Shown one piece after another: positions 1-27,929 of a stretch of 27,929 nt of DNA (its first letter is position 1; every line of letters begins with the position of its first letter). Both the position numbers and the translations under genes were made by a program. Where the stretch lies: positions 1 to 27,929 of the IMG/VR virus record IMGVR_UViG_3300012920_000197. One strand, given 5' to 3'. The stretch comes from a virus. The notes under the pieces are model-generated. The model searched no databases. It had not been told where the DNA came from and was given only the letters and a program-made list of their open reading frames with translations.

Positions 1-123
1 CTTAGCATCGTTTGGCATTTTGTTCACAGCTCCACCTGCGACATTTGACCTATCCTCAAACTGTGAGTTGATGATCTTGAGAAGAGCAATGATGATTCCA
101 TCAGGAACATCAGTTGCACCAAA
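1..123. repeat. Terminal direct repeat, left copy
   Basis: The first 123 bases are identical to 27807-27929. The repeat lies inside the connector gene and the reading frame continues across the join. It therefore marks the two ends of one circular or terminally redundant molecule, probably an assembler overlap of a circularly permuted genome, and not an attachment site. Confidence 0.95.
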
Positions 124-552
124 CCCAGTGGTGATGTCAACTTCAAGACCTTGATATCTGACTGGGAACTTTAGATGAAGAACCTTCTGATCCTGACCAG
201 TCAAGAAGAACTCGTCAGATGCAAGTGCAGTCTCTACTCCAAGAACCTTTGTTCTCACAGCATCAACTGATACATGTGGTGGGAATGGCAGAAGGATTGA
301 GCTTGCGTGTTGATCATATTCAAGAGTCATTGTTCTTCTCTTGATCATTGATCCAGTGAACCTCTCTGCAATGTCAATGCTCATGTTGATCAATCTTCCA
401 ATCAGTGTGTCATCATCACTGTGATCAATACCCATGAAACTCTTTGCTTCTGAGAGAGCAACAATGGTGTCACTTGATGTTGTGTTGATTGTTTTGCTAT
501 ATCCTAGAGATTGCCCTTGATTGTTGGTTGCTAGTGAAGTGTATGTTTCCAT
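1..552 (-). CDS. Head-tail connector, HK97 gp6 / phiE125 gp8-like (first 184 codons; continues at 27806)
   Basis: This is the adaptor ring protein that docks under the portal and joins the head to the tail. The ATG is at 552; an in-frame TGA lies six codons upstream, so no longer start is possible. The early helical segment LSEAKSFMGID followed by HSDDDTLIGRLI and an AERFTG motif is the usual N-terminal signature of the gp6-like family. The window edge cuts the gene after codon 184. The last 11 codons and the TGA lie at 27806-27771, giving 195 aa, the usual size. It is the first gene of the head-tail and tail operon, directly after the accessory cassette. It has no strong Shine-Dalgarno. Assignment is by motif reading only. 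Confidence 0.85.
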   Translation of the reverse strand, partial: METYTSLATNNQGQSLGYSKTINTTSSDTIVALSEAKSFMGIDHSDDDTLIGRLINMSIDIAERFTGSMIKRRTMTLEYDQHASSILLPFPPHVSVDAVRTKVLGVETALASDEFFLTGQDQKVLHLKFPVRYQGLEVDITTGFGATDVPDGIIIALLKIINSQFEDRSNVAGGAVNKMPNDAK

Positions 553-586
553 TGGCTTGAAGTTCTTTCAGTTGAGTTCAATTTCA

Positions 587-614
587 TACATACAAGGTAC
601 TGTTTTTTGATCAA
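587..614 (-). promoter_or_regulatory. Candidate promoter for the head-tail/tail operon
   Basis: On the minus strand TTGATC (614-609) is followed 16 nt later by TATGTA (592-587), a moderate sigma70-like pair. It sits after the terminator at 629-659 and about 34 nt before the connector ATG. A promoter here is expected on logic, because the cassette terminator would otherwise cut off the tail genes. Read-through from upstream is the alternative. Confidence 0.3.
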
Positions 615-628
615 TCTTGATAATTGAC

Positions 629-659
629 AAAAAAAAGACAACCTGATCTCCTCAGGTTG
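629..659 (-). terminator. Intrinsic terminator ending the accessory cassette
   Basis: Read on the minus strand, an 8-bp perfect stem CAACCTGA/TCAGGTTG with a 5-nt loop (659-639) is followed by TC and eight Us (636-629). It lies 40 nt after the stop of the last cassette gene at 699 and separates the cassette from the connector gene. Confidence 0.9.
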
Positions 660-698
660 CCTCACAAGTTTACATCTACCAATTATTCTGTTTTTCTA

Positions 699-884
699 CT
701 ATTCATGAATATCATCTTTTTCAGGATCTTCTGCAAGTTGCTGTTGATCCTCATTCTCAAGCTCTGACTTGAGTTCTCTGAGCTTGAACTCTCTTCTGTC
801 TTGTTCTATCCTGAGCCTCTCTTCTTCCTCAAAGCTTGAGCCAATTCCAAGACCATAGTTCCATCTGTCACTTGCTTTCATCAT
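699..884 (-). CDS. Small charged coiled-coil protein, unknown function
   Basis: This is a 61-aa protein that I do not recognise. After a short aromatic N-terminus (DRWNYGLGIG) it becomes a highly charged helix rich in Glu, Arg and Gln (EEEERLRIEQDRREFKLREL), likely a coiled coil, and it ends in an acidic tail. The start ATG at 884 overlaps the TGA of the preceding gene by four bases (ATGA), so translation is probably coupled; a second ATG follows immediately. It is the last gene of the four-gene cassette between capsid and connector and is followed by an intrinsic terminator. There are no catalytic or membrane features. Confidence 0.7.
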   Translation of the reverse strand: MMKASDRWNYGLGIGSSFEEEERLRIEQDRREFKLRELKSELENEDQQQLAEDPEKDDIHE

Positions 885-1153
885 TCAGCTCCTTGTTGAT
901 GGTTTCTTTTGAGCACCCATGAACGATCTCTGTTGATCACTTCTTTTCTTTCAGTCCACTTGAAGTTGTCATTGCCATAGAGCTTTTTGATGTCATAGCT
1001 GACTCTGTGAGTGAAGCCATCCTTTGACTCTCCTTCAAGACTGAAGTATGTGAAGTTCTGTCTTGCATGTGGGAACTTGATGTCCATCTCATAAGTTGTG
1101 ATCTGTTCATCTCTCCAGTCTTTGCATGTGATTGTTGAAAGTATTCCAGTCAT
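881..1153 (-). CDS. Unknown 90-aa cassette protein
   Basis: This is a 90-aa soluble protein of unknown function. It has alternating hydrophobic and charged residues with many aromatics (FPHARQNFTYFSLEG, FTHRVSYDIKKLYG), which suggests a small beta-rich fold. There is no recognisable motif, signal or membrane segment. The ATG at 1153 is preceded by the box ACGGAGAA, a Shine-Dalgarno shared with the two upstream cassette genes. A UUCG-capped hairpin lies just upstream of that box. Its end overlaps the next gene by four bases. The shared leader sequences mark it as part of a co-regulated set. Confidence 0.7.
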   Translation of the reverse strand: MTGILSTITCKDWRDEQITTYEMDIKFPHARQNFTYFSLEGESKDGFTHRVSYDIKKLYGNDNFKWTERKEVINRDRSWVLKRNHQQGAE

Positions 1154-1209
1154 TTGTTTTCTCCGTTGTGGGATCCCGAAGGATCCCGTTTTGATTATTT
1201 GTTTTTTTT
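1151..1209 (-). repeat. Intergenic element copy A with UUCG-capped hairpin and RBS box
   Basis: This segment of about 59 nt is nearly identical to 1567-1626. On the minus strand it comprises the last codons and TAA of the upstream gene (AAAAACAAATAA), an A-rich spacer, a perfect 7-bp hairpin GGGATCC-UUCG-GGATCCC (1187-1170), then ACGGAGAA and the next ATG. The C(UUCG)G loop is an exceptionally stable RNA tetraloop. No U-tract follows it in the gene direction, so it is probably a processing, stability or translation-insulating hairpin, not a terminator of this operon. Confidence 0.85.
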
Positions 1210-1569
1210 GTATCCAATTCTGCTTGCAAACATGTGTGACTGTCTGTCAAGCCTAGCATCTTGTAATTTTACATGATATGAATAGTCATCCATGTAGCTT
1301 TCTGTCTCTTCAAGTTGTTCTTGTAATTCTTTAATTTTGTTTTTTAAAGTATCAACATCTTCTTGATCCCTAAGGATGTCAAGCACTGTTAAGTAAGCCT
1401 CTGCTCGACCTACATAGCGATGATACTCTTTGACTTCAACAAATGAGTCATGATCATTAAAAACATCAATCTCTTCACTACCTATGTCATTGATTTTGTC
1501 AATGCTGTTGAATTGTGATTTTTGTGCATCTGCTGATAGTGCTTCAATTCTTTCTTTCATTGTTTTCAT
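1195..1569 (-). CDS. Coiled-coil cassette protein, unknown function
   Basis: This is a 124-aa acidic protein that I do not recognise. The central segment from about residue 65 to 95 (DQEDVDTLKNKIKELQEQLE) is a clear heptad-type coiled coil. The N-terminal third is helical and polar, and the C-terminus is basic (RIGYKKNK). The ATG at 1569 follows the cassette Shine-Dalgarno ACGGAGAAC, and copy B of the UUCG-hairpin element lies immediately before it. The gene end is built into copy A of the same element, which shows that the cassette grew by duplication of a gene-junction unit. It is likely a structural or scaffold-like oligomer; no enzymatic motif is visible. Confidence 0.75.
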   Translation of the reverse strand: MKTMKERIEALSADAQKSQFNSIDKINDIGSEEIDVFNDHDSFVEVKEYHRYVGRAEAYLTVLDILRDQEDVDTLKNKIKELQEQLEETESYMDDYSYHVKLQDARLDRQSHMFASRIGYKKNK

Positions 1570-1626
1570 TTTGTTCTCCGTTTTAGTGGGATCCCGAAGG
1601 ATCCCTTTTTAATTATTTGTTTTTTT
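1567..1626 (-). repeat. Intergenic element copy B with UUCG-capped hairpin and RBS box
   Basis: This is the second copy of the 59-60 nt junction element: AAAAACAAATAA, A-tract, hairpin GGGATCC-UUCG-GGATCCC (1605-1588), ACGGAGAAC, ATG. On the opposite strand the hairpin is followed directly by TTTTT (1606-1610). It could therefore stop antisense transcription while acting as an mRNA hairpin in the gene direction. A third partial copy (ACAACGGAGAACAAAATG) precedes the gene starting at 1825. Confidence 0.85.
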
Positions 1627-1825
1627 CTAGTTCTTTGATTGCCTCTATTGCCTCACGTTTTGTGCCAAAGACCCATGCCCAAGCATTCTCTGTTCTCTTC
1701 TCATTCTCCCATACATCCCATCCGAAAGGTTGCAAGGTTTCACTGTGTAATAATTTTCCGACAATGAATGTTCCTGCTTTGCAAACTACTTTGTATTCTC
1801 CTGCTTCAATTTTTGATACTTTCAT
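1613..1825 (-). CDS. Small aromatic-rich cassette protein, unknown function
   Basis: This is a 70-aa protein and the first gene of the cassette. It reads as a short beta-rich half (KVSKIEAGEYKVVCKAGTF, then GWDVWENE) followed by a C-terminal helix (TKREAIEAIKELEKNK). The pattern is like many small phage DNA- or protein-binding modules, but I do not recognise the family. The ATG at 1825 has the box ACGGAGAAC and an mRNA leader of roughly 35 nt from the promoter at 1868-1897. Its last codons (AAA AAC AAA TAA) form the beginning of repeat copy B. Being promoter-proximal beneath a palindromic operator, it could be autoregulatory; that is inference. Confidence 0.7.
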   Translation of the reverse strand: MKVSKIEAGEYKVVCKAGTFIVGKLLHSETLQPFGWDVWENEKRTENAWAWVFGTKREAIEAIKELEKNK

Positions 1826-1867
1826 TTTGTTCTCCGTTGTTGTGTTTGTGTTTCTTAATTCAAGAGT

Positions 1868-1897
1868 AATATATGAAATATTTCATATACCAGTCAA
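1868..1897 (-). promoter_or_regulatory. Sigma70-like promoter of the accessory cassette
   Basis: On the minus strand TTGACT (1897-1892) and TATATT (1873-1868) are separated by 18 bp, a good bacterial promoter pair. It lies downstream of the capsid terminator and about 40 nt before the first cassette ATG. The spacer and most of the -10 box are occupied by a perfect palindrome, so it should be repressible. Confidence 0.7.
1870..1889. promoter_or_regulatory. Perfect 20-bp palindromic operator within the promoter
   Basis: The sequence TATATGAAATATTTCATATA is a perfect inverted repeat centred between the -35 and -10 elements. A dimeric repressor bound there would block RNA polymerase. The only clear DNA-binding regulator in this genome is the small HTH protein at 14181-14366; otherwise a host or prophage repressor may act on the site. 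Confidence 0.7.
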
Positions 1898-1991
1898 GTG
1901 TTTTGTCAAAGAAAATGAAAAAAAAATGAAAAAAAAATCATTATCTGCGTTTTTGAATATGTGAGAGCTGTTTTTTGCAGAAAAAAAAATC

Positions 1992-2027
1992 AAAAAAAAT
2001 GGCAGATCCAAACAAATGAACCTGCCA
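1992..2027 (-). terminator. Intrinsic terminator after the capsid gene
   Basis: On the minus strand TGGCAGGTTC pairs with GGATCTGCCA (10 bp, two of them G-U) around an 8-nt loop, followed by eight Us (1999-1992). It lies 25 nt past the capsid stop and ends the packaging/head operon before the accessory cassette. Confidence 0.9.
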
Positions 2028-2052
2028 TCAACGGAGTGAAATGTGCTATTAG

Positions 2053-3279
2053 TTAGCTAGCACCTGCTGTAAGTGCATCGGAGAAGTCTCCAAATATGAA
2101 TGCTCCTGATCGGTAAATTGCCAAAGCAATTCTTTCAGAAGCAACTACTGTCACAACACCTTTGACAACGTTGTCTTGGTCTTGCTCATAGAATCTGATG
2201 CTTGACTGCTGACGATCAAACAACTGTGCTCCAAGATTGAAGTCTCCAACAAGGAACTTGTCAGTTGTCATCGCTGTGTTTGCGATCAATGGAACACCTG
2301 CGATCATTGGCAGTGCTCCACCAAATCTTGCAGTCTCAGGAATGACGTATCTGCCTTGAGCATCTTTGATCAGCATCAAGTTGTAGAAGTCATCAGGATG
2401 AACCATGATTGCATTTGCTGTGTACTCTTGCTGTCTTACTTGAGCAACTGCCTTTGTAAGGATGTCAAATCTGTTGACATTGCTGTCTGCAAGCTCATCA
2501 GTGTATGCATTTGCATCCTCAGTCAATCCAGTCAATGATGGTGAGTCAGATCCAAAGAGAAGGATGTTGTCCTCTTTTGCTCGGATTTTGCTTGGAAGTC
2601 TTGTGGTTAGATAAGAAGTCAAGCCTTGAACATCTTCCAACATCTCATTGGATAGACGTACAAAAGATGCAATTGTTCTGACTGGCGCATCTGATACAGC
2701 CAAGTCAAAAGTGTACTCACCTGCATTACCACCTTCTGCTTTCATAGCAGTTCCATCTGATACGCTTGACTCAACAACATAACGGATCAAGTCAGACTGA
2801 GTTGTTCCAGTTGGTAAGAATTGACGTACATGTACGTTTCTGCTTGGTGTGAAAACAATGCCACCTTGATAGTCTGGTGGTACGACATTCAATGAAGTTG
2901 TTGAATCAACAAAGTCATTTGCTCCAGTCAATGGAGTTCCAACCTTAGTTGAAAACATTGGTACATTGAAAGAGATGCCTTGCTTTGACCGTACTTGATC
3001 AGCAAAGCCATCAGCTCCTTTGATCTGAGTGACCATTGAAGACACCCAGTTCTCATTTTGTTGAGCAGATCCTGATCTCTTAGAAGAGATCTCAAGATTG
3101 TCTGCTTGCTCTTGCAGTTTGTTGTACTTCTCAACAAGACCTGCGATTTCATTTGTTTTTAGATTGTCCAATTCTTGATTCAAGTTGTCCTTTTGTGATT
3201 CAAGAGCTTTCTCGATATTGCTATCAATATGATCTCCAAGAACCTGCAACTTCTGATCAAGTATTTCTGTAATGTTCAT
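2053..3279 (-). CDS. Major capsid protein, HK97 gp5-like
   Basis: This 408-aa protein forms the icosahedral shell. Residues 1 to about 70 are a Gln/Glu/Lys-rich coiled coil (QKLQVLGDHIDSNIEKALES), the delta scaffolding domain normally removed by the prohead protease. The HK97 fold follows. It includes a VPPDYQGGIVFTPSR segment, a VRTIASFVRLSNEMLEDV stretch typical of the spine/E-loop region, and a C-terminal ERIALAIYRSGAFIFGDF segment. Cleavage is expected somewhere near residues 90-115. The protease gene lies immediately upstream; its stop overlaps the Shine-Dalgarno region AAGGAATAAAATG. An intrinsic terminator follows. Length and order match HK97-type phages. Confidence 0.93.
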   Translation of the reverse strand: MNITEILDQKLQVLGDHIDSNIEKALESQKDNLNQELDNLKTNEIAGLVEKYNKLQEQADNLEISSKRSGSAQQNENWVSSMVTQIKGADGFADQVRSKQGISFNVPMFSTKVGTPLTGANDFVDSTTSLNVVPPDYQGGIVFTPSRNVHVRQFLPTGTTQSDLIRYVVESSVSDGTAMKAEGGNAGEYTFDLAVSDAPVRTIASFVRLSNEMLEDVQGLTSYLTTRLPSKIRAKEDNILLFGSDSPSLTGLTEDANAYTDELADSNVNRFDILTKAVAQVRQQEYTANAIMVHPDDFYNLMLIKDAQGRYVIPETARFGGALPMIAGVPLIANTAMTTDKFLVGDFNLGAQLFDRQQSSIRFYEQDQDNVVKGVVTVVASERIALAIYRSGAFIFGDFSDALTAGAS

Positions 3280-3280
3280 T

Positions 3281-4501
3281 TTATTCCTTGATTTTTGGTT
3301 TGTGATATTTTAAAGCAAATACCTGAATCAGCTCATCCAGTTCACTCGGCAACTTTGGATCGAATGTGTTTTTAGACGGCATTGATTTTGATTGTGAGTA
3401 TAATGAATCAAGAATGATTTGTTCAAGTTGTTTGAGTTGTATTTCAAGCAGATGAAATGTGTCATCTGTGAAAGTACCACTCCTGACTGCCTTAGTCATT
3501 TTCTTAATATGCTCAACTGTCTGCTTCTTGCTCATGCTTTTGAATCCCATGAATGGTGTGTTTTCATTAGCTCCAAAAGTCACAGTTGATCCTTCAAATA
3601 ATTTTACTTCATCAATTTGGTTGTATCCACTCTGTGCTGTGTTTCTTACTGTCTGAAATCCAATGCTGTGCTCATTGATGATTCCTGCTTCATACAGCTT
3701 CAGTACATCATTGCCATAGCTTGTGTCAGCAATCTTGGACTCAAAGTACAGTCCATACTCATCTTCCTTCAAGACATGTGGTTTCCCCAGTGGAAGTTTT
3801 GTGTCGTGTTGATAAAGGTGCATGATCCTATTCTTCCCATTCACTCCATTCTCTTTGATGCTTTTGTCAAAAGCTTTCTCCATGATCATATCACCATCTG
3901 AGTCAACAAAACCAAACTGAGCAAAATATCCAGTTACAGTTCTTGACTTGGTGTCAATATCTTTGACCTCAGCATCGAATGATTTATACTGGTATGCTTT
4001 CTCCTGCCTCATCTCTTCAAGCTCAATATTCTCATCATGTGTTGCACATGCCATGAAGAATGTCTCTCCATCCATTGTGTGCTGATGGGTTCCCTCACAT
4101 CCTAAAAATTCAGCATATTCTTCTGCCTCTTCTTCAGTTCTAAAGTATGAGAGCTGTGCATCCTTGCCTGCCATCATTTCATCTTCTTCTTCAGGTTTGT
4201 GATATGGTTTGCTTGATTTTGTACTCATTGGATGTCCTTTTGGTAATAGATCTTGATCATGTTTTCCTGACCTGAACTTTCCATTTCTGAGAGCAAACAA
4301 AAATGAATTGACTCTTGCAAATGCCCATTGAGAAGCACTTGAAACAGTAGGTCTGACAGACTGTGGATTAGTACGATAAGCACCAATACCTCTATCATAC
4401 ACCTTTTTGAGAGTTGAAGCGTTAGTCCTTTTTGATGGATTGTTTCCAACTTCTTCATTGTGCTCTTTTGCTTTCTCTCTTAGTGTATCAATTACTGCCA
4501 T
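3281..4501 (-). CDS. Prohead maturation protease, HK97 gp4-like, with two extra N-terminal domains
   Basis: The protease domain spans about residues 172-325 of 406. The candidate catalytic His232 is in LYQHD and Ser279 is in NEHSIGF, the family's conserved pair (peptidase family U35/S78 type). It cleaves the capsid delta domain during head maturation. It is about twice the length of a bare protease. Residues 20-95 hold a helical module with WAFARVNSFLFALRNGKF and a closing LLPKGHP. Residues 115-160 hold a short Cys/His-rich segment (C135, H139, H141, C152, H155) that could bind a metal. The C-terminal 80 residues are helical. The downstream capsid gene starts almost at once. The protease call is firm; the roles of the extra domains are unknown. 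Confidence 0.9.
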   Translation of the reverse strand: MAVIDTLREKAKEHNEEVGNNPSKRTNASTLKKVYDRGIGAYRTNPQSVRPTVSSASQWAFARVNSFLFALRNGKFRSGKHDQDLLPKGHPMSTKSSKPYHKPEEEDEMMAGKDAQLSYFRTEEEAEEYAEFLGCEGTHQHTMDGETFFMACATHDENIELEEMRQEKAYQYKSFDAEVKDIDTKSRTVTGYFAQFGFVDSDGDMIMEKAFDKSIKENGVNGKNRIMHLYQHDTKLPLGKPHVLKEDEYGLYFESKIADTSYGNDVLKLYEAGIINEHSIGFQTVRNTAQSGYNQIDEVKLFEGSTVTFGANENTPFMGFKSMSKKQTVEHIKKMTKAVRSGTFTDDTFHLLEIQLKQLEQIILDSLYSQSKSMPSKNTFDPKLPSELDELIQVFALKYHKPKIKE

Positions 4502-4522
4502 GACAAAAGATACTGTCTTTTT

Positions 4523-4738
4523 TTATGAATCCGAATTTGCCTCTTCAATAGCTTCCTTTTTTTTCTTAGGAGCTGACTTTTTCTTTGTTTTGGTTTTTAT
4601 CATTGAAAAGCCATCAAGCTCCTTGAAGAACTCTTCAATCTCTTTTCTTTGCTCGTCTGTTGCTCTATCTGCAATCACTACACCATCATCTGTGTAACTT
4701 ATAAGCTCATAATGTGGTGGTTGTACTATTGATGTCAT
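4523..4738 (-). CDS. Small Lys-tailed protein between MuF and protease, unknown
   Basis: This is a 71-aa protein whose start overlaps the stop of the MuF-metalloprotease gene by four bases (ATGA), so its expression is probably coupled to it. An N-terminal beta-like part (YELISYTDDGVVIA) leads into an acidic helix (DEQRKEIEEFFKELDG) and then an extremely basic tail (KTKTKKKSAPKKKK). I do not recognise the family. The position directly after a fused toxin-like domain would suit an immunity or chaperone partner. The basic tail would equally suit a small DNA-binding or internal head protein. Both are inference. Confidence 0.7.
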   Translation of the reverse strand: MTSIVQPPHYELISYTDDGVVIADRATDEQRKEIEEFFKELDGFSMIKTKTKKKSAPKKKKEAIEEANSDS

Positions 4739-6447
4739 TTTTTAGCCTCGTTGTATTTTTTGATGAACATTTCAACAATCTCATTCACAAAGTCATCTTC
4801 TCTTCCAGTGTATTTTTTCTGAAAAGCCAGTGTGACAACCTCTGCTGAACTTCCAGTTTTTCTATACTTTGCTGATGCTCTTTTTGTAAATCTCCAAAGA
4901 GCATACTCTCCCAATGTACTTATTTTCTTCTTGTATTCCTCTTTGCCATACTTCTTGATAAGTGATCCCTCAATCTCTTTGGACAAAGAAGTGACATTGA
5001 AAGCCATTGCTGATTCAAAATCATCAAAAATTAGATTTCCTTTGTTGTATTTGTTGATGCTGTACGAATAGTCATAGTGGTGAATCATCTCATGAAGATA
5101 TGTTCCTAAATAAGAGTTGCCTTGATTCCAACTATTAGGTTCGGAGTTTAATGGTCTTTTCCAGTAGTTATACTGTTTAGAGTTATTAAGTTGAATGTGT
5201 CCATCATCTAATTTGTATTTTCCCTTGAAAGCATATTCTATTGCTATGGATGCCGACCCTTTTACAGTCTCAGATCTTTTTGGTCTGAAGTGATCATTGG
5301 CGTTTGCTGTTCTTAATGACTTTGGATCCTCTCCAAATGTATCCATCAGATACTTGTGTTGTTTTGCCATCTCAACAAAACCATCATCTTCAATGTTTTT
5401 TGGCATTCCTCTTGCATTGAATCCTCTCTGATCCATGTACTCAACAAAGCTGTCTCTGTCTTTGACCTCAGATGATTGCATCAATGCCTGCTGTTGAGCT
5501 GTTGCTTCTTGCTCTTCCTCTTCTTGATCAGCTTGCTCTCCAAGAGCTTCTTCTTTAGTCAAAAAGACTTGTGTGCATCTGCAATTGATGATGTTGTCAG
5601 GTCTGCCATTCGGATCGCCTGCAAATCTCAGGAACTCTCCACCAACCTCAAACACTCCATCACCACCGTTCTCATCATACAGATCAACCACAGTGCCATG
5701 AGCAGTGCTGTGTCCATTCCTTGTGCTGTCTCCTAGAACTGAGATCCACTGCTTCATCAATGGAAGCCCAGTTGACTTTGCTCCTTCCACTGATCCAAAG
5801 TTTGATGCACTCAAGATCTCTGTCCTTGCAATCCTCTCTGCTTGGTAAGTGTTGATGTTTTGTGTGACCAGTTCTTTGACTCTCTCTCCTGCTTGGACAA
5901 TACCCAGTTCCTCTTCCAATGCTTTTCCAATCAGTCTTTGTATCTCCTTGCCTTGATTGATGGCAATGACTCTTGTCCTATCATGACCAGTGCTTGCAAA
6001 GGTTGCCATCCTTTCAACAAAGTCAGGAGCTTGCTTTGTCTCCAGTGCCATGTGTTGTTTGAGATTGTTATAGCTCAACTTTGCAAAGGTAGATCCAACA
6101 TCAGTGTACAAATCCAAGAACAGATCATCCAATGGTTTTTGATTCAAGTTCACACCTCTCATCTCATCAACAGTGTTTGCATCAAAGATTGGAGTGAGAA
6201 CATCTTTCAATGCTCTGATTGTCCTTCTTGTGTACTTCTTGACAAAGCTCTCTCTGATGTTGTGGAATGACTTGTGATATAGGATATGCTCTTGCTTGAA
6301 CTGCCCTTCATAAGTGTCTCTTTCTTGATTGTACTTGGCAATACATATTGCCACAGCTTGATCAGGTGATGCTCCTTCATCAATGACTTCAGGGATGCAA
6401 CGCTTTAAATATTGATCTTCTGTTTCTCCTGCTCTTACTTCAGGCAT
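4735..6447 (-). CDS. MuF-type minor head protein fused to a C-terminal HExxH metalloprotease domain
   Basis: This 570-aa protein has several parts. Residues 1-40 are a small module (MPEVRAGETEDQYLKRCIP) often seen near phage head genes. Residues of about 150-295 are the Mu gp F / SPP1 gp7-like domain, with ERIARTEILSASN and the closing NIINCRCTQ. After an acidic linker (near 300-325), the region from about 330 to 570 is unrelated to head morphogenesis and contains YLHEMIHHYDY; HEMIH at residues 452-456 (5094-5080) is a zinc-protease motif. Candidate third ligands lie downstream, for example the Glu in SSAEVV near residue 536. I chose the ATG at 6447, which overlaps the portal stop by 8 bp; the longer frame to 6570 is a shadow of the portal gene. 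MuF proteins enter the capsid, so the extra domain may be injected with the DNA. Confidence 0.88.
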   Translation of the reverse strand: MPEVRAGETEDQYLKRCIPEVIDEGASPDQAVAICIAKYNQERDTYEGQFKQEHILYHKSFHNIRESFVKKYTRRTIRALKDVLTPIFDANTVDEMRGVNLNQKPLDDLFLDLYTDVGSTFAKLSYNNLKQHMALETKQAPDFVERMATFASTGHDRTRVIAINQGKEIQRLIGKALEEELGIVQAGERVKELVTQNINTYQAERIARTEILSASNFGSVEGAKSTGLPLMKQWISVLGDSTRNGHSTAHGTVVDLYDENGGDGVFEVGGEFLRFAGDPNGRPDNIINCRCTQVFLTKEEALGEQADQEEEEQEATAQQQALMQSSEVKDRDSFVEYMDQRGFNARGMPKNIEDDGFVEMAKQHKYLMDTFGEDPKSLRTANANDHFRPKRSETVKGSASIAIEYAFKGKYKLDDGHIQLNNSKQYNYWKRPLNSEPNSWNQGNSYLGTYLHEMIHHYDYSYSINKYNKGNLIFDDFESAMAFNVTSLSKEIEGSLIKKYGKEEYKKKISTLGEYALWRFTKRASAKYRKTGSSAEVVTLAFQKKYTGREDDFVNEIVEMFIKKYNEAKK

Positions 6448-8173
6448 CTTGTTCTTGTTGTTCCACGATTCTCTCAGCCCAACTGAGCATGCTATCTCCC
6501 CCCCAGTATGCGTATGAGATGGAACCACACACTGGTTTTCCATCTTCATCTGTGAAAGATCCAGTGTCATAGGTCTTTGCTCTGCTCAGATATGACTTGA
6601 CTCTTTTGACTGTGTCATAGCTCAATGGATTCCTTTGTGCCAAGTCTCTTGCTCTTCTTTTACCAACAGCAGTTGCACAGTTGTTTGGATTCTTCTCTGT
6701 GAACTCAAGTGCTGACTTTGCTGTCTCAGTTGCACTCTTTGGATAGTTATCAAAAGACTCTTCAACTTTGTAATTGGTGAGAGCTTTCATTGCACTCTCT
6801 GTGGGAGCACCAAAAGGAATGAAGTTTGCAGGGATGAAGTACTGATTCATGACTGGATCATCATCATATCCCATTGCAATTCTTTTCTCATTAGCTGTGA
6901 TCCACCATGAGTCTTTGATCTGATTGATCATCTCACTCATGTCTTTCTGTATAGCAGGGATGCTCTCAAGATCATAGTCAATGAAGTAGTTCTTTCCAGT
7001 GACTTCATTGTAGTTTGCAGTCAACCATCTGTTGAGTTCATCTCTGAAGGTGTCAAGCTCAGGTAGCACTTTCTCCATATAGAGTGCTTTCCTTGCTTCT
7101 TGGACATTGTTATACACTTTGTTGTCAGGATCATTGAGAAGAGCTGAGTTGATTCCATAGATGTTGCAGATGTCTCTCAAGCTCATCTTCTGTGATTCAA
7201 TGATGTTCAGATCCACTGGTGAAAGACCAATCTGCTTCCAGTCCATGTTTGCTCCTGCAACAACAATCTTTCCTCTGTTGAATGCTCCAGTGTACTTACG
7301 ATAGTAGTCTCTCTCAAGCTGTCTTGCTTGCTCCTCTGTCATTGAATCAGGTTCCACTGCCAAGATCCCCATTGCACCTGAATTCTGAAGCTGTGCCATC
7401 TGCGCTGTATAGGAGTCATTGGATTGTCTCACAACTCTTGCTCCTGCTCTCAATGGTGATAGTCCGTACAAGTGAGACCCATCTCCATCATAGTCAGGAT
7501 TGAAATACTTCAAGTGCATGACTTCATCTTCAGAAAACTTCACGCTTTGAGTTGATGTCATTCCACTGGTGAGCTCAAGAACATATCCAAGAATGTGATT
7601 GTCATCATTGTGAGATGCTTTGATTCTCATATACTGAGAAGGAAGAACGTACATCTCTTTGACTAATCCTGCATTTGCACCGTTCTCAAGCTTTGCTCCA
7701 TGAATGTATGTGTTGCCAGTGATCAGCTTAAAACCAATGGTGCTCTCAATGAACTCTCCCCATCCTTGTAGGTGATTTGGTCTTTGAATTATCTTTGCAA
7801 GAAAGTCATCAGAAGGAACCTCAACAAGTGACTGGTGCTTGTATCTGACCACCTTGTCAAGTTGGAACTGCTTTGCTTCACTTGGGAGTCTCATGTACTT
7901 TTGATGCTTGTGAGTGTCTGTCACCTCATAGACAGTGAATTTGACTCCTTTGCAAGCATTTGTGATGGTGTTGACAACTGAGTACACATCAGGATTGTAC
8001 ACATATCCCTTCTCAACATATTCTTTTGTATTGTCATCGTATGCAATTGGCTGATCTGTTCCAACAAACTGAAGAAGAGCAGATTGAATGTTGTGTGCTT
8101 TGGTGTAGTTTGGTCTCATTGCTCTTGCAAGACCTATTGAGTTTGATCTGATTCTATCTGCTAGATTACCCAT
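6440..8173 (-). CDS. Portal protein with C-terminal extension
   Basis: This is the portal of HK97/SPP1-like type, a dodecameric ring through which DNA is packaged and ejected. From the ATG at 8173 it has 577 aa. Recognisable segments are VYNPDVYSVVNTITNACKG near the N-terminus, LKYFNPDYDGDGSHLYGLSP (wing region), and IYGINSALLNDPDNKVYNNV, the conserved segment before the long crown helices. The last 100 residues are an added domain with AVGKRRARDLAQRNPLS and SYAYWGGDSMLSWAERI, a pattern I associate with accessory domains on other phage head proteins. A TTG at 8212 is possible but would overlap terL by 52 bp; the ATG overlaps it by 13. Confidence 0.9.
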   Translation of the reverse strand: MGNLADRIRSNSIGLARAMRPNYTKAHNIQSALLQFVGTDQPIAYDDNTKEYVEKGYVYNPDVYSVVNTITNACKGVKFTVYEVTDTHKHQKYMRLPSEAKQFQLDKVVRYKHQSLVEVPSDDFLAKIIQRPNHLQGWGEFIESTIGFKLITGNTYIHGAKLENGANAGLVKEMYVLPSQYMRIKASHNDDNHILGYVLELTSGMTSTQSVKFSEDEVMHLKYFNPDYDGDGSHLYGLSPLRAGARVVRQSNDSYTAQMAQLQNSGAMGILAVEPDSMTEEQARQLERDYYRKYTGAFNRGKIVVAGANMDWKQIGLSPVDLNIIESQKMSLRDICNIYGINSALLNDPDNKVYNNVQEARKALYMEKVLPELDTFRDELNRWLTANYNEVTGKNYFIDYDLESIPAIQKDMSEMINQIKDSWWITANEKRIAMGYDDDPVMNQYFIPANFIPFGAPTESAMKALTNYKVEESFDNYPKSATETAKSALEFTEKNPNNCATAVGKRRARDLAQRNPLSYDTVKRVKSYLSRAKTYDTGSFTDEDGKPVCGSISYAYWGGDSMLSWAERIVEQQEQDA

Positions 8174-9384
8174 CCTGATGTTTTTTGAAGTAAAAGTTCT
8201 GTAAATCCCCAAACAAGAGCATCTATTCTGTCAGGTGATCTTCCTTTGTTTGGATTCCAAGTTGTCATCTGAAGCTCCAAGTCAGGGAAGTTTCCTGCAT
8301 GAAAGATCATTCCTTGCTCATACAAGCTCAGAATTGGTTCAGCTCGTGTTGTCTTGCCTCTTGAAGCTCTGACTCCTTTGTAAGATACAGTTTTGTTTGT
8401 AGTTCTTAAAATAGCTTCAATCATGTCTCCACCTTGATTGACTTCACCAATCACTCTGTCTGCTTTCCATTTATTGTACAAGGTGATGATCAGTTGACTC
8501 CATTCATTTGGAGTGTATATTCCTGACCTATCTTCAAGGACATATCCTTCATTGCCAACCTTCCCACATACAATGATTCCAGTCTCATCTGAGTTCTTGC
8601 CTGATGTGACGGCAGGATCCACTGCAACAACTATTCTGTCAAGCTTGCTTGCATCAATATTCCTCTTGACAATGTGATCCCACTTCCATAGTGAGTTCTC
8701 ATCATCTTCATAATGGAGTCCAAGAAAGTTCTTGTTGTACTTTGCAAGATTGGTCTCCTTCTCTCTCTCAGCTTTCTGCAAGAAGTTCTCATTCAGGTTC
8801 CTGATGTTGTCTTTGTAGCTAGTGTATATGAACTCAATGTCATCTTCATTCTCAAAGAACCTCTTGTACTGCCATGATTCTTTGTGCAGTGCATTTGAGA
8901 CAAGGATGATTCTATTCTGCTTATCTTTGCTTCTGATACTTAGATCAATGGAGTCAAAGCTCTGCTCATCGGGATGCTCTTCAAATTCTTCATATACCCA
9001 TGTGGTGATTCCCTGAAGAGACTTGAGTGATGCTGTCTGATTGCCTGATGATGTTTTGATACCTGCAAAGATGATCTCAGATCCAGTCCTTTTGTTGATG
9101 ATGGAAGTCTTTGTGATGTGAAAGTGAGACTCAATTCCACCAATTTTCAATTTTTCTTGAAACTCAGGAATGATTGATTTGTTTGCAGTTGCAAGAGTGT
9201 ACCTTGTGAAGAGTATCTTGTGCCCTCTCTGATAGGTGAGCTGTGCAAGGTATAGTGAAACTGCGAATGACTTACCTGATCCCCTGCCACCATATAGGTA
9301 CAAGTATCTTGATTTGAAAGTGCCAAGTGGCTTGTACTTTCTATTGATCGTGATCTTCTGTGTCAAACCAGTTGATGGTTGCAT
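8161..9384 (-). CDS. terL: Terminase large subunit (ATPase-nuclease)
   Basis: This motor pumps DNA into the prohead and cuts the concatemer. It is 407 aa. Walker A GGRGSGKS is at residues 32-39, with the Walker B/catalytic Glu region TTWVYEEFEE near 127-136. The RNase H-like nuclease domain has acidic residues in VVAVDPAV (Asp256), VIGEVNQGGD (Glu314) and DRIDALVWG (Asp388). The organisation fits PBSX/Terminase_3-like enzymes. It overlaps the small subunit gene by 44 bp. There is no in-frame ATG soon after 9384, so this start is kept. The class suggests headful or related packaging but does not prove it. Confidence 0.92.
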   Translation of the reverse strand: MQPSTGLTQKITINRKYKPLGTFKSRYLYLYGGRGSGKSFAVSLYLAQLTYQRGHKILFTRYTLATANKSIIPEFQEKLKIGGIESHFHITKTSIINKRTGSEIIFAGIKTSSGNQTASLKSLQGITTWVYEEFEEHPDEQSFDSIDLSIRSKDKQNRIILVSNALHKESWQYKRFFENEDDIEFIYTSYKDNIRNLNENFLQKAEREKETNLAKYNKNFLGLHYEDDENSLWKWDHIVKRNIDASKLDRIVVAVDPAVTSGKNSDETGIIVCGKVGNEGYVLEDRSGIYTPNEWSQLIITLYNKWKADRVIGEVNQGGDMIEAILRTTNKTVSYKGVRASRGKTTRAEPILSLYEQGMIFHAGNFPDLELQMTTWNPNKGRSPDRIDALVWGFTELLLQKTSGWVI

Positions 9385-9679
9385 ACACTTCTTGAGTTGT
9401 TTCTTGTTGAACCTCTTGCTTTGGCTGTCCGTATGCTGAGTCCATCAAAGCTTTGTATGCTTGTGTGTCTCCTTTGAGTGCTTTTGCTAGAAGAGCAATG
9501 GTCATCTTGTCTTCCATGCTCATGATCTCTGTTTCACCAGTGATTGGATTATCTCCTTTGTCTATTGCATCCAACCATCTCTTAATGACTGTGGATCTGT
9601 TCTTGCTTCCCACTGGTCTTCCATTTGGATTCCCTGACTCTCCTTTTTTGAACTTCTTGCCATCGTGTGGAAATGCCAT
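9341..9679 (-). CDS. Putative terminase small subunit (DUF5681-like)
   Basis: This is a 112-aa protein. The N-terminus holds FKKGESGNPNGRPVGSKNRS, the signature of DUF5681-type proteins usually encoded directly upstream of terL. A helical region (MTIALLAKALKGDTQAYKAL) follows, and then a Gln/Glu-rich tail. The small subunit recognises phage DNA and loads the large subunit. Position and motif support the call; there is no direct evidence of DNA recognition. The ATG lies one base after the TGA of the 42-aa membrane peptide gene and has no good Shine-Dalgarno, so it is likely translated by coupling. Confidence 0.75.
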   Translation of the reverse strand: MAFPHDGKKFKKGESGNPNGRPVGSKNRSTVIKRWLDAIDKGDNPITGETEIMSMEDKMTIALLAKALKGDTQAYKALMDSAYGQPKQEVQQETTQEVYATINWFDTEDHDQ

Positions 9680-9680
9680 G

Positions 9681-9809
9681 TCATATTTGCTTTGATTCTT
9701 TGATTCTGTTGCTGATGTAAATGATTGCTAGTGAAACAGCTCCAATCATAAAAATGTTCGGATGTAGCTCTCCACATATTCCAAGTAAGTGTTCAAGTGT
9801 ATGTTTCAT
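9681..9809 (-). CDS. 42-aa single-pass membrane peptide
   Basis: This short gene starts with ATG at 9809 after GACGGAAG (Shine-Dalgarno) and ends one base before the terminase small subunit ATG. The translation begins MKHTLEHLLGICGELHP and continues into NIFMIGAVSLAIIYI, a probable transmembrane helix, with a basic tail NRIKESKQ. Topology is probably N-out or N-in single span; function is unknown. Its place at the head of the packaging genes, away from the lysis genes, argues against a classic holin. The good RBS and tight spacing support a real gene. Confidence 0.65.
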   Translation of the reverse strand: MKHTLEHLLGICGELHPNIFMIGAVSLAIIYISNRIKESKQI

Positions 9810-9860
9810 CTTCCGTCTGTTGTTTGTCTGTTGATCTTTAAATATATAAAAAAAAATTGT

Positions 9861-10757
9861 TCATGTTGCTTCTCTGATTGTCATTTCAACTTTGCATGTT
9901 TTCTGATTGGTGAATGTGAAATCAATGAACCATCCACCAAGTCTTGTTGGGAGAAATCCTTTTTGTACTTCCCATCCTGATTTGCCATGTCCAGTTCCGT
10001 CTTTGTATGAACCAGTCATGATGTAATGAGTGTTTTTCTTCCTTACTTTTTTGGTTTGTTTGCTGTACATGAACTTGATGTTGCTTGGATCATGAAACTT
10101 CTGATGAGTGTGCCCTCTGAATATTATATCACAGTCAGGATATGTGAAAGATGCAATCTGTGCATCAAGCATTCCTTTGGATCTTTTAGCATTCCCACCA
10201 TATCCATGATGGTAGTGTGATAGTATTGATTTTGACTTTCCATTTTTGTGTTTCTTTAGATCGGCACTTGTTCTAAAAACAAACTCATTCCATCCTGAAT
10301 AGTGACCTTTGATGATGCTTCCACCATTGTCATTGAGTGCATGTATCATCCATGATAGGATGTCAACATCTCTTCTTCTTTTGATCTCTGTCTCATGATT
10401 TCCCTCAGATATGAATGCAATGTTTTTTGCATAAGGTTTGAGAAACTCAATTGAATCTTCAACAACTAGATTCAAGTATTCTCTTCCCTTTTTGATGTAT
10501 CTTGGATCAATGTCATGTGATTTTGATCTTGGATCATTATAGCATCCCATCACATCAAACCAGTCACCATATATGAAAACTACTCCATCACATCTTTTAA
10601 TTTCATCAAGATGTTTTTTGAGAAGCTCTCTGTCACATTTCAGACTGTCAAAGTGAATGTCACTGATGTGAAGTGTGTGTGCAGTGTCGTGTGATCTTAG
10701 TTTCTCCCAAATAAAGACATTGATGTTGTCATCTGCTTTCTGAACTTTGAGTTGCAT
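9861..10757 (-). CDS. Calcineurin-like metallophosphoesterase
   Basis: This 298-aa phosphoesterase shows the full metal-binding set: HISDIHFD (Asp33, His35), GDWFD (64-68), GNHE (119-122), a His-rich HYHHGYGG (181-188) and GHTHQK (215-220). Members hydrolyse phosphodiesters or phosphomonoesters with two metal ions; in phages they act as nucleases (SbcD/Mre11-like) or phosphatases. It has neither the capping domain nor an SbcC partner. It overlaps the replication gene by 29 bp and lies last in the early block, so DNA processing is the likelier role. About 50 nt of AT-rich sequence with a run of nine Us separates its stop from the next gene. Confidence 0.88.
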   Translation of the reverse strand: MQLKVQKADDNINVFIWEKLRSHDTAHTLHISDIHFDSLKCDRELLKKHLDEIKRCDGVVFIYGDWFDVMGCYNDPRSKSHDIDPRYIKKGREYLNLVVEDSIEFLKPYAKNIAFISEGNHETEIKRRRDVDILSWMIHALNDNGGSIIKGHYSGWNEFVFRTSADLKKHKNGKSKSILSHYHHGYGGNAKRSKGMLDAQIASFTYPDCDIIFRGHTHQKFHDPSNIKFMYSKQTKKVRKKNTHYIMTGSYKDGTGHGKSGWEVQKGFLPTRLGGWFIDFTFTNQKTCKVEMTIREAT

Positions 10758-11538
10758 TGTATTTTTCTTGGAGTTGTCTCAGGGCATCAAAGTCTGTGTC
10801 AGACATCTTTGGTGCATATTGATAATTGTTTTTTTCTGATGACTTCTCAACTTGAATATGAAGATACCTTTCAACCTTCTCATCATTCCTCCAAAAGCTT
10901 TCCCAGTCGGATTTGAATTTGATCCCTTCATTGTTGATCCATTCATCATTTGATCTGTTTAAGATAGCCTTTTTTAGCTCATCAACCGAAAAGGTGTTGA
11001 GTCTTGCTTTTACTTGATTACTTTTTTTAGTTGTAAACTTCAAGGAACAGCCGTTCTTATTATTCCAAAAATCAATCAAATCCAAAACAATCTTCTTTGA
11101 AGATTGAACTTTCTTCTTTGTCTGTTCTTTTTCTTTTTCTTCTTCTTCTTCTTCTTCTTTTAGTGATACCCTATCCATACTGTATATATACCCTATCAAA
11201 GACTTGTCTTTCACCTTGTTTATCAATGACTTAGCATGTTGAAGCAGTTTTGGACTTGAAGATTTGTTGTGATGCCAGAATTTGACAATCAAAATCTCTT
11301 TTGTGAAGAGTGATCTTTTGATTTTTTCTTCATTCTCAAAGAACAGAAGAAGCTTCTCAATGGTCTCTTGATTGTACCCAGTTTCAAAAGAAGCTCTCTT
11401 GAAGCTGAACTCATAGAGACCAATCTGATTGATGGATGGATTTGTTATCAAGTAAAGGTAGAAGAATTTTTGTTCAGGTGTGAGATCCTCAATGTCAGGA
11501 TCTGTCCAAAAAGTGTCATGAATTTTTCTGAATGCCAT
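10729..11538 (-). CDS. Replication initiation/organiser protein (winged-helix plus DnaD-like C-terminus)
   Basis: This is a 269-aa protein. The N-terminal 110 residues (FRKIHDTFWTDPDIEDLTPE, then QIGLYEFSFKRASFETGYN) match the winged-helix domain of phage replisome organisers. An acidic and basic low-complexity linker (EEEEEEEKEKEQTKKK) follows, encoded by a TTC/CTT simple repeat near 11130-11160. The C-terminal region has LDLIDFWNNKNG, VKARLNTFSVDELKKAI and FKSDWESFWRNDEKVERYL, the pattern of DnaD-like or phage conserved C-terminal domains that bind ssDNA and recruit the host helicase. No helicase or helicase loader is encoded nearby, so host DnaB is presumably used. An origin may lie within or near this gene, but none was recognised. 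Confidence 0.8.
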   Translation of the reverse strand: MAFRKIHDTFWTDPDIEDLTPEQKFFYLYLITNPSINQIGLYEFSFKRASFETGYNQETIEKLLLFFENEEKIKRSLFTKEILIVKFWHHNKSSSPKLLQHAKSLINKVKDKSLIGYIYSMDRVSLKEEEEEEEKEKEQTKKKVQSSKKIVLDLIDFWNNKNGCSLKFTTKKSNQVKARLNTFSVDELKKAILNRSNDEWINNEGIKFKSDWESFWRNDEKVERYLHIQVEKSSEKNNYQYAPKMSDTDFDALRQLQEKYNATQSSESR

Positions 11539-11788
11539 AGTGTTGTTTTTTTATTTTGTGAATCTTACCTCCGTACCTGAATGTAATGCCCTTAGTTCCG
11601 TCTATAACGAACTTGGATGACGTGATGATACATTCACCCCTCCTTGCAATTCCTAGAGCCTTAGAACGCAAATTCTCAAGCTCTTTCTCTGTGCCAATAA
11701 AAAAGAAGGACTGTATGGTATCATATTTCAGATACTCAAACAAGTCCTCATTTTTTGTTTCCTTTGCAAAACTAAAAAGGTAGTCCAT
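11516..11788 (-). CDS. Unknown 90-aa early protein
   Basis: This 90-aa protein overlaps the SSB-like gene by 17 bp and the replication gene by 23 bp, as is typical of compact phage genes. The N-terminal half is helical (FSFAKETKNEDLFEYLKYD). The C-terminal half is beta-like and basic (CIITSSKFVIDGTKGITFRY, then KIHKIKKQHYG), compatible with a small nucleic-acid-binding fold. I do not recognise a family. Its position between an SSB-like protein and the replication initiator suggests a DNA-metabolism accessory. Confidence 0.65.
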   Translation of the reverse strand: MDYLFSFAKETKNEDLFEYLKYDTIQSFFFIGTEKELENLRSKALGIARRGECIITSSKFVIDGTKGITFRYGGKIHKIKKQHYGIQKNS

Positions 11789-12053
11789 CGTCTATGTTCT
11801 CAAGTGATGAGACATCAACCTTCTTTGTTGCAGTGGTCTGTGATTTTGCATGATTAGCCAAGTCAATCTCTTTCTTTTCTGACTGGTAATGTTCCTTGAT
11901 CAAGATTGAGATATACTTTGTACCTTTTGCAGATGTTTTGAGCCAACCTGCAATGTCAAACTTGACCTCATTTTCATCAGTACAAGTTCCCTTGTAGTCA
12001 GGCTGTCTATCGTTTTGTTTTTCGTTTTGAAAAAGTGCTCCGTTTAGTTTCAT
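11772..12053 (-). CDS. SSB-like / DUF736-type OB protein with acidic C-terminal tip
   Basis: This is a 93-aa protein. The N-terminal two thirds (LNGALFQNEKQNDRQPDYKG, then FDIAGWLKTSAKGTKYISIL) matches small OB-like proteins of the DUF736/phage SSB-like type. A Ser/Thr-rich linker leads to the terminal residues DDGLPF. That ending closely resembles the acidic-hydrophobic tip (DDDIPF type) through which bacterial SSB recruits partners. The likely role is coating ssDNA during replication and recombination next to ERF and NinG. The OB assignment is by pattern, but the tip is plain in the sequence. The start overlaps the previous gene by four bases. Confidence 0.72.
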   Translation of the reverse strand: MKLNGALFQNEKQNDRQPDYKGTCTDENEVKFDIAGWLKTSAKGTKYISILIKEHYQSEKKEIDLANHAKSQTTATKKVDVSSLENIDDGLPF

Positions 12054-12325
12054 AGTTTTATGTCGGTTTTTAGTGCATGTTTAAATGATGTCAGTTCTTT
12101 GTGAATCGCCCACTTCAATGTTTGAAGATTAGGCTGTTTCTTGTATGTCATACCTGAGAGAGTTGGGAACCATTCACCATAGGTGACTGGATCCATTTTT
12201 ATCTCACTTAGTGCATTGAGCTTCTCAGATAGAATCATTGTTGAGTCAATGATTTGCAATGCTTGGATCATTTGATCACAAGTTTCTTCATAATATCTTC
12301 TTTCTGCTTTGGTCAGCTTAGGCAT
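12050..12325 (-). CDS. Unknown 91-aa early protein
   Basis: I took the ATG at 12325, which overlaps the ninG stop by 8 bp, instead of the TTG at 12334. The protein is helical and soluble: LTKAERRYYEETCDQMIQAL begins a likely helical pair, and a central segment DPVTYGEWFPTLSGM is followed by a further helix. No catalytic motif is seen. Its neighbours are NinG and the SSB-like protein, so a recombination or replication accessory role is plausible, but the function is unknown. Confidence 0.68.
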   Translation of the reverse strand: MPKLTKAERRYYEETCDQMIQALQIIDSTMILSEKLNALSEIKMDPVTYGEWFPTLSGMTYKKQPNLQTLKWAIHKELTSFKHALKTDIKL

Positions 12326-12746
12326 CAATGTCAATGTTTTTTGATTTTAGCATCTCAGTATAATTGCTTTTATAAAGTCTTGCAATCTCCATCAGATCAT
12401 TTTTTGTGTATTTTTTGATCTTTTGAGACTTTTTGTACAATCTGTCCTTTGTTCCCTTACCATAAAGCAGATCTACTTCTTTGCTATACAAGAACTGTTC
12501 ACCTGCATTGTACTTGTTGCATTTTTGACATTGAGCATGAACATTCTTCTCATCAAATCTTGTTGACATGTGTCTCCTTGAGATGAAGTGCCCTGCATCC
12601 ATCTCTTTGAAGTGTTTCCTTGCCTCACAAGTCACACATTTAGCTTCTCCCGTACAATCAGCATCTCTGAGCCTTATATATCTACTGAACCATTGATCGG
12701 CAGTCTTGAGAGCAGTTTTGAAGTTTTTGCTTTTTGTCAACCCCAT
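12318..12746 (-). CDS. ninG: NinG/Rap recombination endonuclease
   Basis: This is a 142-aa protein of the lambda NinG (Rap) type, a structure-specific nuclease acting on branched recombination intermediates. The Cys-rich start CVTCEARK, then DAGHFISRRHMSTRFDEKNV and HAQCQKCNKYNAGE, form the diagnostic zinc/HNH-like core (CxxC, His, CxxC). The C-terminus is a basic helical region. It lies with an ERF annealing protein and an SSB-like protein, forming an annealing-based recombination set. It overlaps its neighbours by 8-10 bp. Confidence 0.88.
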   Translation of the reverse strand: MGLTKSKNFKTALKTADQWFSRYIRLRDADCTGEAKCVTCEARKHFKEMDAGHFISRRHMSTRFDEKNVHAQCQKCNKYNAGEQFLYSKEVDLLYGKGTKDRLYKKSQKIKKYTKNDLMEIARLYKSNYTEMLKSKNIDIDA

Positions 12747-13294
12747 AAGTCATCAATATTGGTTGCATACAGTGCAAGCTTGGTGTCTTGTATCTGAGTC
12801 ACTCTTGGTTTTTCATACCTATCAAGAAGATGTCTTGCATGTATTGGCTTGAAAACTCTCACAAGATTCATGCTGAGAAACACAGTCAAAACAACATAGT
12901 CATTGAGCAGTGGTCTGAACACCAGTGGATCATTCTTTTGAAACATCCATGAAAGACCAAACTTTTCTGACTGTTCCACAGTTTGATTCTTTATGTGTAG
13001 CAGTGACTCCTTGCCATTCATCTTTTTGAGCTTCAAATCTGCCTCGTAAGACTTCCGATTTGATTCAAGTATAGTCAGGTCAGGTTCCTGACATTCAACT
13101 CCTTCAACTGTCTTGTAATGATCCCAAACAGCATACTCAGCAATCTTGCCATGATAGATGTCAAGCTTGATCTTTCTTGGATCATTCTGACCTCTTCTTT
13201 TGTAGTGATGTTTGTTGGTCTTGTAGCAAAGCTCAGCAAAGTTGGCAACCTTTGACTGATGCTCAAACTGTATGATGATGTCTTTGTGTTTCAT
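12737..13294 (-). CDS. Putative PD-(D/E)XK-type nuclease
   Basis: This is a 185-aa protein of no certain family. The sequence DIYHGKIAEYAVWDHYK (Glu in a helix), then EPDLTI and SYEADLKLKK, fits the order of a PD-(D/E)XK core, with GKxxE, PD and DxK elements. It could be a phage exonuclease that pairs with the ERF annealing protein, or a site-specific endonuclease. The ATG at 13294 sits directly after a hairpin and U-run with no Shine-Dalgarno. The catalytic reading is inference and needs structure prediction. Confidence 0.6.
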   Translation of the reverse strand: MKHKDIIIQFEHQSKVANFAELCYKTNKHHYKRRGQNDPRKIKLDIYHGKIAEYAVWDHYKTVEGVECQEPDLTILESNRKSYEADLKLKKMNGKESLLHIKNQTVEQSEKFGLSWMFQKNDPLVFRPLLNDYVVLTVFLSMNLVRVFKPIHARHLLDRYEKPRVTQIQDTKLALYATNIDDLWG

Positions 13295-13318
13295 AAAAAT
13301 GGCAGTGCTAAGACTGCC
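13295..13318 (-). terminator. Hairpin with short U-run abutting a start codon (weak terminator or attenuator)
   Basis: On the minus strand GGCAGT-CTTAGC-ACTGCC (13318-13301) is followed by AUUUUU and then immediately by the ATG at 13294. A six-pair GC-rich stem with five Us suggests partial termination after the erf gene. The start codon lies at the base of the structure, so it could also tune translation of the downstream nuclease gene. Confidence 0.65.
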
Positions 13319-13323
13319 TTTGA

Positions 13324-13788
13324 TTAATTGAAAAATGGATCAGGTGATGAGCCATTCATGATGACTTCACTGTTGTTTGTCTCAAGAGCATACTCCTCTG
13401 TGTCAGCATCTTTGACATCATCAAGCAAGAACATTCCTGCAAGAGCATACTTTCTTGCATAGCTTGAAACTGTGCCAGTGAGCTGTGGATCATCCATTCC
13501 CTTTTTTGACTCAGGTTCTCTTGCATATCCTGCAACTTTGATCTGTCCATCTTCAAATCTGTTGGTCAATACTGCCTCAGCTTTGTAGTATATTCTGTCA
13601 CCAACTGTGATGATGTTATCTTCAAAGTGCAGTGAGCATCCACTCTTGTCAAGCACTAGCTTGAGTGCCTCAAATATATCTTCAAGATTTCTGTACTTAT
13701 AATTGGCAAACTTGTTGAGTCTGTTCTTTGGAACTCTCAGCTCAGTTTGAATTTTTGTCAATAGTTGTTCAATTTTTATTTCACTCAT
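13324..13788 (-). CDS. erf: ERF-family single-strand annealing protein
   Basis: The protein is 154 aa from the ATG at 13788, which overlaps the preceding gene by 8 bp. The longer frame to 13872 would overlap by 92 bp and is unlikely. The ERF core is evident: FANYKYRNLEDIFEALKLVL near the start, and DPQLTGTVSSYARKYALAGM with LLDDVKDADTE near the end. ERF proteins anneal complementary ssDNA in phage recombination and genome circularisation, which suits a permuted genome. The short acidic/aromatic tail (DPFF) may mediate partner contact. It is followed by a hairpin and the putative nuclease gene. Confidence 0.88.
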   Translation of the reverse strand: MSEIKIEQLLTKIQTELRVPKNRLNKFANYKYRNLEDIFEALKLVLDKSGCSLHFEDNIITVGDRIYYKAEAVLTNRFEDGQIKVAGYAREPESKKGMDDPQLTGTVSSYARKYALAGMFLLDDVKDADTEEYALETNNSEVIMNGSSPDPFFN

Positions 13789-14191
13789 TCCATTCAAGTT
13801 TAAGATAGGTTGTTGTTTTAGTGTTTGCAGGTGAAACAATTTCACCATACTCATCAAAGAAGTCTCTGCCATTTTTTGCAGAAAAGCTTGCTTGCTTCAT
13901 CAAGTCTTGTCTGTTTTTGATGGCTAGTTTGTGCCTCTCAAGAGTGTCATCATTTGGATAAGTGTATCTTGTCTGTGAGACAACTGATACTTTGTACCCA
14001 TTCTGACTCCAGTCTTTTTCAGCAATCATTTGTCTTTTGTCAAGAGCTAGATCTGAGATTTCTTTTCTATGCTCTGCAACAATTTTCTCAAGCTCGTAGA
14101 GCCTGATGTATGCACTAATAGGATCAATCAATGCTTCCTTTGCATCCTCAGTCATTTTTGATACTTGATCAATTATTTCCTTAGAGTTCAT
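13781..14191 (-). CDS. Unknown helical protein upstream of erf
   Basis: This is a 136-aa protein with a long N-terminal helical part (IRLYELEKIVAEHRKEISDL, then LDKRQMIAEKDW). A beta-like segment (NGYKVSVVSQTRYTYPNDD) follows, and then a basic helical part. The arrangement resembles small phage proteins that precede recombinases, some of which modulate host nucleases, but I cannot identify the family. Overlaps of about 10 bp on both sides place it firmly in the early operon. Confidence 0.68.
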   Translation of the reverse strand: MNSKEIIDQVSKMTEDAKEALIDPISAYIRLYELEKIVAEHRKEISDLALDKRQMIAEKDWSQNGYKVSVVSQTRYTYPNDDTLERHKLAIKNRQDLMKQASFSAKNGRDFFDEYGEIVSPANTKTTTYLKLEWNE

Positions 14192-14366
14192 TGATATTGA
14201 TTTTTAGTGTTTGCATTATTTTGATAGTGTTGTTGCCTGACAGACCTTCACCATCTCTGAATCTGTATATGATTTTTGAGTTGATGTTTGATTCTGTTGA
14301 CAGCCAGTACCAAGACTTTTTTTTGTTCTTGAGCGCAGTCTCCACTCTTTTTCTTAGTTTTTCCAT
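14181..14366 (-). CDS. Small Cro/XRE-like helix-turn-helix regulator
   Basis: The protein is 61 aa from the ATG at 14366; a TTG nine bases upstream would lie within the preceding gene. The segment SWYWLSTESNINSKIIYRFR followed by GLSGNNTIKIMQTLKI fits the five-helix lambda-repressor-like HTH fold, with recognition helix near NSKIIYRF. It is the only clear transcription regulator in the genome and stands at the start of the early operon, just downstream of an inverted repeat (14480-14501). It may act as Cro or as an early-late switch. Its targets are unproven. Confidence 0.75.
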   Translation of the reverse strand: MEKLRKRVETALKNKKKSWYWLSTESNINSKIIYRFRDGEGLSGNNTIKIMQTLKININEL

Positions 14367-14367
14367 A

Positions 14368-14460
14368 TCACGCAAAAGCTACAATAAGCATGAAAAAGAT
14401 TGCCCACCATAGTGGAGCAATAAGGAATCCAAAGATGATGTTCTTTTTGTATTCATTCAT
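14368..14460 (-). CDS. 30-aa hydrophobic peptide upstream of the regulator
   Basis: This very short frame begins ATG AAT GAA TAC and encodes MNEYKKN followed by an almost entirely hydrophobic stretch (IIFGFLIAPLWWAIFFMLIV), one membrane span. Its TGA ends one base before the regulator ATG, the same spacing seen between the 42-aa peptide and the terminase gene. There is no Shine-Dalgarno. Tight coupling and a clean transmembrane composition favour a real gene, but a frame of this size could arise by chance. Confidence 0.45.
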   Translation of the reverse strand: MNEYKKNIIFGFLIAPLWWAIFFMLIVAFA

Positions 14461-14479
14461 GATGATTGTTTTTGTTAAG

Positions 14480-14501
14480 GTTTCACAAAAGCTAGTGAAA
14501 C
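14480..14501. promoter_or_regulatory. Inverted-repeat operator candidate at the early promoter region
   Basis: GTTTCAC and GTGAAAC are perfect 7-bp arms separated by 8 bp, lying between the M15-peptidase terminator and the first early genes. The size and position suit binding by a Cro-like dimer such as the product of 14181-14366. I could not assign convincing -35/-10 boxes here; CTTG-N20-TAGCTTTTG is one loose possibility. Confidence 0.5.
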
Positions 14502-14518
14502 TATGAATCAAATACAAG

Positions 14519-14554
14519 AAAAAAATATCATAAGACTTTCATGCTCTTAGATGA
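14519..14554 (-). terminator. Probable intrinsic terminator after the lysis genes
   Basis: On the minus strand TCA(TC)TAAGA pairs with TCTTATGA around a 9-nt loop, with a 2-nt bulge, and is followed by TA and seven Us (14525-14519). The stem is AT-rich and weak, but it lies 9 nt past the peptidase stop and before the early promoter region, where a terminator is expected. Confidence 0.5.
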
Positions 14555-14562
14555 GCTGTGGA

Positions 14563-14973
14563 TCAGATTTGACTCCACCGTCTGTTTTCACCATAGACAT
14601 CAAGGTGAATGAATGATTCATAAATCCCAATCCCACCAATGGCAAGGGTATTGGCAATGTTTAAAACATCCTCAAGTGATGCTTGCAATGGTACAACATC
14701 CAATGCCATGCCAAGAGTATGTTTGCTGTTTTCAACTCCACCAATTTTTTCATTGTGCTCAACTGATCTGTACCAAGAATTGATTTTGATTCTTCCAAGT
14801 TTGTCTCTTAGTGTCTGAGCCAATACAATTGTGCTTGGATGCACAATGATGAGATCACAACCACACTTGCTTTGTGCTTCTGTCAGCTTGAAGTTTCTTG
14901 ACAGATTGTACCCAGTTCCCATGATTGGGAGTGAAAAAACAAGTGAGTCATTTGAGTTTTGATTGTTAAACAT
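14563..14973 (-). CDS. M15-type peptidoglycan peptidase (endolysin candidate)
   Basis: The protein is 136 aa from the ATG at 14973. The zinc ligands of D-Ala-D-Ala carboxypeptidase/L-Ala-D-Glu peptidase proteins are visible in SKHTLGMALDVV (HxxxxxxD) and FIHLDVYG (HxD), with SWYRSVEHNE before them. It would cut peptide cross-links of the cell wall at lysis. There is no signal peptide, so export depends on the holin. An ATG at 15006 would add 11 residues, but these are encoded entirely by the terminator hairpin; I prefer 14973, which directly follows the U-run and has no Shine-Dalgarno. It is the only wall-lytic enzyme seen. Confidence 0.82.
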   Translation of the reverse strand: MFNNQNSNDSLVFSLPIMGTGYNLSRNFKLTEAQSKCGCDLIIVHPSTIVLAQTLRDKLGRIKINSWYRSVEHNEKIGGVENSKHTLGMALDVVPLQASLEDVLNIANTLAIGGIGIYESFIHLDVYGENRRWSQI

Positions 14974-15003
14974 AAAAAAAATGACAGCTTTCAAACTGTC
15001 ATT
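14974..15003 (-). terminator. Terminator hairpin abutting the peptidase start codon
   Basis: On the minus strand AATGACAG-TTTGAAAG-CTGTCATT (15003-14980) is followed by six more Us and then the ATG at 14973. This 8-bp stem plus U-run after the holin gene is a credible intrinsic terminator, arranged like the one at 13295-13318. Partial read-through would set a low peptidase level. Confidence 0.75.
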
Positions 15004-15016
15004 CATACACTATCTG

Positions 15017-15511
15017 TCACTTTTCTTCTTGCGATGATTTGCCAAAATAATATCCAGTCACTGTTGTGAATGCTGTGAAGATTGCACCAAATGCAACATT
15101 GACCAATGTCTGTGAGTTACCACCAATGTCATCTGTAAAGATTAATATTCCGACCAATCCAAAAGCTCCTGCAATGATAGATCCTGCAAGAATGGTGTTC
15201 ATGTTTCTTGTGAATGCGTTTGATGACATCTTCATTCTTTGAACTTCTGCAAGTCTTGCATTTTGTACTTCTTGAAGCTCCATGTCAAACTTTGAAAGTT
15301 CCTGCTCCATCTGCTTTATGATGATGTCTTTGTCATCTTGTGAGAGTTCAGTTGATGACATCACTTCACCTTTGAAGAGTTCAATGATTTGATCAGATCT
15401 TCCACCGGTTGCGATTGATGCAACAAGTGCACCTGCTTTTGCTCCAAGCTTTGGAGCTTTCTTTGTTAAAAAGTCAACAAAGTCAATTTTAGGCAATTTT
15501 TTTTTTGCCAT
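15017..15511 (-). CDS. Holin (3TM-type)
   Basis: This is a 164-aa protein with a basic N-terminus (MAKKKLPKID), a first weakly hydrophobic segment (AGALVASIATGG), a long amphipathic helix (EMEQELSKFDMEL-like, QEVQNARLAEVQRM), then two clear membrane spans (TILAGSIIAGAFGLVGILIF and LVNVAFGAIFTAFTTVTGYY) and a charged tail. This is the usual form of phage 3TM holins, which open the inner membrane for the lytic enzyme. A strong AAGGAGG Shine-Dalgarno precedes the ATG. It lies between the XhlA-like gene and the peptidase, completing the lysis cluster. Confidence 0.8.
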   Translation of the reverse strand: MAKKKLPKIDFVDFLTKKAPKLGAKAGALVASIATGGRSDQIIELFKGEVMSSTELSQDDKDIIIKQMEQELSKFDMELQEVQNARLAEVQRMKMSSNAFTRNMNTILAGSIIAGAFGLVGILIFTDDIGGNSQTLVNVAFGAIFTAFTTVTGYYFGKSSQEEK

Positions 15512-15521
15512 TTAGACCTCC

Positions 15522-15800
15522 TTATTTGATTAAGTCCATGAGTAAATTCACCAAAGTTCCTGATCCAAGACCTGCACCAGTTGCCCAAGCAATGATTTTT
15601 TGTTTGAAGCTCAAGAGTTCTTCAATCTGTTTTTCATTTTTCTCAACCTTTGAGACAAGTCCTTCTTTATTGAACTCATTTCCCAAAAGTGCTTCTTTAA
15701 TGTCTTGTATATCTTTAGTAATTAAATCCAACACTTTTTCAAGATTCTCAACTTGGAATTTTAAATTTTTTGTGTACTGATCAGGTGCTGTCACTGCCAT
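15522..15800 (-). CDS. XhlA-like coiled-coil membrane protein of the lysis cluster
   Basis: This is a 92-aa protein. Residues 12-65 form a coiled coil (LKFQVENLEKVLDLITKDIQ, then KVEKNEKQIEELLSFKQK), followed by one C-terminal membrane segment (IIAWATGAGLGSGTLVNLLM). The layout matches haemolysin XhlA-type proteins that accompany holins. It may assist membrane disruption. The spacing to the holin gene is 10 nt, occupied by the strong Shine-Dalgarno. The upstream terminator at 15831-15872 suggests that the lysis genes may be expressed partly by read-through. Confidence 0.68.
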   Translation of the reverse strand: MAVTAPDQYTKNLKFQVENLEKVLDLITKDIQDIKEALLGNEFNKEGLVSKVEKNEKQIEELLSFKQKIIAWATGAGLGSGTLVNLLMDLIK

Positions 15801-15830
15801 GACTGTCTCTCTTTAATTTTTTAAAAAACA

Positions 15831-15872
15831 AAAAAACAGAAGCAAAATTCACATCTTTTTGTGCAAGCTTCT
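15831..15872 (-). terminator. Probable intrinsic terminator before the lysis genes
   Basis: On the minus strand AGAAGC pairs with GCTTCT (outer stem), with an inner CAC/GTG pairing, followed by G-U-rich sequence containing six Us (15836-15831). It lies just past the TAA of the 52-aa gene, at the end of the tail-fibre block. Confidence 0.6.
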
Positions 15873-15884
15873 TTCTTTGTGTTT

Positions 15885-16043
15885 TTATGTGTTTTGATCT
15901 TCATTTTCTTGTTTTTCAGATTCTTCTTTTTGTGCTTTTAAAGTATTCTCATACCCTTGTTTAACGTATCTGATCTCATCAAGTTGCATCTGTGTTCTTG
16001 CTTCTTGAACTTTCAATTCTTCGATTCTTTCTTCTAATGTCAT
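15885..16043 (-). CDS. 52-aa coiled-coil protein after the fibre block
   Basis: This short gene with ATG at 16043 and TAA at 15885 encodes a charged helix throughout (MTLEERIEELKVQEARTQMQ, then TLKAQKEESEKQENEDQNT). It is almost certainly a coiled coil, with no membrane or catalytic features. It lies between the fibre companions and the lysis genes and is followed by a terminator. It contains GATC sites, unlike the fibre block, so it belongs to the phage's resident DNA. Function is unknown. Confidence 0.6.
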   Translation of the reverse strand: MTLEERIEELKVQEARTQMQLDEIRYVKQGYENTLKAQKEESEKQENEDQNT

Positions 16044-16079
16044 CTTATATAATTATATTAGGGTTAAGACCAAATATAA

Positions 16080-16397
16080 CTACCAAGCCAATCCTTTCAA
16101 AGTCGCAGGATTCTTTTGTGCTTCTATTTGGTCGGTCAATGATTGCTCCACATCTTCTTCGCCTACTTCAGCTTTTACCCAACCTAGAACGATTTCTTCG
16201 GTTAAGTCATCAAAAGCGATGTAATCTTCAGATGATGGGTCTGGGGTAAAAGAGCAAGAACCGTACCTTCTGCTTGAATAAGACAAAGCGTCATCGCCTT
16301 CCCCTACTGTTTCGGTATGGGTGCAATCCCAATGTGCCGTTACTACCCCTTTGTCAGAGTCGTTAGTGTATTCTAGTGTGTTAATTTTCCAGTTCAT
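16080..16397 (-). CDS. DUF7936-like fibre-associated protein
   Basis: This is a 105-aa acidic protein. The core VVTAHWDCTHTETVGEGDD, then SYSSRRYGSC, the helix EEIVLGWVKAEVGEEDVEQS and a final TLKGLAW correspond to a small protein family common near tail-fibre genes of aquatic phages. I assign it by remembered pattern (DUF7936-type). Its role is unknown, perhaps in fibre assembly or decoration. It overlaps the next gene by 17 bp. The region is CpG-rich and GATC-free, unlike the rest of the genome, and so shares the foreign composition of the fibre gene. Confidence 0.7.
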   Translation of the reverse strand: MNWKINTLEYTNDSDKGVVTAHWDCTHTETVGEGDDALSYSSRRYGSCSFTPDPSSEDYIAFDDLTEEIVLGWVKAEVGEEDVEQSLTDQIEAQKNPATLKGLAW

Positions 16398-16626
16398 TTT
16401 GTTGGCTTTGGAAGTTAGCGATTAATTCGTCAGTCCAGTAAGCGTTGCATACGTCTTGAACGTTTTGTGGTAAGCTAGTAATATCGTCTAATGGCGTTAC
16501 TACGCTTCTGTGATGCGATTGTGAAATGATTTCACCATCGTCTAGTACCTTCGTGGTTAAGCGAAGTTGTACGTGTCCTGATTCTAGGACTTCGATTTTT
16601 GAATATGATTCTTGTTTTTCTAACAT
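16381..16626 (-). CDS. Small fibre-associated protein
   Basis: This is an 81-aa protein opening KIEVLESGHVQLRLTTKVLD, then ISQSHHRSVVTPLDDITSLP and a helical end CNAYWTDELIANFQ. Short proteins of this pattern travel with the DUF7936-like protein beside tail fibres in aquatic phages. The biochemical role is unknown. It lies 15 nt after the fibre gene and has the same atypical composition, supporting joint transfer of the three genes. Confidence 0.7.
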   Translation of the reverse strand: MLEKQESYSKIEVLESGHVQLRLTTKVLDDGEIISQSHHRSVVTPLDDITSLPQNVQDVCNAYWTDELIANFQSQQNELEN

Positions 16627-16641
16627 TGGTTTGATTTTAAG

Positions 16642-18927
16642 TTATACAAAATAAGTAATTGAAAACATAAAGAAGTCTGATGCACTAAATGCCGATATAT
16701 TTTCGTCAATAGCAGTCGCATTATCTGCAATAGATACAAAATATAAAGTAGAAGTTGCTGATGAAGAAATAAACTCTACGTTTGTGTATTTTCCTGCATT
16801 ATTTAAATCTACCCCACTAAATTTTACACTACCTTGTGGAGCCATATTAGCACCTTTCGTAAATGGTGCTCCAGTAATTTGAGCGTAACCAGAACCACCA
16901 CCAGTTATACTGCCTGCTAAAAATATACGAGCAGTAAGACTTACCATATTACCCACCTTTGTATAATATCCTTCAGCAGTTGTAGTTTCATACGTTCCTG
17001 CCGTTGCCGAACCCCTTAATACTGGTGTCCACGTTCCTTCTTCATAGTCATCTAAAAAGTTATCAGAACCAGTACCACCTAAATAAACACCACCACCTAG
17101 ATATAGGTCTTTGAAGCGATAAGAACCAGAACCTAAATCTGCATCATTATCAACAACCAATCCTGCGTTATTAGTTGGTAAAATAGCATCTAAAGCAAAT
17201 CTTAAACCATTGTGGTCGGCAGTAGTAGAATACATAGCAACATCGCCCGATATAGCACCAATACTTCCGACTTGCGAGCCGTCTTTATAGAATTGAGCAA
17301 TATTACCATCAGATGTTGTTCTGTTCAAGATTAAAGATGCAGACCCATCCCTTGTTCCCGTAATTTGACCGTTTGCTCTTAATTCACAACCGACAGTTGC
17401 TAATCCTATTGTATCCTTAGCCACTAATACGTTACCCGAACTGTCGATGGTCATCCTATCTGTGCTTGAAGTTTGGAATGTTAAAGGTTCTGAAGCATTA
17501 ACAGAAAGCCTTACACCTGAACCATCTGTGTAATCTAAAAAAGCATTAGCAGTATCATCTGATAGTCTGATAGCTGAGCCTGCACTTCCACTAATATTTA
17601 GCGTGGTTCTTGAACCAACTGCAGAAGGACTATCCGTACCAATCCCTACGTTACCGCCATTAGGTTGTAGAAGTAAATTATAAGTAGTAGCCGTTCCATC
17701 AAATCTTTGTTGTTGGATGTATCCATTACCACTAGTTAAACTTCCAAGCATTGTTCCATAATTAGTGCTATTGCTTGCACTATTACCAACAATTAAGAAA
17801 TTATTTTTATTACCTGCTGATGGAATTGAACTTTCAGCACTTGCTCCTACTTGAAGTTTTGAATCTACATCAGAAACCCCAATCCCTACGTTACCCGAAC
17901 TGTCGATGCGCATTTTTTCGCTACCGCCAGTACCAAAAATCAATGGGTTTGAAGTTTGATTGTAAAGTGCTAGTTCTTGATTAAAAACTATTAACCTACC
18001 TACTTCTGTATCTGCTTGTGATACCGAAAGTACGCCACCCCTATTGCTCGCTCCACTTCCGTTTATTGTAAGATTTGTATATCCACTAGCTATATTTACT
18101 GGCGAATCCGTACCAATCCCTACGTTACCGCCTATTGGATTAAGTAATAAATTTTGTGGGTTATTATTTCCATGTTGTGATTGAATCCAAGAACTTGTTG
18201 CGTTTCCTACCCCCATCATTAAATGGGTATAAAAAGGAACGCCAGTAGCACTTAATCTAATTGTAGAATTTGCAACGGTTGTAGCCCAAGTAGCAGAAGG
18301 CATACCTGCCGAGTCATTGTCTATATCTAAAATAGTGTCAGGCGAAGTCGTACCAATTCCTACGTTACCACTTGAGTCAATACGCATACGTTCAGTACCT
18401 GAAGTAAATACGACCATAGAATCTGAGGAATGTTCGTACCTAACTACTCCTCTAAATCGCTCATCCCCACTAGTACCATCAGCGAAAAATATTTGACCAT
18501 CACCTGACCCAGCACTAAAAATTGTTATACCTCTACTAGTACTGCCATCACCAACAACTAATTGAGAAGCGTTACTAAAAAATGAACTAGGACTAGAAGT
18601 ACCAATACCTACGTTACCGCTTGAGTCAATGCGTACACGTTCGGAGTTATTAGTAACAAATCTTAAATAATGATTTGTTGTTGTGCCTACAAGACCACCA
18701 GTGCCATCGCTACCAAAGTAAACATTCCTTGTTCCATCTGATTGTACTATATAATTGTTTCTAACCTCAAGCGCTCCAAGTGTAGGAGTGTCAGTTCCAA
18801 TACCTAGTGCGGTTATATTATCACCATTACCATTCTCAAGACCACCCGTTGTTGGTGTTCCTGCACTTGTGCCAATTGTGAGAAGATTGCCAAATGTGTC
18901 TTTGAGTTGTGTTGCTTTTAAATCCAT
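16642..18927 (-). CDS. Tail fibre protein with repeated GNVGIGT motifs
   Basis: This 761-aa fibre is built of pseudo-repeats around RMRIDSSGNVGIGTSSP, recurring roughly every 80 residues. The units alternate with variable segments (names such as ALEVRNNYIVQSDG, LLLNPIGGNVGIGTDSP). The C-terminal part (LDDYEEGTWTPVLRGSA, then EGYYTKVGNMVSLTARIFL) is a common phage fibre end domain, likely the receptor-facing tip. The N-terminus (DLKATQLKDTFGNLLTIG) probably joins the tail. Such fibres bind host surfaces and evolve by repeat recombination. DNA composition is foreign to the genome: abundant CpG and no GATC. I saw no intramolecular chaperone motif. Confidence 0.82.
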   Translation of the reverse strand: MDLKATQLKDTFGNLLTIGTSAGTPTTGGLENGNGDNITALGIGTDTPTLGALEVRNNYIVQSDGTRNVYFGSDGTGGLVGTTTNHYLRFVTNNSERVRIDSSGNVGIGTSSPSSFFSNASQLVVGDGSTSRGITIFSAGSGDGQIFFADGTSGDERFRGVVRYEHSSDSMVVFTSGTERMRIDSSGNVGIGTTSPDTILDIDNDSAGMPSATWATTVANSTIRLSATGVPFYTHLMMGVGNATSSWIQSQHGNNNPQNLLLNPIGGNVGIGTDSPVNIASGYTNLTINGSGASNRGGVLSVSQADTEVGRLIVFNQELALYNQTSNPLIFGTGGSEKMRIDSSGNVGIGVSDVDSKLQVGASAESSIPSAGNKNNFLIVGNSASNSTNYGTMLGSLTSGNGYIQQQRFDGTATTYNLLLQPNGGNVGIGTDSPSAVGSRTTLNISGSAGSAIRLSDDTANAFLDYTDGSGVRLSVNASEPLTFQTSSTDRMTIDSSGNVLVAKDTIGLATVGCELRANGQITGTRDGSASLILNRTTSDGNIAQFYKDGSQVGSIGAISGDVAMYSTTADHNGLRFALDAILPTNNAGLVVDNDADLGSGSYRFKDLYLGGGVYLGGTGSDNFLDDYEEGTWTPVLRGSATAGTYETTTAEGYYTKVGNMVSLTARIFLAGSITGGGSGYAQITGAPFTKGANMAPQGSVKFSGVDLNNAGKYTNVEFISSSATSTLYFVSIADNATAIDENISAFSASDFFMFSITYFV
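17415..18640 (-). repeat. Intragenic tail-fibre repeats
   Basis: Near-identical copies of the + strand string CCTACGTTACC recur at about 17646, 17886, 18119, 18359 and 18608, with a variant near 17430. Spacing is 230-250 bp, and each copy encodes GNVGIGT. Adjacent matches extend to GAACTGTCGATG or CTTGAGTCAAT. These repeats can drive recombination within the fibre gene. Confidence 0.8.
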
Positions 18928-19020
18928 GCTAATGCTTATTGAAAACTATTCTTGACTGATTAAATACCTGATTGCTTCTGTTCAAAACTCCGAACCTGAT
19001 ATGTGAGATTGCAATAAATA

Positions 19021-19362
19021 TCATTGTATCATGTCTATGAGTATGACCTTGAAAGTTCTTGCACCTGCTTCATTCTGTGATCCACTGAGTCTGATTTTCA
19101 AAACATCCTTGAACACATCAGCAGGAAGTGAATGTTTTCCAGTTGCAACTGATATGTTGAACTTTGTACCAAAAGTATCATATATATCATAGAATGTTCC
19201 ATCCACATCAATCTGAACATCAAATGATGTGTTGGTCATTGACTCTGTGAAAACTATTGACCCCATTTCAAAGTCTTTGAATTGTTGATCAATCTCAATC
19301 GCTGAGCTTGTTGAAGCTCCTGATGCAATGGTTGCTGTTCTTACTTGTGTTGATTGTGCCAT
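19021..19362 (-). CDS. Unknown virion-associated protein between tail hub and fibre
   Basis: This is a 113-aa Ser/Thr-rich beta protein. Its start STQVRTATIASGASTSSAIE and its later DVQIDVDGTFYDIYDTFG and GARTFKVILIDMI segments give the look of a small jelly-roll or fibre-connecting domain. Proteins of this form occur next to fibres in aquatic phages, but I cannot assign a function. It marks the point where normal composition resumes: GATC sites return at 19079. The fibre start lies 93 nt away; that gap shows no convincing promoter or terminator. Confidence 0.65.
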   Translation of the reverse strand: MAQSTQVRTATIASGASTSSAIEIDQQFKDFEMGSIVFTESMTNTSFDVQIDVDGTFYDIYDTFGTKFNISVATGKHSLPADVFKDVLKIRLSGSQNEAGARTFKVILIDMIQ

Positions 19363-19392
19363 GTCTGAAGATACCTATTTTTTTTGATTTTC

Positions 19393-22300
19393 TTAGGAGA
19401 CCTTGAGAGTTCCATCAGATTCTTTGTACAAAATTCCACTCTCAGTTGGCTTGGATGTTGGAAGGTTTGTGAGCTTAATGATTCCACTCAACTCATTTGC
19501 TGACCTCGTGAGTCTTGCAAATTGGTTGTCACTGCTGTTGACAAATATTCCATCAAGACTGACCCTTGTTTGGCTGTCATAGCTTTTGACAACAATGTTC
19601 TCATCCAATTCAAATTCTGCATTGAGTGCAGTGTCGTTTGATACCACTGTGATTTTTATTTTTACAAAATCAAAAGAATATGAATGTGCACTGAATCTTG
19701 TGTCTTTAGTTTGGGATGTAGCTGTATAAACTGCACTTAAAAAGGATGCAAAGGATGTGTATGTTCCACTTGAACTTGTAGATCCTAGTGCCTCAACTTG
19801 AATGTATGCCTCTGTTCCATCTGAGCCAAGTGAGTTAAGCTCTGCACTGACATCAATGTACAATGAGTCACCTTTTGTAGTTTGAAAAGCACTGCTCAAG
19901 AATGGTGTTCCTTGTGTGATCACAGTTGCATCATTAGCATTGTATTCAGTTGTCTCAGTGAGTGAAGCAGAACCATTGTTGACATCAATCTGAGTTCTGA
20001 CTCTGTTGGCATCCTTGAGTTGAACTTGTTGATTTGATGAGTCAATCTTGATTCCTGATCCTGATGCTGTTGTGTCAAGAGTGAATGTTCTTGATTGAAT
20101 GTCAAAGCTTCCTGCATTCTCATCAAAAGACAAAAAGTTTGTTCCATCACCAACTTTGAACTGAACATTACCTTGTCCAAGTCTCCAAAAGTTTTGACCT
20201 GATATGCCAGTTGTCTCAAACTTAATGCCTTGAGTATTGGCATCTATTCTTCCAACTGTCACAAGGTTGCTTCCAGTACCAATGACAATGTTTTCATTTG
20301 CACTGCTGATGTCAAGATTGGTTGTGTTCAAGCTGAAAGAAGTTGTTGCAATATCAAAGCTTGATCCATTGAATGACAAGAAGTTTGTTGAGTCACCAAC
20401 TTTGAATGTATCACTTGACAACTGAGCAAGAACAGTGGTGTTGTTTTTGAAAAATACTCCTGAAGAAGTGATCAGTGCATGTTCATTTGAATTGTCACCT
20501 GCAAAAAAACCAAATGTCTCTGAGCTGAGTCCTGAATATCCATTGAGATCACCAAATGCAACTCTTGTCTTGTCCACACTCAGAAAGCCACTGTGATTGT
20601 TGACTCCAGTTTGCAGTCTCATGATAAGGTTGTCAGTTGATCTGTCCACATTTCTGTACATGATAGACTGCCTATCAGCATCAGATGTGTTTCCAATTCC
20701 AACAATGGTGTCACCTTTTGCAACTTGCGACAAAGAACCTGATGTGATTGACACTTCAATTGTGGCATTTGTTGAGTCTGTCACTGCACCTTTGATTGAC
20801 TTCACAATTGATCCTGATCCACCACTTTCAAGATCATTGTTCACACTTATGACTTGAATGATAAACAAGTCATTGACCTTGAAAGGATTTGCAGATGTTC
20901 CACTCAAGTTCTCAACAGTGATGGTGTCATTTGAAGTGTCCACTGATGCAACTCTTGCAGTTGCTATTGAAAGCACCTCTGATCCACCAATGGTTGTGAT
21001 TTGTTTTGCAATAAATTCAAAAGCTGTCAAAGCTCCCCTGACAAGCACATTTCCAAATTCTGCATCTCCATCTGCTTTGATCTGATAACCTGATCCACCA
21101 AAGGTTGCAACAAAACCATCATCTTGAAGGTTTGATTGTGTTGTGAGTGTACCTTGAAGATTCATTGTACTGTTGAAGTCAGCAGATCCAGTCAATGTCA
21201 AGTTGCCAGTCATGCTTGAGTTCCCAGTCACACCAAGAGTTCCACCAAGAGTTGTATTGCCAGTCACATCAAGTGTGCTGTTCAGGGTTGTCTCTCCACT
21301 CACATTCAGGTCATCATCTATTCCAACAGCACCAATTGCATCAAACACAAGATTGGAAGTGTTGAACACCTGAGTTGAAGTTGTAGCATTCCAAATGACA
21401 GATCCTGAGTTGCTATCAATTGCATTCAAGGTGACTCTTCCAGTTGCTTCAAGCTTGTTGAACTTGACATCACTTGTGGTTGTCAAATTTTGATCAAGAG
21501 CTCCTAAATATCCAAACTGGGTGTTGGATATGGTAACACTGTCAATGTTCTGAATTTGAGTGTATTCTGCCTCTGTGATGGCAACCAAGTCAGATGCTTG
21601 TCCTGAAGATAGACCTGAGAGTGTGTCAAGCTCTGCATCATGTGCTTGAACATTGGTTCCAATGGCAACTCCAAGATTGGTTCTTGCTGTGCTTGCATTG
21701 TTCAGGTCTGAAAGGTTGTTTGAAACCTGCAAGAAGTTTGCATTGGTTGCACTTGTTGAGTTTGAGCTTGATCCTGCACCAGTTGATGATGTTGATCCTT
21801 CTCCAGTTGCATTGGTGTATGATATGAGTGTATCTGTCCCTGCTGTGACAAAGTTCAGCTCAATGATATTGATGTTCCACTCATAGCTGTTTGTGTTCCA
21901 TGATCCACCAAGAAAAGCAAAGTTCTTGCCATCATAGACAATGATCTTGTTTGGTTCATACTCTCCATAGAAGGAGCCTCTGATGTTTCTTCTTTGACCT
22001 CTCCTTGCATCCAACAGCTCTCTCATCAAAAGCTGTTGATGAGTCATTGTGCTTGAGTCAGTTGTCAGTTTCCATGTTGATGTGAACCCATCAGACAAAG
22101 CTGTTCCAAGTCTCAAAGCTGACAAGGAGCCTGCACTTGGACCATCTCCAAAATGGAATTTTCCATATTCATAGACCTCATTGAAAGAGAGTGTCTGCCT
22201 TAGCTCAAAATCAATTGAATCACTGTTCTCAGTGTTGGCAATATATCCAATCTCAAACTGTACATCACTGATGTCAACATACTGAACATCATTCACACCA

Positions 22301-23577
22301 ACCAAACTCTCAGGGAAATCAAAAATCACACTCAGCACACCATCAGCATCATCAGGAATGAGCTCTGATATTATGCTCACACCTCTGTTTTGATAGATGT
22401 CATTTCCATCACTGTCTGATGTTACTGGTCCAGTCACACTGATTGGTATGGATGAGTCACTTGCACTCCATGCCATTGTGCTTGTAAGATACTTTGTGCC
22501 TGCTTGGATCTTGACATTCATTCCTGCAAAAGTATCAACAACTGATGATGTCTGATTTGTTGCAATCCCTAAATTGAAAGAGAGTCTGAGTGTAGTGGTT
22601 CCATTGCCTGCAAAATACTGAGAGAATGTTTGATCAGAAGTGAACCTCAATGATCTTGGAATCTTTATTGATTGAACATCACTGTCATGCTGATAAGTTG
22701 AAGTAACTTTTTCAAGACCTGCATAGTAGTTGTTGACAACACTGTTGCCAAGAATCTTCAGCGTTTGATTGGATGCGATAGTTTCTCTCAGGTCAGTGCT
22801 GACTCTTGCTGATCCTTGTTTGACTCCTGAACTGTTGTATGTTGTGATTGGAACTGCATTTGGTGCATCTAATGCTGAGAGTTGCACAATCTGCCAGTCT
22901 CCATCTGCTTGTCTTAGTACTGCACCATAAGTCTTGAGCATGTACTCAAGTACAGCTTCATTCCTCAGTGGTCTGTCAACATCCCCTGATGTCTCTGCAA
23001 ACTGTCTGAATCTTTGCTCACTGTGATAGATTTGATTATACACATCATCACTTGTATCTGATTGATCTGAAGCAATCCACTTAGATGATGTCTTGATGTC
23101 CAATCCAAGACCAGTGGTGTTCAGTATCTGAGCAATGGTTGTGATGGCTTTGTTTGTGCTTGTGCTGAAAGTAAAATCTCCACTGAGCTCAATATCTTTT
23201 GCAGTGAAGGTTGTCTCCATATTGCCAAAATTCTGCTCTCCAATAGAAATCATATCAGGCAACAGCCATCCACTCCAAATGATGGTTGAGTTTCTTTTGA
23301 GCTGAACCTTAAAGTCTTTGAATTTGCTTTCTGCTACCTCTTCAACGGCATCTCTCTCTGTCTGATTCCTGACTGCAATAGTTCCTTTACATTGAGACTT
23401 TTGAATGTGTGTGAACTTTCTGAAGTTCAGTTGATCATAGCTTCTCTCAATATTCTTTCCAATGAACTCAGTTGCACTGCCAGTATGACCCTCATACAAC
23501 AACTCAAATGTGTATGTTGTTGTTGTGGTTCCAACAATTTGCTTGTCAGTGAAAAAGTATTTTAGACCATAGCTCAT
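19393..23577 (-). CDS. Large tail protein: tail-tip/hub N-terminus fused to a fibre-like C-terminus
   Basis: This is a 1394-aa protein. Residues 1 to about 600 (SYGLKYFFTDKQIVGTTTTT, then FTHIQKSQCKGTIAVRNQTE and LLMRELLDARRGQRRNIRG) resemble the tail-tip protein that follows the tape measure in siphoviruses. From about residue 625 it changes to fibre style: NNLSDLNNASTARTNLGVAI, then repeated LNVSGETTLNSTLDVTGNTT and FLSFDENAGSFDIQSRTFTL units. The end is TNLPTSKPTESGILYKESDG. It starts with an ATGA overlap to the tape measure gene. It likely combines baseplate and side-fibre roles. The domain boundary is approximate, and I recognise no enzyme. Confidence 0.8.
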   Translation of the reverse strand: MSYGLKYFFTDKQIVGTTTTTYTFELLYEGHTGSATEFIGKNIERSYDQLNFRKFTHIQKSQCKGTIAVRNQTERDAVEEVAESKFKDFKVQLKRNSTIIWSGWLLPDMISIGEQNFGNMETTFTAKDIELSGDFTFSTSTNKAITTIAQILNTTGLGLDIKTSSKWIASDQSDTSDDVYNQIYHSEQRFRQFAETSGDVDRPLRNEAVLEYMLKTYGAVLRQADGDWQIVQLSALDAPNAVPITTYNSSGVKQGSARVSTDLRETIASNQTLKILGNSVVNNYYAGLEKVTSTYQHDSDVQSIKIPRSLRFTSDQTFSQYFAGNGTTTLRLSFNLGIATNQTSSVVDTFAGMNVKIQAGTKYLTSTMAWSASDSSIPISVTGPVTSDSDGNDIYQNRGVSIISELIPDDADGVLSVIFDFPESLVGVNDVQYVDISDVQFEIGYIANTENSDSIDFELRQTLSFNEVYEYGKFHFGDGPSAGSLSALRLGTALSDGFTSTWKLTTDSSTMTHQQLLMRELLDARRGQRRNIRGSFYGEYEPNKIIVYDGKNFAFLGGSWNTNSYEWNINIIELNFVTAGTDTLISYTNATGEGSTSSTGAGSSSNSTSATNANFLQVSNNLSDLNNASTARTNLGVAIGTNVQAHDAELDTLSGLSSGQASDLVAITEAEYTQIQNIDSVTISNTQFGYLGALDQNLTTTSDVKFNKLEATGRVTLNAIDSNSGSVIWNATTSTQVFNTSNLVFDAIGAVGIDDDLNVSGETTLNSTLDVTGNTTLGGTLGVTGNSSMTGNLTLTGSADFNSTMNLQGTLTTQSNLQDDGFVATFGGSGYQIKADGDAEFGNVLVRGALTAFEFIAKQITTIGGSEVLSIATARVASVDTSNDTITVENLSGTSANPFKVNDLFIIQVISVNNDLESGGSGSIVKSIKGAVTDSTNATIEVSITSGSLSQVAKGDTIVGIGNTSDADRQSIMYRNVDRSTDNLIMRLQTGVNNHSGFLSVDKTRVAFGDLNGYSGLSSETFGFFAGDNSNEHALITSSGVFFKNNTTVLAQLSSDTFKVGDSTNFLSFNGSSFDIATTSFSLNTTNLDISSANENIVIGTGSNLVTVGRIDANTQGIKFETTGISGQNFWRLGQGNVQFKVGDGTNFLSFDENAGSFDIQSRTFTLDTTASGSGIKIDSSNQQVQLKDANRVRTQIDVNNGSASLTETTEYNANDATVITQGTPFLSSAFQTTKGDSLYIDVSAELNSLGSDGTEAYIQVEALGSTSSSGTYTSFASFLSAVYTATSQTKDTRFSAHSYSFDFVKIKITVVSNDTALNAEFELDENIVVKSYDSQTRVSLDGIFVNSSDNQFARLTRSANELSGIIKLTNLPTSKPTESGILYKESDGTLKVS

Positions 23578-25508
23578 CTGTCAAGTGAATAGTTTGCTTC
23601 AGCTAAACTCAGAACAAGGTCAGATCCTTTGATTCTGAATTCACCACTGAGATTCAAGTTTGATCCCATATCTGAAGGAAGTGATCTTGACTTTGGGATG
23701 ACTCTCTCACCTGAAGAAAGCAGTGCAGGAAAGGTGTCATTGTTGAATCCTGATGGTACTATTCCACCATCTTTCATGCCCTCTCCAAATTTACCAGTGA
23801 CATTCTTGATTGTTTTACCTAGAGCAACAAGAACCAATCCACTTGCTATTGCTTGAGCAGGATTTGCAAAAAGACTTTTTTTCAAGCTTAGTGCTGAAGT
23901 ACCAATTCCAATGGCAAGCTTTCCAAAGTTGATTGCAAAGTCTCCAAGAACAGACATGATTCTGCTTCCAAAGTCTCCTGCTCCTGCATCACCAGTGAAC
24001 AAGTCAGCAAACGAATCTGCAACTGTGCCCAAAGTTGAAGAAAGCTGATCCTTCATGAAGTGATCAAGCTGTCTCATTTCTTCAAGAGTGTTTTTTATGG
24101 GATCACCTAAGTCAAGCTTTGATTCCAATTCAGGCAGATCTTCCTCAATCAAAATATCTTCAGGCTGTTCAGCAGTGACTGTTGGTTTTGTTGGTGCTTT
24201 GGGAAGTCCATCTGATGCAACTCCAATGTCTGCAAGCGAGCTGACAAGCTCCTTTGCTTTGCCAGTCATTGTATCAATAAACTCACTGAGAGTTTGAAAG
24301 TTTGTCTCTTTTGGATCAGGTATGTTTTCAATTGATGAATTTACACCATCAATGAATCCTTGCATTTTAGCTGAAGCATCATCAAATCCAACCTTCTCAA
24401 GAAGCCCTGCAATCTTAGATGATATTGATGCAACTGCTTCAAGAACAAATCTCTTGATCCCATTCCACAGATTCTCAAAGAAGATTGCAAAGCTGTCAAA
24501 ATTCTCTTTCACAAAAAGAATGGCTGTGACCAATCCTGCAATGACTGCTGTGATTGCAAGTATCTTGACTCTAAAGATGAGTGTTGCCTTCGATAGATTT
24601 TTAATTGATCCCGCTAATCTTCCAACTGCAATGGAAGCTTTTCCAAGAAGCAACAGAGTTGGACCAAGAGCACTCACAAGCATTCCAAGACCAACTGCGA
24701 ATTTCTTTGTCTCAGGTGATAGTCCTTTTATTCTGTTCAGTATTCCATTGAGACTTGTGATGACTTTCTGAAACATCGGCAAAAGTATCTCCCCAAATTG
24801 AGTTCCAATCTCAACAAGACTCTGTTGAAAGATCCTTGTCTGATTGGCAGATCCTTCACTTGTTCTTGCAAAGTCACCTTGAGCGTTCTTTGTTTTCTCC
24901 ATCACAAAAGCAAATCTCAGATTGACTTTCTCTGCCTCTGTCATATCCTTGACGTTCTTGGTGATGCCTTGAGATAGTGCAAACTGTTCAAGGTTGACTT
25001 GAGTCATCACAACTCCAAGTCTCTTCAAGCTTTCAGTTTCTCCAGTGAAAATTCCTGCCAGTGCTGTCTGTGCAACTTCAACTTGAATGTTCTTGAATGA
25101 TGACAAGTCTCCTGCAAGTCCAACAAGCTGAGTTGCCATGATCGCTGAACTGTCAGTTGTCAATCCCATTGATGTTGCCATGTCTCCAAAAAGAGAAGCA
25201 CTCTCAAGAGCTTGATTTGAAGAAATGCCAAAAGACTCAAGAGATGTATCTGCAAAATCTTTGACAGACTGAGAAGAACTTTTGAAAGCCACATCAACTT
25301 TGTTGAGACTCTCTTCCATATCCATTGCCAACTTGATGGCTGATCCACCTGCTAATGTCAATGGAGTTGTGAGTCCTAGTGTAGCTTTTGAACCAATTGC
25401 TGAGAGCCTTGTGCCGAACCTCTCAAGAGATTTGCCTGCTCTTCCTATACCTTTTTGGAACTGTTGAAGATTTGCAACAAAGTCAACTTGAAGTCTTGGA
25501 TTTGCCAT
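23574..25508 (-). CDS. Tail tape measure protein (TP901-like)
   Basis: This 644-aa protein sets tail length and helps DNA enter the cell. The N-terminal core LAMDMEESLNKVDVAFKSSS, then FADTSLESFGISSNQALE and TALAGIFTGETESLKRLGVV, is the classic TP901-type tape measure domain. Membrane-prone helices follow (GMLVSALGPTLLLLGKASIA and LAITAVIAGLVTAILFVKE), then a Glu/Pro-rich section and a glycine-rich end. It is short, implying a short flexible tail by the usual proportionality. Its start overlaps the end of the chaperone extension by 26 bp. No lysozyme or peptidase domain was seen. Confidence 0.88.
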   Translation of the reverse strand: MANPRLQVDFVANLQQFQKGIGRAGKSLERFGTRLSAIGSKATLGLTTPLTLAGGSAIKLAMDMEESLNKVDVAFKSSSQSVKDFADTSLESFGISSNQALESASLFGDMATSMGLTTDSSAIMATQLVGLAGDLSSFKNIQVEVAQTALAGIFTGETESLKRLGVVMTQVNLEQFALSQGITKNVKDMTEAEKVNLRFAFVMEKTKNAQGDFARTSEGSANQTRIFQQSLVEIGTQFGEILLPMFQKVITSLNGILNRIKGLSPETKKFAVGLGMLVSALGPTLLLLGKASIAVGRLAGSIKNLSKATLIFRVKILAITAVIAGLVTAILFVKENFDSFAIFFENLWNGIKRFVLEAVASISSKIAGLLEKVGFDDASAKMQGFIDGVNSSIENIPDPKETNFQTLSEFIDTMTGKAKELVSSLADIGVASDGLPKAPTKPTVTAEQPEDILIEEDLPELESKLDLGDPIKNTLEEMRQLDHFMKDQLSSTLGTVADSFADLFTGDAGAGDFGSRIMSVLGDFAINFGKLAIGIGTSALSLKKSLFANPAQAIASGLVLVALGKTIKNVTGKFGEGMKDGGIVPSGFNNDTFPALLSSGERVIPKSRSLPSDMGSNLNLSGEFRIKGSDLVLSLAEANYSLDR

Positions 25509-26111
25509 GATTGTAGTTTTTTACTGCTCTTTTAAAATCATCCAGTGTGCTTATTTTCACATCTGTGACTTCAGGCAATTTAAGCAAATCTTTTGGTTTT
25601 ATCTTTTTCTTTGTATGTGGTGACAAGATCCATGTTCCAATTGTTCTTGCCACATCCCAAACTTGATAGTCTCTGCTCTGCTTTGCTCTTACTAAATAGT
25701 CAAACTCCTTCCAAGTAAGATCCCAAAATTGTTCAGGAAGAAGTCCAAGATCCACATAGGCAACCTCAAAGACATCCTCCCATTCTACTTTTTTTTAGAA
25801 CCTTTTTTCTCTTGACCTTCAGGGAAGGATTGATTCATTGCTTCAATCACAGTCTCAAAATCAGCTTGATCCATATCATCAATCCATTCTCCAACATCCC
25901 ATTCATCAAAGTCAACTTCTTGCTTTTTCTTTTTTGCTCCACATACTAAAGCAGACCAAAACAAATCCCTGATCTGAGCAACTGACATCTCTGCCTCTGA
26001 GAGTGAGATTTTGTGCTTCTCTGTGTAGAGTGCAAGTTGGTTGATGCCAAACTTGAAGAGTCTTTTCTTGCCACCAATGGCAATCTCAACTTCTGCCCTG
26101 AATAGATTCAT
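25483..26111 (-). CDS. Tail assembly chaperone GT-type fusion made by -1 frameshift
   Basis: The gpG-like frame (26111 to 25788) is joined by a -1 slip on A AAA AAG to the frame that begins GTA GAA TGG GAG and ends at 25483. The product is about 209 aa. The extension (VEWEDVFEVAYVDLGLLPEQ, then FWDLTWKEFDYLVRAKQ) is the characteristic GT/second-chaperone domain of siphoviruses, and it has no credible start of its own; the GTG at 25755 is in its middle. The fusion binds tape measure and tail tube protein during assembly and is absent from virions. The slip site, position before the tape measure and continuity of the domain all agree. Confidence 0.88.
25785..26111 (-). CDS. Tail assembly chaperone, G-like (unshifted product)
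   Basis: This 108-aa protein starts at a TAATG junction with the major tail protein. It carries VEIAIGGKKRLFKFGINQLA and FWSALVCGAKKKKQEVDFDE, the usual small helical chaperone. It ends SKKK just at the slippery run. It should be the abundant form, with the GT fusion a minor product, as in lambda and other siphoviruses. Confidence 0.85.
   Translation of the reverse strand: MNLFRAEVEIAIGGKKRLFKFGINQLALYTEKHKISLSEAEMSVAQIRDLFWSALVCGAKKKKQEVDFDEWDVGEWIDDMDQADFETVIEAMNQSFPEGQEKKGSKKK
25788..25794 (-). other. Programmed -1 frameshift site A AAA AAG
   Basis: The minus-strand run is TCT AAA AAA AAG TAG in the zero frame, with eight As then G (25796-25788). The heptamer A AAA AAG is an efficient slippery sequence in bacteria, and the zero-frame stop follows directly. 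An AAGG Shine-Dalgarno-like stretch lies about 5 nt upstream of the A run and may stimulate slippage. I saw no obvious downstream pseudoknot. Confidence 0.88.
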
Positions 26112-26542
26112 TAAGACTCACTGAAGCTGACTGCACCAGTCACTGCAATAGATCCTGAGAATGTTGTCACATCTTCCATTGGTGCATCCATTGACAATGA
26201 TGTGATCAATCCACTTCCAGTGAATTTTGGTGAAGCATCAAACTGTCCAGTTGCAAGTTGCCAGTTGATAGCAGTTCTGTTGTTGAACACAGTGAAAAGA
26301 TCATCAAGACCTTTCATTGCTGTTCCACCTGCATCAGTGAGTCCTTGAGCACCAAAATCAACAAGTGCTTCAAAGTCAACTGTTGCACTTCTCTGACCTG
26401 CAATGAGTTCTTGAACTCCTGCCGAATCTTTAGATGATACATCAATTGTGTCCATGTCGATTGAGATTGATGCACTTGTGCTGTGAGCAATAGCACCACC
26501 ATCAACAACAATCAAAAAACTGGTTCCATTTATTTTTGCCAT
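26111..26542 (-). CDS. Major tail (tube) protein, TP901-like
   Basis: This is a 143-aa protein. It opens MAKINGTSFLIVVDGGAIAH and contains DMDTIDVSSKDSAGVQELI, RSATVDFEALVDFG and the end ITSLSMDAPMEDVTTFSGSI, the standard pattern of tail tube subunits of the TP901-1/Phage_tail_2 family. Hexamers stack to make the tail tube. The gene lies between the completion protein and the chaperones, the conserved order. It has a good composition match with the surrounding genome. Confidence 0.9.
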   Translation of the reverse strand: MAKINGTSFLIVVDGGAIAHSTSASISIDMDTIDVSSKDSAGVQELIAGQRSATVDFEALVDFGAQGLTDAGGTAMKGLDDLFTVFNNRTAINWQLATGQFDASPKFTGSGLITSLSMDAPMEDVTTFSGSIAVTGAVSFSES

Positions 26543-26543
26543 T

Positions 26544-26972
26544 TTAAATCTCTTGTATTAAATGTCTGAATTTGAGTTTGTGTACATACAAGATATGGGT
26601 TTCACTTAGTTCTTCCAAAATGGTTGAACTGTCAAGCTCACTCACAAAACAATTGAATCCAGTCATGCTGAAATAAGATTGTGCCCTTGTCACAATCAAC
26701 TGAGTAACTGAATCACCAATGTCATAGGCTTGACTCTTGCCACCAAAAGATCCTTCAAAGCCAGTCACCACATCAACTGTGATCTTTGCTTCTACTGTGA
26801 AAGATGATTTTGACCCTACATGAGCGATCTCTTGTGAGCCTAGATGAATGTATGGATAGTCTTTAGATGGTGGAATCACATCAAAGACTGGTACATTTGA
26901 TCCACCATGAGTGATGTTTCCATTCAATGTTGTGAAGTACGCTGTCTGCAAGAGTTTGTTTGGGAGTTTCAT
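26544..26972 (-). CDS. Tail completion protein, DUF3168-like
   Basis: This is a 142-aa protein with VPVFDVIPPSKDYPYIHLGS, then FTVEAKITVDVVTGFEGSFG and YDIGDSVTQLIV. This is the profile of DUF3168/gp17-type proteins that terminate the tail and connect it to the head. Its ATG overlaps the gp10-like stop by four bases, and it is followed one base later by the major tail protein. Family assignment rests on pattern and order. Confidence 0.82.
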   Translation of the reverse strand: MKLPNKLLQTAYFTTLNGNITHGGSNVPVFDVIPPSKDYPYIHLGSQEIAHVGSKSSFTVEAKITVDVVTGFEGSFGGKSQAYDIGDSVTQLIVTRAQSYFSMTGFNCFVSELDSSTILEELSETHILYVHKLKFRHLIQEI

Positions 26973-27424
26973 ATATCAATCTTTTTCAAAATGTCAGGAA
27001 GGTTTCTTTTTTCTTCTTCAAAGCTTGGAATCAGATATGGCTTTGGAGCCATTCCACCCGTTGTCCTATTGCTCACTTTGAAGAGTATTGCAAAGTCCTC
27101 ATAGCCTCTTGGAACTTTCACTTTGGTGATGGTTCCAAACTCAACATAAGGAGCATAAAAAACTGAAGCATGAACATTCCCACTGAACACATCTTTCTTC
27201 TTTGCTGTCTCCACTTGTAGTGAAGTCATGAGTCTGTTTGATCCACTGCTTCCACTCAGGTTTCTTCTCAGGTTGTTGACAGCTCCTCTGTGAACTCTGT
27301 ACAAAAAAAGATTTGCTTCATCCTGAACCTTCTGCTCAAATCCTGCTGACTTCTTCTTGATGTCATTCAACACTTTCTTCATGTTTGCAGGTTTGATCTT
27401 GTATCTGAGTCTGTCCTTGCTCAT
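26969..27424 (-). CDS. HK97 gp10-like minor tail/connector protein
   Basis: This 151-aa basic protein has the helical start MKKVLNDIKKKSAGFEQKVQ, followed by RVHRGAVNNLRRNLSGSSGS, VFYAPYVEFGT and GGMAPKPYLIPSFEEEK. YAxYVEFGT and the P-x-P-x-L-x-P ending are diagnostic of HK97 gp10-type proteins at the head-tail junction. It overlaps both neighbours by four bases. Confidence 0.88.
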   Translation of the reverse strand: MSKDRLRYKIKPANMKKVLNDIKKKSAGFEQKVQDEANLFLYRVHRGAVNNLRRNLSGSSGSNRLMTSLQVETAKKKDVFSGNVHASVFYAPYVEFGTITKVKVPRGYEDFAILFKVSNRTTGGMAPKPYLIPSFEEEKRNLPDILKKIDI

Positions 27425-27774
27425 TTTTTTACTGCTACAATGTGATAATACTTGACAGCTCCATCCATCAAGATTGATGACTTGATGTTGTATGATCCCT
27501 GATAGATGCCTGATGCAATGTTGATCTTGTAGTCATTGTCAAGCAAAGGACTGAAATTTGAGCTGTGACGAACTACAATGTTGTAGGTGACATTACCTAT
27601 CACCTGACCTGACTCAAGTCTCTCTGTGCCTGATTTTGGCTCTATCCTGCAAGGTACAGTTGATACTGTGGTGTAGGAATTAGTGAATCCACCTGCTCCA
27701 TCAGATGTTGTGCTGAGTTTCTGAAACTGTGCTCTGTGTTTGAACTCTCCAATGTTGTAGAATTTTTTCTTCAA
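27421..27774 (-). CDS. Head-tail joining (adaptor/stopper) protein, SPP1 gp16/HK97 gp9-like
   Basis: This 117-aa protein starts with TTG at 27774 after AGAAGGAGAAGCA (a good Shine-Dalgarno); the TTGA overlaps the stop of the connector gene. IGEFKHRAQFQKLSTTSDGA with GGFTNSYTTVSTVPCRIEPK, and the late YNIVVRHSSNFSPLLDNDYK, fit the Phage_H_T_join family, the stopper that seals the head after packaging. Position after the connector and before the gp10-like gene is the conserved order. Confidence 0.87.
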   Translation of the reverse strand: MKKKFYNIGEFKHRAQFQKLSTTSDGAGGFTNSYTTVSTVPCRIEPKSGTERLESGQVIGNVTYNIVVRHSSNFSPLLDNDYKINIASGIYQGSYNIKSSILMDGAVKYYHIVAVKK

Positions 27775-27929
27775 ATGCTTCTCCTTCTGTAATGATTCAA
27801 GATGCTCTTAGCATCGTTTGGCATTTTGTTCACAGCTCCACCTGCGACATTTGACCTATCCTCAAACTGTGAGTTGATGATCTTGAGAAGAGCAATGATG
27901 ATTCCATCAGGAACATCAGTTGCACCAAA
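27771..27929 (-). CDS. Head-tail connector gene, 3' end (continuation of 552-1)
   Basis: Bases 27929-27807 repeat codons already present at 123-1. Bases 27806-27771 add the codons for SILNHYRRRSI and the TGA. The end overlaps the TTG start of the adaptor gene. Read across the circular join, the connector is 195 aa. Confidence 0.85.
   Translation of the reverse strand, partial: FGATDVPDGIIIALLKIINSQFEDRSNVAGGAVNKMPNDAKSILNHYRRRSI
27807..27929. repeat. Terminal direct repeat, right copy
   Basis: This copy is identical to bases 1-123 over its full length, starting exactly at CTTAGCATCG and running to the window end. It shows the window is one full turn of the genome plus an overlap. Confidence 0.95.

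Follow-up and report, generated by a model that had tools for sequence, protein, structure and literature searches.

Genomic setting of the four-gene interval

Four small genes (g1 to g4) lie between the major capsid gene and the head-tail connector gene of the viral genome analysed here, raising the question of what this interval is and why its genes sit among those for the virion. Comparison with related phages suggests that it is a site of accessory gene exchange with its own transcription unit, of an early type and probably carrying anti-host cargo. The probability of this reading is put at roughly 0.7.

The analysed stretch (the window) comprises 27,929 nt of IMGVR_UViG_3300012920_000197, and all coordinates refer to it. 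A 123-bp direct repeat at both ends (1-123 and 27807-27929) indicates that the genome is complete, with a circular map of 27,806 bp (27.8 kb). This is probably a small marine virus that infects bacteria; the nearest capsids in cellular genomes, those of several Proteobacteria, share just 31-37% identity. In transcription order, the recognised genes encode: tail completion, tail tube, tape measure, tail fibre and M15 peptidase; an Erf annealing protein, NinG/Rap, an SSB-like protein, a DnaA-like replication protein and terminase; and portal, a MuF-type head protein, protease and capsid, followed by the cassette and the connector. The capsid gene (2053..3279, minus strand) matches phrog_10 (2.6e-53) and PF05065 (4.2e-38). 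The connector gene (1..552, minus strand), made whole across the end repeat, matches phrog_442 (3.2e-15) and PF05135 (2.1e-7). Neither an integrase nor a repressor was recognised among the window proteins searched, so a role of the cassette in lysogeny is unlikely.

The C-terminal part (5513-4740) of the MuF-like protein (6570-4735) is a domain that is replaced in near-identical relatives (compared regions L003:54-968 and L013:238-2049). The window and L013 carry a zinc-protease-like HEMIHHYD motif, with a weak Peptidase_M91 match in L013, and L003 has a different domain; the replacement is reminiscent of MuF polymorphic effectors. Separately, the tail-tip position (23577-19393) is taken by a protein of 1,394 aa that has no Pfam or PHROG match, and homology between the window and L086 is broken at two points inside this protein.

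The capsid-connector gap in related phages

A capsid search of IMG/VR gave 80 loci. In L009, L010 and L012 (61% capsid identity) only about 50 bp separate capsid from connector. As the two genes are nearly adjacent there, the insert is accessory, in agreement with the original prediction of an insertion at this point. The gap spans 880-3072 bp in the other close relatives, reaching its maximum in L005 (3,072 bp), and its cargo varies. L005, L006 and L007 carry small genes; L008 (2268-3781) and L015 (1783-2730) encode glycosyltransferases (family 25 and group 1, Pfam); and a third glycosyltransferase was recognised by eye at L005:5074-6000. L006/L007 and L005 represent two further clades with the same plan and other genes, and L005 possibly has a second promoter in the gap, as judged by eye. 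An unusual run of short AACTAACA/AACTGTCG-like repeats occupies L005:4760-5080, upstream of the glycosyltransferase gene.

The gap is uniform (330-382 bp) in 62 distant relatives with 34-43% capsid identity; a single small conserved gene occupies it in those read (L017, L018 and L022). For this gene (MYRCRKNFRY...; L017:7303-7584), no promoter of its own was recognised by eye. Such constancy, together with the location between capsid and connector, is what would be anticipated if the four genes built or decorated the virion and their variation reflected virion diversification. The gap glycosyltransferases could likewise modify virions, or else the host surface. Against a virion role, the gap in L009, L010 and L012 has no gene at all, and the terminators described next uncouple the cassette from the structural operon.

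Transcription signals of the cassette

Read along the minus strand, the capsid gene is followed by a strong terminator, the promoter with palindrome, g1 to g4, a second strong terminator and the connector gene. As originally predicted, the head operon ends at an intrinsic terminator behind the capsid gene (2029-1998, minus strand; 13-bp stem then T8; -19.0 kcal/mol), and a second one ends the cassette before the tail operon begins (663-635, minus strand; 12-bp stem then T8; -18.0 kcal/mol). In whole-window scans these have the longest stems among minus-strand terminator-like sites, and the second is retained in sister phages. The predicted new promoter ahead of the four genes is likewise recognisable as TTGACT-18-TATATT (1868..1897, minus strand). 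Its 10/12 match is not rare in itself, with 40 promoter-like sites found in the window scan against 38 expected, so the call is backed by conservation instead. Promoters of the window clade and of L006/L007 can be aligned, and they stand ahead of unrelated genes; the promoter stays constant and the cargo varies. Other contigs that carry the promoter 17-mer have none of the slot genes, g3 or g4. The promoter and terminator assigned to the cassette are sequence signals.

The promoter spacer holds the window's only perfect 18-bp palindrome, ATATGAAATATTTCATAT (1871..1888; shuffled sequence would be expected to give 0.15), which could be a repressor operator. For the operator proposed in the original prediction, the palindrome itself is present, but its inner arms ATGAAA/TTTCAT are retained in five promoters of the window clade only; they are lost in L006/L007, where the promoter is otherwise alignable.

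Terminator-like hairpins also stand behind the capsid gene in L006, L008 and L015, with a weaker one in L009. Because L008 and L015 hold other genes in the gap and L009 holds none, the capsid-side terminator is probably a property of the capsid operon that predates the insert. Its presence with other or no cargo would also suit a transcription insulator, in which terminator, promoter and terminator set the capsid:tail transcript ratio and the genes are filler. Two considerations make such an insulator very improbable. First, a strong terminator closes the cassette itself, and the cassette promoter would therefore not serve the tail operon. Second, across relatives, with near-identical pairs showing too few changes excluded, dN/dS is below 1 for g3 (0.06-0.51), g4 (0.11-0.31), B1 and B2 (range for the four, 0.06-0.51); where comparable, these genes therefore look real and under purifying selection. 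Although the tail operon begins between the second terminator and the connector, the scan criteria picked out no promoter in this stretch (634-553), and transcription of that operon past two terminators would need antitermination or another kind of promoter.

Exchange of the two promoter-proximal genes

Exchange was compared across about ten contigs, all metagenomic. Sister phages whose flanks share 97-99% identity have unrelated genes in the two promoter-proximal positions (slots 1 and 2), and retain the promoter, g3, g4 and the terminator. Slot 1 encodes 70 aa in the window (g1; 1613..1825, minus strand), 71 aa in L016, L084 and L083, 93 aa in L088 and 92 aa in L089. Slot 2 encodes an acidic protein of 124 aa in the window and L085 (g2; 1195..1569, minus strand), 130 aa in L016, L084, L083 and L088, and 89 aa in L089. 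Four alternatives in slot 1 and three in slot 2 thus occur in varied combinations, with no detectable similarity among them. The stable genes are g3 (90 aa; 881..1153, minus strand) and g4 (61 aa, strongly acidic; 699..884, minus strand). All four genes of the original prediction are therefore present at the lengths it gave. Their description as one unit fits the shared promoter and terminator; it does not fit the gene content, as g1 and g2 are swappable and g3 and g4 constant in the closest clade.

The closest pairs make the exchange most evident. Over 3,591 bp downstream, L088 and L089 share 99.1% identity, and the connector stretch compared shows no change at all, yet their genes are unrelated in both slots. 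The window and L016 are about 97% identical in the flanks, and their first two genes are again unrelated. That g1 and g2 differ between near-identical phages rules them out as essential virion machinery. The original prediction would be contradicted by the same genes recurring in all relatives as structural parts; the reverse was found. Slot genes that are unrelated despite near-identical capsid and connector genes leave a role in building or decorating the virion improbable. The stable part seems mosaic too, as judged from dS between the window and L083 (g3, 0.11; g4, 0.93; connector, 0.39). An assembly chimera is improbable: four contigs from four datasets carry slot 2 allele B, although two of these contigs have neighbouring sample numbers and identical sequence.

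Breakpoints coincide with shared gene borders

The slot borders carry two kinds of repeated element, neither of them in the original prediction, which also had not recorded the complete genome or the exchangeability of the first two genes. The first is a UUCG hairpin, GGGATCC-TTCG-GGATCCC (-13.6 kcal/mol), located at the slot 1/slot 2 border (hairpin 1; 1588..1605, minus strand) and, in identical form, at the slot 2/g3 border (hairpin 2; 1170..1187, minus strand). Both copies lack a T tract, and two identical UUCG hairpins, both at gene borders, compare with 0.02 expected by chance in the window. The second is the leader AACGGAGAACAAAATG, found in the window only at the start of g1 (1823..1838, minus strand) and the start of g2 (1567..1582, minus strand); slot 1 and slot 2 leaders are 87-89% similar over 45 bp.

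Homology breaks and resumes at these elements. Between the window and L016 it is lost at 1837, in the g1 leader, and returns at 1190, where three bases still separate it from hairpin 2; in L084 it likewise resumes at 1190. L083 and L088 have slot 2 and everything downstream in common and differ in slot 1, with homology resuming directly before hairpin 1. In L088 and L089, the two unrelated slots are separated by 68 identical bases that hold hairpin 1 and the next leader.

These breakpoints bear on whether the cassette is a plain moron, that is, an accessory operon acquired passively, whose content changes through illegitimate recombination and selection and in which hairpins and leaders are expression signals only. 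A promoter and a terminator of its own, at a point where relatives have the two flanking genes nearly adjacent, fit such an origin, as does the exchange of slot 2 in L089 without hairpin 2. Moreover, gene borders are the only harmless break sites, and in a set of about ten contigs selection against broken genes could by itself have placed the breakpoints there. Recombination at shared borders is nevertheless favoured by exchange of a single slot with promoter, hairpin and downstream genes kept, by the 68 identical bases between unrelated genes, and by the similar leaders at the two slots. Codon usage counts against a plain moron, and against an exchange site as well: z lies between -0.5 and 0.5 for g1 to g4 and within +/-2.3 for the other slot alleles. 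The cassette matches the rest of the genome in this respect and so gives no compositional sign of a recent foreign moron. Plain acquisition is thus unlikely. The moron layout originally predicted stands as regards insertion and apparent promoter and terminator signals; a foreign composition, a further mark of morons, is absent.

What the hairpin does is suggested by its occurrence elsewhere. No UUCG hairpin of at least 6 pairs was found on the scanned strand in 634 kb of other loci. L005 has an intergenic hairpin of the same form with a different stem (GGAGGCC-TTCG-GGCCTCC), and L007 a similar, weaker one (-8.7 kcal/mol) between its first two genes. The same form with different stems is as expected for an RNA structure. 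The exact window hairpin is common in unrelated viruses; 106 of the 115 copies among the matches listed, a count that includes one or two clade copies a second time, have a T-rich tail and so resemble intrinsic terminators. As the cassette copies lack a T tract, they are more likely to be terminators that are weak or have lost their function, or else to protect or process mRNA ends. Hairpin 2 is not required, since L089 lacks it. In contigs L108-L222, GGGATCCTTCGGGATCCC with a T-rich tail, often followed by TGTCTAAATA, forms a very common exact terminator that recurs in many viral contigs. Two other interpretations of the hairpin were rejected: as a clade marker, because it occurs in at least 119 stretches in viral contigs; and as part of an integron-like cassette, given the generic terminator stem of the hairpin and the lack of a recognised integrase.

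Products of the cassette

The original prediction recognised none of the four proteins. Consistent with this, neither g1 to g4 nor the other slot products matched a family of known function in PHROG, Pfam, PADLOC or NCBIfam. The sole convincing match in these collections is that of g1 to phrog_2287 (3.9e-8), a family whose function is unknown; its profile had no match in ten related records, where the control also matched nothing. Coiled-coil-type matches of g2 fell under curated cut-offs, and PADLOC and NCBIfam gave no convincing anti-CRISPR or defence-related match. Relatives of g1 were not found in IMG/VR, nor relatives of g1 and g3 in phage records, and the slot genes had no match elsewhere in 2.1 Mb of retrieved loci; g3 has a homologue in L005 (48%). 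AlphaFold models of g1 and g3 (mean pLDDT ~65) gave no significant fold match, g3 being modelled as all-beta at low confidence. The cassette products have mixed charges.

Comparison with known systems

Morons of lambdoid and other phages are expressed independently, classically from the prophage. The cassette resembles them in its apparent promoter and terminator signals between genes that are adjacent in relatives. It differs in that its codon usage is not foreign, its content is exchanged slot by slot and a lysogenic life style is not indicated. A strong promoter with a palindrome ahead of several small, fast-changing genes also recalls acr-aca operons. Unlike these, the cassette has no anti-CRISPR family match, and no helix-turn-helix family match (Aca-type regulator) was found among g1 to g4.

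The nearest described phenomenon, by analogy, is that of the promoter early stem-loops (PeSLs) of T4-like phages, reportedly described by Arbiol (2010) and Comeau (2014). PeSLs combine an early promoter with stem-loops and are linked to shuffling of small accessory genes (PMC4503421). The likeness lies in a host-like promoter of presumed early type, stem-loops and accessory gene shuffling among related phages, with small genes exchanged at a regulatory motif and homology breaking and resuming at leader and hairpin. PeSLs have a promoter for each stem-loop unit and occur in many copies in the early regions of large myoviruses. Here, one promoter would serve all genes, the hairpins lie between genes without a T tract, and the 27.8-kb genome, of siphovirus type, has just one such site, in its head-tail operon. 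The cassette may therefore work like a PeSL region; it is not classed as one, because there is not a promoter for each unit.

In cluster K mycobacteriophages, the SAS/ESAS elements combine a translation-start motif with, in about half of cases, an inverted repeat directly upstream, in 11-19 copies across the non-structural half of the genome (PMC3203893). The cassette likewise has a repeated start-site motif and an inverted repeat at non-structural genes. In contrast to SAS/ESAS, AACGGAGAANAAAATG is confined to two copies, both within the cassette, and a perfect UUCG hairpin serves as the inverted repeat.

A proposed mechanism for gene exchange and its meaning

We propose that a host-type promoter expresses two exchangeable slots and then two stable genes, and that terminators insulate it on both sides, upstream against the capsid operon and downstream against that of connector and tail. 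Slot genes would be flanked by similar short borders: the leader before the start codon and, usually, the UUCG hairpin behind. New slot genes would enter during coinfection by homologous recombination through these borders, assisted by two phage-encoded candidate drivers: the Erf-like single-strand annealing protein (13324..13872, minus strand; phrog_155, 2.2e-34) and the NinG/Rap-like junction endonuclease (12318..12746, minus strand; phrog_5034, 5.8e-28). DNA of 78% identity was recombined far more efficiently by Rad52-like phage recombinases, Erf of phage D3 among them, than by the RecA pathway, and Erf of D3 was about equal to Red-beta on such DNA (PMC3945230). As this phage encodes both proteins and such recombinases act on diverged DNA, border recombination in coinfected cells would be the simplest route. 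The hairpin, being a terminator in many unrelated viruses, could give even foreign donors 18 bp of homology. A stronger version, in which leader and hairpin are standardised Erf/Rap recombination adaptors of a dedicated two-slot system that feeds small unrelated anti-host genes, one slot per exchange, to one conserved promoter of this small HK97-type phage, is tentative and rather doubtful.

The cargo would act on the host early in infection, in takeover, anti-defence or superinfection exclusion. We infer this timing and these roles from the host-type promoter, the small size of the products, their lack of relatives and their turnover in near-identical phages; for anti-defence in particular, the odds are roughly even. 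Early action on the host would explain the turnover of the cargo between virion genes that do not change.

If this is correct, the site would readily supply small phage proteins that are selected to turn over rapidly and are perhaps directed at bacterial defences. Position alone led to seven unrelated slot genes in one clade and to others in L005-L007. The site would also provide, outside the T4 group, a natural test of the swapping of single genes through short shared borders.
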